Translations under genes and position numbers: made by a program | Part shown: piece by piece, positions 1-64,000 of the stretch | Numbering within the stretch: the stretch's first letter is position 1 | Layout of the letters: each line of letters begins with the position of its first letter | NCBI GenBank assembly: GCA_947167045.1 | Contig: CAMVGO010000002.1 | Location: 49,088 to 113,087 of the forward strand | DNA: 64,000 nucleotides | Direction of reading: 5' to 3' | Source: an uncultured Clostridia bacterium | Lineage (GTDB): Bacteria; Bacillota; Clostridia; Saccharofermentanales; Saccharofermentanaceae | Notes under the pieces: model-generated | Told to the model about the DNA's origin: nothing | Database searches by the model: none | What the model saw: the letters and a program-made list of their open reading frames with translations, nothing else

Positions 1-547
1 TCTCGATAAGGTTGTTGCCGTATGAATCGATCGATACGATCAGGGGTCCGAACCGCTCGGCCTTGAGCTTCCACATGGCTTCGGGCATTCCGAGATCGAG
101 CCATTCGACGCCTTCGACGTCCGTCACTTCCTCGGCTGCAACCACTGCGCATCCGCCGGGGAAGATGGTGTGGATCGCACAGTTGTCTATGCAGCCCTGT
201 GTCGTCTTGGGACCCATTCCGCCCTTGCCGATTATTATCTTAACGCCCGTCTTTTCAAGGAACTCCGCTTCGGCTTTTTCCATGCGCATCGAAGTCGTGG
301 GGCCTACGCTGATGACCTTGTACTTGTCGGGTTCGCCTTCGGCGGAGATCTTCTTCATTATCGGTCCCGCGTGGAAGATGGCCTTGCCCGTAAGGTCCAC
401 GGGAGGCATCTTGCCGGACATTACGACTCTGTGGTGAACGTCGTCCCTGCCGGTCACGATGTCGCCTGTAAGATAGATGACATCGCCTATATGTACTTTC
501 CTGATATCCTCATCGGATACGGGTGTCGTGAATTCGAAAGTGCTCAT
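1..547 (-). CDS. Fumarate hydratase class I, beta (C-terminal) subunit, truncated by window edge
   Basis: Reverse-strand reading MSTFEFTTPVSDEDIRKVHIGDVIYLTGDIVTGRDDVHHR...GKGGMGPKTTQGCIDN...; overlaps the alpha subunit by 4 bp (ATGA). Confidence 0.88.
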   Translation of the reverse strand, partial: MSTFEFTTPVSDEDIRKVHIGDVIYLTGDIVTGRDDVHHRVVMSGKMPPVDLTGKAIFHAGPIMKKISAEGEPDKYKVISVGPTTSMRMEKAEAEFLEKTGVKIIIGKGGMGPKTTQGCIDNCAIHTIFPGGCAVVAAEEVTDVEGVEWLDLGMPEAMWKLKAERFGPLIVSIDSYGNNLIE

Positions 548-1443
548 AAGACTGCCCCCTTGTGTGTGAAGAGATCGTAGGTGAAGTCGGGATTGATCCT
601 GATGCCCGCTCTCCTGTGCGCCCAGCATGCTGTGGACATGCCCATGGCAAGAGTTGCAGGGTGTCTTGATGCCTGCTCGATGTTGACGCCCATGACGGAG
701 AGCTTTCCTCCGAATCCGCCGGGGCCGAGGCCTATGGAGTTGAGGCCGTCCTCAATGAGCTTTTCCATCTCGGCAGCCTTGGGATTAGGGTTGTGCGAAC
801 CGACCTGTCTTAAGAGTGCTTTTTTGGAGAGCTTGGCAGCGACTTCGGAAGAGCCCGCGATGCCGATGCCTACGAGGCAGGGAGGACATGCGTTTACGCC
901 GTATGTCGTCATCTGTTCGAAAACCGCCTTCGCGATGCCGTCGTATCCTTCGAGCGGCATAAGGACTTTGGAGAAGCCCGGCAGTGAGCATCCGCCGCCT
1001 GCCATGTAGAAATAGAGTTCCAGAACGTCGCTGTCCTTTACGATCTCCCAGTCGATCCAGGGGCTGTGCGTTCCGATGTTGTTGCCTGTGTTTACTTCGT
1101 CGAAAACCTCGACCGCGTTAGGTCTCAGAGGAGCCTTGGCTGTAGCCTCCCTGACTGCGTCTATCAGTGCGTCTTCGATGATGTCCATGTAAGGCCATTT
1201 CGAGCCAACCCTTGCGAAGAACTGAGGGATGCCGGTGTCCTGGCATGAAGGCCTGCCCAGGGAATGAGCAAGCTGCATGTTCTTTTCCATTACGTTATAG
1301 ATATCGGGTGCAAAGCCCTCGTTCTCGGTCTCTTTCATCTGTGCGAGACGGGCTTTAACGTCATCAGGAAGATGACCTGCGGAGTAGCTCATGAACGATG
1401 CGACGAGCTTTGCAAGCTGTTCCTGCGGTAAGTCAACAGACAT
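544..1443 (-). CDS. Fumarate hydratase class I, alpha subunit
   Basis: QDTGIPQFF, NTGNNIGTHSPW, GGGCSLPGFSKVLMP and PCLVGIGIAGSSE motifs; ATG at 1443 preceded by GGAGG on the minus strand (ORF track starts further upstream). Confidence 0.9.
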   Translation of the reverse strand: MSVDLPQEQLAKLVASFMSYSAGHLPDDVKARLAQMKETENEGFAPDIYNVMEKNMQLAHSLGRPSCQDTGIPQFFARVGSKWPYMDIIEDALIDAVREATAKAPLRPNAVEVFDEVNTGNNIGTHSPWIDWEIVKDSDVLELYFYMAGGGCSLPGFSKVLMPLEGYDGIAKAVFEQMTTYGVNACPPCLVGIGIAGSSEVAAKLSKKALLRQVGSHNPNPKAAEMEKLIEDGLNSIGLGPGGFGGKLSVMGVNIEQASRHPATLAMGMSTACWAHRRAGIRINPDFTYDLFTHKGAVL

Positions 1444-1583
1444 ATCTTTTCCTCCCGGAGATTCATTCTGTGACAATTATATATCATTGTCGAAGTATAG
1501 TACTCACGGACTTTTAAATGGTTTGCAAGTTCTTTATAATGAATCAGATTACTAAATGTTTTGTGTTAAAGGGGTTTTGAAGG

Positions 1584-2984
1584 ATGACTGCTGAAGCTGA
1601 GGCGAAGGTGCCTGTTCTCGCGAAGATCACTTCCGATAAAGTATTCTGTTACGTGTCAATGGCGCTCCTCATGTTCCTGCCTGTTGCGGAGATCATCACG
1701 GAGTTCCTCATCAAGGCGAAGATCAAGAAACTGAGATTCCTTTATCCGTCTTACTATCAGCCTTATATCGTCATGATATTCGGCGGCATTTTTGTCCTTC
1801 TCATAGTATTGAATCTGATCTCGAGAGCAGTCAGCGGAAAGTTCAAACTGTACCTTGCCGACATCTTCTTTTTCACTTTGACGGCATTCATGCTCATCTC
1901 GATGTTCTGCTCGGTAAACTTCGGCGTGTTCGCCGATGGCGTGCTCTTCTACAGTGAGCGTCCCGAGACATTCCTCTGCTATTACGGACTGTTTTTCGCA
2001 GGCTCCATGATCGTGGATCCGAACCTCAGAAAAAAGCTCCTTTTCTCATATGCGATCATAGCTGTTATCGAAGGCATTTTGGGATTTTTGCAGTCCTTCA
2101 ACATCGAGATCTCATACTGTCTTTACGCGGTCAACCGCATGCCCAACACGGCATACGGAACGCTCCAGAACACGAACTTCTACGGCACGCTCTCATGTGT
2201 CCTTACAGCGGCGGTATCAGGCCTTTTCATCTTCAGTTCGAAGCTCCTTAAGTCCAAGGCTGCGAAATGGGGAACGCTGGCATTATCGCTCCTTCTTTTC
2301 TACACGCTCCTCGCGAGCAAGGCGCGTCTTGCATGGATCGGCATGGCCGGCATGATCTTCATGTACATCGTGTCGCTCATCGTCATGCGCAAGGGCGCGA
2401 TCGACAAGGATTCATTAAGACAGATAACGATCGACTTCTTAACTCTCATTATCGGTTACATCGCGGTCATCATCATCGCGATAATCTGCACTCCTTACAT
2501 CACGAGCAGGATCGAAGTTACTGCCGAGGATCTCCAGGAAAAGGCCGGCAGCGACGGCTTCGGAAACGGCAGAGGCAGGATATGGAGAGCCGCGCTCAAC
2601 AGCGTCCGAAGGCACTGGCTTACGGGTATCGGTCTTGATAACCTCGCCCAGGCATTCAGGGAAATGCCCGGATGGAAGCAGGGTGACTATGTACAGTCTA
2701 AGGGACACTGTGAATACATTCACACGCTCGCAACACAGGGTGTATTTGCCCTCGTTAATTATCTCGTAATGCTTATCTGTGCAGGCGCAGGTGCGGTCAA
2801 GACAGTCTTCACCGAGAAGGACGATGTGAAGAGAAGCCTCACATGGATCTTCCTTGGTGTCTTCATCGCATACGCGGCACAGGCCACATTGAGCAGCAGC
2901 ATTATGAATGTTGCACCGTATTTCTGGATCATCGCCGGTCTGCTGTTACCAAGGACCAAGCCTGTCTCGCTGAAGAAAGGCTGA
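1584..2984 (+). CDS. O-antigen ligase / polymerase-like (Wzy_C-type) membrane protein
   Basis: Many TM segments; GRGRIWRAALNSVRRHWLTGIGLDN...HCEYIHTLATQGV loop typical of the O-antigen ligase family. Confidence 0.8.
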   Translation: MTAEAEAKVPVLAKITSDKVFCYVSMALLMFLPVAEIITEFLIKAKIKKLRFLYPSYYQPYIVMIFGGIFVLLIVLNLISRAVSGKFKLYLADIFFFTLTAFMLISMFCSVNFGVFADGVLFYSERPETFLCYYGLFFAGSMIVDPNLRKKLLFSYAIIAVIEGILGFLQSFNIEISYCLYAVNRMPNTAYGTLQNTNFYGTLSCVLTAAVSGLFIFSSKLLKSKAAKWGTLALSLLLFYTLLASKARLAWIGMAGMIFMYIVSLIVMRKGAIDKDSLRQITIDFLTLIIGYIAVIIIAIICTPYITSRIEVTAEDLQEKAGSDGFGNGRGRIWRAALNSVRRHWLTGIGLDNLAQAFREMPGWKQGDYVQSKGHCEYIHTLATQGVFALVNYLVMLICAGAGAVKTVFTEKDDVKRSLTWIFLGVFIAYAAQATLSSSIMNVAPYFWIIAGLLLPRTKPVSLKKG

Positions 2985-3006
2985 CCTCACATAAAGGAGG
3001 CGTCAC

Positions 3007-3894
3007 ATGCTCAATTCTTTTGTCCGTTATAAAGCAGAGAAGAACAGACAGCTCTTCATAAAGAACTGCACGATCAGCGACGCACCGAGACTCGAAGAAG
3101 AGGTTTTTCCGGCCGAATGCAAGGCGGAGATGGACTTCGTTTACAAGAACGGAAACGAGCCCTTAAAGCTCGACGTCTATACACCGTTCGGCTGTTACGG
3201 CCCCAAGGAATGCTTCATCCTGATCCACGGCGGAGCATTCGTATACGGCACAAAGGTCCTTGACCAGAACTTCGGCATGCACCTCGCGATAAAGGCCGGC
3301 ATCCCGGTCGTAAATGTCGACTACACTCTCATGCCCGATTCCGACATATCGCAGATAGTAAATGAGATGTTCCACGCGATGAACTACATAAGCAGCAAAT
3401 ACGGCATCAGGACCTTCCACACTGTCGGAGATTCCGCCGGCGGGTACCTCGCTTACCTTGTCGCCATCGCCGCGAGGAGCAGACATATCCGTCACGGTCT
3501 GTGGGTGTTCGAAAAGCTCAACGGCACCGTTCAGTCGGCAGGTCTTGTCTGTCCCGGAATCAGAAACCCCAGAAAAGGTTTCCCGGGGATATATTTCGAG
3601 AAGCAGATCAACACCAAGAACGAACAGCCGCGCCTTCCCGACTACGTCTATGATCTCAACCTCATAGCGGAGCGCGACACCGACTTAAGGATCGCGATAG
3701 TCACGGGTGAGGAGGACTTCCTCCGCGAACAGGACCGCGAGTTCAGCAAGCATTTCGAGAACGTGCTCTTCTACGATGCCGAAAACGACGGCGACCTCAT
3801 AATGCATCACGTCTTCCCGGTAGCCCATCCCGAATGGCCACAGTCGGTCAAGGCGATATCCATGATCGCCGAGAATGCGGTCGGGAGAAGATAG
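3007..3894 (+). CDS. Alpha/beta hydrolase (esterase/lipase-like)
   Basis: HGGAF oxyanion motif, GDSAGG nucleophile elbow, C-terminal MHHVFP. Confidence 0.8.
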   Translation: MLNSFVRYKAEKNRQLFIKNCTISDAPRLEEEVFPAECKAEMDFVYKNGNEPLKLDVYTPFGCYGPKECFILIHGGAFVYGTKVLDQNFGMHLAIKAGIPVVNVDYTLMPDSDISQIVNEMFHAMNYISSKYGIRTFHTVGDSAGGYLAYLVAIAARSRHIRHGLWVFEKLNGTVQSAGLVCPGIRNPRKGFPGIYFEKQINTKNEQPRLPDYVYDLNLIAERDTDLRIAIVTGEEDFLREQDREFSKHFENVLFYDAENDGDLIMHHVFPVAHPEWPQSVKAISMIAENAVGRR

Positions 3895-3960
3895 GGAACG
3901 GCAAGAGTGCTCTGACATGCCTCTCAGCGTGACAGGCGATTCCGCTAAGTGCACCGGAGA

Positions 3961-4119
3961 GTACGGATTACGGCGAAAAACCGTACTCAAAAGAGCAAAA
4001 AGGTTAAAAGTGCATTTTTCAGTACCGAATTCGGTTAAAAAACAGCACGAAATCAGCACTTTTTCGAAAATTGCTTGTTCGTGCGGAATCCGGCGAAAAA
4101 CAGCACGAAAATCAGCACT
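3961..4119. repeat. Three degenerate ~60-bp tandem units each with an internal inverted word
   Basis: GTACGGATTACGGCGAAAAACCGTAC (3961), GTACCGAATTCGGTTAAAAAACAGCACG (4022), GTGCGGAATCCGGCGAAAAACAGCACG (4081). Confidence 0.6.
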
Positions 4120-4192
4120 GGAAAAACACTTAAGTCAGGGAGTTTGCGGTAACACGACCGCATAAGTCCAACAGCATATAAACGGTTAATAA

Positions 4193-4235
4193 ACTGGGGT
4201 TGCTCAAGCAAAATGGGCAACCCTGTTTTTCAGAT
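4193..4235 (+). terminator. Rho-independent terminator-like hairpin
   Basis: GGGGTTGCTC...GGGCAACCCTGTTTTT. Confidence 0.6.
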
Positions 4236-4248
4236 TTATTCATTGCAG

Positions 4249-4278
4249 ATGCAGGATGTGACAACCACATCCTGCAGA
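4249..4278 (-). terminator. Hairpin downstream of the RibU-like gene
   Basis: GCAGGATGTGACAACCACATCCTGC. Confidence 0.5.
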
Positions 4279-4286
4279 CAAAAGTA

Positions 4287-4955
4287 TCACGCCTTTTTGT
4301 TCTTGGGCTGTTCGTGCGTCTGATCGTAAGTCCTGTTGATCAGCTTTGAGATAGGCTTGTAAACGAAGAATGTGATCGTGCCGACAACGATACCCTTGAA
4401 GAGATTGAAGGGAACGAATACTGCGAGGAGCAGCGAGATCTTGTCCTTTACGAGCGGGTTGGCGCCGGCGCTCATTCCGATGATGGCTTCAAGAGGGAAT
4501 CCCATCGCAGAACCGTAGAGAGGCAATGTGATGAATGCGTTTACGGGGATGGCGACCAGAGCGAGAACGAGCGTTGAGATAATCATGGATACTGCTGCGC
4601 CTTTTCTCGTGCGGAACTTGCGGTAGATGAGACCTGCCGTGCCGACATAGATGACTCCGGTGATGAAGTTTGAAAGCTCTCCGATACCCATTGTCTGTGT
4701 GACGGGAAGGTGGATGAGATTCTTTAGAAGCTCGATCACGATGGCCCAGACCGGGCCGAGAGCGAATGTGCCGATGAGTACGGGAAGCTCGGCGAAATCG
4801 AATTTCAGGAATGCCGGCATGAACGGGAGCGGCACTTCGAGATACATCAGGAGTACTGACATTGCCGTGAGGATGGCGCATGCGGCGATGCGGCGGATCA
4901 TGATCTTGCGCGCAGCACGGGAATCCGCCTTAACGGTTACTTGAGTTTCAGTCAT
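4287..4955 (-). CDS. ribU: ECF transporter S component, riboflavin type
   Basis: Small polytopic protein with LPFMPAFLKFDFAELPVLIGTFALGP, PVNAFITLPLYG; directly downstream of an FMN riboswitch. Confidence 0.88.
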   Translation of the reverse strand: MTETQVTVKADSRAARKIMIRRIAACAILTAMSVLLMYLEVPLPFMPAFLKFDFAELPVLIGTFALGPVWAIVIELLKNLIHLPVTQTMGIGELSNFITGVIYVGTAGLIYRKFRTRKGAAVSMIISTLVLALVAIPVNAFITLPLYGSAMGFPLEAIIGMSAGANPLVKDKISLLLAVFVPFNLFKGIVVGTITFFVYKPISKLINRTYDQTHEQPKNKKA

Positions 4956-4966
4956 AGAAAATACAC

Positions 4967-5110
4967 TTCCTTTCTTCCGGACTTTACCGTCGGCCCCTAG
5001 AATCTCACTGGGTCAACCTCACCTTGAAAAAATTTATGAGGCTTGCGGGCTTACGCTTCTGGCGCTCACCGCCGGTCGGAGAATCACACTCCGCCTTGGA
5101 CGCCTCAATT
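4967..5110 (-). ncRNA. FMN riboswitch (RFN element)
   Basis: Minus strand GGCGGAGTGTGATTCTCCGACCGGCGGTGAGCGCC...AAGCCCGC...GGTTGACCCAGTGAGATTCTAGGGGCCGACGGTAAAGTCCGGAAG matches the RFN core. Confidence 0.92.
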
Positions 5111-5140
5111 ATACATTGGAAAGACGATTTGTAAAGACTC

Positions 5141-5375
5141 GTTCATAGCAATTCCGCTTGCTCCGGGTCCTCCGCGCTTCGCTTGTGTGGAAGTCGCAAG
5201 CTGAATGCTATGAACTCGTACGGAAACGTGAGCACTGCAGAATCGCAAGCTCGATACTATGAACGAGACGAAGAGAGGAAAGGTGCGGAAGTCGCAAGCT
5301 GAATGCTATGAACTCGTACGGAAACGTGAGCACTGCAGAATCGCAAGCTCGATACTATGAACGAGACGAAGAAGC
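5141..5375. repeat. Four 49-bp tandem units (A-B-A-B) plus an upstream inverted copy of the core
   Basis: TCGCAAGCT at 5194, 5243, 5292, 5341 (exact 49-bp spacing), each followed by (G/A)CTATGAAC; GTTCATAGCAATTCCGCTTGC at 5141 is the imperfect reverse complement. Confidence 0.85.
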
Positions 5376-5506
5376 GGAAACGGGCCGCCGTTCACACGGA
5401 GTATATTTATATATTTTTGCTTGTAATAAATTATAGTGTTATAATCGCTTATCACGGCCGGAGCGGGTCTATCTTCGCTTGCCGTGAATCTGCCGGGAGT
5501 GGATAT

Positions 5507-6397
5507 ATGGAGAGGATTTCATCAGATACGAGGAAAAAGGTCCAGTATGTCATCACAGACATGCTGCGCCAGTTCGACAAGATCTGCAGAGACAACGATA
5601 TAGAATACTTCGTTTGCTACGGTACCGAATTGGGTGCGGTGAGGCATCAGGGATTCATCCCGTGGGATGATGATGCCGATGTCGGCATGATGCGCGAGGA
5701 TTATGAAAAATTCAGGAAGGTCTTCGAGTCACAGGATACGGGGAACCTTTATCTGGCAAGTCCTGACGGCGATTACGAATGGCATGAGAAGGTCTATCCG
5801 AGACTCTACTATCTCGGAACGGAGATGGAGCTCGGGTATTGGAACGACTGCTTTGAGCTGAGCGGCGACAAGTTCGGCAAGGCGATCAATCTGGACATCT
5901 TCCTTTTCGATTATGTGGACAACGATCCTGCGAAGATCGAGGATACGATCAAGAAGGCGCTGAAGCTCAAGCGCAGATACATGTACTACAAGTTCAAGTC
6001 GAAGATCGTTAAGAACAGGGGTGCGAGGGCATTCGTTATGAGCCTCATGAAGCGCCTTATGTATGATTTCCATCACAACGATCCGGATGCTTCGAGGAAG
6101 CAGTATGAGAAATATAAGCAGCTCGTGCAGCACCCGAAGAGCGATTACATAATTAATTTCGATGACCTGGAAGCCGTCGATATTAGGGCGTCGCTCTTAA
6201 GATACGACCAGGTGTTCCCGACGGTCCCCGGCATGTTCGAGGGATTTGAGGTCAGGATGCAGAGGGATTACGACGCGGCGCTCACGAAGCTCTACGGCGA
6301 TTACATGACGCCTCCCGAAGGGGATGCGAAGGATGTCCACAAGACGGTACGCGCGTCTTTCGGAGACTACAAGTTCCCTGATTCTTTTGAGGATTAA
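5507..6397 (+). CDS. LicD family protein (paralog 1)
   Basis: [45 protein letters not shown]; likely ATG at 5507 after GGGAG rather than 5357, which lies in the tandem repeat. Confidence 0.88.
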   Translation: MERISSDTRKKVQYVITDMLRQFDKICRDNDIEYFVCYGTELGAVRHQGFIPWDDDADVGMMREDYEKFRKVFESQDTGNLYLASPDGDYEWHEKVYPRLYYLGTEMELGYWNDCFELSGDKFGKAINLDIFLFDYVDNDPAKIEDTIKKALKLKRRYMYYKFKSKIVKNRGARAFVMSLMKRLMYDFHHNDPDASRKQYEKYKQLVQHPKSDYIINFDDLEAVDIRASLLRYDQVFPTVPGMFEGFEVRMQRDYDAALTKLYGDYMTPPEGDAKDVHKTVRASFGDYKFPDSFED

Positions 6398-6420
6398 GGC
6401 AGCAGGAAGGAAGTAACTCT

Positions 6421-7302
6421 TTGATCAGCAGCAAGGAAATGTATTCGAAGAGCTTTAAGGAGTATATCCTGAGCGATGAGACCCTGAAGAAGGTTCAGGG
6501 AGAGCTGTTCAAGATCCTTTTGGACGTTAAGTACGTCTGTGAGAAATATGACATCAAATACATGCTCGCCGGCGGCACGATGCTCGGCGCCGTAAGGCAT
6601 AAGGGCTTCATCCCGTGGGATGATGACATCGACCTTTTCATGTTCAGGGAAGAGGCCGTAAAACTCGTCGCAAGGTTCAGGGAGGAGTTCCCCGACAAGT
6701 ATCTGGTTGCAGAGCCCCTGTGCGACGATCTGTATTTTTCGAAAGCGATCAAGATATACAAGAAGGGCACGAAATATGTCGAGATCCCGCTCGCGGGGAT
6801 CGATGCTTTCGACATGCTCTTCGTTGACGTGTTCATAATAGAGAATGTTCCCGCAAACAGCTTTATGCGCAAGCTTCACTGGAAGCACTACAAGTTTGTC
6901 TACAACGCAGCGAGCGTCTGCATCGACTATAAGTACCCGTCGCCGATAATCATGGAGAAGGCGAAGGAAAACAAGGATATCGCCGAATACGTAAACTTCA
7001 GGAGAAGGATAGGCTGGTTCTTCTCGCATTTCGGAGGGATGAAGTATTACCTCAGAAGATGCGAAAAGATCGGCAACATGAAGCGCCATACCGGCTGGGT
7101 CGGCGTTCCGTCAGGAAGCTACGACAACGAGAACTATCCCGAAGAGATCCTCCGCGAGACGACGATGGCCGAATTCTGCGGATATGAATTTCCGATACCC
7201 GCCGCATACGATACGGTGCTGGGCAGGATGTTCGGCGACTACATGAAGATCCCCGATCCGTCAAAGCGCGAGTGCCATGTGGCATATAAGATCGAGATCT
7301 GA
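6421..7302 (+). CDS. LicD family protein (paralog 2)
   Basis: [31 protein letters not shown]. Confidence 0.88.
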   Translation: MISSKEMYSKSFKEYILSDETLKKVQGELFKILLDVKYVCEKYDIKYMLAGGTMLGAVRHKGFIPWDDDIDLFMFREEAVKLVARFREEFPDKYLVAEPLCDDLYFSKAIKIYKKGTKYVEIPLAGIDAFDMLFVDVFIIENVPANSFMRKLHWKHYKFVYNAASVCIDYKYPSPIIMEKAKENKDIAEYVNFRRRIGWFFSHFGGMKYYLRRCEKIGNMKRHTGWVGVPSGSYDNENYPEEILRETTMAEFCGYEFPIPAAYDTVLGRMFGDYMKIPDPSKRECHVAYKIEI

Positions 7303-7314
7303 CAGGAGATAACG

Positions 7315-8193
7315 ATGGGCAAGGAATACGAACAGGACCTGCTTAAGAAGACACAGATAATACTGACGGACATGATGCGTCAGTTCGACAAGATCTGCAG
7401 GGACAATGACATAGATTATTTCGTTGCATATGGCACCGCGATCGGCGCCATAAGACACAAGGGATTCATCCCGTGGGATGACGATATCGACGTCGGCATG
7501 ATGCGCACCGAATACGAGAAGCTGAAGAAGGTTTTCGAGACTCAGGATACGGGCAATCTCTATCTGAGCAGTGCGGACAGTGACGACGAGTGGCACGACA
7601 AGTTCTTCCCGAAGCTCAACTACAGGGGCACCGTCTATATCTCGGATAACTGGCACGACAGTTTCGAGAAGGATGGCGAGAAGGACGGAAGGCCGATCAA
7701 TTTCGACATATTCCTTTACGATTATGCTGATGAGGACCATCTCAAGATCGCGAAGAAGACGATGGACCTCAAGCGCAACTACATGTACACCAAGTTCAAG
7801 GCCAAGCTCATAAAGGGCAAGGGCATGAGTGCGTTTGTTTCGAGCCTTGCAAAGAGGCTGATGTACGACATCCATGCTTCCGATCCGGACTATCCTAAAA
7901 AGCAGTTCGCGAAATACTTAAAGCTCATCGAGCACCCGAAGAGCGACTACATCATCTGCTACGACACCTGGTCTGAATTTGATGTCACGAGTTCGTTCAT
8001 CAGGTACGATGAGTCCTTCCCGACGAAGTCAGTACAGTTCGAAGGGATCGACGTCAAGATACAGAAAGATCACGCGAAGACACTGACGGCCCAGTACGGC
8101 GATTACATGACTCTGCCGCCCGTGGACCAGAGAGTCGCCCACCCGCCTTACAACGTATCGTTCGGCGATTATAAGTTTCCGGATAAGGCCTGA
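7315..8193 (+). CDS. LicD family protein (paralog 3)
   Basis: [30 protein letters not shown]; close to paralog 1 along its length. Confidence 0.88.
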
Positions 8194-8231
8194 GCGGCAT
8201 CAAAGAACAAATCGAGGGAGTGTTGCTTCAT

Positions 8232-9326
8232 ATGAAAATACCTTTTGTCAGTTTTATCCCGCTTGAAAAGGAGCTCGATCACGAACTCCGCGGAGCCTTT
8301 GACCGCGTCTTTACAAGATCGTGGTATATCGAGGGTGAGGAAGACAAAGCCTTTGAGCAGGCATTCGCCGAATACTGCGGCGTTAAGTACGCTGTGGGAA
8401 CGGGCAACGGCCTCGATGCGCTGATGCTCGCGCTGAAATCTCTCGGAATAGGCGAAGGGGACGAGGTCATCGTTCCGTCGAACACGTTTATCGCAACTGT
8501 CCTTGCGGTTACCTATGTGGGTGCAACGCCCGTATTTGTCGAGCCTGACATAAGCACGTTCAACATCGATCCTTCCCGCATCGAAGATAAGATAACGGCT
8601 AAGACAAAGGCCATAATGCCGGTCCATCTCTACGGTCAGGCCTGTGACATGGATCCGGTTATGGAGATTGCGAAAAAGCACAGCCTCTATGTCGTCGAGG
8701 ACTGCGCTCAGGCTCACGGCGCGACATACAAGGGAAGAAAGATCGGAACCTTCGGCGACGTTGCGGGATTCAGTTTCTATCCGGGAAAGAACCTGGGAGC
8801 GCTGGGCGATGCGGGAGCCGTCATAACAAACGACAAAGAGATCGCGGAAAAGGTAAGGGCTTTGGGCAATTACGGTTCCGACTATAAATACCACCACATC
8901 TACAAGGGCAACAACAGCAGGCTCGATGAGCTGCAGGCGGCTTTCCTGGCTGCAAAACTGCCAATGCTCGACAAGGTGAATGATGAAAGAAGAAGGATCG
9001 CCGCGCTCTATTCCGCGGGCATAAAAAATGAGAAGGTCATACTTCCCGTGGTTAGGGAGGACTGCGTTCCCGTATGGCATATCTACGCCGTAAGGTGCGC
9101 AGAAAGGGATGCATTGGAAAAGCACCTTGCAGACCTTGAGATAAAGACGAACAAGCACTATCCGATACCGATCCATCTGCAGGAATGCTACAGTGATCTC
9201 GGCCTCGGTAAAGGTTGCCTTCCTATTGCCGAAGAGATAAGTGCCACCGAACTCAGCCTTCCACTATACTACGGGATGACTGATGAACAGATACAGTACG
9301 TTATCGATTCTGTAAACAGTTTCTAA
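8232..9326 (+). CDS. DegT/DnrJ/EryC1/StrS aminotransferase, FdtB/QdtB-like
   Basis: [26 protein letters not shown]...SWYIEGEED...GTGNGLDAL...[17 protein letters not shown] (PLP lysine). Confidence 0.88.
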
Positions 9327-9337
9327 GGAGAAATGCG

Positions 9338-10255
9338 ATGCATCTGAGACAACTGGAACTTAGGGATGCCCCGCTGATGCTCGAGTGGATGCACGACGAG
9401 AGCGTCGTAGGACAGCTCCGCACGGATTTCGCTTCGAAGACATTGAGCGACGCCGAGGCATTCATCAAAAAGAGCATTGAAGGCAGCAAGGACATCAACC
9501 TTGCAATAGCATCCGACGAGGATGAATACATGGGCACGGTAACGCTCCGCGACATAGAGGACGGCAGTGCCGAATTTGCGATCACGGTAAGGACCAAGGC
9601 CATGAGCAAGGGCTATGCCTGGACCGGCATGGAGATGATCCTGAAAAAGGCTTTTGAGGAACTCGGACTTGAGAGCGTTTACTGGTGCGTAAGCAGAAAG
9701 AATACGAGAGCCGTAAGGTTCTACGACAAGCATAACTTCCACGAGGCTTTGGACATTCCGGCAAAGGTCCTCGCAAGATATGAAGGCATCGATGACCTCA
9801 AGTGGTATTCGGTGCTCAAGGACGACGACATCAACGAGAAGGATACCGTTGCGGGCTGTAAGGTAATACACATCAAGACGATCCCGACGGTCAACGCCGG
9901 AGAGCTCTCTTTCTTTGAGGCTGAGCAGGACGTTCCTTTCGACATCAAGAGGATTTACTACATCTCCAAAGTGCCCGAGGGCGTAAGGAGAGGATTCCAC
10001 GCACACAAAGCGCTCAAGCAGCTTTTGTTCTGTCCGTACGGACGCATCCAGCTGATACTCGAGAACAACAACGGCAGGGAAGAGATAGAACTCTACGACC
10101 CTTCCATAGGCGTTCTCATAGAGGAACCCACCTGGCGTGAGATGCTGTGGCTCCAGAAGGATTCGGTACTGTGCGTTGCTGCTTCGGATCACTACGATCC
10201 CGCCGATTACATCAGAGACTACTCTGAATTCAAAGAGTACATACGGAGCAGATAA
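9338..10255 (+). CDS. Fusion: N-terminal GNAT acetyltransferase + C-terminal FdtA/QdtA/WxcM-like dTDP-4-keto-6-deoxyhexose 3,4-ketoisomerase
   Basis: N-term GNAT-like SKGYAWTGMEMILKKAFEELGLESVYWCVSRKNTRAVRFYDKHNF; C-term cupin IYYISKVPEGVRRGFHAHKALKQLLFCPYGRIQL. Confidence 0.85.
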   Translation: MHLRQLELRDAPLMLEWMHDESVVGQLRTDFASKTLSDAEAFIKKSIEGSKDINLAIASDEDEYMGTVTLRDIEDGSAEFAITVRTKAMSKGYAWTGMEMILKKAFEELGLESVYWCVSRKNTRAVRFYDKHNFHEALDIPAKVLARYEGIDDLKWYSVLKDDDINEKDTVAGCKVIHIKTIPTVNAGELSFFEAEQDVPFDIKRIYYISKVPEGVRRGFHAHKALKQLLFCPYGRIQLILENNNGREEIELYDPSIGVLIEEPTWREMLWLQKDSVLCVAASDHYDPADYIRDYSEFKEYIRSR

Positions 10256-11700
10256 TGACCTCGATCAGGGAAAAATGGCAGAAGATTCCGGTCACATTAA
10301 AGGCTTCGGGTGCGTATGCGGTCTGCAGCATCCTTCAGCGCTGCATCTCTTTCTTTACGATGCCGATCTTTGCCAAGCGGCTCCTCACGACAGAGCAGTA
10401 CGGCGACGTTACTCTCTATAACACGTGGTCGAGCATAATCACGATAATACTGACGCTCAATCTCGCGTACGGTTCGTTCTCGACAGCGATGGTAAAGTTC
10501 GAGAAGGACAGGGACGGTTACATATCGTCCGTACAGGGTATTTTCTTATATCTGACGGGATTGTTCGTGCTGATCTATCTTCCTTTCAGGAAGCTTTTCA
10601 ACACTGTTTTCGAGATGCCAACATGGATCGTGCTGATAATGTTCTTCGACATTATCACGAACAGCGCATGGTCTCTCTGGGCAGGCAAGAAGAGGTTTGA
10701 ATTCAAGTGGAAGGAAGTCGTTGCGGCTTCTCTCGTTAACTCCATACTGTCTCCCGTTCTTGCACTGTTCATCGTGCTCAACATCGAGGAGCGCGGTTAC
10801 GGAAGGATCATCGGTTTTGCAGCCGTAACTCTCGTGTTCGGCGGCTACCTCTTCATCGCGAACACCTTCCGCGGCAAGAAGCTCTACAAAAAGGAATACT
10901 GGGAATATGCTTTGAGCTTCAACATCCCGCTCATCGCGTACTATCTTTCCCAGACGATATTCAACATGAGCGACAGGCTCATGATCGACCACATCATCGA
11001 CAAGGGCGCCGCGGCCGTCTACGGCGTTGCCTACCAGCTCGCCACGGTCCTGACGTTCGTGCTCAATGCCATCAACAACTCATATGTGCCGTGGTTCTAC
11101 GGACAGCTCAAGGAGGGCAAGCAGAAAGAGAACAGGAGCGTCACGGTCGCGATATCCGTGCTCATGAGCCTTCTTCTGTGCGGCGTGATCTGGTACGCGC
11201 CTGAGATAATCCTGCTCTGGGCGGGCGAAAAATACACGGGGGCAAATTACGTCGTTTTGCCGGTTGCTGTAAGCATACTTCTCCTGTTCTATTCGCAGCT
11301 CTTCATCAATGTCGAGTTCTTCTATGAGAGGAAGAAGGAGCTCGTATGGGCTTCCATCGGATCCGCCCTGGTCAACATCGTACTGAACTGGTGGCTGATA
11401 CCTTATTTCGGTATCGTTGCCGCAGGATATACGACGCTCGCAAGCTATGTGCTCTTTGCCATCTGCAACTACATCGCGATGAAGAAGGTGCTGAAGGAAA
11501 AGAACATGAAGGACGACATGTACGACTACAAGCTCCTTCTTGCCATCCTGGGACTTTTCTGCATCGTGGCGGCAGGAGGAGCACTGCTCTACAGCCTCCT
11601 CTGGGTACGCATCGTCATCACGGTCATCGTCTTAATAGTCATGGTCGTAAAGCGCAACTACTTTATCGACATGTATAAGAAGATCAAGGGGAAGAAGTGA
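10255..11700 (+). CDS. Polysaccharide flippase (Wzx/MATE-like)
   Basis: About 12 TM segments, KASGAYAVCSILQRCISFFTMPIFAKRLLTTEQYGDVTLYN. Confidence 0.85.
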   Translation: MTSIREKWQKIPVTLKASGAYAVCSILQRCISFFTMPIFAKRLLTTEQYGDVTLYNTWSSIITIILTLNLAYGSFSTAMVKFEKDRDGYISSVQGIFLYLTGLFVLIYLPFRKLFNTVFEMPTWIVLIMFFDIITNSAWSLWAGKKRFEFKWKEVVAASLVNSILSPVLALFIVLNIEERGYGRIIGFAAVTLVFGGYLFIANTFRGKKLYKKEYWEYALSFNIPLIAYYLSQTIFNMSDRLMIDHIIDKGAAAVYGVAYQLATVLTFVLNAINNSYVPWFYGQLKEGKQKENRSVTVAISVLMSLLLCGVIWYAPEIILLWAGEKYTGANYVVLPVAVSILLLFYSQLFINVEFFYERKKELVWASIGSALVNIVLNWWLIPYFGIVAAGYTTLASYVLFAICNYIAMKKVLKEKNMKDDMYDYKLLLAILGLFCIVAAGGALLYSLLWVRIVITVIVLIVMVVKRNYFIDMYKKIKGKK

Positions 11701-12920
11701 TGGCTGATTCTGCGTTTAAGGAAGCATTGAGAAAAGCCAAGCACCGTCTGGATGCACAGGGTGCCAAGCGCTTCATCCGAGAGTTTGAGTCAAAGCCCGT
11801 GGGAGATCCCGTCAAGGTGGGATTCATCGTCCAGATGCCCGAGGTATGGCATGTGCTCGAACCCGTATATAAGATAATGTGCGGCGATAAGCATTTCGAG
11901 CCATGGCTCATAATAATCCCGGCCTATGACATCAAGAGCAGGACTTTTGAGGATAATGTTTCCGATTATTTCGTAAACGAATGCGTTAACGGGAATGTCA
12001 TTACCGCCATAAGGGACGGCGCATGGTGTGACATCGATCTTCAGGGCTTCGATTACGTGTTTCTCCAAAGACCATACAACGAGTACTATCCCGCACATCT
12101 CAAGAGCGGGGAGATTGCCCGTCAGACGAGGCTCTGCTACATAACCTATGCCACGCATGAGATCATCCATGACGATGAATATCCGAATGATTTCTTTGAG
12201 AATGTATATCTTGGTTTCATGGAAGATGACGCGCTCACGGACATGCTGAACAAAAGATATTCGTCAGGCACCCACAGGCGTTATTTCAACGTCGGTCATC
12301 CCGCATACGAAAACGGGTTAAAGCTCGATAAGGAATGCGGTTATTCGAGCGTTCTCTGGGCGCCGAGATGGAGTACCGATCCTGCTGTCGGAGTCAGTCA
12401 TTTCAGCGATTACTGCAAACCTCTGACAGGCTTTGATATGGGCAGCGGTTCACTTACCGTAAGGCCTCACCCCATGATGTGGGACAACTTCATCAAGAAG
12501 GGTGTAATGACTGAGGAGGAAAAAGCTGAGATCCTTTCTGATTGGGATAATGCTGGAATAAAGACTGATCCCAACAAGAGCATACTCGACACGTTTAATA
12601 CGACGGATATCCTCATCTCGGACATCTCTTCCGTCGTTCCGATGTTTTTCTTAAGCGGCAAGCCCGTGATATACTGTCCGTTCGACTGTGATTACACTGA
12701 CGTATTCAGGAAGATCCTTCCCGGACTCTATAAGGCTTACGACTGGGACGAACTCTCAAAGGCCCTGAAGATGCTGCTTTCTGGGGAGGATCCCCTCAGG
12801 GAGGAGCGCCTCCGGATTTTAAATGAGTCCTTTTTGAAGTATAATCATTCATCAGAAGCTATAGTCGAAGAGATATATAAGAATTCAACTGAACACAAGA
12901 AAAGAGGTCTTGATACATGA
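11700..12920 (+). CDS. CDP-glycerol glycerophosphotransferase family protein (TagF-like)
   Basis: VRPHPMM and DILISDISSVVPMFFLSGKPVIYCPFD motifs. Confidence 0.82.
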   Translation: MADSAFKEALRKAKHRLDAQGAKRFIREFESKPVGDPVKVGFIVQMPEVWHVLEPVYKIMCGDKHFEPWLIIIPAYDIKSRTFEDNVSDYFVNECVNGNVITAIRDGAWCDIDLQGFDYVFLQRPYNEYYPAHLKSGEIARQTRLCYITYATHEIIHDDEYPNDFFENVYLGFMEDDALTDMLNKRYSSGTHRRYFNVGHPAYENGLKLDKECGYSSVLWAPRWSTDPAVGVSHFSDYCKPLTGFDMGSGSLTVRPHPMMWDNFIKKGVMTEEEKAEILSDWDNAGIKTDPNKSILDTFNTTDILISDISSVVPMFFLSGKPVIYCPFDCDYTDVFRKILPGLYKAYDWDELSKALKMLLSGEDPLREERLRILNESFLKYNHSSEAIVEEIYKNSTEHKKRGLDT

Positions 12921-13936
12921 ACATTATCGTAACGGGCGGAGCAGGATTCATCGGTTCTAACTTTGTTTTCCACATGCTGGACAAGCATCCGGACTACAGG
13001 ATCATCTGCCTCGACAAGCTTACATATGCAGGCAATCTGTCCACGCTCAAGAGCGTTATGGACAACCCGAACTTCAGATTCGTAAAGCTCGACATCTGCG
13101 ACAGGGAAGGCGTTTACAAGCTCTTTGAGGAAGAGCATCCCGACATGGTCGTAAACTTCGCTGCCGAGAGCCACGTTGACAGGAGCATCAAGGATCCTTC
13201 GATCTTCCTTCAGACAAACATCATCGGCACGAGTGTTCTTATGGACGCGTGCAGGGAGTACGGCATCAAGAGATATCACCAGGTATCCACGGATGAGGTC
13301 TACGGCGACCTTCCTCTGGACCGTCCCGACCTTTTCTTCACAGAGACGACACCCATTCACACATCTTCTCCTTACAGTTCGTCAAAGGCCGGTGCCGACC
13401 TTCTCGTTATGGCATATCACCGCACATTCGGTCTGCCGGTTACTATTTCGAGATGCTCGAATAACTACGGACCTTATCACTTCCCCGAGAAGCTCATCCC
13501 TCTCATGATCGTAAACTGCCTGCACGACAAGCCCCTCCCGGTATACGGCGAAGGTCTTAACGTCCGTGACTGGCTCTATGTTGAGGATCATTGCAGGGCT
13601 ATAGACCTCATTATCCACAACGGCACAGTCGGCGAAGTATATAACGTCGGCGGTCACAACGAGATGAAGAACATCGACATCGTAAAGCTCATCTGCAAGG
13701 AACTCGGCAAGCCCGAGTCGCTGATCACATACGTTCAGGACCGTAAGGGACACGACATGCGTTACGCCATCGACCCGACAAAGATCCACAATGAACTCGG
13801 CTGGCTTCCCGAGACGAAGTTCGCTGACGGCATCAAGAAAACGATACAGTGGTATCTCGACAACCGCGAATGGTGGGAAGAGATCATAAGCGGCGAATAT
13901 CAGACTTACTACGAGCGCATGTATGGCGAATCCTGA
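12917..13936 (+). CDS. rfbB: dTDP-glucose 4,6-dehydratase
   Basis: MNIIVTGGAGFIGSNFVFHML, STDEVYGDLP, YSSSKAGAD, NNYGPYHFPEKLIPL. Confidence 0.95.
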   Translation: MNIIVTGGAGFIGSNFVFHMLDKHPDYRIICLDKLTYAGNLSTLKSVMDNPNFRFVKLDICDREGVYKLFEEEHPDMVVNFAAESHVDRSIKDPSIFLQTNIIGTSVLMDACREYGIKRYHQVSTDEVYGDLPLDRPDLFFTETTPIHTSSPYSSSKAGADLLVMAYHRTFGLPVTISRCSNNYGPYHFPEKLIPLMIVNCLHDKPLPVYGEGLNVRDWLYVEDHCRAIDLIIHNGTVGEVYNVGGHNEMKNIDIVKLICKELGKPESLITYVQDRKGHDMRYAIDPTKIHNELGWLPETKFADGIKKTIQWYLDNREWWEEIISGEYQTYYERMYGES

Positions 13937-14876
13937 TATCTCGGTCATCGTACTGACTTATAACGCCGATCTTAATGATCTTAAGAAGACACTACGTTCC
14001 ATCATGCTCCAGAAAGGGGTCAGTTATGAGATCGTCATCGCCGATGACGGTTCTTCAAACAACCTCTCTGATGAGATAAGCGCTTTTTTCAAAACTTCCG
14101 GTTTTGAAGATTACGTTCTTGCCATGAGTCCCGAAAACCACGGCACCGTCGTCAACGTCATAAGCGGTGTCGAAAAGGCTTCGGGAAGATACGTCAAGCT
14201 CATAAGTCCGGGCGATTATCTCTACGATGAGGATTCTTTGAGAAAGCTCTTTGACTGCGCGGTAAAAAATGACGCGCCGCTCGTTTTCGGAGACATCCTT
14301 ATCTTCGATTCGAACGCTGAAGAGTTTACGGTCATCAAGAAGTGGGCTTATCCGCAGATCGTAAAGTGCTATTCGGAAGATAACTATGATCCTGAAGCCG
14401 TTAGGCTCAATAATCTCGTCGTTGCAGACAACATCCACGGCGTGTCGACGCTCATCGAACGCGGGGTGCTCCTGAAATATCTGAAGATGATCGAAGGCAA
14501 GGTCATCTACTGCGAAGACCTCTCTTACAGGCTCATGGCATATGAAGGCGTGAAAATGATCCGCTGCCCGTACCCCATCGTAATGTACGGCTATGGTGAG
14601 GGTATATCCACCAGCGGCAAATGGGAGGAAAGGCTCCGCAATGATACGCGCGCCGCAAACGAACTGATGCTCTCCATGCCGTGCAGTGACGAAAAGTTCA
14701 AGGAACTGATGCGACAGGCTTTTGAGGAGCGCTTTTCGGGCGACAGGAAGAAGATGAAGGCGTTCTTTGCGAAGCACCCGGATCTTCTGCTCAAAAAGCT
14801 GAAGATGGAGCGCTCGCCGCGTTATACCGCCACTGAATACAATGAGGCATTTGTCAGTCAGATCCTCGGCGCCTGA
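13923..14876 (+). CDS. Glycosyltransferase family 2
   Basis: ISVIVLTYNADLNDLKKTLRSIMLQKGVSYEIVIADDGS. Confidence 0.88.
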   Translation: MANPDISVIVLTYNADLNDLKKTLRSIMLQKGVSYEIVIADDGSSNNLSDEISAFFKTSGFEDYVLAMSPENHGTVVNVISGVEKASGRYVKLISPGDYLYDEDSLRKLFDCAVKNDAPLVFGDILIFDSNAEEFTVIKKWAYPQIVKCYSEDNYDPEAVRLNNLVVADNIHGVSTLIERGVLLKYLKMIEGKVIYCEDLSYRLMAYEGVKMIRCPYPIVMYGYGEGISTSGKWEERLRNDTRAANELMLSMPCSDEKFKELMRQAFEERFSGDRKKMKAFFAKHPDLLLKKLKMERSPRYTATEYNEAFVSQILGA

Positions 14877-14889
14877 CGGAAATAACAGT

Positions 14890-14925
14890 TTGAACGTTAA
14901 TATGGTTTTGAACGTTCATATAGTA
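14890..14925 (+). repeat. 18-bp direct repeat upstream of second GT2 gene
   Basis: TTGAACGTTAATATGGTT / TTGAACGTTCATAT, starts at 14890 and 14908. Confidence 0.5.
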
Positions 14926-14953
14926 GAATATACTTCTAACGAAGAGGAGTATT

Positions 14954-15784
14954 ATGGCCAAGCTAAGCGTATTGTTGTCGCTCTACATAAAGGAAAAGCC
15001 TGAATATGTCGAGGAGTGCTTTCAGAGCCTCCTGAGACAGACCGTACCGGCTGATGAATGGGTCGTCGTCGAAGACGGTCCTCTTACCGGTGAACTGTAC
15101 GCAGTTCTCGAAAAGTACGAGAAAGAGCATCCCGGCCTCATAAAGCGCGTTCCCCTCGAAAAGAACCAGGGCCTGGGACTTGCCCTCCGCGCAGGCGTTC
15201 CGGAGTGTTCGAATGACCTCATCGCGAGAATGGATACGGACGATATCTGCAGGGAAGACAGGTTCGAAAAGCAGCTTGCCGAGTTTGAGAAGGATCCGTC
15301 TCTGGATGTGGTCGGAAGCCACGAGGACGAGTTTGAGGACACTCCCGACACCATCGTCGCGAAGAGAACGGTCCCGCTGACGGACGCCGAGATAAAGAAA
15401 TACCAGAAGCGCCGCGACGGTTTTAACCACGTAACTGTAATGTTCAAAAAAGCCGCTGTCCTGGCTGCAGGCAATTACCAGTCCTGCCCGCTCATGGAAG
15501 ACACTTATCTCTGGGTCCGCATGATGAAGAACGGCATACACTGCAAGAACATCGACGAGTCCCTTGTCTTTGTCAGGATCGGCAAGGACATGTACGACAG
15601 GAGAGGCGGCTGGGCTTATTTCAAGAAATACAAAGCCGGATTTAAGATGGTCTACGCCACGGGCTACATCTCGTGGTTCGACTATGCTTCCGTAATAGTC
15701 ATCCAGTTCATCGTGGCTCTGGTACCCAGAGGCATACGCGGCTGGATATTCAAGAAGATGCTGCACAGGAAGAAAAAGTCATGA
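14954..15784 (+). CDS. Glycosyltransferase family 2
   Basis: LSVLLSLYIKEKPEYVEECFQSLLRQT...DGPL...IARMDTDDI. Confidence 0.88.
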   Translation: MAKLSVLLSLYIKEKPEYVEECFQSLLRQTVPADEWVVVEDGPLTGELYAVLEKYEKEHPGLIKRVPLEKNQGLGLALRAGVPECSNDLIARMDTDDICREDRFEKQLAEFEKDPSLDVVGSHEDEFEDTPDTIVAKRTVPLTDAEIKKYQKRRDGFNHVTVMFKKAAVLAAGNYQSCPLMEDTYLWVRMMKNGIHCKNIDESLVFVRIGKDMYDRRGGWAYFKKYKAGFKMVYATGYISWFDYASVIVIQFIVALVPRGIRGWIFKKMLHRKKKS

Positions 15785-16857
15785 TAATACTGCATATAGG
15801 TTCGATCGCGGATAATCCGTTCAGCGGCGTATGCGTCGTCGTGCCGCAGTACATCAAAGAGCAAAGGGCTCTCGGTCATCAGGCTGCCCTGTACAACATA
15901 AGGGAGAAGGACAGAACGGATCTGATCGACCAGTTACCGCTGATGGAAAAGTTCGACATAGACAGGATCCCGGAGCCATTTAACCGCCCCGACCTTGTTG
16001 TTTTCCAGGAGTGCTACCGCAAAGAATACCTAAGCATATGGAAGCAGCTCAAGAGCAGGGGCATCCCCTATGTCGTGATCCCGCACGGCGAACTCCGCAA
16101 GGAGGCGCAGGCTCAGAAGAAACTCAAGAAGACGGTGGCAAACATCCTGCTCTTCAACAGTTTTACAAACAACGCTCTGGGACTGCAGTGCCTCTCGCAG
16201 CAGGAGTACGACACCACATCATTCGGACGCAGGAAGTTCATTGCGACCAACGGCGTGACGATGCCCGGGATCAGGAAAGAGTCTTTCCGCAGTGAAGGTT
16301 TGAAACTCGTGTTCATAGGACGTCTCGACGCTCACGTAAAGGGTCTCGACATCCTCCTGGAAGCCGTCAGCAAGACCATGGATCTTATGAAGCAGAACCA
16401 TGTGACATTGGATATCTACGGCCCCGATAATTTCGGCAGATACGAGAACATGGAAAGGCTCATCGAATCTTTCGGAGTCGGTGAAGTCGTAACGCTCCAC
16501 CATGAGGTGCTCGGAAAAGACAAGGAGGATACACTCCTGGACGGTGATGTTTTCGTGCAGACGTCGCGCCACGAAGGAATGCCGGGCGGCATCCTGGAAG
16601 CGCTTAGCTACGGCGTTCCGTGCCTGGTAACAAGAGGCACGAACTTAGGCGAAAAGATCACTGAGAAGGACTGCGGCTGGATGGCCGAAAACAATGCCGA
16701 AAGCGTTGCAGACTGCATCAGAAATGCCATTGCCGGGAAGGATACGTTAGCAGCCAAGTCGGCTAATGCCGTAAGGTTCATCGAAGATAATTACTCGTGG
16801 AACGTCGTCATGCAGAAGACGGTCGAAGAGTATCAGAAACTGCTGTCTCAGAAATAA
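15781..16857 (+). CDS. Glycosyltransferase family 4
   Basis: KLVFIGRLDAHVKGLDILLEAV...QTSRHEGMPGGILEALSYGVPCLVT; ATG 15781 overlaps previous stop (ATGA). Confidence 0.88.
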   Translation: MIILHIGSIADNPFSGVCVVVPQYIKEQRALGHQAALYNIREKDRTDLIDQLPLMEKFDIDRIPEPFNRPDLVVFQECYRKEYLSIWKQLKSRGIPYVVIPHGELRKEAQAQKKLKKTVANILLFNSFTNNALGLQCLSQQEYDTTSFGRRKFIATNGVTMPGIRKESFRSEGLKLVFIGRLDAHVKGLDILLEAVSKTMDLMKQNHVTLDIYGPDNFGRYENMERLIESFGVGEVVTLHHEVLGKDKEDTLLDGDVFVQTSRHEGMPGGILEALSYGVPCLVTRGTNLGEKITEKDCGWMAENNAESVADCIRNAIAGKDTLAAKSANAVRFIEDNYSWNVVMQKTVEEYQKLLSQK

Positions 16858-17720
16858 TATGTGTGACTGATGCCGGGGACGATGCCTTCAAGCGGATCGA
16901 CTCCGGGATTTTCATGGAGCGCGCTCAATACCACGTCCATCATCTGAAGCTGTTCTGCCGAGGCGTAATATCCTCTTCCGCATATGGAGACATTGTATTT
17001 TTCGGGCTGGCTCGGGTTTGCGGGGCGGAGCCTGATCTCGAGATTGTGGGATATTATCTTTATCTCGGTGATGTAGAGTTCAAGATCAGAACCCTTGGGC
17101 GTGGTCCACGTTCCGATATCGGTATAGCCCGAGAAAGTGACGGATGTGTCGTTGTCGTAGAAGCCGAGGAAACGGTAGGAAGAATCCATTTCGCTGTAAT
17201 CGAAGGCTTCCTTTACATAGAAAATGTCTATCCAGTCGCACTTGCATGTCCTTGCCTCGTAGTCGTAGACAGTGACGTCCTCAGGCTGGATAAGCATCGA
17301 GATGTCGGTATACGAATGGTATACGAGGTCGCCTTTCTGAAAGCCGAAAGAGCCCGATCCCACATCCCTGGATGAAGTTTCTGCGGTGTCTGAAGGAGCG
17401 GAAGTGTCTGATGTGTCAATTGTTTCAGATGTATCAGAGGTGTCGGAGACGTCAGTTGTTTCCTCTGTTGTGTTTTCGGTTTCCGAAGGAGTGGTCTCCG
17501 GTTCCGTATTGCTTGTCTGCGTTGCGGAAGACGTGGTGTTCTCTGAGGTGGCAGCCGATGTTTCCGTTGTTTCCGTTGTTTCAGCTGTTGCGGAAGTTCC
17601 GTCCGTACTTTCAGAGGATGCTTCCGAAGGAGCCGTGCTGCAGGCAGAAAGCAACACGCCGGTCAAAACAACCGACGCTATAAGCCGCCGTATCTTACTG
17701 GATCCTGCATTGATTGCCAT
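16848..17720 (-). CDS. Predicted lipoprotein with Ser/Thr/Glu-rich linker
   Basis: Signal peptide with LLSACS lipobox, low-complexity TETTETTETSAATSENTTSS linker, unique C-terminal domain. Confidence 0.75.
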   Translation of the reverse strand: MAINAGSSKIRRLIASVVLTGVLLSACSTAPSEASSESTDGTSATAETTETTETSAATSENTTSSATQTSNTEPETTPSETENTTEETTDVSDTSDTSETIDTSDTSAPSDTAETSSRDVGSGSFGFQKGDLVYHSYTDISMLIQPEDVTVYDYEARTCKCDWIDIFYVKEAFDYSEMDSSYRFLGFYDNDTSVTFSGYTDIGTWTTPKGSDLELYITEIKIISHNLEIRLRPANPSQPEKYNVSICGRGYYASAEQLQMMDVVLSALHENPGVDPLEGIVPGISHTYYF

Positions 17721-17840
17721 CCGTTATATGCACCTGTTCTATTATTCCCCAAGTGCAATTATATACCAAACCGGAAGATATTCCAGCCCGAAAACCATCA
17801 GGAGAAGGTCCGCTTACTGTGGAAGTTATAATTCCTGAAC

Positions 17841-17877
17841 AGCCGAGATCAGCCGAGATCAGCCGAGATCAGCCGAG
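17841..17877. repeat. 10-bp microsatellite (AGCCGAGATC) x3.7
   Basis: agccgagatc agccgagatc agccgagatc agccgag. Confidence 0.95.
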
Positions 17878-19518
17878 GTTCGTTCCGGAGGGCTTGTTGA
17901 AGAAGATCTTGTCTGCGGCAAATTCGAAGCAGACTCGTCCTTCATTTATGAACGTGAATATCGATGTGCCCTCCTTGGCATTGTTCCTTACGACCAGCTT
18001 GTCAAAGGTGAGATAACCGGGGGCCTTGGCCAGAATCTCAATGCGGCGGTTTATGTTTTCCGCAGGGAAAGAGAAATCGAGCCTGTCGCTCAGGCCGACG
18101 CGGAGCGCCCATGGCTGTACCGACAGCGACAGGGGTGCCTTGGCGTCGGGAAAGATGGAGTGGCGTCTTATCGTGAGCTTAAACTTGCCCTTAAGCTTCT
18201 TTGCGCGGAGCGAGTAATACGCAGGGAACGGAGGCCCCGTAAAGTCGTCGAAGACATCGGAGACGTCCTCATTGCCCAGCATCTGCCAGGATGAATTGAT
18301 CTTGATGTGATCCTTCGGCGTGAATTCGTTGATGACCTTGTCTATCTCGGTCTGTATGTGCTTTGAGAATTCAAGGTCGGAATAGAGCTTGTTTGTCTGA
18401 TAGCGGACGAAAGAGGAATAGGATGCCTCAAGGAGAAGCTTGAGCCTCTTGGCCTTCTGGTCCGGGAAGATCGCAAGCGCATGAGCGATCCTCAGAGCGC
18501 TCTCCGGCAGGCATATGTTGTACTCGCCGGATTCAAACCTGATCCTGGCGTCGTGATATACCTGAAGGAAGATGTTATATGCAAGGAGCGGATCCGGATT
18601 GCCGGCCTCGCCCAAAAGGAGCATGTCCGCGAACATGAGCTTTGCTTCAAAAATGTTGTAGTTCGAAGCGATGGCAAAGTAGGAAAACGCTTTGTTGAAG
18701 TCGGGCTTGCCCGTAAGCCTGCCGTCGTGATAGATGAATCCCAGCGCGTTGGCCGCATAGCCGAAACCGAATTCCCTCAGCAGGATCTCAAAGAGCCTTG
18801 CAGCCTCGGCGTAATCGCAGCTGTATGCGCTGTTGCCGCCGTTGCAGGCAAAAGCCTTGATCTTGAGCGCTTCGAAAACGTGCTCTTCGCACATCAGGTC
18901 CGTGAAATAGACGAATCTCGAGATGATGCTCTCGGGAGCGTCCGACAGGAGCAGGTTGTTGTCCCAGTGGTTTACGAAAGCGAGCATCTGCTCTTTGGTA
19001 TATGTGCGTTCTTCAAAAGGAAGATCCTTGTTTTCCTCAAAATTCTCGATGAGATTAAGGAGTTCGGGGATGCCGAGGACCTCTGAAGCCGTTCCTCTCG
19101 GGAATTTGCTGTCCTCATCGAGCTTGTCCGCAACCTGGGCGAGCTTGACCATTATGGTGACGATCATGTCCTCTTCCGTCTCGGGTATGGGAGGGCACGG
19201 AAAATCGCAGATGCGGTCAGGGTCGGGTCCAAGAAGTTCATCCAGGAGCAGATCCTCATAGAAATAAGTGGTGAGCGGGGCCCACCAGTCGAATATGAAA
19301 TCTTTGAAAGAGAGCTGTTCATCCTCGAAATGTCCGAGCGCAGTCTTAAGGTCTGACAGCTGCATCGGATATTCATTCTCGCACTGGACGTCAAAGCCTG
19401 ACTCGGGATATGCATCCGTGTCATCTCCGCCGACGATATCGATCCAGCCGACATCGTATCTGCAGATATCCATCAGTTTATCCTGTGTCATAAAGATGTA
19501 TGGTCTGTGTTTGCTCAT
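17869..19518 (-). CDS. Sel1/TPR-like repeat protein of unknown function
   Basis: AARLFEILLREFGFGYAANALGFIYHDGRLTGKPDFNKAFSYFAIAS; likely start MSKHRPYIFMTQDKL. Confidence 0.6.
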   Translation of the reverse strand: MSKHRPYIFMTQDKLMDICRYDVGWIDIVGGDDTDAYPESGFDVQCENEYPMQLSDLKTALGHFEDEQLSFKDFIFDWWAPLTTYFYEDLLLDELLGPDPDRICDFPCPPIPETEEDMIVTIMVKLAQVADKLDEDSKFPRGTASEVLGIPELLNLIENFEENKDLPFEERTYTKEQMLAFVNHWDNNLLLSDAPESIISRFVYFTDLMCEEHVFEALKIKAFACNGGNSAYSCDYAEAARLFEILLREFGFGYAANALGFIYHDGRLTGKPDFNKAFSYFAIASNYNIFEAKLMFADMLLLGEAGNPDPLLAYNIFLQVYHDARIRFESGEYNICLPESALRIAHALAIFPDQKAKRLKLLLEASYSSFVRYQTNKLYSDLEFSKHIQTEIDKVINEFTPKDHIKINSSWQMLGNEDVSDVFDDFTGPPFPAYYSLRAKKLKGKFKLTIRRHSIFPDAKAPLSLSVQPWALRVGLSDRLDFSFPAENINRRIEILAKAPGYLTFDKLVVRNNAKEGTSIFTFINEGRVCFEFAADKIFFNKPSGTNLG

Positions 19519-19684
19519 GTGTATATTATAACGCGTGCTTACTCTTATTAAAGACTTGACAAGGGTTTGTCCCATAATCGGGAGGGAACGGGGCGGGCGG
19601 AAACCCCGTATTTACGGACGATGGCGGCTGTACCGGTGAGGGCTGGGGCTGTTTCCGGGAGGTGCATGACGCAAAGTGATGAAA

Positions 19685-19929
19685 TTATCCCGATTGTTCA
19701 TTTTTCGGGACTTTGGGATAAAAATCGAGTGTGAAATTATCCCGGGGAAAGCTTTTCGGGGTGATTGGGATAAAAAACGGACAGGAAATTATCCCGGGTG
19801 AAGCATTTCGTGGCGATTGGGATAAAAAACGGACAGGAAATTATCCCTTGAGATTCATTTTTAAAGATTTGGGATAATTATGCCTTCGAAAATTATCCTG
19901 CGGCGGTAATAATCCATGGTTTGGGATAA
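19685..19929. repeat. Alternating-orientation word array 1 (TTATCCC / GGGATAA), exact 52-bp superperiod
   Basis: TTATCCC at 19685, 19737, 19789, 19841 (TTATCCT 19893); GGGATAA at 19715, 19767, 19819, 19871, 19923. Confidence 0.95.
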
Positions 19930-19988
19930 ATTCGCAGCCATGATCTTCATCTCCGGGCCTGACCTCTGAGCAGGCTGCAACGGGTTTA

Positions 19989-20412
19989 CGATACCTCACG
20001 AAGCGCCAAGATATCGTTTTCGAGGAAAAGTATTCAAAAACGATATCGGGGAAAAGCTCAAGATATCGTTTTTCATGGAATTTATCAAAAAACGATACCT
20101 GACGAAGCACCAAGATATCGTTTTCGAGGAAAAGTATTCAAAAACGATATCGGGGAAAAGTTCAAGATATCGTTTTTCATGGAATTTATCAAAAAACGAT
20201 ACCTGACGAAGCACCGAGATATCGTTTTCATGGGAAAAAACTTGTAAAACGATATCAGTCGACGAGTTGAGATATCGTTTTCATGGAAAAAACTTGTAAA
20301 ACGATATCAGTCGACGAGTTGAGATATCGTTTTCGGGAAAAAGTTGTCATTTACGATATTTTTCAAAAAACTGAGGTATCGTTTTCGGGGAAAAATCCTC
20401 GATTACGATACC
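19989..20412. repeat. Alternating-orientation word array 2 ([AG]TATCG / CGATA[TC]), 52-bp superperiod, 17 words
   Basis: Forward words at 20011, 20063, 20115, 20167, 20219, 20272, 20324, 20376; reverse words at 19989, 20041, 20093, 20145, 20197, 20250, 20302, 20354, 20406. Confidence 0.95.
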
Positions 20413-20495
20413 TCAGGTAGAATCAGATGACCGCTGCATACCACTGCAGACAGCTGCAAGCCGCAACAGTTTCAGCGAGCCGCGCAGCCCCGCCC

Positions 20496-20540
20496 CCAAC
20501 AAAAGTGCCGCCCCACAACGTGAGACGGCACCATTCAGAT
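20496..20540 (-). terminator. Terminator-like hairpin downstream of glmS
   Basis: Minus strand GGTGCCGTCTCACGTTGTGGGGCGGCACTTTTGTT. Confidence 0.65.
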
Positions 20541-20568
20541 ATCAGTTAAAAAACGCGGGTAAGAGGAC

Positions 20569-22419
20569 TTACTCTACCGTTACGCTCTTTGCGAGGTTAC
20601 GCGGCTTGTCGACGTCGAGACCCCTTGCGCAGGATACGTAGTAGCCGAGGAGCTGGAGCGGAACGACTGCCAGGGAAGCTGCGAAGAGCTCGTTGATCTT
20701 CGGGACATAGACCACGAAGTCCGCGGAGTCCTCGATCGCATAATTGCCGAATGACGTGAGGGCCATGAGGTAAGCACCACGCGCCTTTGTCTCTACAAGG
20801 TTGGAAAGAGTCTTCTCATAAAGACCGCTCTGTGTAAGGACACCGATGACAAAGGTGCCTTCCTCGATGAGGCTGATCGTGCCGTGCTTGAGCTCACCTG
20901 CAGCGTATGCTTCGCTGTGAATGTATGAGATCTCCTTCATCTTGAGGCTGCCTTCCATCGTGATGGCGTAGTCGATGCCGCGGCCGATGAAGAAGATGTC
21001 CTTCTGGGCCGAGAGCTTGGCGGCAAACCACTGGAGACGCTCCTTGTCCTCGAGGACCTTGTTGATCTTGGCGGGGATGGACATTACTTCGGAAGTAAGC
21101 TCTTTAGACTCATCTTCGGTGATGGAGCCCTTTATCAAAGCAAACTTGATCGCAAGAACATAGCAGACAGCGAGCTGGGCTGAATATGCCTTGGTGGTTG
21201 CAACAGAGATCTCGGGACCTGCAAGTGTGTAGAGCACATAGTCTGCTTCGCGTGCGATGGTGGATCCGACAACGTTAACTATGGCAAGTGTCTTGATGCC
21301 GTTAGCCTTTGCATCTCTTAAAGCTGCAAGGGAATCTGCCGTCTCGCCTGACTGGCTGATGATGATGCAGAGGGCATTCTTGTTGAGAGGCATGGATCTG
21401 TAACGGAATTCGGATGCAAGCTCGCATCTTACCGGAATGCCTGCCAGTTTCTCAACGATATACTGGGTGCAGCAGCCGACATGATATGCGGAACCGCATG
21501 CAACGATATAGATCTGTTCAAATGATTTGATGTCCTCATCCGTGAGATTTGTGGCGGAGAGATCGATCTTATATGAGTCTCCGTCGGGTACGATAACGGA
21601 ATTAAGAGTATCTGATACTGCCTTGGGCTGCTCGTGGATCTCCTTCATCATGAAGTGCTCAAATCCGCCCTTTTCGGCAGAAGCCGCATCCCAGTCGATC
21701 GCCACGGGAGTCTTCTCTATGGTGTCACCGTCCAGGTTGTAGAAAGTAACGTTGCCGGGTTCGAGACATGCCATTTCAAGGTCATCGATGTAGTAAACGG
21801 TTCTTGTGTACTTAAGAATGGCGGGAACGTCAGATGCAAGATAGGAAGCATCCTTGTCGAAGCCGATGATCATGGGGGAGTCCTTGCGGGCGACGAAGAT
21901 CTTGCCCGGGTGATCCTTGAACATTACGGCGAGAGCGTAGGAGCCTCTTACACGGACCATTGTCTTTGCGAGGGCTTCGATCGGGTCGTGTGTGTATTTC
22001 TTGTAGTAGTAATCGATGGTCTTGATGGCGACTTCGGTGTCTGTCTCGGAATAGAACTTGTAACCCTTGCGGATCATCTTGTCCCTCAATTCCTGATAGT
22101 TCTCGATGATGCCGTTATGTACACCGACAACGTTATAGTCGTCAACGATGTGGGGATGCGCGTTGTTCTCGGTGGGTTCGCCGTGGGTAGCCCATCTTGT
22201 GTGGCCGATGCCGCAGGTGCCCTTGAGGGCCGCGCCGCCGTCGGTCTTCTCTGCGAGGACTTTGAGTCTGCCCTTGGCCTTGACTACAACGGGGTTCTTG
22301 TCGCCGTCCCTTACCGAGAGACCGGCAGAGTCATAACCTCTGTACTCGAGCTTTGCAAGACCGTCCAGGAGGATAGGAGCTGCTTTTTTCTTTCCTGTGT
22401 ATCCAACGATTCCGCACAT
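20569..22419 (-). CDS. glmS: Glutamine-fructose-6-phosphate aminotransferase (isomerizing)
   Basis: MCGIVGYTGKKKAAPILLDGLAKLEYRGYDSAG; two SIS domains; C-terminal DKPRNLAKSVTVE. Confidence 0.97.
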   Translation of the reverse strand: MCGIVGYTGKKKAAPILLDGLAKLEYRGYDSAGLSVRDGDKNPVVVKAKGRLKVLAEKTDGGAALKGTCGIGHTRWATHGEPTENNAHPHIVDDYNVVGVHNGIIENYQELRDKMIRKGYKFYSETDTEVAIKTIDYYYKKYTHDPIEALAKTMVRVRGSYALAVMFKDHPGKIFVARKDSPMIIGFDKDASYLASDVPAILKYTRTVYYIDDLEMACLEPGNVTFYNLDGDTIEKTPVAIDWDAASAEKGGFEHFMMKEIHEQPKAVSDTLNSVIVPDGDSYKIDLSATNLTDEDIKSFEQIYIVACGSAYHVGCCTQYIVEKLAGIPVRCELASEFRYRSMPLNKNALCIIISQSGETADSLAALRDAKANGIKTLAIVNVVGSTIAREADYVLYTLAGPEISVATTKAYSAQLAVCYVLAIKFALIKGSITEDESKELTSEVMSIPAKINKVLEDKERLQWFAAKLSAQKDIFFIGRGIDYAITMEGSLKMKEISYIHSEAYAAGELKHGTISLIEEGTFVIGVLTQSGLYEKTLSNLVETKARGAYLMALTSFGNYAIEDSADFVVYVPKINELFAASLAVVPLQLLGYYVSCARGLDVDKPRNLAKSVTVE

Positions 22420-22629
22420 AATAAGGAATTCTCCCTGTAATTTTTTAATTGAAGTATTTTATCACACGGCGAATATCCCTATTGAAACTCTCTGGGTATC
22501 ATAATCATTTCCGTTAAGTATGATAACCGTTTGCAAATAATTTTCGTCATATGTCGAAAATAACTATTGATAATTGCCCCGAAACAATTTAAAGTAAGTT
22601 GGCTTTAATAAACGGAAAGGGGAAGTCAT

Positions 22630-23358
22630 ATGCTCGAATTGCAGAACATCAGCTTTCATGCCGATGACAAAGACATCCTTAAAGATATAAACCTTACGAT
22701 AGACGACAAGTTCGTCGCCATTACCGGACCCAACGGCAGCGGTAAATCGACCCTGTTAAAGATCATCATGGGCATCATTAAGCCCACTTCGGGAAAGATA
22801 ATCTTTGACGGACAGGACATCACTGACCTTGCCGTCAACGAACGCGCCAACCTGGGCATCAGCTTTGCATTCCAGCAGCCCGTCAGGTTCAAGGGCCTTA
22901 AGGTAAAGGACCTTCTGGCGATCGCGGCAGGCGAAGGCGTTGACGTCACCAAAGACTGCAAATACCTGTCGGCCGTTGGTCTCTGCGCCAAGGATTACCT
23001 GAACCGTGAGATCAACGATACGCTCTCGGGCGGTGAAATGAAGAGAATCGAGATCGCAATGGCGGCTGCAAGAGGCGGAAAGCTCAGTCTTTTCGACGAG
23101 CCTGAGGCCGGCATCGACCTCTGGAGCTTCCAGAGCCTCATCAAGGTTTTCGAGAACTTAAGAAGAGTCACGAACGGAAATATCATGATAATCAGCCACC
23201 AGGAAAGGATCCTTGAGATCGCCGACAAGATCATCTACCTGAAGGACGGTGTTGTCGACAGATATGACGAGTCCTCCAAGGTCATGAGCGAACTCAACAT
23301 GGGCCGTTACGGATGCGGCTGCGCATACTCTCAGAAAGAAGGTGTCTGCAATGGATGA
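22630..23358 (+). CDS. sufC: SufC-like Fe-S assembly ATPase
   Basis: GPNGSGKSTLLK Walker A, LSGGEMKRIEIAMA signature, LFDEPEAGIDLWSF. Confidence 0.85.
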   Translation: MLELQNISFHADDKDILKDINLTIDDKFVAITGPNGSGKSTLLKIIMGIIKPTSGKIIFDGQDITDLAVNERANLGISFAFQQPVRFKGLKVKDLLAIAAGEGVDVTKDCKYLSAVGLCAKDYLNREINDTLSGGEMKRIEIAMAAARGGKLSLFDEPEAGIDLWSFQSLIKVFENLRRVTNGNIMIISHQERILEIADKIIYLKDGVVDRYDESSKVMSELNMGRYGCGCAYSQKEGVCNG

Positions 23359-24268
23359 TCTCGAAAAGAGAATGCTCAAAGAGGTTGCGGAGCTGGACAG
23401 CCTTCCGGTAGGCGCGTTCAACATCAGGAGCAACGGCAAGAGCGAGGCAAGGAACTCAACGGCAAACATACAGATCGAATCCCGCGAGTCGGGCGACGGC
23501 ATCAACGTATATTTCAAGGACGGCACGAAAAACGAATCCTGCCACATCCCCGTCATCATCAGCATGTCCGGTCACAAGGAGTGCGTATATAACGATTTCT
23601 TCGTCGGCGAAGACTGCGACGTCACCATAATCGCGGGCTGCGGCATCAGCAACTGCGGCGGTCACGACAGCCAGCACGACGGCATCCACACCTTCCATAT
23701 CGGTAAGAATTCGAAGGTGAAATATGTCGAGAAGCATTACGGCGAAGGCACGGGCACCGGCAAGAGGTTCATGAACCCCACGACTGTGGTCCACCTCTCT
23801 GAAGGCGCAACCATGGATATGGATACTTCCCAGATCGCCGGAATAAACGACACTTACAGGATCACCAGGGCCGATCTCGGTCCCGGCGCGAGCCTGGTCA
23901 TGCACGACAAGATCCTTACGAACTTCGACCAGACGGCCAAAGCCGAGATCGTGGTCGAGCTAAACGGCGACGGTTCCTCATGCGATATCGTAAGCCGCGG
24001 CGTAGCTAAGGGCGAATCACAGCAGGATGTTATCATCGACATTGCGGGAAACAGTGCATGCCACGGTCACGCAGAATGCGATTCCATCATCATGGACAAG
24101 GGCGTCATCGTAGCAACTCCGAAGCTCAAGGCAACATGCGTAGATGCTTCGCTCATCCACGAGGCAGCCATCGGAAAGATCGCCGGCGAGCAGATCATCA
24201 AGCTCATGACTCTGGGATTAAGCGAGCAGGAAGCTGAGCAGAAGATCATCGAAGGATTCCTGAGGTAA
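23351..24268 (+). CDS. sufB: SufB/SufD-like Fe-S assembly scaffold (short form)
   Basis: SufB-type beta-helix core; KATCVDASLIHEAAIGKIAGEQIIKLMTLGLSEQEAEQKIIEGFL; overlaps sufC. Confidence 0.85.
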   Translation: MDDLEKRMLKEVAELDSLPVGAFNIRSNGKSEARNSTANIQIESRESGDGINVYFKDGTKNESCHIPVIISMSGHKECVYNDFFVGEDCDVTIIAGCGISNCGGHDSQHDGIHTFHIGKNSKVKYVEKHYGEGTGTGKRFMNPTTVVHLSEGATMDMDTSQIAGINDTYRITRADLGPGASLVMHDKILTNFDQTAKAEIVVELNGDGSSCDIVSRGVAKGESQQDVIIDIAGNSACHGHAECDSIIMDKGVIVATPKLKATCVDASLIHEAAIGKIAGEQIIKLMTLGLSEQEAEQKIIEGFLR

Positions 24269-24369
24269 CGGAGCCTGTCCCGGACGCCGTCATTAATAAA
24301 CAAAATAAAAGAATTGTCTCCGTAATTGTGGTAAAATAACTTTAACATTTTTTACCGGAGGCACGGCGT

Positions 24370-25383
24370 ATGGGACTTAATTTCCGCAAATCTATCTCTT
24401 TGGGCAAGGGCTTGAAGCTCAACTTAAGCAAATCAGGACCCAGTGTATCATTCGGTAAGAGCGGATTCAGACAATCCGTTAACCTGAAGGGACAGGCAAG
24501 GACAACGGTCGGCATTCCCGGCACGGGCATTTATTACACAAAGACAAGCAATGTAAAGAATATCGTCGGCGGACTTACCGGAAAGGATAAGGATACGTCG
24601 GCAAAGGGCAAGAAGGCGGCAGGCAAGGCTGCCGGCGAAAAGGCCGAGAAGGCGCCCAAGGCAACGAAGGCTGCTGCAGCCGCACCTGCAAAGAATGCGG
24701 TAAATGAAGAGCTCATCGCAGAGTCCAAGGCAAAGATCGAGGAATTTGCAGCAGGCATCGAAGCGCTCAAGTCAGTACATAAGCAGTCCGACGGATACAT
24801 CGACTGGGAAGCAGTCGCGAACGGCGCGGTATCAGGTCAGATGAAGGAACTCCAGCCCTTCGCACAGAGCGTTCTTGCCGGTGATATCGATTCTTATTTC
24901 CAGGTTATCTCCGAAGTAGGACCTTTTGATGACCTTCTCGAATACGGCAGCGGATTTGAGGTGGGAACGGACGATCCGAAGATGCTTGAGATCGAATTCC
25001 AGGTCAAGTCAGATGAGATCATCCCCAAGGAATATCCTGACATGAAGGCAAGCGGAGAAATCGTCATGAAGGAGTTCAGCAAGTCCGCTTACTATGAACT
25101 CGTCCAGGACTATGTTTCGAGCACGATGCTCAGGATCGCAAGGGATACATTCGCCATCCTTCCCGTACAGACGGTCATCATACACGCCGTTGATAAGGTG
25201 CTGAACCCGGCTACGGGCAATGACGAGGAAGTCACCATCTGTTCCGCAAAGATCAAGAGAGATGCACTTGCCACCCTTAATTTCGAGCGTATCGACCCTT
25301 CAGACTGCCTTGAGAGCTTTGAGAGCAACGTTAAGTTCAGGAAGACTTCAGGCTACGCTCCCGTCGACAGAGTGCTCGCGTAA
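24370..25383 (+). CDS. DUF4236-type N-terminal domain protein with Lys/Ala-rich linker
   Basis: MGLNFRKSISLGKGLKLNLSKSGPSVSFGKSGFRQSVNLKGQARTTVGIPGTGIYYTK. Confidence 0.75.
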   Translation: MGLNFRKSISLGKGLKLNLSKSGPSVSFGKSGFRQSVNLKGQARTTVGIPGTGIYYTKTSNVKNIVGGLTGKDKDTSAKGKKAAGKAAGEKAEKAPKATKAAAAAPAKNAVNEELIAESKAKIEEFAAGIEALKSVHKQSDGYIDWEAVANGAVSGQMKELQPFAQSVLAGDIDSYFQVISEVGPFDDLLEYGSGFEVGTDDPKMLEIEFQVKSDEIIPKEYPDMKASGEIVMKEFSKSAYYELVQDYVSSTMLRIARDTFAILPVQTVIIHAVDKVLNPATGNDEEVTICSAKIKRDALATLNFERIDPSDCLESFESNVKFRKTSGYAPVDRVLA

Positions 25384-25549
25384 GTCCCGCCTGAAGCAGG
25401 GCTTCCGTTTGTTGACAGAATGTAAACTTTCAGACGGTATCCTGATAACAAACGCGTGCGTTTATTGCTTTTCAGGATAAGGCTGATTAGTATTACAACA
25501 TAAGTGCTTTTACTTTGTTTTATGGATTTTTACTCATAGAGGGTCGTGG

Positions 25550-28500
25550 ATGTCGAGACGCAAGAGAATAGCTTTATTTGTAGCCCAGGCTGATGAATAC
25601 TATCAGGCCCTGTTTATCGAGGGCTTTATCGGTAAGGCATTCGAACATGACGCGGACGTCCTTGTTTTCAGCAGCTATCTCAAGTATCAGAACAATCTGG
25701 GAAGAGAAGTGGGCGAGACGTCCATCTTCACGCTTGTGCCCTATGAGGATTTCGATGCCATAGCAGTAATGGCCGATACTCTCCAGTCTCCGGGTCTTTC
25801 CGACAGTATCGAGGAGATCATCCACCAGCGCTGCAAATGCCCCGTCGTATTCATCGACAAGGAGAGCAAGTATTTCCCGTCGGTATTCCCGAATCACTAC
25901 GGCGCCGTAAAGAAGCTTGTCGATCACCTTATCGAAAAGCACGGCTATACAGACATCGCTTACCTCACAGGTAAGGCATGGCACCACTATTCCAAGCAGA
26001 GATTACAGGCATTTATGGACGCTATGTCCGAGCACGGTCTGACGGTCGGAAGAGACAGGGTCTTCTACGGAGACTTCTGGTATACGAGCGGCGAGAATCT
26101 CGGTGAGAGGCTCTTAAAGAAGGGCGGAAAGCTCCCTCAGGCTATCGCGTGCGCCAATGACTGCATGGCCATAGGTCTTTGCAAGGCGCTCGAAGGCGGC
26201 GGGATCAATGTTCCCAACGACATCGCCGTGGCAGGTTACGATTCCACTGAAGAGGGCAGGTATTCGCCTAAGCCCGTCACATCGCTCAGGATCCCGGCCA
26301 AGTCTCTGGGCGCATATGCTTTGGGACTTCTCTTCGATAAGATGGAAGGCCGCGAGACGCCTCCTTTCGAAGATTACGGTGATTTCTTCTGCGGAAGGAC
26401 ATGCGGATGCAGCGAGGACAAGGTCCAATATGAGACAAAGCTCCGCAAGGTATGGGATACCGATACATCGCATAACAGCGTTTTCTCGTCTTTCAACCAT
26501 CTCGATGAGGACCTGGTCATCCAGAATGATTTTGACGGTCTCGCGAAAACGACATTCTCGTATGTTTTCCAGATAAGAGAATTTGAGAGCTTCAGCATCT
26601 GCCTGAACGACAAGTGGCAGCAGAAGGCTAAGGCCATGTCCGGAGCCATCGACGATTCGAGGATCTCTCCCGAGAGGCTCTCGGACGTTGACAGGTTCTT
26701 TACCAAAAAGATGATGCACGTCATCGCGTGCCGTGAGGAGAGGCTGAGCCTCGACAGGGTAAGCGACGACGTCTATTTCGACAGGCACGTTCTTATCCCG
26801 AGGCTCGACAGCGAGAGGATGAAGCCCGAGGCATTCTTCTTCACGCCGTTGCATTTTGAGGAATCGACGTTCGGCTACGCGGTACTGTCTTATACGGAAC
26901 CGAGATCTTACAAGAAATCCTACCGTTTCTGGCTCCACAGCATTATGAGGGGCCTTGAGAACTTCAGAAGATATGACGAGCTCATCGCAATCAACAAGAA
27001 GCTCGAAGCGAGCCTCGTAAGAGACCCGCTCACAGGTATCTACAATTACAACGGCTTCCTCCGGCAGACGGAAGAAATCATAATAATGAATCCGCTGAGG
27101 GAAGAAGAGCAGGTCGGAGTGCTTGCCGTCGACATCAAGAACCTTTCGAAGATCAACAACGAGAACGGAAGGTCCGCAGGCGACAATGCCATCATCAGCA
27201 TGGGGCATTTCATGGACGAGGTATTCTCCCGCGGGCGCATCTACTGCATGGGCAACGGCGAGATGGTCGCGCTCGAAGTCATGGGCAAAGACGAAGATGT
27301 CATGCAATGCCTTGAGCAGAGGGTCAAGGCTCTCTACGAAAAGATCGAGGAGTATAACGCATCCCTTGGCGAAGGGTCGAGAAAACTCGAGGTATATTAC
27401 GGCACTTCCGACGGAAGACCGAAGACGAAGTCAGATTACGAGAGCCTTGTAAGCGTTGCGCTTTCAAGAAAGAACGGACAGAAACTCAATTTCCAGAAGA
27501 TGAACGCGGACGGCTTCGACGAGTCGCAGATCGAGGAGGCAAAGGTCGTAAACGAGATCCTCGACAAGAACAGGATCAACTACCATTTCCAGCCTATCGT
27601 AAATGCGCGCACAGGCGAGATCTATGCTTACGAAGCACTGATGAGAGCCGACACGAATCCTTATGTGCAGCCGCTCCTGGTTATCAAGTACGCAGGTTTC
27701 TTCAACAGGCTGTACGATATCGAATATGCCACATTCCATAATGTCTTAAGCTATGTCATGGAAAACAGAGGCAAGTTCGATCCTGAGGCCAAGATATTCA
27801 TCAACTCCATTCCGGGCCAGCGCCTGAAGAAGGAGGACATGGATAACATCTCAGAGATGGCAAAGGCTCTTCAGGGCAAGCTCGTAGTCGAGTTTACCGA
27901 GCAGTCTGAGATCGATGACAAGGAACTTGCCGACATGAAGAGGGAGTATCAGGCATTCGGTTTTGAGACCGCGGTCGACGACTACGGCACAGGTTACTCC
28001 AACGTCAGCAACCTCCTGCGCTACATGCCGAACTATGTAAAGATCGACAGGGCGCTCCTGGCAAACATCCAGGATTCACCGCAAAAGCAGCATTTCGTAA
28101 AGGACATCATCGAGTTCTCACACGACAATAACATCATGGCTCTCGCCGAAGGCATCGAGACGACAGAGGAGATCGAGACAGTCATCAACCTCGGCATCGA
28201 CCTCATCCAGGGCTACTACACCGCGCGTCCTTCCGAGAAGATCATCAAGGAGATAGCTCCCGAGATCAAGGAAGAGATCGTCCGTTACAGCTCGGGCAAG
28301 GCAAGGAACCGCACGAGAAGAGACTATGTCGCAGGAAGGGAAGCAAGGATCTCGCTCCCGATCCTCATAAAGGAAGGCTATAACACCATTCACGTCACGT
28401 CCGGACATGTCACCCACAGGGATCTTCATATCCTGGGCGTTCCGGGCGACGATGCTGTGATCAGTCTCGAGATCGAGAGCGGTTACAAGGGTAAGATCGC

Positions 28501-29407
28501 CATTGAGAACTGCTCGTTTACGGGCAGGATGCACGATGCGGCAATTAATATCGGCGACGACTGTGAAGTAGTTCTCTCGCTTACCGGCGTCAATGTACTG
28601 TCCGGAGGAGGCATCAAGGTATCACCGACTTCCACGCTTACGTTTGAAGGCACCGGTAATCTGTCGATCGGTTCGACCGGAGTCGAGACGTTCGGCATCG
28701 GAAATGACATGGATTCCTATCATGGAGACCTCATCTTCGATCAGGACGGGCAGATAGAGATATCGGTCAATGCCAGCAAGAGCGTTGCCATCGGAAGCGG
28801 CCTCGGCGGACACATCATCGTCAGAAGGGGTATGTACAAGATCAACCTCATGGGCCAGCACGCGGTCGCCATCGGATCGAATTCCGGCGACATCGAACCG
28901 CTCATAAGTAACTGCTATGTAGGCATAAAGAGCGTAGCGCAGTATGCTGTGGGTATCGGTTCCGTCATGGGCAGATGCGACCTGATGATCGAGCACTCGT
29001 CGGTGAACTTGGATTTCGAGGGAGCCGAGATAGTCATGATCGGTTCAAAGCACAGCGAGAAGCTCCAGGTAAGGATCTACAGTGCGACCATTACCGCGAA
29101 GTCCAAGGCGCACGATATCACCGTTATTGGATCCGGTACGGCCGCGCCCACTAATGTTTCCATCGATTTCGTAACACTGAGGGTCGATCTCGGAGGCACA
29201 CACTCCGGCATCTACAGGGGCATGGATAAGAACGTCAAGATCAGGGTATCCAACTCAAAGACGGAAGGCGCCATCTTTACGGGCCTTTCCATTCCGGAAC
29301 ATATGGAGAGCATGGATTTCCGCTCTACGGGCTCACTTACCAACCTCGAAATCAACGGACATCTCATGACCGAGAATACGGTCGGCATTAAGGACAGCGA
29401 CAGCTGA
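25550..29407 (+). CDS. Multidomain signalling protein: LacI-like ligand-binding domain, degenerate GGDEF, intact-looking EAL, C-terminal beta-helix-like repeats
   Basis: N-term GGGINVPNDIAVAGYDSTEEGRYSPKPVTSLRIP; GGDEF replaced by GNGEM; EALMR, DDYGTGYS, AEGIET, QGYY; repeated AVAIGS motifs. Confidence 0.88.
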   Translation: MSRRKRIALFVAQADEYYQALFIEGFIGKAFEHDADVLVFSSYLKYQNNLGREVGETSIFTLVPYEDFDAIAVMADTLQSPGLSDSIEEIIHQRCKCPVVFIDKESKYFPSVFPNHYGAVKKLVDHLIEKHGYTDIAYLTGKAWHHYSKQRLQAFMDAMSEHGLTVGRDRVFYGDFWYTSGENLGERLLKKGGKLPQAIACANDCMAIGLCKALEGGGINVPNDIAVAGYDSTEEGRYSPKPVTSLRIPAKSLGAYALGLLFDKMEGRETPPFEDYGDFFCGRTCGCSEDKVQYETKLRKVWDTDTSHNSVFSSFNHLDEDLVIQNDFDGLAKTTFSYVFQIREFESFSICLNDKWQQKAKAMSGAIDDSRISPERLSDVDRFFTKKMMHVIACREERLSLDRVSDDVYFDRHVLIPRLDSERMKPEAFFFTPLHFEESTFGYAVLSYTEPRSYKKSYRFWLHSIMRGLENFRRYDELIAINKKLEASLVRDPLTGIYNYNGFLRQTEEIIIMNPLREEEQVGVLAVDIKNLSKINNENGRSAGDNAIISMGHFMDEVFSRGRIYCMGNGEMVALEVMGKDEDVMQCLEQRVKALYEKIEEYNASLGEGSRKLEVYYGTSDGRPKTKSDYESLVSVALSRKNGQKLNFQKMNADGFDESQIEEAKVVNEILDKNRINYHFQPIVNARTGEIYAYEALMRADTNPYVQPLLVIKYAGFFNRLYDIEYATFHNVLSYVMENRGKFDPEAKIFINSIPGQRLKKEDMDNISEMAKALQGKLVVEFTEQSEIDDKELADMKREYQAFGFETAVDDYGTGYSNVSNLLRYMPNYVKIDRALLANIQDSPQKQHFVKDIIEFSHDNNIMALAEGIETTEEIETVINLGIDLIQGYYTARPSEKIIKEIAPEIKEEIVRYSSGKARNRTRRDYVAGREARISLPILIKEGYNTIHVTSGHVTHRDLHILGVPGDDAVISLEIESGYKGKIAIENCSFTGRMHDAAINIGDDCEVVLSLTGVNVLSGGGIKVSPTSTLTFEGTGNLSIGSTGVETFGIGNDMDSYHGDLIFDQDGQIEISVNASKSVAIGSGLGGHIIVRRGMYKINLMGQHAVAIGSNSGDIEPLISNCYVGIKSVAQYAVGIGSVMGRCDLMIEHSSVNLDFEGAEIVMIGSKHSEKLQVRIYSATITAKSKAHDITVIGSGTAAPTNVSIDFVTLRVDLGGTHSGIYRGMDKNVKIRVSNSKTEGAIFTGLSIPEHMESMDFRSTGSLTNLEINGHLMTENTVGIKDSDS

Positions 29408-29416
29408 TCAGCTTAC

Positions 29417-30181
29417 TCACTTAAGATCGAGATAGATAGGGCAGTGGTCGGATCCCATGATATCCGTCATCATGTTCGACTCCTTAACGCGGGAGTTGAG
29501 GCCGTCTGTCGTAAAGAAATAGTCGATCCTCCAGCCTACGTTACGCTCTCTTGCGGCCGTCTTGTAGGACCACCACGTGTAGCATTCCTTATCGTCGGGA
29601 TGGAGCATCCTGAAGGTGTCAGTAAGGCCTCTTTCGATGACCTTGTTCATATAAGCGCGCTCTTCAGGAAGGAACCCTGAGATCTTTGAGTTTGCCTTGG
29701 GGTTCGACAGGTCGATCTCCTTGTGCGCGGTGTTGACGTCGCCGCAGCAGATGACCTCCTTGCCCTTTGCTTTGAGCTCATCGACCTGGTCTAAGAAGCA
29801 GTCGTAGAATCTCAGCTTGAACTTGACGAAGTCGTCGCCCCTGCCGCCATTCGGAAAGTAGATGTTATAGAGCACGAAATCACCGAAATCAGCCTTTATC
29901 ACGCGTCCCTCATGGTCGAACTCCTCGACGCCGAAGCCGAATTCGACGCTTACGGGCTCGATCTTTGAATATAGGGCGGTTCCTGAATAGCCTTTGCGTT
30001 CGGCGGAGTAGAACCAGCTCCTGTAGCCCGGGATGTCAGTGATCTCAGGTCCAAGCTGATCTCTCATCGCCTTGATCTCCTGGATGCCTATCACGTCGGC
30101 GCCGATCTTTTCGAGGCTTTCGGCAAATCCCTTTGTTGCGACTGCTCTGATACCGTTAACGTTCCAGCTTGCTATTCTCAT
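29417..30181 (-). CDS. xth: Exodeoxyribonuclease III
   Basis: MRIASWNVNGIRA, GIQEIKA, YFPNGGRGDDF, CGDVNTAHKEIDL, GSDHCPI. Confidence 0.93.
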   Translation of the reverse strand: MRIASWNVNGIRAVATKGFAESLEKIGADVIGIQEIKAMRDQLGPEITDIPGYRSWFYSAERKGYSGTALYSKIEPVSVEFGFGVEEFDHEGRVIKADFGDFVLYNIYFPNGGRGDDFVKFKLRFYDCFLDQVDELKAKGKEVICCGDVNTAHKEIDLSNPKANSKISGFLPEERAYMNKVIERGLTDTFRMLHPDDKECYTWWSYKTAARERNVGWRIDYFFTTDGLNSRVKESNMMTDIMGSDHCPIYLDLK

Positions 30182-30249
30182 AAAACTGCTCCTGAATTAT
30201 AATTGCTATGGATAATTTTACTCTAATTAAGCTTCGGAAGGAAACGGAT

Positions 30250-31089
30250 ATGCGGATATTAGGCGCGATGCTCGGAGGTACGATCTCTTCTTATTGTGTG
30301 TCAGGAACAATTAAACTCGGCAAACCATCTTTTGTCCGTGAGTTCCTTATAGAAAATTTTCCGTTCAACGAATTCATAATCCCTGAGTTTGAGACATATT
30401 CTTCAGAGAATGCGACACCGGAACTTTACAGGAACGCATTGAAGAAGATCATCGAGGAGACAAAAAAGTCCAAATACGACGGCGTCCTGATAACGCACGG
30501 CACCGACACATGTGCTTTTTTCGCGCAGCTCGCAGCAAGGGTGTTGTCGGGAATAAACATTCCTTATGTAATAACCGGCGCCATGCATGCTCCCGACATT
30601 GATCCGAAGGAGGCTTCGGGCAATCTGATGTATGCGGTTCAGTGCCTCGAGGAAGGCAGGACCGGCGTCGTTTTCAGAGACGATAATGGCGAGCATCAGC
30701 TCTATCAGGCGCACCTCATAATGTCGCCCGACATCTACGGAATATACAGCGAATACAGGGACGGATCGACATTTCATCCGAAGGAACATCCGGATTTCTT
30801 TACAAAGAAACTTCCCAAAATACTTACAGTCAGCGCCGTTCCCGGAAACGTTGCTGCTGACGGGGATTTTGACAGAGTACTGATCTGCTGCAACCACTCG
30901 GGCACTGCTTCCGAAGACCTCATATCCCTGGTTGAGCGCTGGACCAAAGAAGGGAAGGAGTGCTACATGGCTCCGATTCCCAGGAAGGGCGCCGTATATG
31001 AGAGCCGCAAGAAGTTAAAGGAAGCGGGAGCCATTGAACTTACGGGAATGCCTTTGGAAGGCGCATGGTGTGAGGTGTTGTTAAGATGA
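30250..31089 (+). CDS. Asparaginase family protein
   Basis: AMLGGTISS and VLITHGTDTCAFFAQ motifs; ATG at 30250 preferred. Confidence 0.82.
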   Translation: MRILGAMLGGTISSYCVSGTIKLGKPSFVREFLIENFPFNEFIIPEFETYSSENATPELYRNALKKIIEETKKSKYDGVLITHGTDTCAFFAQLAARVLSGINIPYVITGAMHAPDIDPKEASGNLMYAVQCLEEGRTGVVFRDDNGEHQLYQAHLIMSPDIYGIYSEYRDGSTFHPKEHPDFFTKKLPKILTVSAVPGNVAADGDFDRVLICCNHSGTASEDLISLVERWTKEGKECYMAPIPRKGAVYESRKKLKEAGAIELTGMPLEGAWCEVLLR

Positions 31090-31718
31090 GTTTGCCGCCT
31101 AAGATAGTGGATAAATTCGGAGTCGAGTCGTACGGCGGGAGCCAGATGTGGCTTCCGGACAAGATGCTCCTCAACAGCGGGTGCGGGATAATTGCCGGCC
31201 TCGACTGCATAATGAGACTCAAGGGCGAAGAAAAAATGCCCAGGGAGGAGTATTTCGACAGGTTCTTCGAAGCCAAAGACTACATAAGACCTATAACCGT
31301 CGGCAAGAACAGGGAGCCAAGAAAGCTCTTCGGCAAGGAGTTCCTCGGGAGCTTCGGCGTCAGCGCCGGCAGGTTCAAAAGAGGCGTCAGAAAGCTTGGG
31401 GCGAAGGAGGGTCTGACCGTAAAGATAAAGCCCTTCAGGTTCAAATGGTGGGAGAAGATCCCCAAGTATCTTGAGACTGGAGACCCTCTGGTAATGCTTA
31501 TCACGGCACCTTTCAACAACGTGTCGGTCGAGACGCCGACAGGTCACAAGACCATGTGCGGATATCACTGGGTCACGATAACAGGGCTTGAGGGCGACAC
31601 TCTGTGGGTATCCTCGTGGGGCTGGAGATGTAAGATGTCGTTAAAAGAACTTAGAAGATTCAACGTGATTTTGCACTTTTATTCCGTTTCGTTGGAAAAA
31701 CAGGGCAACATAGTGTAA
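31086..31718 (+). CDS. Unknown protein, possibly C39/papain-like fold
   Basis: LNSGCGIIAGLDCIM (Cys) and CGYHWVTITGLEGDTLWVSSWG (His); weak motif-level match only. Confidence 0.4.
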   Translation: MSLPPKIVDKFGVESYGGSQMWLPDKMLLNSGCGIIAGLDCIMRLKGEEKMPREEYFDRFFEAKDYIRPITVGKNREPRKLFGKEFLGSFGVSAGRFKRGVRKLGAKEGLTVKIKPFRFKWWEKIPKYLETGDPLVMLITAPFNNVSVETPTGHKTMCGYHWVTITGLEGDTLWVSSWGWRCKMSLKELRRFNVILHFYSVSLEKQGNIV

Positions 31719-31758
31719 GGTTATTCAGTAGTTTTTATTTATATATTTTAGGAGGATT

Positions 31759-32016
31759 TTGGAAATGAATAATGAGATCGCCGAGAAGATCAAGGGAATG
31801 CTGGTAGAAAGACTCAGGATACCGGCAGATGAGCTCGAGTACGATTCAGAGCTTTTCGGTGAGGACATCGGACTTGATTCCATCGATTCCATCGAGATCA
31901 TCGTAGGCATCGAGAACCTCTTCGGTGTGGATATTTCAGGTGCAGGCGCTACCAGGGAAGATTTCCGTTCCATCGAGACACTTACGGCTTTTGTTGAAGC
32001 ACATAAAGAGGACTGA
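31759..32016 (+). CDS. Acyl carrier protein
   Basis: GEDIGLDSIDSIEIIVGIENLFGVDI (phosphopantetheine Ser). Confidence 0.92.
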   Translation: MEMNNEIAEKIKGMLVERLRIPADELEYDSELFGEDIGLDSIDSIEIIVGIENLFGVDISGAGATREDFRSIETLTAFVEAHKED

Positions 32017-32018
32017 AA

Positions 32019-34283
32019 ATGCTGATGAATGAACGCCGCTGCGTTATTACGGGCTTAGGCCTCGTATGCGCTATCGGCAGCGATACTGAAGAGTGTTTTG
32101 AATCAGCACTTAAGGGCAGATCCGGTATTGCTGACGTTAAAGGTTTTGATACCTCCAATTGCTATTCGCATAAGGGTGCGGAAGTACCCCTTACCAATGA
32201 ACAGCTTGCAAAAGGCAGATACGACAGGACCACTGCTCTCGGCATAAAGGCTGCAGGGGAAGCCATGGCTGATGCCGGCATCTCCGCTGATTCGGAAGAT
32301 GCAGCCAAGATAGGCGTTATCCTCGGAAGCTGCATCGCTGGAGCAGCCTGTGTAGAGAAATACTACGTTCAGAAAAGCAAGGGTGAGAAGGGCGATATAG
32401 AAGATCTTAAGGCTATGCCTGCCACGGTCATCGCCGGAAATGTAGCTGACTACTATAACTGCGGAGGCATAACCGCAAACATAGTCAACGCTTGTGCCGC
32501 AGGCACATTGAGCGTTGCCATGGCGATCGACCTCATAAGAGGCGGCAAGGGCGAGATATTCCTTGCCGGCGGATGTGATTCATTCTCTTCGCTCGCTTTC
32601 TCGGGTTTCCATGCCTTAAGGGCTTTGGACTCCAATGATTGCTCACCGTTTAACCACAGCCAGGGCATTACCCTGGGTGAGGGTGCTGGCGTGCTCGTCG
32701 TAGAGAGTTACGAGCATGCGGTTGCAAGAGGCGCCAAGATATACTGTGATGTTCTGGGTTCAGGCGTAAGTTCCGATGCTTATCACATCACAGCCCCCAG
32801 ACCTGACGGCGAAGGCCAGATGAGCGTTATCAGACGTGCCATAAAGAATTCAGGTCTTGATTTTACTGACATAGATTATGTCAATGCACACGGTACGGGA
32901 ACGGCCAAGAACGATGAGTCAGAGTTCCTGTCATTAAGAACATCTTTTGCCGACAACGATCACGTATCAGTCAGTTCGACGAAGTCCATGACCGGCCACT
33001 GCCTCGGCGCAGCAGGTGCTATAGAAGCCGTGTTGACCGTAAAGGCATTAACGGAGTGTAAGCTCCCGCCAACGACGGGTTATTCCGACGAGGATCTCAA
33101 GGTCCTTAAGGAGAAATCCGGCGATATCGATTTTATTGCGAATACTCCCCGCGAGAGAGCTGACGTCAAATATGCGATGTCCAATTCTTTTGCTTTTGGA
33201 GGCAATAATGCGAGCATCGTTTTCGCTAAAGATCCAAATAAGCTCAATCTTCTGTGTCCCAAGCAGGACTTATATGTTACCGGCATCGGCATCGCAGCAG
33301 GTGAGCTCGATGAAGCCACCAACACTTATACAGTTAAGATGGACGGCGATACGTTCAAATCCTACGGTGTAAAGACAGCTTTCTTAAGAAAGCTCGACAG
33401 GCTCTCACAGCTTCAGCTCTTAAGCGGAGTCAAGGCTCTCGAAGATGCCGGCATCACTGTAAACGGAGAAAATGAGGATAAGATCGGAATCTGCATCGGA
33501 ACCACAGACGGACCGATGACCGAGATTGCAAACTTCCAGAAGGAGATAATCAGGGAAGGCATCGAGAAGGGAAGCGCGTTCGCTTTCCCGAACACCGTTT
33601 ACAATGCTGCAGGCGGATACCTGAGCATCTTTACCGGCATCAAGGGTTATAACGTTACCATTGCCAACGGTTTCCAGTCCGGCCTTCAGAGCATCTGCGC
33701 TGCTGCAGGCGCCATCATGTTCGGTTACGAGAACATAATGCTGGCTTCAGGAACGGATGAATGCACTGATATAGACATTGATCTATATAATGACCTTGGT
33801 CTTACCGGCGAAGGCGTGACACTTGGTGAAGGTTCTGTTACATGTGTTATCGAGAAGGATTCCAGCGCGGCGGAAAGAGGCGCAAAGCGTTATGCGAAGA
33901 TCGCCGGCTTCTCTTCCGCGAGAGACACCTCGGGTGACAGGCTGAATAATTCGAGACTTTCAGAGACAGCTCTTACCAAAGTCATTGAAAACGTTTTGGA
34001 AGAAGCAGGTCTTAAGGCCGAAGACATTTCATGCATTTATGGCTTCGGTAACGGAAGCACTAAGCTGGATGATTTTGAGAAGGAAGTTTATAAGAAGATC
34101 TTCGGAGACGGTATCGAAGTAAAACTCATAAAGAAAGAATTCGGTGAAGCAAGAGCTGCATCCGCATCACTCCAGTTCGCAAAACTTGCACAGGATATCC
34201 ATGACGGAAAGTTCGAGAACGGAATAGCTGTCTCATGCGGAACGAGCGCACTCTATTCGGCATTGCTTCTTACAAAGGCGTGA
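32019..34283 (+). CDS. Fused ketosynthase - chain-length-factor-like protein (KS-CLF)
   Basis: N-half keeps C-H-H (NACAAGTLS, NAHGTGTAKND, MTGHCLGAAGA); C-half has KS fold signatures but NGFQSGLQS, FGNGSTKLDD, KKEFGEARAAS at those sites. Confidence 0.85.
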   Translation: MLMNERRCVITGLGLVCAIGSDTEECFESALKGRSGIADVKGFDTSNCYSHKGAEVPLTNEQLAKGRYDRTTALGIKAAGEAMADAGISADSEDAAKIGVILGSCIAGAACVEKYYVQKSKGEKGDIEDLKAMPATVIAGNVADYYNCGGITANIVNACAAGTLSVAMAIDLIRGGKGEIFLAGGCDSFSSLAFSGFHALRALDSNDCSPFNHSQGITLGEGAGVLVVESYEHAVARGAKIYCDVLGSGVSSDAYHITAPRPDGEGQMSVIRRAIKNSGLDFTDIDYVNAHGTGTAKNDESEFLSLRTSFADNDHVSVSSTKSMTGHCLGAAGAIEAVLTVKALTECKLPPTTGYSDEDLKVLKEKSGDIDFIANTPRERADVKYAMSNSFAFGGNNASIVFAKDPNKLNLLCPKQDLYVTGIGIAAGELDEATNTYTVKMDGDTFKSYGVKTAFLRKLDRLSQLQLLSGVKALEDAGITVNGENEDKIGICIGTTDGPMTEIANFQKEIIREGIEKGSAFAFPNTVYNAAGGYLSIFTGIKGYNVTIANGFQSGLQSICAAAGAIMFGYENIMLASGTDECTDIDIDLYNDLGLTGEGVTLGEGSVTCVIEKDSSAAERGAKRYAKIAGFSSARDTSGDRLNNSRLSETALTKVIENVLEEAGLKAEDISCIYGFGNGSTKLDDFEKEVYKKIFGDGIEVKLIKKEFGEARAASASLQFAKLAQDIHDGKFENGIAVSCGTSALYSALLLTKA

Positions 34284-34299
34284 GAAAGAGGACATCAGT

Positions 34300-35034
34300 A
34301 TGAGCAAAACAGCAGTTGTAACAGGCGGCTCAAGAGGAATAGGCAAGGCAATCGCGCTCCGACTCGCTCAGGAAGGCTATGACATAGCCCTCAATTACGC
34401 GAGCAACGATGATGCGGCAAAGGCTGCACAGGAAGAAATCAAGGCTCTCGGCGTAAACTGTGAGATCTACAAGGCAGACACATCCGATATCGCCCAGGTA
34501 AAGGCGATGTTCAAGGAGATCAAGAAGGCTTTTGAGACTATCAATGTCCTTGTAAACAATGCGGGAGTCGTCGATGATGCTTATCTTCTCATGATCAGAC
34601 CGGACTCTCTCGAGAGGAGCCTTTCCATCAACATCAAGGGTTATATCAACTGCGCACAGGCGGCAAGCCTTAAGATGTGTTCTCAAAAGAGCGGAAAGAT
34701 AATCAATGTGTCTTCCGTTAGTTCCATCCTCGCAGTGCCCGGCCAGACCGTCTACAGCGCTACAAAAGGCGCAGTCAATTCCATGACCCAGACGATGGCA
34801 AAAGAGCTCGCTCCCTACGGCATCCAGGTAAATGCCGTAGCTCCCGGATTTGTCGGTACGGACATGATCAAGTCCATCCCCGGCGATCTGGCTGAGAAAT
34901 ATCTTGAGAGCGTTCCCATGAAGAGATTCGGCTCTGCCGAAGATGTTGCCAACTGTGTTGCAAGCCTTGTCAGTGATGCTTTCTCATACATGACAGGCCA
35001 GGTCATTGTCCTTGACGGAGGTCTTAGTCTGTAA
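34300..35034 (+). CDS. fabG: 3-oxoacyl-ACP reductase (SDR)
   Basis: VVTGGSRGIGKAIA, NNAGV, YSATKGAVNSMT. Confidence 0.9.
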   Translation: MSKTAVVTGGSRGIGKAIALRLAQEGYDIALNYASNDDAAKAAQEEIKALGVNCEIYKADTSDIAQVKAMFKEIKKAFETINVLVNNAGVVDDAYLLMIRPDSLERSLSINIKGYINCAQAASLKMCSQKSGKIINVSSVSSILAVPGQTVYSATKGAVNSMTQTMAKELAPYGIQVNAVAPGFVGTDMIKSIPGDLAEKYLESVPMKRFGSAEDVANCVASLVSDAFSYMTGQVIVLDGGLSL

Positions 35035-35036
35035 AG

Positions 35037-35771
35037 ATGAAAGTACTTATCTTAAACGGCAGTCCCAAGATAGAACGCAGCAACACGCTCAACGTAACGA
35101 ATGCCTTTGTTTCCGGGTTCCCTGAAGGCACGGAAGTCAAAAGGATAGATATCTATGCAAAGGATATTAAGCCCTGCAGAGGCTGCTTTGCATGCTGGGC
35201 ATCTTCTGACGGAACATGCGCCATTAAGGATGACATGGCTGAGATAATCGCTGCCATCAAGGAAGCGGATGTCATCATCGAGAGTTTCCCGCTGTATTTC
35301 TACGGCATGCCTTCACAGCTCAAGGCAGTCACCGACAGATGCCTTTCTCTTGCAGAGCCCTACATGGGCACGAGGTCTGATGACGGCCAGACATTCAACA
35401 AGATGAGAGATCCGTCCATTTTCGAAAAGAAATTCGTCATAATCAGCTCCTGCGGTTATGTGGAACTCGAACCCGTTTATCCTGCACTTCTCGCACAGTA
35501 TGACTTGATCTGCGGCGGAAGAGACAGATATACATGCATCTTATGTCCCATGGGTGAAGTCTTCATGACGGGCAAAGCTAAAAGGCAGATCAGGGTATAT
35601 CTCGACGATCTAAAGAAGGCTGGTGCAGAATATTGTGCCAATGACTTTAAGCTCGATCCCGAGACGATCAGGAAACTACAGATCCCACTCCTTTCACCCG
35701 AGGGATTTGCTAACCTTACAAGTTCCCATTTAAACGAAGGCGGATGGGCTGCGAGCAGATTCGAAAATTAG
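35037..35771 (+). CDS. Flavodoxin-fold NAD(P)H-dependent FMN reductase
   Basis: MKVLILNGSPKIERSNT, PCRGCFACW, SFPLYFYGMPSQLKAVTDR. Confidence 0.85.
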   Translation: MKVLILNGSPKIERSNTLNVTNAFVSGFPEGTEVKRIDIYAKDIKPCRGCFACWASSDGTCAIKDDMAEIIAAIKEADVIIESFPLYFYGMPSQLKAVTDRCLSLAEPYMGTRSDDGQTFNKMRDPSIFEKKFVIISSCGYVELEPVYPALLAQYDLICGGRDRYTCILCPMGEVFMTGKAKRQIRVYLDDLKKAGAEYCANDFKLDPETIRKLQIPLLSPEGFANLTSSHLNEGGWAASRFEN

Positions 35772-35773
35772 TC

Positions 35774-35802
35774 TAAAAAAGCCGCGGCCTGCGGCTTTTC
35801 TA
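35774..35802 (+). terminator. Rho-independent terminator
   Basis: AAAAGCCGCGGCCTGCGGCTTTTCT. Confidence 0.85.
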
Positions 35803-35814
35803 TTAATACAAGGA

Positions 35815-35859
35815 ATGATATTTAATTTCAACGCGGAAGGTTACTGCACGAATCTGTAA
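35815..35859 (+). pseudogene. Remnant 3' end of a choline-binding-repeat protein
   Basis: Reads MIFNFNAEGYCTNL*; matches the termini FDAKGYCTNP* of the two downstream genes. Confidence 0.7.
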
Positions 35860-35882
35860 AGTTTTCTTCGGAGGCATGGAAA

Positions 35883-37964
35883 ATGAGAAGGTCATTAAAG
35901 CTTTTAGTTACATTTATATCTGTTTTGATCACTGCTTCGTTATTTTCGCTGGCCGTTCTGGCTGACGGAGATTCAGCGACCGGCTGGCAGGAGAAAGACG
36001 GCAAATGGTATTACTACGATGAAGATGGCAAAATGGTAACCGGCTGGCTTTATATTGAAGAAGATGATAGTAGGTATTATCTTCTCCCAACGGGCGAGAT
36101 GGCAACCGGCTGGCAGGAGATTGGTGATGAGTGGTATTACTTTTTCTCTTCTGGCAAGAGGGCAGAAGGTTGGAATAAGATTGCCGGTGAATGGTATTAT
36201 TTTGATTGGTACGGAATGGAGACCGACTGGTCTAAGATTAATAATGAGTGGTATTACTTTTATCCGTCAGGCAAAATGGCTCACGATACAACGGTAGACG
36301 GATTTACGTTTAACTCCCAAGGTTTGATTGAAAGTGCAAAAGGCAGCAATGATTCCTTCGACTGGGAACTTTCCTCCGGCGGTGAATTAACGGTTTATTG
36401 CAGATCAAATACATTGAAAGTTAAGAACAATATTGAGTACGCGGTAATTGTAATAGATTTATCAACCTCTTTGAAAATAAAGAAGGCAGCCGATTCACAA
36501 TATAACAGTATCGAATTGGTCAGCGGTGATTTTGGTGATTTCTATTATCTGAAAACTGTTGACATATCAGTTCCTGTCGCTTCATTAGGAACCTATGCAT
36601 TTGCCGGATGCACAAATCTTGAATCAATAACAATTCCTGATTCAGTTACTTCAATTGGAGCTTATGCATTTCAAAGCTGTGAAAGACTTCAATCAGTAAC
36701 AATTCCAGATTCAGTTACTTCAATTGGAACTTATGCATTTTCTAGTTGTGTAAGCCTCAAATCAATAACTATTCCTGATTCTGTTACAACCTTCGGAAAA
36801 CAGCCCTTTGGCGGGTGCACCAGCCTGAAAACAGTCAATCTTCCCGATTCTCTTGCTGATTACGCTTACAAAGGCTTGCTTGCAGGAACAGGAATAGAAT
36901 CAATAGTTATCCCTTCATCAGTTACTTCGATCGCAGAGGAAGCATTTATAGATTGTGATAGTCTTAGTTCAGTAACGATTCCGGATTCAGTAAAGTCAAT
37001 TGGAAACAGTGCATTTGAAAATTGTGATAGTCTTAGATCAGTAACGATTCCGAATTCAGTAACGTCAATTGGAAAAGGAGCATTTTCAAGTTGTGACTGT
37101 CTGAACACTATTAAGTTATCTGATAATATATCGACTGTACCTGATTGGGCATTCAGTTATTGTCCTAATCTTACAACTGTGTATTTCTCAGCCGGAGTTA
37201 AGCGTGTTTCTGCCGGTGCTTTTTATAAATCTCCAGTTAAAGATATTTATTTTACCGGCACTAAAAATGATTGGGATAAGATAGCAATAACATCTGCTAC
37301 ATATATGCAACGTTACTCTCCAGATGATCCTTATGGTGAACCTGTGGAATTATATGCAGAATCAATGACTGTGCTTTTTAAAGGAACATATATCCATTAT
37401 TTGAAAAATGAGTGGGTACAGGACAGCAAAGGCTGGTGGTATCGTTATTCTGACGGTTCTTATCCTGTATCCCGGTGGGAAAACATAGATAAAAAGTGGT
37501 ATTACTTTGATGCTTCCGGTTACATGGTTACAGGCTGGCAGAAAATAGATAGCAGCTGGTTTTTCTTAAATAGAAACGGTGTTATGCAGACCGGTTGGAT
37601 CGAAGACGGCGGCATATGGTATTACCTGAAATCTTCCGGTGTCATGGCAACAGGGTGGCAAGAGATAGGTGAGATCTGGTACTACTTCGGCACTAACGGG
37701 AAGATGGCAAAAGGTTGGCAGAAGATTGGCAGCAAGGATTATTACTTCAAGTCGAATGGCTCGATGGCTTCTGATGAATATATCGACGGATACTATCTGG
37801 ATAAGAGTGGTGCATGGACATACAAACCGAGATCTTCTTGGAAGAAGAATTCAAAGGGCTGGTACTATCAGGATACGTCCGGATGGTATGCAAAGAACGG
37901 CACTTGGAAGATCGATGGCAAGAACTACAATTTCGATGCTAAAGGCTACTGCACGAATCCGTAA
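35883..37964 (+). CDS. Secreted surface protein: choline/cell-wall-binding repeats flanking a BspA-type LRR domain
   Basis: Signal peptide; GWQEIGDEWYYFFSSGKRAEGW repeats; SITIPDSVTSIGAYAFQSC LRRs. Confidence 0.9.
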   Translation: MRRSLKLLVTFISVLITASLFSLAVLADGDSATGWQEKDGKWYYYDEDGKMVTGWLYIEEDDSRYYLLPTGEMATGWQEIGDEWYYFFSSGKRAEGWNKIAGEWYYFDWYGMETDWSKINNEWYYFYPSGKMAHDTTVDGFTFNSQGLIESAKGSNDSFDWELSSGGELTVYCRSNTLKVKNNIEYAVIVIDLSTSLKIKKAADSQYNSIELVSGDFGDFYYLKTVDISVPVASLGTYAFAGCTNLESITIPDSVTSIGAYAFQSCERLQSVTIPDSVTSIGTYAFSSCVSLKSITIPDSVTTFGKQPFGGCTSLKTVNLPDSLADYAYKGLLAGTGIESIVIPSSVTSIAEEAFIDCDSLSSVTIPDSVKSIGNSAFENCDSLRSVTIPNSVTSIGKGAFSSCDCLNTIKLSDNISTVPDWAFSYCPNLTTVYFSAGVKRVSAGAFYKSPVKDIYFTGTKNDWDKIAITSATYMQRYSPDDPYGEPVELYAESMTVLFKGTYIHYLKNEWVQDSKGWWYRYSDGSYPVSRWENIDKKWYYFDASGYMVTGWQKIDSSWFFLNRNGVMQTGWIEDGGIWYYLKSSGVMATGWQEIGEIWYYFGTNGKMAKGWQKIGSKDYYFKSNGSMASDEYIDGYYLDKSGAWTYKPRSSWKKNSKGWYYQDTSGWYAKNGTWKIDGKNYNFDAKGYCTNP

Positions 37965-37984
37965 GAAAACTATTTAATTTGACT

Positions 37985-38030
37985 ATGGCCGGCTTAGGTG
38001 GATATTTGCCTGAGCCGGTTATTTATGCTT
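37985..38030 (+). terminator. Terminator-like hairpin
   Basis: GCCGGCTTAGGTGGATATTTGCCTGAGCCGGTTATTT. Confidence 0.55.
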
Positions 38031-38166
38031 CAGCGACATATGGGATTACTTCGTATTACCGGGTACACCTTTTGTGTTGCAGAAGTTTTGTTCACAACAA
38101 GATAAAAAGATGCGATAATCTGCAAACAGGTAATTCTATATTTTAAAAAGAAAGTTGGAGAGGTTG

Positions 38167-39840
38167 ATGGAAGCAAAAAGTCTTAAGCTCCTTGTATCTG
38201 TTCTTGCTGCGGCATTAGCTATATTTGTGTTCTTTAGTCTTCCCGAGGCAACTGTTACGGTCAATGCCGCTTCGGGAATTGAGATCAATGAGACTAATTT
38301 CCCGGATGAGAATTTCAGAAGTTATGTATCTAAAGAATGTGATAAAGACGGCAACGGTTTCTTAAGTGATTCGGAGATCAGCAAAGTCAAATCTATTTAT
38401 GTTGTATTCTGTTCCATTACAGATATGAAAGGTATTGAATATTTTACTTCCCTTGAATACCTCTATTGTTTCAACAATAAGATCACAAGCCTTGATTTGA
38501 GTAAGAATACCGAACTGAAAGAGCTCAGATGCCACTCCAATAAGCTGACAAGCCTCGATGTTAGTAAGAACACAGCACTGACGGAACTCGTCTGTTCATA
38601 TAACCTGATTACCAGTCTTGATGTGAGCAGGAACATATATTTGAAAGAATTGGATTGCGCGGATCTGAAAGTGTCAAGCCTTGATCTGAGAAGAAATACG
38701 GCTCTGACACATATTGACTGCCATTACAACCAGCTGACCAGCCTTGATGTGAGTAAAAATACCGGTTTAACGTATTTGAATTGTAGTGATAACAAACTTC
38801 AGGAACTTGATCTAAGCAGGAATACCGCTCTGACTTTTTTATCGTGTGAGAAGAATCAGCTTAAAAGTCTTGATCTGAGCCGGAATACTGTGCTGAGGGA
38901 GTTATTATGCTACAACAACCAGCTCTCAGGTCTTGATCTCAGAAAGAATTCCGCATTGAAACAACTGAGGTGTTTCAACAACTCCCTTAAATATCTATTT
39001 ATTGGGGATAACCAGTATTTGCTGGAAGCATTTACGACTGGTGTATATCCTAGAAAATTAACCGGTTTGCCTGATTCAGCTATTTATTATGGACATGATT
39101 TTTCTTCCAGCAGCGACAATGGTTTTATAATCGACCGTTCAGTAACGCTTATTACTGCATACGGCTGGAACAAAATAAACAATAACTGGATATACTTGAA
39201 AGATGATGCAACCATTGCAACAGGCTGGTTCAAGGTCGGCAGCAACTGGTATTACTCTGATGCCAACGGGTTTGTGCAGACCGGTTGGATTAAAGAAGGC
39301 GGCGCCTGGTTCTATTTGAGATCAACGGGTGAGATGGCAACAGGCTGGCAGCAGATATCCGGTGGATGGTATTACTTTGACGTCAACGGAAAGATGAAGA
39401 CCGGCTGGCAGAGGATAGGCGGCAAGGACTACTATTTCAAATCCAACGGTGAAATGGCATCTGATGAATATATCGACGGATACTATCTTGATAAGAACGG
39501 AGTTTGGACTTACAAATACAAAGCTTCATGGAAGTCTGATACCAAGGGCACTTATTTTCAGGATGCCAACGGTTGGTATCCTAAGAACCAGTGGCTTAAG
39601 ATCGATAACAAATGGTATTTCTTCAAACCTGATGGATATATGGCAGTAGAGGAATACTGGAACGGTTACTGGTTCAATACAAACGGCACATGGACTTATA
39701 CTTCAAGAGCAAGTTGGAAGAAGAATTCCAAGGGCTGGTACTATCAGGATACAGCCGGATGGTATGCAAAGAACGGCACCTGGAAGATCGACGGCAAGCT
39801 ATATAAATTTGATGCTAAAGGCTACTGCACGAATCCGTAA
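38167..39840 (+). CDS. Secreted surface protein: EF-hand/dockerin-like motif, LRRs, C-terminal choline-binding-type repeats
   Basis: DKDGNGFLSDSEI; NKLTSLDVSKNTALTELVCS repeats; GWQQISGGWYYFDVNGKMKTGWQ repeats; ATG 38167 preferred over TTG 38155. Confidence 0.88.
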   Translation: MEAKSLKLLVSVLAAALAIFVFFSLPEATVTVNAASGIEINETNFPDENFRSYVSKECDKDGNGFLSDSEISKVKSIYVVFCSITDMKGIEYFTSLEYLYCFNNKITSLDLSKNTELKELRCHSNKLTSLDVSKNTALTELVCSYNLITSLDVSRNIYLKELDCADLKVSSLDLRRNTALTHIDCHYNQLTSLDVSKNTGLTYLNCSDNKLQELDLSRNTALTFLSCEKNQLKSLDLSRNTVLRELLCYNNQLSGLDLRKNSALKQLRCFNNSLKYLFIGDNQYLLEAFTTGVYPRKLTGLPDSAIYYGHDFSSSSDNGFIIDRSVTLITAYGWNKINNNWIYLKDDATIATGWFKVGSNWYYSDANGFVQTGWIKEGGAWFYLRSTGEMATGWQQISGGWYYFDVNGKMKTGWQRIGGKDYYFKSNGEMASDEYIDGYYLDKNGVWTYKYKASWKSDTKGTYFQDANGWYPKNQWLKIDNKWYFFKPDGYMAVEEYWNGYWFNTNGTWTYTSRASWKKNSKGWYYQDTAGWYAKNGTWKIDGKLYKFDAKGYCTNP

Positions 39841-39864
39841 GATTTCTTGCTTTATTGAAGCAGC

Positions 39865-39898
39865 AATTAGGGTTGCGGAAATTTCCGCAACCCTAATT
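39865..39898. repeat. 34-bp perfect palindrome with no loop
   Basis: AATTAGGGTTGCGGAAA|TTTCCGCAACCCTAATT. Confidence 0.95.
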
Positions 39899-39926
39899 AA
39901 TGACTGATAAACACACTGTAAATAGA

Positions 39927-40241
39927 TTATGCTGACTTATTACCGGCAAGCTCTCTGACTTTTTCGATTGAGAGGCCGGAAAACTCTGCAATCTTCTCGA
40001 GTGATAACGAGCCATCATTAATCATCTTTTTAGCATTCTCTATTCTGTCTTTTTCAAGCACGTCATTTTCGGTGATGAATATAACGTAGCACTCCGGAAG
40101 GTCAGTAAATTCATCACCTGGATTAAGGCTGTTTGCATCGATAACGCTCGAGTGATATCTGGCCCGTTTCTTGTGCGGGGTATCCCGCGGGAGCTTTACA
40201 CTTGACAAAAAACGGTACCTGTGAAATACTTTGACAATCAA
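39927..40241 (-). pseudogene. Truncated Rpn/PD-(D/E)XK nuclease family (transposase-associated) remnant
   Basis: RARYHSSVIDANSLNPGDEFTDLPECYVIFITENDVL plus C-terminal IENAKKMINDGSLSLEKIAEFSGLSIEKVREL; N-terminal catalytic part missing. Confidence 0.65.
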
Positions 40242-40256
40242 ACTATTTAGTTTGGG
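40229..40256. promoter_or_regulatory. Candidate FabT-like (MarR family) operator upstream of fabH
   Basis: CTTTGACAATCAAACTA followed by CAAACT-ATTT-AGTTTG. Confidence 0.5.
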
Positions 40257-40314
40257 GAGCCGGCATGTTCATGATCCGGGCTTCTCAAAGGGATAGAATA
40301 AAGAGGTTTTAGTA

Positions 40315-41292
40315 ATGACAGGAAGAATCATAGGACTCGGATCGTATTTACCGAAAAAGGTCGTAACCAATGACGACTTTGCGAAATTTCTGGATACGAG
40401 CGACGAGTGGATCACAGAGCGTACCGGTATCAAGGAAAGACATATTGCAGACCACATTACTGAGAAGCCGTCAACGATGGCTGTCGAGGCTGCAAAGAAA
40501 GCCGTAGAGGATGCGGGGATAGATCCCAAGGACATCGACCTCATCGTAACGGCATCCACTACATCAGACAGCGTTATACCTGCTTTATCCTGCATCGTTC
40601 AGAGAGAACTGGGCGTAACCGAGAATTGCGGATGCTTTGACGTTGTATGCGCATGTCCCGGCTTCATCGTTGCATTCAATACTGTTCAGGGTTTTATCGA
40701 GTCAGGCAACTCCAAGACTGCTCTTGTAATCGGTACCGAGTGCAATTCGAATTTTGCGAACTATGAGGACAGAGGAACATGTATCCTCTTTGGCGACGGT
40801 GCAGGTGCTGCGGTTCTTAAGGCTGAGGATATCAAGCGTAACGAGTTCATCATGAGATCTTCAGGATATAGAAGCGACTGCCTCAGATGCGAGGCTGCAA
40901 GACAGCCCGACAGGTGGGAGGAAGAAGGCTTCAAGACAGCAACTGCTTTCTACATGCAGGGAAGAGAAGTATTTAAGTTTGCAGTATCGGAAGTTCCTCA
41001 GATAATCAAGGATCTTGCTGAGAAGTACAGCTTTGATCTCGAGAATGACGTGGATTACTTTATCCTCCACCAGGCAAATGCGCGCATCATCGAAGCTACT
41101 GCTAAAAAGCTCGGGATCGACAGGGCTAAGTTCCCAATGAACATCATGAATTACGGCAATGTTTCATCTGCGAGCATTCCGATGCTACTTACCGAAATGA
41201 AGCAGGACGGAAGGCTCAAGCCCGGAATGAAGCTCGTGCTCGCAAGTTTTGGCGCAGGCCTCACATGGGATGCTAACTATATTGTTTACTAA
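40315..41292 (+). CDS. fabH: 3-oxoacyl-ACP synthase III
   Basis: DTSDEWITERTGIKERHIA, DVVCACPGF, LHQANARI, NYGNVSSASIP. Confidence 0.95.
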   Translation: MTGRIIGLGSYLPKKVVTNDDFAKFLDTSDEWITERTGIKERHIADHITEKPSTMAVEAAKKAVEDAGIDPKDIDLIVTASTTSDSVIPALSCIVQRELGVTENCGCFDVVCACPGFIVAFNTVQGFIESGNSKTALVIGTECNSNFANYEDRGTCILFGDGAGAAVLKAEDIKRNEFIMRSSGYRSDCLRCEAARQPDRWEEEGFKTATAFYMQGREVFKFAVSEVPQIIKDLAEKYSFDLENDVDYFILHQANARIIEATAKKLGIDRAKFPMNIMNYGNVSSASIPMLLTEMKQDGRLKPGMKLVLASFGAGLTWDANYIVY

Positions 41293-41323
41293 AGTTAATC
41301 AGTGAAAAAGGAGATATAAGATT

Positions 41324-42256
41324 ATGACCAGGATCACAGATTTGATCGGAATTAAATATCCTATTTTCCAGGGCGGTATGGCCTGGGTTGCTGACTGGCA
41401 CATTGCTGCAGCAGTTTCAGAGGCAGGCGGACTTGGCATCATCGGCGTCGGCGGTGCTGACGAGAACTGGCTCCGTGACCAGATCAAGAAGTGCCGTGAA
41501 GCAACAGACAAGCCGTTCGGCGTAAACCTCATGCTCATGAACCCCAGAGCTCCCGAGATTGCAAAGGTCATCGCAGAGGAGAAGGTTAAGGTCGTAACAA
41601 CAGGTGCAGGATCACCTGAGAAATACATGGCTATGTGGAAGAAAGCGGGCATCATCGTTGTTCCCGTAATCGCAGGCGTTGCTCTTGCCAAGAGAATGCA
41701 GCAGTGCGGTGCCGATGCGGTCATTGCAGAGGGTACAGAGTCCGGCGGACACATCGGTGAGGCAACGACTATGACACTTGTTCCCCAGGTCGTCGATGCA
41801 GTATCCATCCCCGTCATCGCCGCAGGCGGTATCGCTGACGGCAGAGGCGTGGCTGCTGCTTTCATGCTCGGCGCCGAGGGTGTTCAGTGCGGTACTGTTT
41901 TCTGTGCATGCGATGAAGTAAATGTTCATCAGAACTACAAGGACATGGTCATTAAGGCTAAGGACAACTCAACAAGAGTTACCGGCAGATCTTACGGCCA
42001 TCCCGTCAGACAGATAAGAAATGCTCTTTCCAACAAGTATCTTGAGATGGAGCAGAGCGGGGTAACTTTCGAGGAGCTCGAGGGACTTACGGTAGGAAGT
42101 CTCCGCAAGGCTGTTGTTGAGGGAGATACCAAGGAAGGTACTTTCATGGCAGGACAGATCGCCGGTCTTGTCAATGAGATCAGACCTGCAAAGGTCATCA
42201 TCGAATCAATGTTCGAACAGGCAGATAAACTTATGGGAAGGAAGCTCGAAGCATAA
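41324..42256 (+). CDS. fabK: Enoyl-ACP reductase II (FMN-dependent)
   Basis: YPIFQGGMAWVAD, VTTGAGSPEKY, EGTESGGHIGEATTM. Confidence 0.93.
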   Translation: MTRITDLIGIKYPIFQGGMAWVADWHIAAAVSEAGGLGIIGVGGADENWLRDQIKKCREATDKPFGVNLMLMNPRAPEIAKVIAEEKVKVVTTGAGSPEKYMAMWKKAGIIVVPVIAGVALAKRMQQCGADAVIAEGTESGGHIGEATTMTLVPQVVDAVSIPVIAAGGIADGRGVAAAFMLGAEGVQCGTVFCACDEVNVHQNYKDMVIKAKDNSTRVTGRSYGHPVRQIRNALSNKYLEMEQSGVTFEELEGLTVGSLRKAVVEGDTKEGTFMAGQIAGLVNEIRPAKVIIESMFEQADKLMGRKLEA

Positions 42257-43173
42257 TGAAGATCGCTTTTTGTTATCCGGGCCAGGGAGTACAGCAGGTA
42301 GGAATGGCGGAAGGTTTCGTCAGAGCAGACGAACACTATGCCGACATGATCGCCGAAGCAACAAAGGCTTCGGGAGTCGACATGAACAAGCTCCTCTTTG
42401 AGCCCAACGACGACATCAATATCACGGAATACACGCAGCCCGCACTCGTTACGGCATGCTGCATCATCACGGACGCTCTCCTGATCGCAGGTTACAGACC
42501 TGAGGTCACGGCAGGCCTCTCTTTGGGCGAATACTGCAGCCTCTATGTTGCAGGCGCCATGAGTTTTGAGGACGCCGTAAGGCTCACGAGGATCAGGGGA
42601 AAGCTCATGTCTTCCGAAGTCCCTGCAGGCGAGGGCTCGATGGCTGCCGTCATCGGACTTGATGCGGAGACGATCGAGAGCGTCACGAGCACGATCGAAG
42701 GCTGCTGGCCCGCAAACTTCAACTGCCCCGGACAGATCGTCATCACGGGAAAGAAGGAAGCGGTTCAGGAGGCTATGCCCAAGCTCATGGAGGCAGGCGC
42801 AAAGAAGGTCGTTGAACTCAATGTATCAGGCCCGTTCCATTCACCGCTTCTCAAGGGCGCAGGCGAAAAGCTCGCCAAAGAACTCGAGAGCGTCGAACTG
42901 AGCGACCTGAAGATCCCTTACCTGGCAAACGTCAACGGTGCGCAGGTAACGGACAAGGCACAGATAAAGGATCTGCTCAAGCAGCAGGTGTACAGCCCCG
43001 TAAAGTGGGAGCAGACTCTCTATGAACTCGAGAAGATGGGCGTTGACACCATCATAGAAGTAGGTCCCGGAAAGACGATCGCGGGCTTTGTCAGAAAGAC
43101 AGTCCCGTCTATAAGGGTAATCGGCGTTTCGACACCGGAAGATGTCGAAAGCTTAGCGGAAAAACTCGGCTGA
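42256..43173 (+). CDS. fabD: Malonyl-CoA ACP transacylase
   Basis: CYPGQGVQQVGM, AGLSLGEYCSLYVAG, SGPFHSPLL. Confidence 0.95.
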   Translation: MKIAFCYPGQGVQQVGMAEGFVRADEHYADMIAEATKASGVDMNKLLFEPNDDINITEYTQPALVTACCIITDALLIAGYRPEVTAGLSLGEYCSLYVAGAMSFEDAVRLTRIRGKLMSSEVPAGEGSMAAVIGLDAETIESVTSTIEGCWPANFNCPGQIVITGKKEAVQEAMPKLMEAGAKKVVELNVSGPFHSPLLKGAGEKLAKELESVELSDLKIPYLANVNGAQVTDKAQIKDLLKQQVYSPVKWEQTLYELEKMGVDTIIEVGPGKTIAGFVRKTVPSIRVIGVSTPEDVESLAEKLG

Positions 43174-43191
43174 TATCAGGAGGTAAAGATC

Positions 43192-43938
43192 ATGTCAGAG
43201 ATTACAGGAAAAACAGCAATCGTAACAGGCGCTTCAAGAGGTATCGGCAGAGCTATCGCAGTCAGGCTCGCAAAGAGCGGATATAACATCGCGATCGTCG
43301 ATGCATGCCCTCTCGAAATGAGCAAGGACTGTGAAGATGAGGTAAAGGCACTTGGCGTTGAGGCTAAGGCTTACCAGTGCAACGTCGCTGATTTCGAGAA
43401 GGTCGGCGAGACGGTAGCGCAGATCAATGAGGATTTCGGAGGCATCTACATCCTCGTAAACAACGCCGGCATCACAAGAGATACGCTGCTTCTCAAGATG
43501 ACAGAGCAGAATTTCGATGACGTCATCGCAGTCAACCTCAAGGGTACATTCAATTTCATCAAGCACTGCACGCCCTTCATGATGAAGAAGAGGGAAGGAA
43601 GAGTCGTAAGCATTTCTTCCATCGTAGGTCTTGAGGGACAGGCAGGCCAGGTCAACTATTCCGCTTCAAAGGCAGGAATCATCGGTGTTACAAAGTCATG
43701 TGCAAGAGAGCTGGCTTCAAGAAACATCACTTTCAACGCAATCGCTCCCGGATATGTTGAGACACCTATGACGGCTGTTCTCACAGACAAGCAGAAGGAA
43801 GCGATCTTCGAGATGATCCCTCTCAAGAGATACGGACAGCCCGAAGACATCGCCAATGCGGTTAATTTCCTCTGCTCTGCTGACGCTTCTTACATCACAG
43901 GTCAGGTATTGAGCGTTGACGGCGGAATGCATATGTAA
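43192..43938 (+). CDS. fabG: 3-oxoacyl-ACP reductase
   Basis: VTGASRGIGRAIA, NNAGITRD, YSASKAGIIG. Confidence 0.95.
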   Translation: MSEITGKTAIVTGASRGIGRAIAVRLAKSGYNIAIVDACPLEMSKDCEDEVKALGVEAKAYQCNVADFEKVGETVAQINEDFGGIYILVNNAGITRDTLLLKMTEQNFDDVIAVNLKGTFNFIKHCTPFMMKKREGRVVSISSIVGLEGQAGQVNYSASKAGIIGVTKSCARELASRNITFNAIAPGYVETPMTAVLTDKQKEAIFEMIPLKRYGQPEDIANAVNFLCSADASYITGQVLSVDGGMHM

Positions 43939-43990
43939 TCAACTGCCTTTACGGCATCACGAAAATAAGAATCACGGAGAAATTAATTAA

Positions 43991-45223
43991 ATGGCAAACA
44001 GAGTTGTAGTAACCGGCATGGGTGCGATCACCCCTCTTGGTAACAGCGTAGAGGCTTTCTGGGAAGGTCTCAAAAAAGGGAAGGCAGCTACCGCGCCGAT
44101 TACAAAGTTTGATGCGAGCAATTCCAAGGTTAAGCTTGCATGCGAAGTAAAGGATTTCGATCCTCAGAACTATATGGATTTCAAGACGATGAAGCGTATG
44201 GAGCCCTTTGCTCATTTCGCTTTGGCTGCCGCAAAGGAAGCTATCGAGCAGGCAGGTCTTGATATGGAAAAGGAAGACCCTTACAGAGTCGGTGTCATCG
44301 TAAGCTCCGGTATCGGATCGATGCAGGCTCACGAGAGAGAGCAGATCAGATACGAGAAGAACGGCAAGATCGCTCCCATGTACATCCCCATGATGATCGC
44401 AAATATGGCATCAGCCAACATTGCCATCCAGTACGGAATGAAGGGCATCAACACCTGTGTTGTTACGGCATGCGCTACAGGACTTCACTCAATCGGTGAC
44501 GCATTCAAGGCTATTAAGTTCGGCGATGCAGACGTAATGATCACGGGCGGATGCGAGGCAGCCGTATGTAAGACGGGCGTACAGGGATTTGCGGCTCTTA
44601 CGGCTCTTTCCACCAACGAGGATCCCGAGACAGCTTCAAGACCGTTCGATAAGGACAGAGACGGATTCGTGATCGGTGAAGGTTCAGGCGTTCTCGTTCT
44701 CGAATCTTATGAGCACGCAAAGGCAAGAGGCGCAAACATCCTTGCTGAGGTTGTCGGATACGGCGCGACATGCGACGCATATCACATCACTTCACCTGCT
44801 GAAGACGGATCCGGCGCCGGCATGGCCATGATCATCGCGATGAAGGAAGCAGGCATCAAGCCGTCCGATATCGCTTACATCAATGCACACGGCACATCAA
44901 CCCACCACAACGACCTTTTCGAGACACGTGCGATGAAGTACGCGTTCAAGGAAGATATAAAGAACATCTCCATCAACTCCACAAAGTCCATGATCGGTCA
45001 CGTATTGGGCGGTGCTGGCGGCGTGGAGCTCATCACCTGCGTTAAGGCCATCCAGGACGGATACGTTCACGTTACGGCAGGTTCAAAAGAGGCCGAAGGC
45101 GAGATGGATCTTGATTACACCTTTATTGAACCCAAGAATCGCGATATAGTTTATGCTATGACAAACAACTTGGGATTCGGCGGCCACAATGCCTCCATGA
45201 TCGTTAAGAAGTTTGAAGAATAA
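43991..45223 (+). CDS. fabF: 3-oxoacyl-ACP synthase II
   Basis: VVVTGMGAITPLGNSVEAFWEGL, VVTACATGLHS, NAHGTSTHHND, KSMIGHVLGGAGG. Confidence 0.95.
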   Translation: MANRVVVTGMGAITPLGNSVEAFWEGLKKGKAATAPITKFDASNSKVKLACEVKDFDPQNYMDFKTMKRMEPFAHFALAAAKEAIEQAGLDMEKEDPYRVGVIVSSGIGSMQAHEREQIRYEKNGKIAPMYIPMMIANMASANIAIQYGMKGINTCVVTACATGLHSIGDAFKAIKFGDADVMITGGCEAAVCKTGVQGFAALTALSTNEDPETASRPFDKDRDGFVIGEGSGVLVLESYEHAKARGANILAEVVGYGATCDAYHITSPAEDGSGAGMAMIIAMKEAGIKPSDIAYINAHGTSTHHNDLFETRAMKYAFKEDIKNISINSTKSMIGHVLGGAGGVELITCVKAIQDGYVHVTAGSKEAEGEMDLDYTFIEPKNRDIVYAMTNNLGFGGHNASMIVKKFEE

Positions 45224-45238
45224 GGAGGATCCCTTTCT

Positions 45239-45679
45239 ATGGCAAATGCGCTTACCACAACGGAGATCATGAAGATCATCCCCCACAGACATCCCTTCCT
45301 TCTCATTGACAGGGTAGAGGATTATCAGCCGGGCGAATACTGCATCGCTTATAAGAATTTCACATATGACGAGTACTTCTTCAGGGGACACTTCCCGGAT
45401 TATCCGATAGTTCCCGGTGTCATCACGGTTGAAGCTCTTGCACAGGCAGGCGCCGTAGCCATCCTCTCGAGAGAGGATTTTAAGGGCAAGATCGCTGTTT
45501 TCGCAGGCATCGACAAGTGCAAGTTCAAGGCAGCTGTCGTTCCCGGTGATACAGTAAGGCTCGAGACAAGGATCACTGCTGTAAAGGGTCCCGTCGGACT
45601 CGGCGAGGCAGTTGCAACGGTAAACGGCAAGGTAGCCGTACAGGCAACTTTGAAGTTTGCGATCCTTACAAATTCATAA
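45239..45679 (+). CDS. fabZ: 3-hydroxyacyl-ACP dehydratase
   Basis: IIPHRHPFLLIDRV, RGHFPDYPIVPGVITVEALAQ. Confidence 0.95.
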   Translation: MANALTTTEIMKIIPHRHPFLLIDRVEDYQPGEYCIAYKNFTYDEYFFRGHFPDYPIVPGVITVEALAQAGAVAILSREDFKGKIAVFAGIDKCKFKAAVVPGDTVRLETRITAVKGPVGLGEAVATVNGKVAVQATLKFAILTNS

Positions 45680-45712
45680 AAGTAAGTAAAACTGACTGTT
45701 CATTATCAACTG

Positions 45713-45745
45713 ACCCCGTGGCGCATGCTGCGGGGCCTGTTTTAC
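45713..45745 (+). terminator. Terminator-like hairpin after fabZ
   Basis: CCCCGTGGCGCATGCTGCGGGGCCTGTTTT. Confidence 0.6.
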
Positions 45746-45850
45746 CAGGGAGTTTTAAATCAGGCAGATTTATATGAATCACCACGCCGGTTTAGTGCTA
45801 TCCTAATCAGTATCATTTAAATATCAGGAAAAAACAAAAGAGGAAGTAAT

Positions 45851-47701
45851 ATGGAAAAGACATTGAGAAAGATAACGGCTTTTCTGTTGATTTTGGCTGA
45901 AATGGTATGTTTCCTGCCGCAGCTGTCAATGAATGTGGCAGCAGATGAAGCGGAAAAACAGGAAGGCTATACAGTAATGCTGACAGGTGGTGCAAATGCG
46001 GTTGCCAGCGGCAGTACGGTTCAGAGCGGACTGCTGAACGGAGAAATGGAGTCTGTTTACTATACTGCGGATACCGGTTATTATTTTGAGGATTTTGAAG
46101 ATATTACGATTAACGGTATTACCGTAACAAAATTGGGTGAAGAGCTTATACAGGTTTACGGAATACCGGAGGCAGATGTGGAGATCGTTGTTCCGGATGC
46201 GGTCAAGATGCCTGTCACCTATACAGTAAGATTCGTAGTGGAAAACGGCGCATGGAATGACGAGTCATCAGATGAAATCGTTGTAACACTTGAAGGCGAT
46301 GATATGAAACTTACGGCAGAGATGATCCCTTCTGCCGGCAATATGCCTGACTTCGCATTCGTTGAAGGTGAGTGGGATGTTGTACCGGATGAAAAAACGG
46401 TAATCACGGAAGATGTTACTTATACATATACTTATGCTCCTCACGGACCGGGCTGGTATGAATACGATGATAACTGGTTTTACTTCGATGAAGAAGGCAA
46501 GCTGGTAGAGAACAGATGGTTCCGGTATAAGAACAAATGGTATTACGTTGACCCTGAAGGCATGATGGTGACAGGCTGGCACGAAGAAGGCGGCAGGATA
46601 TATTATCTGACAGATTCGGGCGCCATGGCTACAGGATGGGCCAGGGTAGATGACGAATGGTACTATTTCGATCCTTCATCCGGTGAAATGAGAAAGGGCG
46701 GATGGTTCGAGATCAACGGCAAGAGATATCTCTTTTATGACGATGGTACTATGTGGTCATCCGCATTCTATTGCGAGGATGACAAGACATACTATATTAC
46801 GGAAGAAGGCACTTTTGCTAAAGGTTGGCAGAAAGTGGACGATTACTGGTATTATTTCGATCCTTCGACCGGTGTTATGAAAACAGACGGATGGAACAAG
46901 ATCAATGGTAAGTGGTTCTATCTCGATGAAGACGGCATTATGTTTAGCGGTACATTCTATGATGAGAATGACTATACATACTTTTTTACGAAAGACGGCT
47001 ACATGGCTACAGGCTGGCAGAAAGTGGACGATTACTGGTATTATTTCGATCCTTCGACCGGTGTTATGAAAACAGACGGATGGAACAAGATCAATGGTAA
47101 GTGGTTCTATCTCGATGAAGACGGCATTATGTTTAGCGGTACATTCTATGATGAGAATGACTATACATACTATTTTACGAAAGACGGTTCCATGGCTACA
47201 GGCTGGAACAAGATAGACGGTGAATGGTATTATTTCGATCCGGCGACCGGTGTGATGAAAACAGACGGATGGAACAAGATCAATGGTAAGTGGTTCTATC
47301 TCGATGAAGACGGCATTATGTTTAGCGGTACATTCTATGATGAGAATGACTATACATACTATTTTACGAAAGACGGTTCCATGGCTACAGGCTGGAACAA
47401 GATAGACGGTGAATGGTATTATTTCTCGATCCCGGACGGCGCTATGAAGACCGGATGGCTGAAGGACAACGGCAAATGGTACTTCATGAAAAGTGACGGC
47501 ATGATGAAGACCGGTTTCTATTATGAAGGAGATACGACTTACTACTTCCTGAGCAGCGGTGTCATGGCAACAAGATGGGTCGGAATCGACGGCATATGGT
47601 ATTGGTTCGGTACTGACGGTGTTATGGCCTGCTCCACAACAGTTACCATAAACGGAAAGGCATATGAGTTTGACAGCGAGGGCATATGTCTGAATCCCTA
47701 A
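45851..47701 (+). CDS. Secreted choline/cell-wall-binding-repeat protein
   Basis: Signal peptide; many GW...WYYFD repeats; three near-identical 189-bp units. Confidence 0.9.
   Translation: MEKTLRKITAFLLILAEMVCFLPQLSMNVAADEAEKQEGYTVMLTGGANAVASGSTVQSGLLNGEMESVYYTADTGYYFEDFEDITINGITVTKLGEELIQVYGIPEADVEIVVPDAVKMPVTYTVRFVVENGAWNDESSDEIVVTLEGDDMKLTAEMIPSAGNMPDFAFVEGEWDVVPDEKTVITEDVTYTYTYAPHGPGWYEYDDNWFYFDEEGKLVENRWFRYKNKWYYVDPEGMMVTGWHEEGGRIYYLTDSGAMATGWARVDDEWYYFDPSSGEMRKGGWFEINGKRYLFYDDGTMWSSAFYCEDDKTYYITEEGTFAKGWQKVDDYWYYFDPSTGVMKTDGWNKINGKWFYLDEDGIMFSGTFYDENDYTYFFTKDGYMATGWQKVDDYWYYFDPSTGVMKTDGWNKINGKWFYLDEDGIMFSGTFYDENDYTYYFTKDGSMATGWNKIDGEWYYFDPATGVMKTDGWNKINGKWFYLDEDGIMFSGTFYDENDYTYYFTKDGSMATGWNKIDGEWYYFSIPDGAMKTGWLKDNGKWYFMKSDGMMKTGFYYEGDTTYYFLSSGVMATRWVGIDGIWYWFGTDGVMACSTTVTINGKAYEFDSEGICLNP
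46881..47430 (+). repeat. Near-identical 189-bp (63-aa) tandem coding repeats
   Basis: AAACAGACGGATGGAACAAGATCAATGGTAAG at 46881, 47070, 47259. Confidence 0.95.
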
Positions 47702-47749
47702 GGAAAGACTGCTGAACTTCAGAACCTGTTTATTCAAACCGGTTATATT

Positions 47750-50068
47750 GTGAAAGGTTATTTCATTAGAAAATTGGATATTAAGAAACTGCTGAACAAC
47801 ATGACGGTTGCCGACAAGGCAAGGCTTCTTTGCGGGACTACCGCTTTTTCGATAGGCGGGTTTGAGTCAGCTGCGGGGTATATCCCCGAACTCAACATGC
47901 AGGACGGCGGCACGGGAATTAATTACGAGCATCTCCTGATGCATGAGTTTACGGATGTTTCGAAAGATTACGGATTCGGCGAACTCTATAATGTCATCCA
48001 TTATTTCTATGAGACGGACAGACTCACTAAGAGGGAGAAGGAGTTAAGGGATAAGATAGATGTCCTTCTGACTGATTACAAAAGCGGGATAGATGTTGCC
48101 CCCGGATGTTATCCGCCCGGGATACTGCTGGGTTCAACATGGGATCCTGATGTGGTCTATGAAACCGGCAAGGCTCTGGGAATGGAGGCTCTGGTCTACC
48201 GCGTAGGCGTGCTTCTGGGGACCCCAAATGTGAATATCCTGAGAGAGCCTGTCTGCGGGCGTTTCTTTGAAGGTTATTCCGAAGATCCGTTCCTTGCAAA
48301 GAGCCTTGCGCCTGAGATGTGCAGAGGCGTTGAGGATATGGGAGTCGCATCGGATGTCAAGCATTTCGCGTGCAACAATCTTGAGATCAACCGCAACATC
48401 ATTAATGAACTGATATGCATGAGGGCATTAAGGGAAATATATTTTCCGGCCTTTGAAGCCTGCAGCAGGATAGCGTCGACTCTTATGACCGCATATCCCC
48501 TGATAAACGGGAAAAAGTGCACCGAAAATCCATGGCTTTTGAAAGATGTCCTGAGGGATGAATGGGGTTATAAAGGCGTCACCGTAACCGACTGGTCGGC
48601 ATGCACCGGGAAGACCGGTGATTCGGCGGCTTCGGGCCAGGATCTTTTCATGCCCGGTCCGTGGGATCCCTCGGACATCGTAAAGGCAGTGGAAGACGGC
48701 AGGCTTCCCTTGAAGGATCTCGACGGAGCAGCGTTAAGAGTCCTCAAACTGATCGACCGGTTTGCCGGCGGCAAAGCGCCTTCTGAACTGACAGCCGGGA
48801 AATATAAGAAGACCGGTGACAAGGCTGCTTACAAAGCTGCCTGTGAGGGCATTGTCATGCTCAAAAACAAAGGCGGACTGCCGCTTAAGAACACTGCAAA
48901 GGTGGTTTTCTTCGGACCGGACCGCTTCAGGGACTACGGAACAGGGAGCGCACAGGTATTTACCGACAGGACGACGGTGCTCTCTTCAGAGCTTGGCTCC
49001 GTCCTTGGAAGCGGGAACGTGCTTTATAAGGATCGGGAGGCATTCCGGAAAGGCGCCACGGCAATAGTGATCGAGACGATCGAGTCTGCGGAAGGTGCGG
49101 ACAGACCTGATCTCAAAATGAACAAAGAGACCGTGTCACTTATTAAGAAACTTGCAAAAGATAAGGGAAAGGGCCGGATCTGCCTGATACTGAATGTACC
49201 CGGACCGGTTGAACTGGAAGGTCTTGAAGAGCATTTGGATTCCGTATTTGCCGTATTCTATCCCGGCATGATGGGCGGAAAGGCTATGGCTGACATCCTT
49301 TTGGGAAAGGTCAATCCGTCAGGCGCCCTTCCATGCACATTCCCGTGTTCATATAAGGATACTCCCGCATATCTCTGCTATCCCGACAGCCTGACCTGCA
49401 CATACGGGGAGGACATCTATGTCGGTTACAGGGGTTACGCGAAGCGTGACATGAAAGTGCTCTATCCATTCGGATACGGACTTTCCTATTCGAAATTTGC
49501 CGTAAACAGCACCTCGCCGGTCATCAGGGGCGGAAAGATAAGCGTTACCGCTGGTATCAGTAATAAGAGCAGGATCGATGGCAAGGCAGTGCTTCAGGTC
49601 TATGTCTCGAAATATAAGCCTCTGACGCCCCGCGTGCCCTTTGAACTCAAGGGGTTTAAAAAGCAGCTGATAAAGGCGGGGAGCAGCAGGAAAGTAACTG
49701 TCACCTTTGATGCACATGAACTGTCCTACTTTGATGAGGAGTACGGCAAGTTCCTTTTGGAAGAAGGCAGATACGATGTTTTCGTGAGCCTTACGGGCGC
49801 TGAAACGCTGATCCCGGCAGGCAGCATCACCGTCAGGAACGGGTCGGATGAATTGAAGTGCGGGGCAAACTGGGCCTGCGGTCTGATCGCGCAGTATAAG
49901 GAACTTACCGATGCGCTCAGGAAGGACAGTGAGGCTTTGGGACTGCCGTTTGCCGGATTTGAAGTGACGGTAAGATATTCGCCTTACACAAAACTCAGGG
50001 AACTCGTCAAGGAAACGGATAAGCTTGTAAATTTCAAAAAGGCAGCCGGAAAATTCAGACCGGAATAA
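47750..50068 (+). CDS. Glycoside hydrolase family 3 beta-glucosidase-like, no signal peptide
   Basis: GVASDVKHFACNN, KGVTVTDWSAC, YPFGYGLSYSKF, fibronectin-III-like C-terminus; GTG start at 47750 uncertain. Confidence 0.88.
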   Translation: MKGYFIRKLDIKKLLNNMTVADKARLLCGTTAFSIGGFESAAGYIPELNMQDGGTGINYEHLLMHEFTDVSKDYGFGELYNVIHYFYETDRLTKREKELRDKIDVLLTDYKSGIDVAPGCYPPGILLGSTWDPDVVYETGKALGMEALVYRVGVLLGTPNVNILREPVCGRFFEGYSEDPFLAKSLAPEMCRGVEDMGVASDVKHFACNNLEINRNIINELICMRALREIYFPAFEACSRIASTLMTAYPLINGKKCTENPWLLKDVLRDEWGYKGVTVTDWSACTGKTGDSAASGQDLFMPGPWDPSDIVKAVEDGRLPLKDLDGAALRVLKLIDRFAGGKAPSELTAGKYKKTGDKAAYKAACEGIVMLKNKGGLPLKNTAKVVFFGPDRFRDYGTGSAQVFTDRTTVLSSELGSVLGSGNVLYKDREAFRKGATAIVIETIESAEGADRPDLKMNKETVSLIKKLAKDKGKGRICLILNVPGPVELEGLEEHLDSVFAVFYPGMMGGKAMADILLGKVNPSGALPCTFPCSYKDTPAYLCYPDSLTCTYGEDIYVGYRGYAKRDMKVLYPFGYGLSYSKFAVNSTSPVIRGGKISVTAGISNKSRIDGKAVLQVYVSKYKPLTPRVPFELKGFKKQLIKAGSSRKVTVTFDAHELSYFDEEYGKFLLEEGRYDVFVSLTGAETLIPAGSITVRNGSDELKCGANWACGLIAQYKELTDALRKDSEALGLPFAGFEVTVRYSPYTKLRELVKETDKLVNFKKAAGKFRPE

Positions 50069-50150
50069 GCTTCACAACCGCCTCAGATTAGGCGAATTTC
50101 CGCAAATAGTGTATTATTATCAGGACTTTCAGATAATCGGAGGGATAAAT

Positions 50151-51260
50151 ATGGGTGAATATGATTTCCTGATCGTCGGTGCGGGATTATATGGTGCGAC
50201 TTTCGCACGTCTTGCAACGGATGACGGTTACAAGTGTCTCGTTATCGACAGAAGACCGAATGTGGCAGGCAATGTCTATACCGAAAACGTCAACGGCATC
50301 AACGTTCATAAGTACGGAGCACACATCTTCCACACAAGCGACAAGGAAGTATGGGATTTCGCCAATAAGTTCGCGGAGTTCAACCGTTATACCAACTGCG
50401 TGGTAGCGAACTACAAGGGCGAGCTCTATTCGATGCCTTTTAATATGTATACCTTCAATAAGATGTGGGGCGTTGTGACTCCGGCCGAGGCAAGGGCAAA
50501 GCTCGACGAGCAGATCGCTCTGGGCAAGGTCGATGAGCCGCAGAATCTTGAGGAGCAGGCCATATCTCTCATCGGTCCCGACATCTACGAAAAGCTCGTC
50601 AAGGGCTATACGGAGAAGCAGTGGGGCAGAAAGGCGACCGAGCTTCCCGCATTCATCATCAAGAGACTTCCCGTAAGACTGACATACGACAACAACTACT
50701 TTAACGATAATTATCAGGGCATTCCCGTCGGCGGATACACGAAGTGGATCGAGAACATGCTCGGCGGCATCGAGGTCAGACTGGGTGTGGATTACCTCAA
50801 GGAGAGGGATTCGCTGGACAAAATTGCCAATAAGATAATCTATACGGGAATGATTGATGAGTATTATAATTACTCGCTGGGCAAGCTCGAGTACAGGAGT
50901 CTGAGGTTTGAGACTGAATATCTTCCCGATACTGATGACTTCCAGGGCAATGCTGTAGTAAACTATACCGACGCCGAGACGCCGTTCACGAGGATACTGG
51001 AGCACAAGCATTTCGAGTTCGGCAAGGGCAAGGGCACCGTCATCACGCACGAGTATCCGGCTGAATGGAAACCCGGTGACGAGCCTTACTATCCGCTCAA
51101 CAACGAGAGGAACAACGGGCTCTACAAGCAGTATGAGGAACTTGCCGCATCGGACGGGAACGTCATTTTCGGAGGACGTTTGGGGAAATACAAATACTAT
51201 GACATGGACGATACGATCGCCGCATGCATGCAAGATTACAAGAGGATAACTACTACATGA
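50151..51260 (+). CDS. glf: UDP-galactopyranose mutase
   Basis: MGEYDFLIVGAGLYGATFA, NVYTENVNGINVHKYGAHIFHTSD, KGYTEKQWGR; GGAGGG before ATG 50151. Confidence 0.95.
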   Translation: MGEYDFLIVGAGLYGATFARLATDDGYKCLVIDRRPNVAGNVYTENVNGINVHKYGAHIFHTSDKEVWDFANKFAEFNRYTNCVVANYKGELYSMPFNMYTFNKMWGVVTPAEARAKLDEQIALGKVDEPQNLEEQAISLIGPDIYEKLVKGYTEKQWGRKATELPAFIIKRLPVRLTYDNNYFNDNYQGIPVGGYTKWIENMLGGIEVRLGVDYLKERDSLDKIANKIIYTGMIDEYYNYSLGKLEYRSLRFETEYLPDTDDFQGNAVVNYTDAETPFTRILEHKHFEFGKGKGTVITHEYPAEWKPGDEPYYPLNNERNNGLYKQYEELAASDGNVIFGGRLGKYKYYDMDDTIAACMQDYKRITTT

Positions 51261-53149
51261 AAATGAAAAAGATCAGCACAATCATCCTGGCTGCGGCCGT
51301 ATCCGCATCCGTGATCCTTCCGGGCGCGACCGCACTGGCTTACAACGAGAACGGCGAGCCGGAGACATTTGAAGAGCTCTACGGCAACCAGCTCGTGAAC
51401 TACCTGAACCATCAGTATTATTTCGATGGCGAGGCCATTCCGGTAAATGAGTCGAACTTCTACTTCATCAACTCATTCCTAGAACTCGGCAATTACGCGA
51501 ACATGGGCTACACGCCTGCAACGACCCTGAATTATCTGGATCTCGCTGCCGATTATCCGGGCGACGGTTACGGAACATGGGGTGATTATTTCGTAGAATA
51601 TGCCGAGAATTCACTGGAGATGTCATGCATCCTCTGCAAGAGGGCTGCAGAAGAGGGCGTCAAGCTCTCGGACGACACGTTGGCCGATATCGATTCGCTC
51701 ATGGAGAGCATGAAAACGGGCAATGCTGCCAGCGCCAACATGACACTGGACGAATATCTTCAGTTCTATTACGGTCCCGGCAATGATGAGGTCAACTTCA
51801 GAAAGGTTGTCGAGAAGTACTATCTCACCGATGCTTACTCGAAAAAGTACTGTGAGGATTATGTTTACTCCGATGAACAGAAGAATCCTCCCTATATCAG
51901 ATATGCGCTCTTCTATGCGCCCGAATCCGCAGACCAGACGACGAAGGACACTGCCCTCGCGGATGCTACGGCAATGAAGGATGCATGCACCGGCATCGAC
52001 AGCCTTACGGATCTTATCGATACGGCGTATGCTGACGGAAAGCTCTACGATCAGGGCGGAGACGTTGTCCTCTTCAAGGGACAGATCACTCCCGAGGCTG
52101 AAGAGTTTGAAGCATGGGCTTATGACAGCAGCAGGAAGAAGGGCGACATTGACGTCGTATACGATCCCGAATGGGGTTACTATGTAGTCGGTTATCTCGG
52201 AACACAGGAACAGATCTCCTTCGTTCCGAACATCAGATATGCGCTTTTCTATGCTCCCGAGACTGACGATCAGACCAACAAGGACAATGCCCTCAAGGCT
52301 GCACAAGCCATGAAGGACGCATGCTCTTCGATCAATGACCTCACGGGTCTTGCAAAGACTGCTTACGAAAACGGCACTGTCCGTGACCAGGGCGATATCC
52401 TCGTTCCCAAGGGACAGATGGTTGCCAAGTTTGAGGAATGGGCTTACGGCGAAGGCAGGACAGAGGGTGAGATGGATATCATCTACGCTCCCGAATACGG
52501 TTATTTCGTAGTAGGTTATCTCGGAATCGAGAAGAGCATCACCGATTCGCTCAAGCAGATCGCGCTCAAGGAACTGAGCGATTCCATTCTCGAAGAGATC
52601 AATGCAAAGTCCCACGACTTCCATACGGATGAGACATATGGTCCGGCTCCTGCGGCACCTACCGCAACACCCGTACCGGATGAAGCTATCCCGACAGGTC
52701 CTGATTTCAATCCTTATCCCACGGATCCGACTGATGCTTCAGGCAACCCGACAGGACAGAACATGTCCACTGCAGATGTGCTCGTAGTAGTATTCATCAC
52801 ACTTGCAGGCGTTGCCATTGCTGCAGTCATCGTCATACTCATCATGTATGCCGTAAAGAACAATAAGAATGGCGGCAATACCTCTTCCGGAAAGTCTGAC
52901 GGAAAAAAGAACGATTCCGGAAAGGGCAAGAACGATAAGTCTGAAAAGTCCGAAAAGAAGGCTCCTGCAAAGAAGAAGGCTTCGAGAGACGAGGATGAGG
53001 ACGATGAGGATGAGGATGAGGACTTTATCGGCGGTTCCGACGATGATGACTCCGACGCATGGAAGAAGCCCGGTAAGGATTCAGACGATGACGATTCAGA
53101 TCCTGATGATGCCGATTCTGAGGATTCCGATCCGGATGACGAAGAGTAA
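51257..53149 (+). CDS. Membrane-anchored PrsA/SurA-like foldase with two degenerate parvulin-like repeats and acidic C-terminal tail
   Basis: Signal peptide; duplicated IRYALFYAPE...KGQMVAKFEEWAYGEGRTEGEMDIIYAPEYGYFVVGYLG; TM; D/E-rich tail; ATGA overlap with glf. Confidence 0.7.
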   Translation: MKMKKISTIILAAAVSASVILPGATALAYNENGEPETFEELYGNQLVNYLNHQYYFDGEAIPVNESNFYFINSFLELGNYANMGYTPATTLNYLDLAADYPGDGYGTWGDYFVEYAENSLEMSCILCKRAAEEGVKLSDDTLADIDSLMESMKTGNAASANMTLDEYLQFYYGPGNDEVNFRKVVEKYYLTDAYSKKYCEDYVYSDEQKNPPYIRYALFYAPESADQTTKDTALADATAMKDACTGIDSLTDLIDTAYADGKLYDQGGDVVLFKGQITPEAEEFEAWAYDSSRKKGDIDVVYDPEWGYYVVGYLGTQEQISFVPNIRYALFYAPETDDQTNKDNALKAAQAMKDACSSINDLTGLAKTAYENGTVRDQGDILVPKGQMVAKFEEWAYGEGRTEGEMDIIYAPEYGYFVVGYLGIEKSITDSLKQIALKELSDSILEEINAKSHDFHTDETYGPAPAAPTATPVPDEAIPTGPDFNPYPTDPTDASGNPTGQNMSTADVLVVVFITLAGVAIAAVIVILIMYAVKNNKNGGNTSSGKSDGKKNDSGKGKNDKSEKSEKKAPAKKKASRDEDEDDEDEDEDFIGGSDDDDSDAWKKPGKDSDDDDSDPDDADSEDSDPDDEE

Positions 53150-53173
53150 TGGCTTTTCGTAATAACTGATTAC

Positions 53174-53214
53174 TTATGGACCGTCTCAGATGCTGAGGCG
53201 GTTCTTTTTATGGT
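53174..53214 (+). terminator. Rho-independent terminator
   Basis: GACCGTCTCAGATGCTGAGGCGGTTCTTTTT. Confidence 0.75.
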
Positions 53215-53304
53215 GTGGTATCACCCAAGCCCTTTATTATAATTAGGCGTCATGCTAAAATCTTAAGGTTATAGATTAAGATGGAGAACTAGGAGTTTAA
53301 TTCC

Positions 53305-53592
53305 ATGGAGATTACCAAAGATTTGGTCCAATATCTTGAGAGCCTCGGCAGACTTGAGCTGAGCGCCGAAGATGAGGAAAAGACACAGAAGGCTTTAGGC
53401 GACATCCTGGGCTATTTCGACCAGCTGAGCGAGCTTGATACTGAAGGCGTCGAGCCCCTGAGCCATGCGGCAGGCGTTGCGAACGTCACGCGTGATGATG
53501 TTATCGCCAACGGTGATATGAGGGATGCGGTATTGTCGAACGCACCCGAGACAAAGGACGGTACGATCCTCGTGCCGAAGACCTTTGATTAA
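53305..53592 (+). CDS. gatC: Asp-tRNA(Asn)/Glu-tRNA(Gln) amidotransferase subunit C
   Basis: Small protein with LGRLELSAEDEEK...FDQLSELDTEGVEPLSHA; directly upstream of gatA. Confidence 0.93.
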   Translation: MEITKDLVQYLESLGRLELSAEDEEKTQKALGDILGYFDQLSELDTEGVEPLSHAAGVANVTRDDVIANGDMRDAVLSNAPETKDGTILVPKTFD

Positions 53593-53602
53593 GGGGGCGC
53601 TT

Positions 53603-55099
53603 ATGACTGATATCGAGATCCGTAAGATGGGAGCCCTTGAGATAGGCTCCGCCATAAAAGAGGGAAAGATCACTTCCGTTGAAGCGACGAAGGCTTTCCT
53701 TGATGCGATCGACGCGATTGACGGCGAGTACAAGACATACATCACCGTCATTAGAGACGAGGCCCTCGCTAAAGCCGCAGAGGCTGACGCAGCCATTAAA
53801 GCAGGTACGCTGACAGGTCCTCTGGCAGGCGTTCCGATCGCAATTAAAGACAATATCTGCACCAAGGGCATAAAGACCACGTGTGCTTCGAAGATGCTCG
53901 GAAATTTCGTTCCGCCTTACGATGCGGAGGTTATCCGCAAGATAGAGGATGCCGGGATGATCATCCTGGGCAAGACCAACATGGACGAGTTCGCGATGGG
54001 TTCTACAACCGAGACGAGTTATTTCGGTGCCACATCCAATCCATGGGATAAGGACAGGGTACCGGGCGGTTCGTCAGGCGGTTCCGCCGCTTGCGTTGCC
54101 GCAGCTCTGGCACCTGTCGCACTGGGTTCCGACACGGGCGGATCGATAAGACAACCCGCTTCATTCTGCGGCGTTACGGGCCTCAAGCCCACATACGGCT
54201 CTGTATCAAGATACGGACTTGTCGCTTTCGCATCCTCGCTTGACCAGATCGGACCCATCGCCAGAAAGGCCGAAGACATTGCTGCCGTTTATAACGTCAT
54301 CAGCGGCAAGGATCAGAAGGACCAGTCTTCACTTGAGTCCGAAAAGATCGACATGGCAAAGATCGCAGATTACGACCTCGCCGGAAAGAAGTTCGGCATT
54401 CCCGAAGAATACATCAGCGAAGGCATCGATGAGGACGTCAGGAAGGCAGTCCTTAATGCCGTTGAAATCCTTAAGTCAAAGGGTGCGACGGTAGAGACAT
54501 TTTCCATGCCGATAATAAAATATGCCATCCCGACTTACTACATCATCTGCACGGCAGAGGCATGTTCAAACCTCTCCAGATACGACGGTGTTAAGTACGG
54601 CTACAGACCCGAGGGTGTCGAGGATCTGGGACAGCTCTACATCAAGTCCAGGAGCGAGGGCTTCGGACTCGAGGTAAAGAGAAGGATCATGCTCGGCAAT
54701 TTCGTTCTCTCTTCAGGCTATTACGATGCTTACTACAACAAGGCGCTGAGGGTAAAGAACCTGATCAAGCAGGCTTTCGACGAGGCATTCGCAAAGTACG
54801 ATGCCGTCCTGGGTCCTGTTGCGCCCACACCCGCTCTTAAGAAAGGCGAGAGCCTTTCGGATCCTCTGAAGATGTATCTGGGCGATATCTGCACGGTACT
54901 CGTAAACATAGTCGGTATCCCGGCGATGTCCGTACCCTGCGGCTTTACGGCCGAGGGACTTCCCGTAGGTCTCCAGATCATGGGAAAGAGATTCGGCGAA
55001 GAGACGGTGATCGGCGTTACATCCGCTTTCCAGAAGGCGACTGCCGAAGAGGGGTTCGAGAATAAGATCCCCGAAGAATGCATCAGAGGGGAGGGCTGA
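53603..55099 (+). CDS. gatA: Amidotransferase subunit A
   Basis: GVPIAIKDNICTKGIKTTCASKML, GSSGGSAACVAA, GSDTGGSIRQPAS; ATG 53603. Confidence 0.96.
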   Translation: MTDIEIRKMGALEIGSAIKEGKITSVEATKAFLDAIDAIDGEYKTYITVIRDEALAKAAEADAAIKAGTLTGPLAGVPIAIKDNICTKGIKTTCASKMLGNFVPPYDAEVIRKIEDAGMIILGKTNMDEFAMGSTTETSYFGATSNPWDKDRVPGGSSGGSAACVAAALAPVALGSDTGGSIRQPASFCGVTGLKPTYGSVSRYGLVAFASSLDQIGPIARKAEDIAAVYNVISGKDQKDQSSLESEKIDMAKIADYDLAGKKFGIPEEYISEGIDEDVRKAVLNAVEILKSKGATVETFSMPIIKYAIPTYYIICTAEACSNLSRYDGVKYGYRPEGVEDLGQLYIKSRSEGFGLEVKRRIMLGNFVLSSGYYDAYYNKALRVKNLIKQAFDEAFAKYDAVLGPVAPTPALKKGESLSDPLKMYLGDICTVLVNIVGIPAMSVPCGFTAEGLPVGLQIMGKRFGEETVIGVTSAFQKATAEEGFENKIPEECIRGEG

Positions 55100-55103
55100 T
55101 ATC

Positions 55104-56543
55104 ATGCAGGAATACGAGATGGTAATTGGCCTTGAAGTACATTGCGAGCTCTCGACGGAGTCAAAGATCTTCTGCGGATGCTCAGCGAAATTCGGAGGCG
55201 AGCCCAACACACACGTATGTGAAGTCTGCTCCGGTATGCCGGGCACTCTTCCGACACTCAACAAGCAGGTTGTCGAGTACGCCGTAAAGGCGGGACTCGC
55301 GCTCAACTGCGAGATTACAAGGAACAACAAGTTCGACCGTAAGAACTATTTCTATCCTGACCTTCCGAAGGCATATCAGATATCACAGCTGTATTTCCCG
55401 ATATGCAGGAACGGTCACGTTGACATCAAGACATCCAAGGGCATTAAGTCCATCGGCATCCACGAGATCCACATGGAGGAGGATGCCGGCAAGCTCGTCC
55501 ATGACCCCGTTACGGGCATGACGATGGTAGACTTCAACCGCTGCGGCGTTCCGCTCCTCGAGATCGTTTCGGAGCCTGATTTCAGATCCGGCGAAGAGGT
55601 TATCGCATATCTCGAAAAGTTAAGAGACACGATGCAGTACCTGGGGATCTCCGACTGCAAGATGCAGGAAGGTTCCATGAGAGCCGACGTCAACCTCTCC
55701 GTAAGACCCGTGGGCCAGAAGGAATTCGGCACAAGGACCGAGATGAAGAACATCGCGAGCCTTAAGGCCATCGAGCGCGCCATCGAATATGAGCGCGACA
55801 GACAGATCGACCTCATCGAAGAGGGCGGCAAGGTCGTTCAGGAGACAAGACGCTGGGACGACGAGCAGGAGTACACATATTCCATGCGCTCGAAAGAGAA
55901 CGCCCAGGATTACAAGTATTTCCCTGATCCCGACCTCATGCCGATCAACATCTCCGAAGAGTTCCTCGACAGGGTGAGATCAGAGCTCCCCGAGTTTGCG
56001 GACGCAAAGCGCGAGAGATATGTAAGCGAATTGGGACTCCCCGAATATGACGCGGAGATAATCACGGGAACACCCGCCCTCGTTAAGGTTTTCGAGAGCG
56101 CGTGCGAAGTCACTTCGAACCCGAAGGACTGCTCCAACTGGCTCATGACGGATCTCCTCAAGATCGCCAAGGACGCAAAGGTTCTCGCTGCCGATATCGA
56201 TTTCGACGGAAAGGTAATGGGCAAGATCATAAACCTCGTAAATGAGGGCAAGATCAACAGGAAGTCGGGCAAGAAGGCTCTCGAGGAAGCATTCCTCAAC
56301 GGCACCGATCCCGAAAAATACATCGCCGACAACGGCCTCGCCCAGGTATCCGATGCAGGTTCCATCGAGCCTGTCATAAGAGAGATCATTGCCGCTAACG
56401 AGAAGGCTGTAAACGGCTATCTCGCAGGCGAGGAGAAGAACCTCACGTTCCTCATCGGCCAGTCCATGCGTGCCCTGAAGGGCAAGGCGGACCACCAGGT
56501 TGTCAGACAGACCCTGATCGATATTCTTAACGGAATGAAATAA
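55104..56543 (+). CDS. gatB: Amidotransferase subunit B
   Basis: EMVIGLEVHCELSTESKIFCGC, RKNYFYPDLPKAYQISQ, MRADVNLSVRP. Confidence 0.96.
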   Translation: MQEYEMVIGLEVHCELSTESKIFCGCSAKFGGEPNTHVCEVCSGMPGTLPTLNKQVVEYAVKAGLALNCEITRNNKFDRKNYFYPDLPKAYQISQLYFPICRNGHVDIKTSKGIKSIGIHEIHMEEDAGKLVHDPVTGMTMVDFNRCGVPLLEIVSEPDFRSGEEVIAYLEKLRDTMQYLGISDCKMQEGSMRADVNLSVRPVGQKEFGTRTEMKNIASLKAIERAIEYERDRQIDLIEEGGKVVQETRRWDDEQEYTYSMRSKENAQDYKYFPDPDLMPINISEEFLDRVRSELPEFADAKRERYVSELGLPEYDAEIITGTPALVKVFESACEVTSNPKDCSNWLMTDLLKIAKDAKVLAADIDFDGKVMGKIINLVNEGKINRKSGKKALEEAFLNGTDPEKYIADNGLAQVSDAGSIEPVIREIIAANEKAVNGYLAGEEKNLTFLIGQSMRALKGKADHQVVRQTLIDILNGMK

Positions 56544-57886
56544 TGGACATACTGCTCAGCATCTTACTGGTCTTATTCTTCGTCCTCGTCAATGCCTTTT
56601 TCTCAGGCACCGAGATGGCTGTCATCTCGCTCAACGACGCGAAGATGCATAAACTCGCCGAGGAAGGCGACAGAAAGGCATTACGGGTAATTAAGTTCCT
56701 GGATAATCCCGGGAGTTTTCTCGCTACCATCCAGGTAGGCGTTACCCTGGCCGGATTCCTGTCATCTGCATTCGCGGCCAACAGCTTCGCGAGCAGGCTT
56801 GCCCTTTGGGTGGATCCTGATTCTGTCCATCCCTGGATGGAATCCCTCTGGACAGTGGTCATCACCATCGTGCTCTCGTATTTCTCGCTCGTATTGGGAG
56901 AGCTCGTTCCGAAGCGCATAGCGCAGAACAAGCCCGAGAAATGGGCATTTGCGGCTGCAGGCATCGTTAAGTTTTTCGGCGCCGTCTTAAAGCCGTTCGT
57001 ATGGTTCCTCACCAAATCGACGAATCTCATCCTCATGCTCTTCAGGATCGATCCCAACCAGACCGACAAGCCGGTAACTGAGGAAGAGATCCGTATGATG
57101 GTCGACGTCGGTTCCGAGTCGGGCAACATCGAAGATACCGAGAAGGAAATGATCGAGAACGTCTTCGAGTTCAACGACAAGGAAGTCTCGGAGATCATGA
57201 CTCACAGAAAGAAGATCATATCCCTTCCGATCGACGCGGATTACGACGAAGTCATGCGCGTTGCAAGGGAAGAGAAGTTCACGAGGATCCCCGTATACAA
57301 GGACACGATCGACGACATCATCGGCATCCTTCACATCAAGGATCTTATCGGCATCATGCCGCCGACGGAGGATAAACCCTTCAAGCTCGAGAAGTTCATC
57401 AGAGAACCGCTCATCGTTCATGAGACCAGAAAGATCTCGTCTCTCTTCGGCGAGATGAAGAACTGCGGAATGCAGATGGCGGTCATCGTCGACGAGTACG
57501 GCGGAACGATGGGCATCGCCACGATAGAGGATATGCTCGAGGAGCTCGTCGGAAACATTACCGATGAGTTCGACGATGAGGCTGACGAGTTCGTCAGGCT
57601 CTCTAACGGCGATTATATAGTCAGGGGCGACATGACGCTGAGCGATCTCGAAGACGTTCTCGATATTGAGCTCACCGACGATGAATATGACACGATCGCG
57701 GGACTCGTAATCTCTCAGCTCGACCGCGTTCCCGAAGAGACCGAACACCCCGTGGTCAACTACAAGAACCTCAGGATCAAGGTGCTCAAGGTCGAAGAGA
57801 ATGCCATCGCAAAGGTGCTGATCCACATCAATCCGGTCGAGAAGCCCGAAGACGGCAAGGAAGACGGTTCGAAGTCCGATGAGTAA
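56543..57886 (+). CDS. CNNM/CorC-type hemolysin family transporter with CBS domains
   Basis: DUF21-type TM domain, SEIMTHRKKIISLP, VDEYGGTMGIATIEDMLEELVGNITDE. Confidence 0.92.
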   Translation: MDILLSILLVLFFVLVNAFFSGTEMAVISLNDAKMHKLAEEGDRKALRVIKFLDNPGSFLATIQVGVTLAGFLSSAFAANSFASRLALWVDPDSVHPWMESLWTVVITIVLSYFSLVLGELVPKRIAQNKPEKWAFAAAGIVKFFGAVLKPFVWFLTKSTNLILMLFRIDPNQTDKPVTEEEIRMMVDVGSESGNIEDTEKEMIENVFEFNDKEVSEIMTHRKKIISLPIDADYDEVMRVAREEKFTRIPVYKDTIDDIIGILHIKDLIGIMPPTEDKPFKLEKFIREPLIVHETRKISSLFGEMKNCGMQMAVIVDEYGGTMGIATIEDMLEELVGNITDEFDDEADEFVRLSNGDYIVRGDMTLSDLEDVLDIELTDDEYDTIAGLVISQLDRVPEETEHPVVNYKNLRIKVLKVEENAIAKVLIHINPVEKPEDGKEDGSKSDE

Positions 57887-58538
57887 GTACGACCTTGTTC
57901 TCTATGATCTGGACGGAACGCTGCAGGACTCGATCCCGCTGATAATGGAGTCTTTCAAACACGCATACGAGGTTGTTCTCGGCGGCACCGACAGGACCGA
58001 TGAGGACCTCATGAGTTATATTGGAAAACCGCTGGGTGATTCTTTCGCAAGACACGACGATGAGACCAAAGAGCGGCTGACCGCGGCTTATCTCGAGTAT
58101 AACTGCGCCAGGATGAAGGAGAACGTGATCCCCGTATTTCCGGGCGTTTACGGGTTCCTCTCGAAAATCCAGTCCATGGGCGTCAGACAGGGAATAGTCA
58201 CTTCCAAGCGTGAGACATCTGCCATGATAACCATTGAACTGCTCGATCTGGGGCAGTATTTCGATACCATGGTATTCCGCGAAGCAACGGAACGCGCCAA
58301 ACCCCACGGCGACCCGCTGGTATATGCAGCAAAGGCCATGGGTGTCGAAGACATGAGCCGTGTTCTCTACGTCGGAGACGCGGTCCCCGACCTGCTCTCG
58401 GCAAGGGATGCGGGGTGTGATTTCGCCCTCGTGGGGTGGACGAAGATGGACAGGGAGGAGCTGGACAGCTTAAATCCCGATTATTTAATAGAGATTCCGG
58501 AGCGACTTCCTTGCATTATCAAGGGCTCCGAATTATAA
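57879..58538 (+). CDS. HAD-superfamily hydrolase (phosphoglycolate phosphatase-like)
   Basis: LYDLDGTLQDSIPLI, GIVTSKR, YVGDAVPDLLSARDAG. Confidence 0.88.
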   Translation: MSKYDLVLYDLDGTLQDSIPLIMESFKHAYEVVLGGTDRTDEDLMSYIGKPLGDSFARHDDETKERLTAAYLEYNCARMKENVIPVFPGVYGFLSKIQSMGVRQGIVTSKRETSAMITIELLDLGQYFDTMVFREATERAKPHGDPLVYAAKAMGVEDMSRVLYVGDAVPDLLSARDAGCDFALVGWTKMDREELDSLNPDYLIEIPERLPCIIKGSEL

Positions 58539-58581
58539 TGTTCAATGCTTTTTATAAAAATAATAAGGTAGGATAGGTAAA

Positions 58582-60105
58582 ATGGCTAAGACCTCCAAGT
58601 CCGGAAAGTCGAGCAGAAAAGCAGTATCTGGCAGCATGATAGCGATCATCATCGCTATCGTCCTCATCATTGCATGCTTCTTCACATATATTTCCGGAAT
58701 ACTTCCCAAGACGCTGACGGGCGTAAGCATCACAGAGACCCGTGACAACGGTACGACCGGAACCGTAAAGAATTTCTCTCTCTTAGAGACGAACTTCCAC
58801 TTCCAAGAAGTTTACAACTCTTATGCAAACTACGGTATGGTATCGTCTGAGCACCTCGATGAGGTCTACAACGAAGAGACCGGCGAGACATACAGAGACT
58901 GGCTTCTCAAGGAAGCTGCAAAAGAGATGAAGACTCTTGCACTCGTTGAGCGCGCAGCAAAGAACAACGGATTCATGCAGTATTCCAAGGCCAGGGAATA
59001 TGCAGCTTGGGATGTTGATACTCTTGACCTTTATTCCCAGATGTACGGTTACCAGACAAGTCAGCAGTATCTCTCGGCTATCTACGGTACAGGCATGACA
59101 AAGAGAAGCTACGTCGATTTCTCTTCACGTGAGGTTCTCGTTCAGGAGTACGGCTTCTATCTTAAGCAGTTCGATACAACCATCGTTCCCACAGCCGAGC
59201 AGATCCAGGCAAGGTTCGATGAAGATCCCAGCCAGTACGCAATAGCAACATTCAATTATTTCACCATCACCGCAGGCACGGATGCCGACGGAAATGAGAC
59301 AAGCCTCAGCGATGCCATCGCGGCGGCAAAGAAGATCGCGGAGAGCACAAAGGATTCCGCTTCCTTCAGAGAAGCTGCCCTTGCTTATCTCCAGGGAAAA
59401 GGCGCCAGCGCTACCTCTTTCGATGACGGTGCTGACCCGACCCTCTACGAGAACTACTCATATTCGCAGGCTTCATACCTGAATACGGACGTTAAGAACT
59501 TCGTATACAACGAGGCAAAGGCCGGTGACGTAAAGGTTATCGAGACAGACACAGGCGCTTATGTTGTTTATGTTGCAGAGTGCAAGATCGACGATTCAAA
59601 GACTGTTGCTTACAGAACACTTACGCTGAACAATGAGACGGCTTCCAAGACTGACGCAACAGCAGAGGAGATCGCTCAGGCTGCTCAGGCACTTGCCGCT
59701 GAAGCAGCAACATACTGCACACAGGGTCTGGATCCTTTCACATTCTACAATGTGGTCAAGGAGCACACATCCGACAGGAATGAACTCCTCACAGGCGGAT
59801 ACAACGCAGGTGTCACGGAGGACTACTTTGTCGCTACTGATGAGAACGGATTCAACAACACACAGGTTGAGTGCGGACAGTGGCTCTTTGAGGATGGACG
59901 CAAGACAGGTGACGTCAAGATCGCCATCTCCGAAGATCAGAAGACTGTATATGTTTACTATTTCGAAGGCTCCTGCACAGCTTGGGAGAATTCAGTAAAG
60001 AACAACATCATCTCTGAAAACTTCAACACATGGAATACAAGTCTTGAGAGCGGCAATCCTCTCTACGTTGTAAACGCAGGTCTGATGAAGTATCTCGTAT
60101 ATTAA
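58582..60105 (+). CDS. PrsA/SurA-like membrane-anchored protein
   Basis: N-terminal TM anchor, SurA-N-like helical region, parvulin-like middle region. Confidence 0.55.
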   Translation: MAKTSKSGKSSRKAVSGSMIAIIIAIVLIIACFFTYISGILPKTLTGVSITETRDNGTTGTVKNFSLLETNFHFQEVYNSYANYGMVSSEHLDEVYNEETGETYRDWLLKEAAKEMKTLALVERAAKNNGFMQYSKAREYAAWDVDTLDLYSQMYGYQTSQQYLSAIYGTGMTKRSYVDFSSREVLVQEYGFYLKQFDTTIVPTAEQIQARFDEDPSQYAIATFNYFTITAGTDADGNETSLSDAIAAAKKIAESTKDSASFREAALAYLQGKGASATSFDDGADPTLYENYSYSQASYLNTDVKNFVYNEAKAGDVKVIETDTGAYVVYVAECKIDDSKTVAYRTLTLNNETASKTDATAEEIAQAAQALAAEAATYCTQGLDPFTFYNVVKEHTSDRNELLTGGYNAGVTEDYFVATDENGFNNTQVECGQWLFEDGRKTGDVKIAISEDQKTVYVYYFEGSCTAWENSVKNNIISENFNTWNTSLESGNPLYVVNAGLMKYLVY

Positions 60106-60125
60106 TAATAGATATTCATAAATTA

Positions 60126-60165
60126 CCAGAGGGCTGTTTCCTTGCGGAGGCGGCCCTTTTCATTT
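60126..60165 (+). terminator. Terminator-like hairpin
   Basis: AGGGCTGTTTCCTTGCGGAGGCGGCCCTTTTC. Confidence 0.65.
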
Positions 60166-60306
60166 GCCCCCGCGGCTCCCGAAAACATATTGAATATATG
60201 CGCGTGTATAAGACAGTTGCTTTTTATAGATTATGACTACTGTACGTTGCATGCGTTTGAGTTTAAGATTTATAAGTCTTTATTGATAAATAAGGAGGAT
60301 AATATC

Positions 60307-61281
60307 ATGAAGAAGATTATGGCGCTTATTCTCGGACTTGCCATGATGCTCGGCATCGCTTCCTGTGCGAAGAAGGTTGAAGTTCCGTCGAAGAGCGATG
60401 TAAGGAAAGCCGTTGAGGAAGAGTATGAGATGGAGTTCAAGTGCAAGTCTCAGGACATTTCCGACGATGAGAAAGAAGCTGAATGGGTATTCCTTTCAAA
60501 GGACGGTTCCCTCGAAGTAACAGTTAACTGGAATTCCAAGAATCCCGAGGAGTTTGAGTTTGACGAGGAAGAGCATCCCGAGGCTACTGAAACAGATCCT
60601 GTTATCGAGACAGAGACTGAAGAGACCACTGAAGAAACAACAGAAGAGACAATTGCTGAAACCACCAAAGAGACAACGAAGGAAACACAGACTTCCGAGT
60701 CTTCCGATGCTTCTGAGACTTCCGGCGATGAGACAAAGTCCACAGCAGCTCCCCAGGGCAACGGCAAGTATGTTAATTTCGATGAGATGAACTTCTATGT
60801 AAACGGTCAGAAGTTCACACTCGGAAAAGTAACACTCCAGGAGATGATCGATGCAGGTGTTCCTTTCGATGAAGACGACCTCGAGGACGCAGGCAACAAC
60901 CTCAAGTCCAACTATCAGTCATCCGGCTTTGAGATCGTTCTCGGAGAATACTATTCCGCATATATCTATGTATTCAATGATACAGATTCAGGCAAGCCCA
61001 TGAACGAGTGCTATGTCAACGAGATCTATTTCCCTTACAATCCCAAGAAGGAGCAGGACATCCTTTCATTCGATTTCCCGCTCAACATGACAATGGATGA
61101 TCTCAAGGCAAATGCAGGTGAGCCTACAAAGGAATCCCACTATGATTCCGAAGACAGCGACTACTATTCTGATACACTCAAGTATGAGACAGAGTCCGAG
61201 AGATATATCAGCGGAAGCCGTTATCAGTTTGAATTCTCAAACAGCGAGCTCAGATATATTTACATCACATACATGCCCTGA
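60307..61281 (+). CDS. Predicted lipoprotein with Thr/Glu-rich linker
   Basis: MKKIMALILGLAMMLGIASCAKK lipobox; ETTEETTEETIAETTKETTKETQTSESS; start ATG 60307. Confidence 0.8.
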   Translation: MKKIMALILGLAMMLGIASCAKKVEVPSKSDVRKAVEEEYEMEFKCKSQDISDDEKEAEWVFLSKDGSLEVTVNWNSKNPEEFEFDEEEHPEATETDPVIETETEETTEETTEETIAETTKETTKETQTSESSDASETSGDETKSTAAPQGNGKYVNFDEMNFYVNGQKFTLGKVTLQEMIDAGVPFDEDDLEDAGNNLKSNYQSSGFEIVLGEYYSAYIYVFNDTDSGKPMNECYVNEIYFPYNPKKEQDILSFDFPLNMTMDDLKANAGEPTKESHYDSEDSDYYSDTLKYETESERYISGSRYQFEFSNSELRYIYITYMP

Positions 61282-61308
61282 TAAAGAGCATTAAGCTAAA
61301 GACAAATA

Positions 61309-61342
61309 TGAGGCTGTCCGGCAAGGGCAGCCTCTATATTTA
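61309..61342 (+). terminator. Terminator-like hairpin
   Basis: GAGGCTGTCCGGCAAGGGCAGCCTCTATATTT. Confidence 0.7.
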
Positions 61343-61392
61343 TGTTGACAACCCACCTTTCATATAGTATTTTTATCTCAATTCAAAACCGT

Positions 61393-61672
61393 TGACGGAG
61401 AGTGAGTAGTTTTAGGAATTCCTGTCAAAGAGAGTCCGGGATGGTGAGATCCGGGCACAAGGAGCTTAGAGCGAATGGACTCCGGAGGGCGCGAGGGAAA
61501 GGGGATACCCCCAAGTATATTGCGACGTAAGGCATACGTAAGTTGCCGGAGATATGATGGTATCTCGTCTAAGCGCACGGATCAGACCGTGAATCAAGGT
61601 GGCACCGCGGATAAGTTGTTATTCGTCCTTGACAGAAGATAAAGGATCTTTTGTCGAAGGGCGTTTTTTATT
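61393..61672 (+). ncRNA. T-box leader, tryptophan specifier
   Basis: Stem I GAGAGTCC...GGACTC with GCGAATGGA (UGG specifier); T-box AATCAAGGTGGCACCGCGG at 61592; terminator with GCGTTTTTTA at 61661. Confidence 0.92.
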
Positions 61673-61707
61673 GCCTTCGGCAAAAAGAAAAGCCGGAGGT
61701 GACAAGA

Positions 61708-63174
61708 ATGAAAGTTGTGCCGTCGATCGAAGAAGTAAGAGAGCTGGCAAAAAGCGGCAGGTACGACGTTGTACCGCTCAATACAGAGATACTGTCTGAC
61801 TTTACCACGCCCATAGAAGCTATCCGCATTCTCAAGAATGCATCGACTCATGCGTATATGCTCGAGTCTGCGCAGGCAGACGAGAGGTGGGGAAGATACA
61901 CCTTCCTGGGCTTTGATCCCAAGCTTGAGATCACATGCATAAACGGAGAGATCACATACGGCGACAAGACCGAAAAGACAGATGATCCTTCGGAGATAAT
62001 AAGAGACATCCTCTCAAAGTTCAGAAGCCCGAGATTCGACTATCTCCCTTCGTTTACCGGCGGCCTTGTCGGATATTTCTCATATGATTACCTTTGCTAT
62101 GCTGAGCCCACCGCGAAATGCGATGTCATCGACAGCGAGAACTTCAAGGATGTCGACCTCATGCTCTTTGATAAGGTCATAGCCTTCGATCACGTAAGGC
62201 AGAAGCTGATCCTCATCTCCAACATGTCTTTGGAGGACGTTGACGCGGGATATGCAGAGGCATCTGAAGAACTGGGGGCCCTCATAGACCTTCTGAAGAA
62301 CGGCGCGAAAACGGAAGAGCCAGAAGGAAAGCTCCTTTCTGAAGTAACGCCCCTGTTCTCGAAAGAAGAATACTGCGCGATGGTGGAGAAAGCCAAGCAC
62401 TATATCCTTGAGGGAGACATCTTCCAGATAGTTCTCTCAAACAGGCTCTCGGCTTCTTTTGAGGGAAGTCTTCTCAATACATACAGGATCTTAAGGACGA
62501 TCAATCCTTCGCCTTATATGTTCTATTTCGCAGGCACCGACGTGGAAGTCGCGGGAGCTTCGCCGGAGACTCTGGTAAAGCTCGAAGACGGTATCCTTCA
62601 CACATTCCCGCTCGCCGGAACCCGTCCCAGAGGAAAGACGGAAGAAGAGGACAGAAGGCTCGAGGAAGAACTCCTGGCTGACGAAAAGGAACTTGCCGAG
62701 CACAACATGCTCGTCGACCTGGGCCGCAACGATCTGGGCAAGATAAGTGAGTTCGGATCGGTCGAAGTCGAGAAATTAAGGAGCATAGAGCGTTATTCAC
62801 ATGTCATGCACATCGGTTCCACTGTACGCGGAAAGATCGACGGGAAGCACGATGCGCTCGATGCCATCGAAGCTGTCCTTCCGGCAGGCACGCTTTCAGG
62901 CGCACCGAAGATAAGGGCATGCCAGCTGATCGGCGAACTCGAGAACAACAAGCGCGGCATCTACGGCGGCGCGATCGGCTATATCGACTTTACGGGCAAC
63001 ATGGATACGTGCATCGCGATCCGCATTGCCTACAAAAAGAACGGCAAGGTCTTCGTAAGGAGCGGCGCGGGCATCGTTGCCGATTCCGTTCCGGAGAAAG
63101 AATACGAGGAGTGCCTGAACAAGGCAAAGGCCGTCCTCAATTCGCTTAACCTTGCGCAGGAGGTGGACGTATGA
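61708..63174 (+). CDS. trpE: Anthranilate synthase component I
   Basis: EGDIFQIVLSNRLSA, AGTRPRGKTEEED, LPAGTLSGAPKIRACQLI; ATG 61708 with GGAGGT. Confidence 0.95.
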   Translation: MKVVPSIEEVRELAKSGRYDVVPLNTEILSDFTTPIEAIRILKNASTHAYMLESAQADERWGRYTFLGFDPKLEITCINGEITYGDKTEKTDDPSEIIRDILSKFRSPRFDYLPSFTGGLVGYFSYDYLCYAEPTAKCDVIDSENFKDVDLMLFDKVIAFDHVRQKLILISNMSLEDVDAGYAEASEELGALIDLLKNGAKTEEPEGKLLSEVTPLFSKEEYCAMVEKAKHYILEGDIFQIVLSNRLSASFEGSLLNTYRILRTINPSPYMFYFAGTDVEVAGASPETLVKLEDGILHTFPLAGTRPRGKTEEEDRRLEEELLADEKELAEHNMLVDLGRNDLGKISEFGSVEVEKLRSIERYSHVMHIGSTVRGKIDGKHDALDAIEAVLPAGTLSGAPKIRACQLIGELENNKRGIYGGAIGYIDFTGNMDTCIAIRIAYKKNGKVFVRSGAGIVADSVPEKEYEECLNKAKAVLNSLNLAQEVDV

Positions 63175-63737
63175 TCCTTCTTATAGATAATTACGACAGC
63201 TTTTCATATAACCTTTACCAGATGATCGGCCAGATCGATCCCGATATAAAGGTCATCCGCAACGACGAGATGACGGTGGATGAGATCCGCGCCTTAAAGC
63301 CGGACCGCATAATTCTTTCACCCGGCCCCGGAAGACCGGAAGACGCAGGCATCATCTGTGATGTCGCAGCATCTATCCATGACATTCCGATCCTGGGCGT
63401 GTGCCTCGGCCACCAGGCCATCTGCAAGGCTTACGGCGCCGTCGTTACTTATGCCGAGCACCTGATGCACGGGAAGCAGTCCGATGTGGGACTTTACGCT
63501 TTATGCCCTCTGTTCAGGGGAATAGGCGAGCGCACCAAAGTCGCACGTTACCACTCACTTGCAGCAGACCGTGACACGATCCCTGATTGTCTGCAGATCA
63601 CGGCTGTGGCAGATGACGGTGAGGTAATGGCCGTGCAGCATCGTGAATATCCAATCTACGGCGTACAGTTCCATCCGGAATCGATCCTTACGCCCGACGG
63701 AAAGAAGATGCTCGAGAACTTCCTTAACATAAAGTAA
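63171..63737 (+). CDS. trpG: Anthranilate synthase component II
   Basis: LLIDNYDSFSYNLYQ, LSPGPGRPEDAG, GVCLGHQAI, VQFHPESI; ATGA overlap with trpE. Confidence 0.95.
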   Translation: MILLIDNYDSFSYNLYQMIGQIDPDIKVIRNDEMTVDEIRALKPDRIILSPGPGRPEDAGIICDVAASIHDIPILGVCLGHQAICKAYGAVVTYAEHLMHGKQSDVGLYALCPLFRGIGERTKVARYHSLAADRDTIPDCLQITAVADDGEVMAVQHREYPIYGVQFHPESILTPDGKKMLENFLNIK

Positions 63738-63765
63738 TCTAACGTGGTGATAACCTTCTCCTTAA

Positions 63766-63802
63766 GAATGGGCTGTATCAAAATGCCGGTACAGCCCCTT
63801 AC
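63766..63802 (+). terminator. Terminator-like hairpin after trpG
   Basis: GGGCTGTATCAAAATGCCGGTACAGCCCCTTACTTT. Confidence 0.55.
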
Positions 63803-63920
63803 TTTCGCTTTTTGGCTGGCATTTGCCCAATGCCTGCTTTTCTGCCGTGTAAAAACGGCGAAAAACTGACCCCTTGAAGTGGATGTGCTAATGACCAGCC
63901 ATGTCTGCCGGAAGGCCAAA

Positions 63921-64000
63921 GTATCGAAATGTTTAAAAAACTTCCGTTTCCGATACCTGTCGAGAGTTCAACGTATCGAAATCCGGGGAAATCCTTTGTT
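63921..64000. repeat. Start of word array 3 (GTATCG / CGATAC) with the same 30/22 geometry, truncated by window edge
   Basis: GTATCG 63921, CGATAC 63951, GTATCG 63973: 30 then 22 bp. Confidence 0.75.

What the first reader, a model, noticed from the sequence alone, without database searches (positions are those of the whole stretch)
19685..19929. Array 1: ten TTATCCC/GGGATAA words at exactly 52-bp period
TTATCCC starts at 19685, 19737, 19789, 19841 and (as TTATCCT) 19893. GGGATAA starts at 19715, 19767, 19819, 19871 and 19923. Spacing is exact over five units although intervening sequence diverges between units, so word and spacing are better conserved than spacers. It lies upstream of the Sel1-like gene and downstream of glmS.
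Basis: seen in the sequence. Interest (0 to 1): 0.7.

Follow-up and report, generated by a model that had tools for sequence, protein, structure and literature searches.

The report
Mobile arrays of phased binding words
The window carries one copy of a jumping, non-coding DNA element built from a 7-letter word repeated head-to-head every 52 base pairs (five turns of the helix), and arrays built to the same plan, each with its own private word, sit in front of a very common but uncharacterised bacterial ATPase-nuclease gene, which makes that enzyme the likely reader of such arrays.

Summary
Five 52-bp units of TTATCCC-N23-GGGATAA-N15 stand at 19685-19929. Over 60 distinct units of this genome the word columns are 92-100% fixed, while most spacer columns are near random. 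It is not a local oddity. A second array (word GATATCGT/ACGATAYC, also 52 bp) adjoins it at 19988-20413, and both words recur 56 and 66 times genome-wide against 0 in controls. The window copy and another copy are nearly identical over about 800 bp apart from lost internal stretches, yet sit in unrelated flanks, so the arrays move. Word changes are mostly uncompensated: a protein site rather than a hairpin. Following the word into other phyla led to PDC-S27 genes (AAA+ ATPase, winged helix, PD-(D/E)XK nuclease; an untested phage-defence candidate). About half carry an upstream array with the same ~51-56 bp period but a private word (27/55; shuffles 0.5%; control genes 0/19). One has TTATCCC itself (L149), and gene plus array moves as a unit. 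Best reading: solo, proliferated relatives of PDC-S27-type phased binding arrays. Main gap: no PDC-S27 gene was found in this 79%-complete MAG, so the reader protein is inferred.

The parts
19685..19929 (.). Array A: 5 units of 52 bp; TTATCCC at 19685/19737/19789/19841 (TTATCCT at 19893), GGGATAA at 19715/19767/19819/19871/19923; word-to-word spacing 30 and 22
19988..20413 (.). Array B: 52-bp period, word GATATCGT / ACGATATC or ACGATACC, same 30 + 22 spacing between word starts
19683..20491 (.). Mobile composite element A+B; left end is the outer word A (AAATTATCCC), right end near CAGCGAGCC (both ends approximate). A second copy, nearly identical apart from lost internal stretches, is in L073 (G000 C30, roughly 22170-22770, inverted) with unrelated flanks
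20569..22419 (-). glmS, neighbouring gene, not part of the element (named from its sequence)
17869..19575 (-).

Best explanation
The two arrays are clusters of helically phased protein-binding sites. Each unit is a pair of inverted 7-8 bp words about 30 bp apart around an A/T-rich centre, and units repeat every 52 bp (five helical turns), so that bound dimers would line up on one face of DNA. They form a non-coding mobile element of about 0.8 kb that has spread to about twenty or more intergenic places in this genome. Their anatomy is that of the arrays standing in front of, and sometimes on both sides of, PDC-S27 genes (AAA+ ATPase, winged helix, PD-(D/E)XK nuclease). There most gene copies have their own word, and gene plus array move as one unit. 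I infer that a PDC-S27-type protein, present in a part of the genome not captured by this incomplete MAG or lost since, reads word A and another reads word B. Next to the gene the array would act as autoregulatory operator and as a cis end of the mobile unit; the solo arrays here would be non-autonomous (MITE-like) derivatives. Shown by computation: architecture, conservation, dispersal, mobility, and the PDC-S27 link in other genomes. Inferred: binding, autoregulation, that the enzyme drives the movement, and its identity in this genome.
For: Dispersal: TTATCCC-N20-26-GGGATAA 56 times and GATATCGT-N20-30-ACGATATC 66 times in G000, controls 0; arrays A and B adjoin in many places, nearly always 30+22. 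Mobility: window versus L073, L065/L071, L062/L068 and L060/L072 are similar up to sharp ends with unrelated flanks. Protein site rather than hairpin: 0 of 15 word changes in A compensated, 7 of 61 in B. Helical phasing: YSD2013-type arrays use gaps of 22 or 42 bp between 29-bp pairs, a step of two turns. PDC-S27 link: 27/55 ATPases have >=3 alternating inverted words upstream and 18/55 have >=4, against 0.5% and 0% of shuffles and 0/19 control genes; periods mostly 51-56 with different words. L149 has the word TTATCCCTAA and L024/L051 have TTATCCCC directly upstream of the gene. Gene+array units with unrelated flanks: L024/L051, L101/L165, L103/L152, L125/L126. L027 looks like an ATPase-deleted derivative: the gene's last codons fused to the array. 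Among ATPases >=55% identical the words resemble each other, permutation p 0.0002. Named plasmid and phage PDC-S27 genes (Segatella, Butyrivibrio, Phocaeicola, Emticicia, a human-gut phage clone) also show at least one inverted word pair upstream.
Against: No PF01637 match over the cut-off, no DUF234 and no PDC-S27 profile match was found in G000, and no DUF234 or PDC-S27 profile match in G016, the other congener with this word. Both MAGs are incomplete (79% and 64%). In the Bacteroidales and Kiritimatiellae examined, each private word tested stays at one to three loci, so massive dispersal of solo arrays is seen only where no cognate gene is visible. Word similarity among close ATPases could be plain shared descent, and over all pairs it is not significant. 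No target-site duplication was recognised. The L050 ATPase lies next to a word-A array but appears by eye to have its own closer inverted word, so that adjacency may be incidental.
Confidence: 0.57

Rival explanations
1. REP/BIME-like or MITE-like repeats moved by an unrelated transposase (for example a Y1/RAYT or IS transposase); the likeness to PDC-S27 arrays is convergence on any phased dimer-site array.
For: Dispersed and intergenic, mostly downstream of or between genes (in a hand tally, only one clear divergent case), copies bounded sharply, no cognate ATPase in the MAG.
Against: REP sequences pair as hairpins with compensated changes (own knowledge), which is not seen here. The same word and spacing occur directly upstream of PDC-S27-type genes in other phyla (L149, L024/L051), and the 51-56 bp period recurs with many other words there.
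Confidence: 0.2
2. Chromosomal architecture or partition sites: arrays for a ParB-, SopB- or NAP-like protein that bridges or condenses DNA, without mobility as their main feature.
For: 52 bp is about five helical turns; arrays of inverted sites in tandem resemble plasmid partition centromeres such as sopC (from own knowledge).
Against: Patchy distribution (2 of 99 relatives with word A), unrelated flanks around near-identical copies, and two independent words side by side.
Confidence: 0.1
3. RNA-level elements: arrays of transcribed hairpins acting as terminators or mRNA stabilisers.
For: Each unit is an inverted repeat; predicted RNA fold is slightly better than shuffles, z -2.06.
Against: Word changes are overwhelmingly one-sided and uncompensated, stems are only 7-8 bp with 22-23 nt loops, no Rfam family reaches its gathering score, and spacing is quantised in helical turns.
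Confidence: 0.07
4. Simple recent tandem duplication with no constraint on the word.
For: Units are gained and lost in whole stretches.
Against: Word columns 92-100% and most spacer columns near random over 60 distinct units.
Confidence: 0.02

Closest known systems
PDC-S27 (PADLOC phage-defence candidate; PF01637 AAA+ ATPase with winged helix and PD-(D/E)XK nuclease)
   Same: Its genes carry upstream (sometimes two-sided) arrays of inverted private words with 51-56 bp period and A/T-rich unit centres; one has the word TTATCCC
   Different: No PDC-S27 gene was found in the window genome; here the arrays are solo and in many copies. Passages on PDC-S27 in the two papers found (PMC12988326, PMC13356809) describe no arrays
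REP/BIME/REPIN repeats and MITEs
   Same: Short, non-coding, dispersed, intergenic, inverted words, non-autonomous mobility
   Different: Phased protein-site arrays at 52 bp, no compensated hairpin, two coupled word families; a RAYT partner was not sought
Plasmid iterons and partition centromeres (for example F sopC)
   Same: Tandem, helically phased binding sites for an oligomerising DNA-binding protein
   Different: Chromosomal, dispersed, word private to each system, proposed reader is an AAA+/nuclease
CRISPR arrays
   Same: Regular period with conserved repeat and variable spacer
   Different: Only two inverted 7-mers are conserved per unit; no 23-50 bp identical repeat; cas genes were not sought

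Membership tests
PDC-S27-type array | Alternating inverted words, period 51-56 bp | tested here: met
   52 bp, 30+22 against periods
PDC-S27-type array | A/T-rich core at the unit centre | tested here: met
   ATTTTT-like core in the middle of the 23-bp spacer; A runs in PDC-S27 arrays (by eye)
PDC-S27-type array | Adjacent PDC-S27 gene in the same genome | tested here: not met
   No hit in G000; MAG 79% complete, several contigs end in arrays
PDC-S27-type array | Bound by the ATPase | not testable with these tools
   needs binding assay
MITE / non-autonomous mobile element | Near-identical copies with sharp ends in unrelated flanks | tested here: met
   window versus L073, L065/L071, L062/L068, L060/L072
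MITE / non-autonomous mobile element | Target-site duplication and autonomous partner in genome | tested here: inconclusive
   no clear duplication by eye; no partner seen
REP/BIME | Conserved hairpin with compensatory changes | tested here: not met
   0/15 (A) and 7/61 (B) compensated
REP/BIME | RAYT (Y1) transposase | not tested
   -
CRISPR | Long identical direct repeats | tested here: not met
   only the 7-bp words and a weak core are conserved
Known structured RNA | Rfam match over gathering score | tested here: not met

The most novel reading that the evidence does not exclude
PDC-S27 genes form a widespread class of one-gene mobile units whose AAA+/winged-helix/nuclease protein recognises a private, rapidly changing word set out in a helically phased array at the unit's own ends; the window's arrays are their proliferated, gene-less relatives, two orthogonal word families travelling together.
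Probability: 0.42. Interest if true: 0.86.

Novelty: new variant of a known kind. Interest (0 to 1): 0.7.

Why it matters
PDC-S27 is reported as one of the commonest candidate defence genes in archaea and rumen bacteria (3503 archaeal and 4562 bacterial systems in PMC12988326; 2865 in the rumen set of PMC13356809), with experimental validation described as pending for most such candidates. Gene-specific cis arrays give it a concrete, testable DNA target, a likely mode of autoregulation, and a reason to ask whether it is a mobile element in its own right rather than only a defence gene. The arrays also offer a natural set of many orthogonal word-protein pairs.

Tried and rejected
Literature search by the word itself and by array description: nothing relevant. 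Viral contigs: 2 weak hits for word A, 0 for word B. Plasmids by DNA similarity: no match. Rfam: nothing over gathering score. Other PF01637 subfamilies (L087-L089, L113-L118): no arrays. Global correlation of word and protein similarity: not significant; only close pairs show it. Dispersal of the private words TTATCCCC, GTTGCCAT and TTATCCCTA in their own genomes: few or no solo copies.

Full report
OBSERVATION. TTATCCC is enriched in the window (20 against 7.3 expected), with nine exact copies inside 245 bp. Tandem Repeats Finder sees the 52-bp array (19713-19877) and directly next to it further 52/104-bp arrays (19988-20342) with a different word. Word columns carry about 1.5-2.0 bits (A) and 1.2-2.0 bits (B). 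Spacer columns are mostly 0.03-0.3 bits in A, apart from two or three A/T columns beside the words and an ATTTTT-like core midway between the inverted words; B spacers are somewhat more conserved.

GENOME-WIDE FAMILY. In the window's own assembly (G000, 2.58 Mb, 104 contigs, 79% complete) the two-word patterns occur 56 and 66 times; the reversed control patterns occur 0 times. Twenty stretches were fetched around the arrays. Nearly every array has exactly 30+22 spacing, A and B arrays adjoin in many places, and several contigs begin or end inside an array. Nearly all lie between genes, next to unrelated genes (two stretches overlap the end of a called ORF). In a hand tally, roughly six were between convergent genes, eight between co-directional genes and one between divergent genes; no neighbour gene was seen to recur.

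MOBILITY. The window element (about 19683-20491) and the copy in L073 (G000 contig C30, inverted) are nearly identical except that L073 lacks internal repeat stretches, and similarity stops abruptly on both sides. Pairs L065/L071 (99.3% over 280 bp), L062/L068 and L060/L072 behave alike. One end of the window and L062/L068 elements is the outer word A. No target-site duplication was recognised by eye.

PROTEIN SITE, NOT HAIRPIN. If the inverted words were kept as stems, changes should be compensated. In A, 0 of 15 changed pairs were; in B, 7 of 61. The units were chosen with at most two (A) or three (B) mismatches, so double changes were allowed. The A array folds as RNA only slightly better than shuffles, z -2.06, and Rfam gives nothing over its thresholds. 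Spacing is quantised: 29-30 bp within a pair, 22-23 bp between pairs, and 42 bp (two more turns) in Lachnospiraceae YSD2013, RGIG7866 and RGIG6987. This is what side-by-side dimers on one helix face would need.

FOLLOWING THE WORD. A scan of the held species genomes for word-A triplets gave 47 loci in Saccharofermentans, other Clostridia, Bacteroidales, Kiritimatiellae, Lentisphaerae and Verrucomicrobia. In Kiritimatiellae and Lentisphaerae MAGs (L014, L024, L051) the array stands upstream of a gene with PF01637 ATPase domain, MarR-type winged helix and a C-terminal nuclease-like part. L024 and L051 are 96.7% identical over exactly that gene plus array, with unrelated flanks. L027 has the gene's last codons fused directly to the array, as if the gene had been deleted.

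PDC-S27 ASSOCIATION. PF01637 genes were then collected without regard to the word. Those matching the profile of array-linked proteins (alignment A1; Walker A GRRRxGKT, Walker B FxDE and the E / QxD / ExK residues of PD-(D/E)XK nucleases conserved) are PADLOC family PDC-S27 (PDLC04984, E below 1e-180 for three such proteins and 2.6e-72 for L024). In 27 of 55 (26 of 54 without L050, which came from the word search) at least three alternating exact 7-mers stand within 320 bp upstream, and in 18 at least four. Shuffles reach this in 0.5% and 0%; none of 19 control genes does. Words are diverse (ACAGCTG, GGCTGTA, TAGCGGA, ATCGGGC and so on) but periods are mostly 51-56 bp with an A-run at the unit centre. 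L149 in a rumen Bacteroidales MAG has TTTATCCCTAA, three units of 55 bp, 12 bp before the predicted start. L148/L055 has TTRTCCCCGAA-type arrays on both sides of its gene. L083, L100, L182 and L125/L126 also have both-sided words. Gene+array units bounded by unrelated flanks recur (L101/L165, L103/L152, L125/L126). PDC-S01 (DUF4143) genes lack such regular arrays. Cultured-organism and phage copies also show inverted word pairs upstream, for example Segatella hominis, Butyrivibrio fibrisolvens D1, Phocaeicola massiliensis and Emticicia oligotrophica plasmids; a copy lies inside a structural-gene block of Wolbachia phage WO.

DOES THE PROTEIN READ THE WORD? Among pairs of ATPases at least 55% identical the words match better than permuted ones (9.4 against 6.3 of 14, p 0.0002), while over all pairs there is no correlation. 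Arms were delimited by hand, and shared descent of flanking DNA could give the same result. Binding is therefore inferred, not shown.

THE GAP. Neither PF01637 over cut-off, DUF234 nor the A1 profile was found in G000, and neither DUF234 nor the A1 profile in G016. If such a gene lies between repeated arrays it would readily be lost from a short-read MAG, but this is an argument, not evidence. In genomes where the gene is visible the word is nearly confined to it, so large-scale dispersal of solo arrays is so far seen only without a visible partner.

KNOWN LITERATURE. The passages found on PDC-S27 call it an ATPase fused to a PD-(D/E)XK domain, abundant in Archaea and the rumen, with validation pending for most such candidates (PMC12988326, PMC13356809). 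Those passages do not mention cis arrays or mobility of the gene with its array; the full papers were not read.

Noticed in passing
window 19988-20413: Second array with word GATATCGT/ACGATAYC, same 52-bp period, part of the same mobile element.
   Followed up: yes
L028 2900-2940 and 3306-3346; L040 6911-6950; L023 118-158: In the Saccharofermentans MAG several word-A arrays are flanked by a further inverted word (TCACGC/GCGTGA), so composite two-word elements may be common.
   Followed up: partly
L016, L018, L022, L030, L034, L037: Lachnospiraceae YSD2013-type genomes carry a four-pair array with spacing 29-42-29-22-29-42-29, dispersed; whether an ATPase gene lies beside any of them was not checked systematically.
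   Followed up: partly
L239 2534-3997 (Wolbachia phage WO, MN180249.1): A PDC-S27 relative (annotated archaeal ATPase fused to DUF234) sits between head-tail preconnector genes and other phage genes, with CCGCGGTA-like repeats just upstream.
   Followed up: partly
G000 C31 17565-18011 and 23659-24108 (L081, L082): Two AAA_14-DUF4143 (PDC-S01) genes on a contig that ends in an A/B array.
   Followed up: partly
window 5185-5380: 49/98-bp tandem repeat, 96% matches between 98-bp copies, nature not examined.
   Followed up: no
window 36618-37096 and 46764-47425: 69-bp and 189-bp repeats with multiple-of-three periods, probably leucine-rich and cell-wall-binding protein repeats.
   Followed up: no
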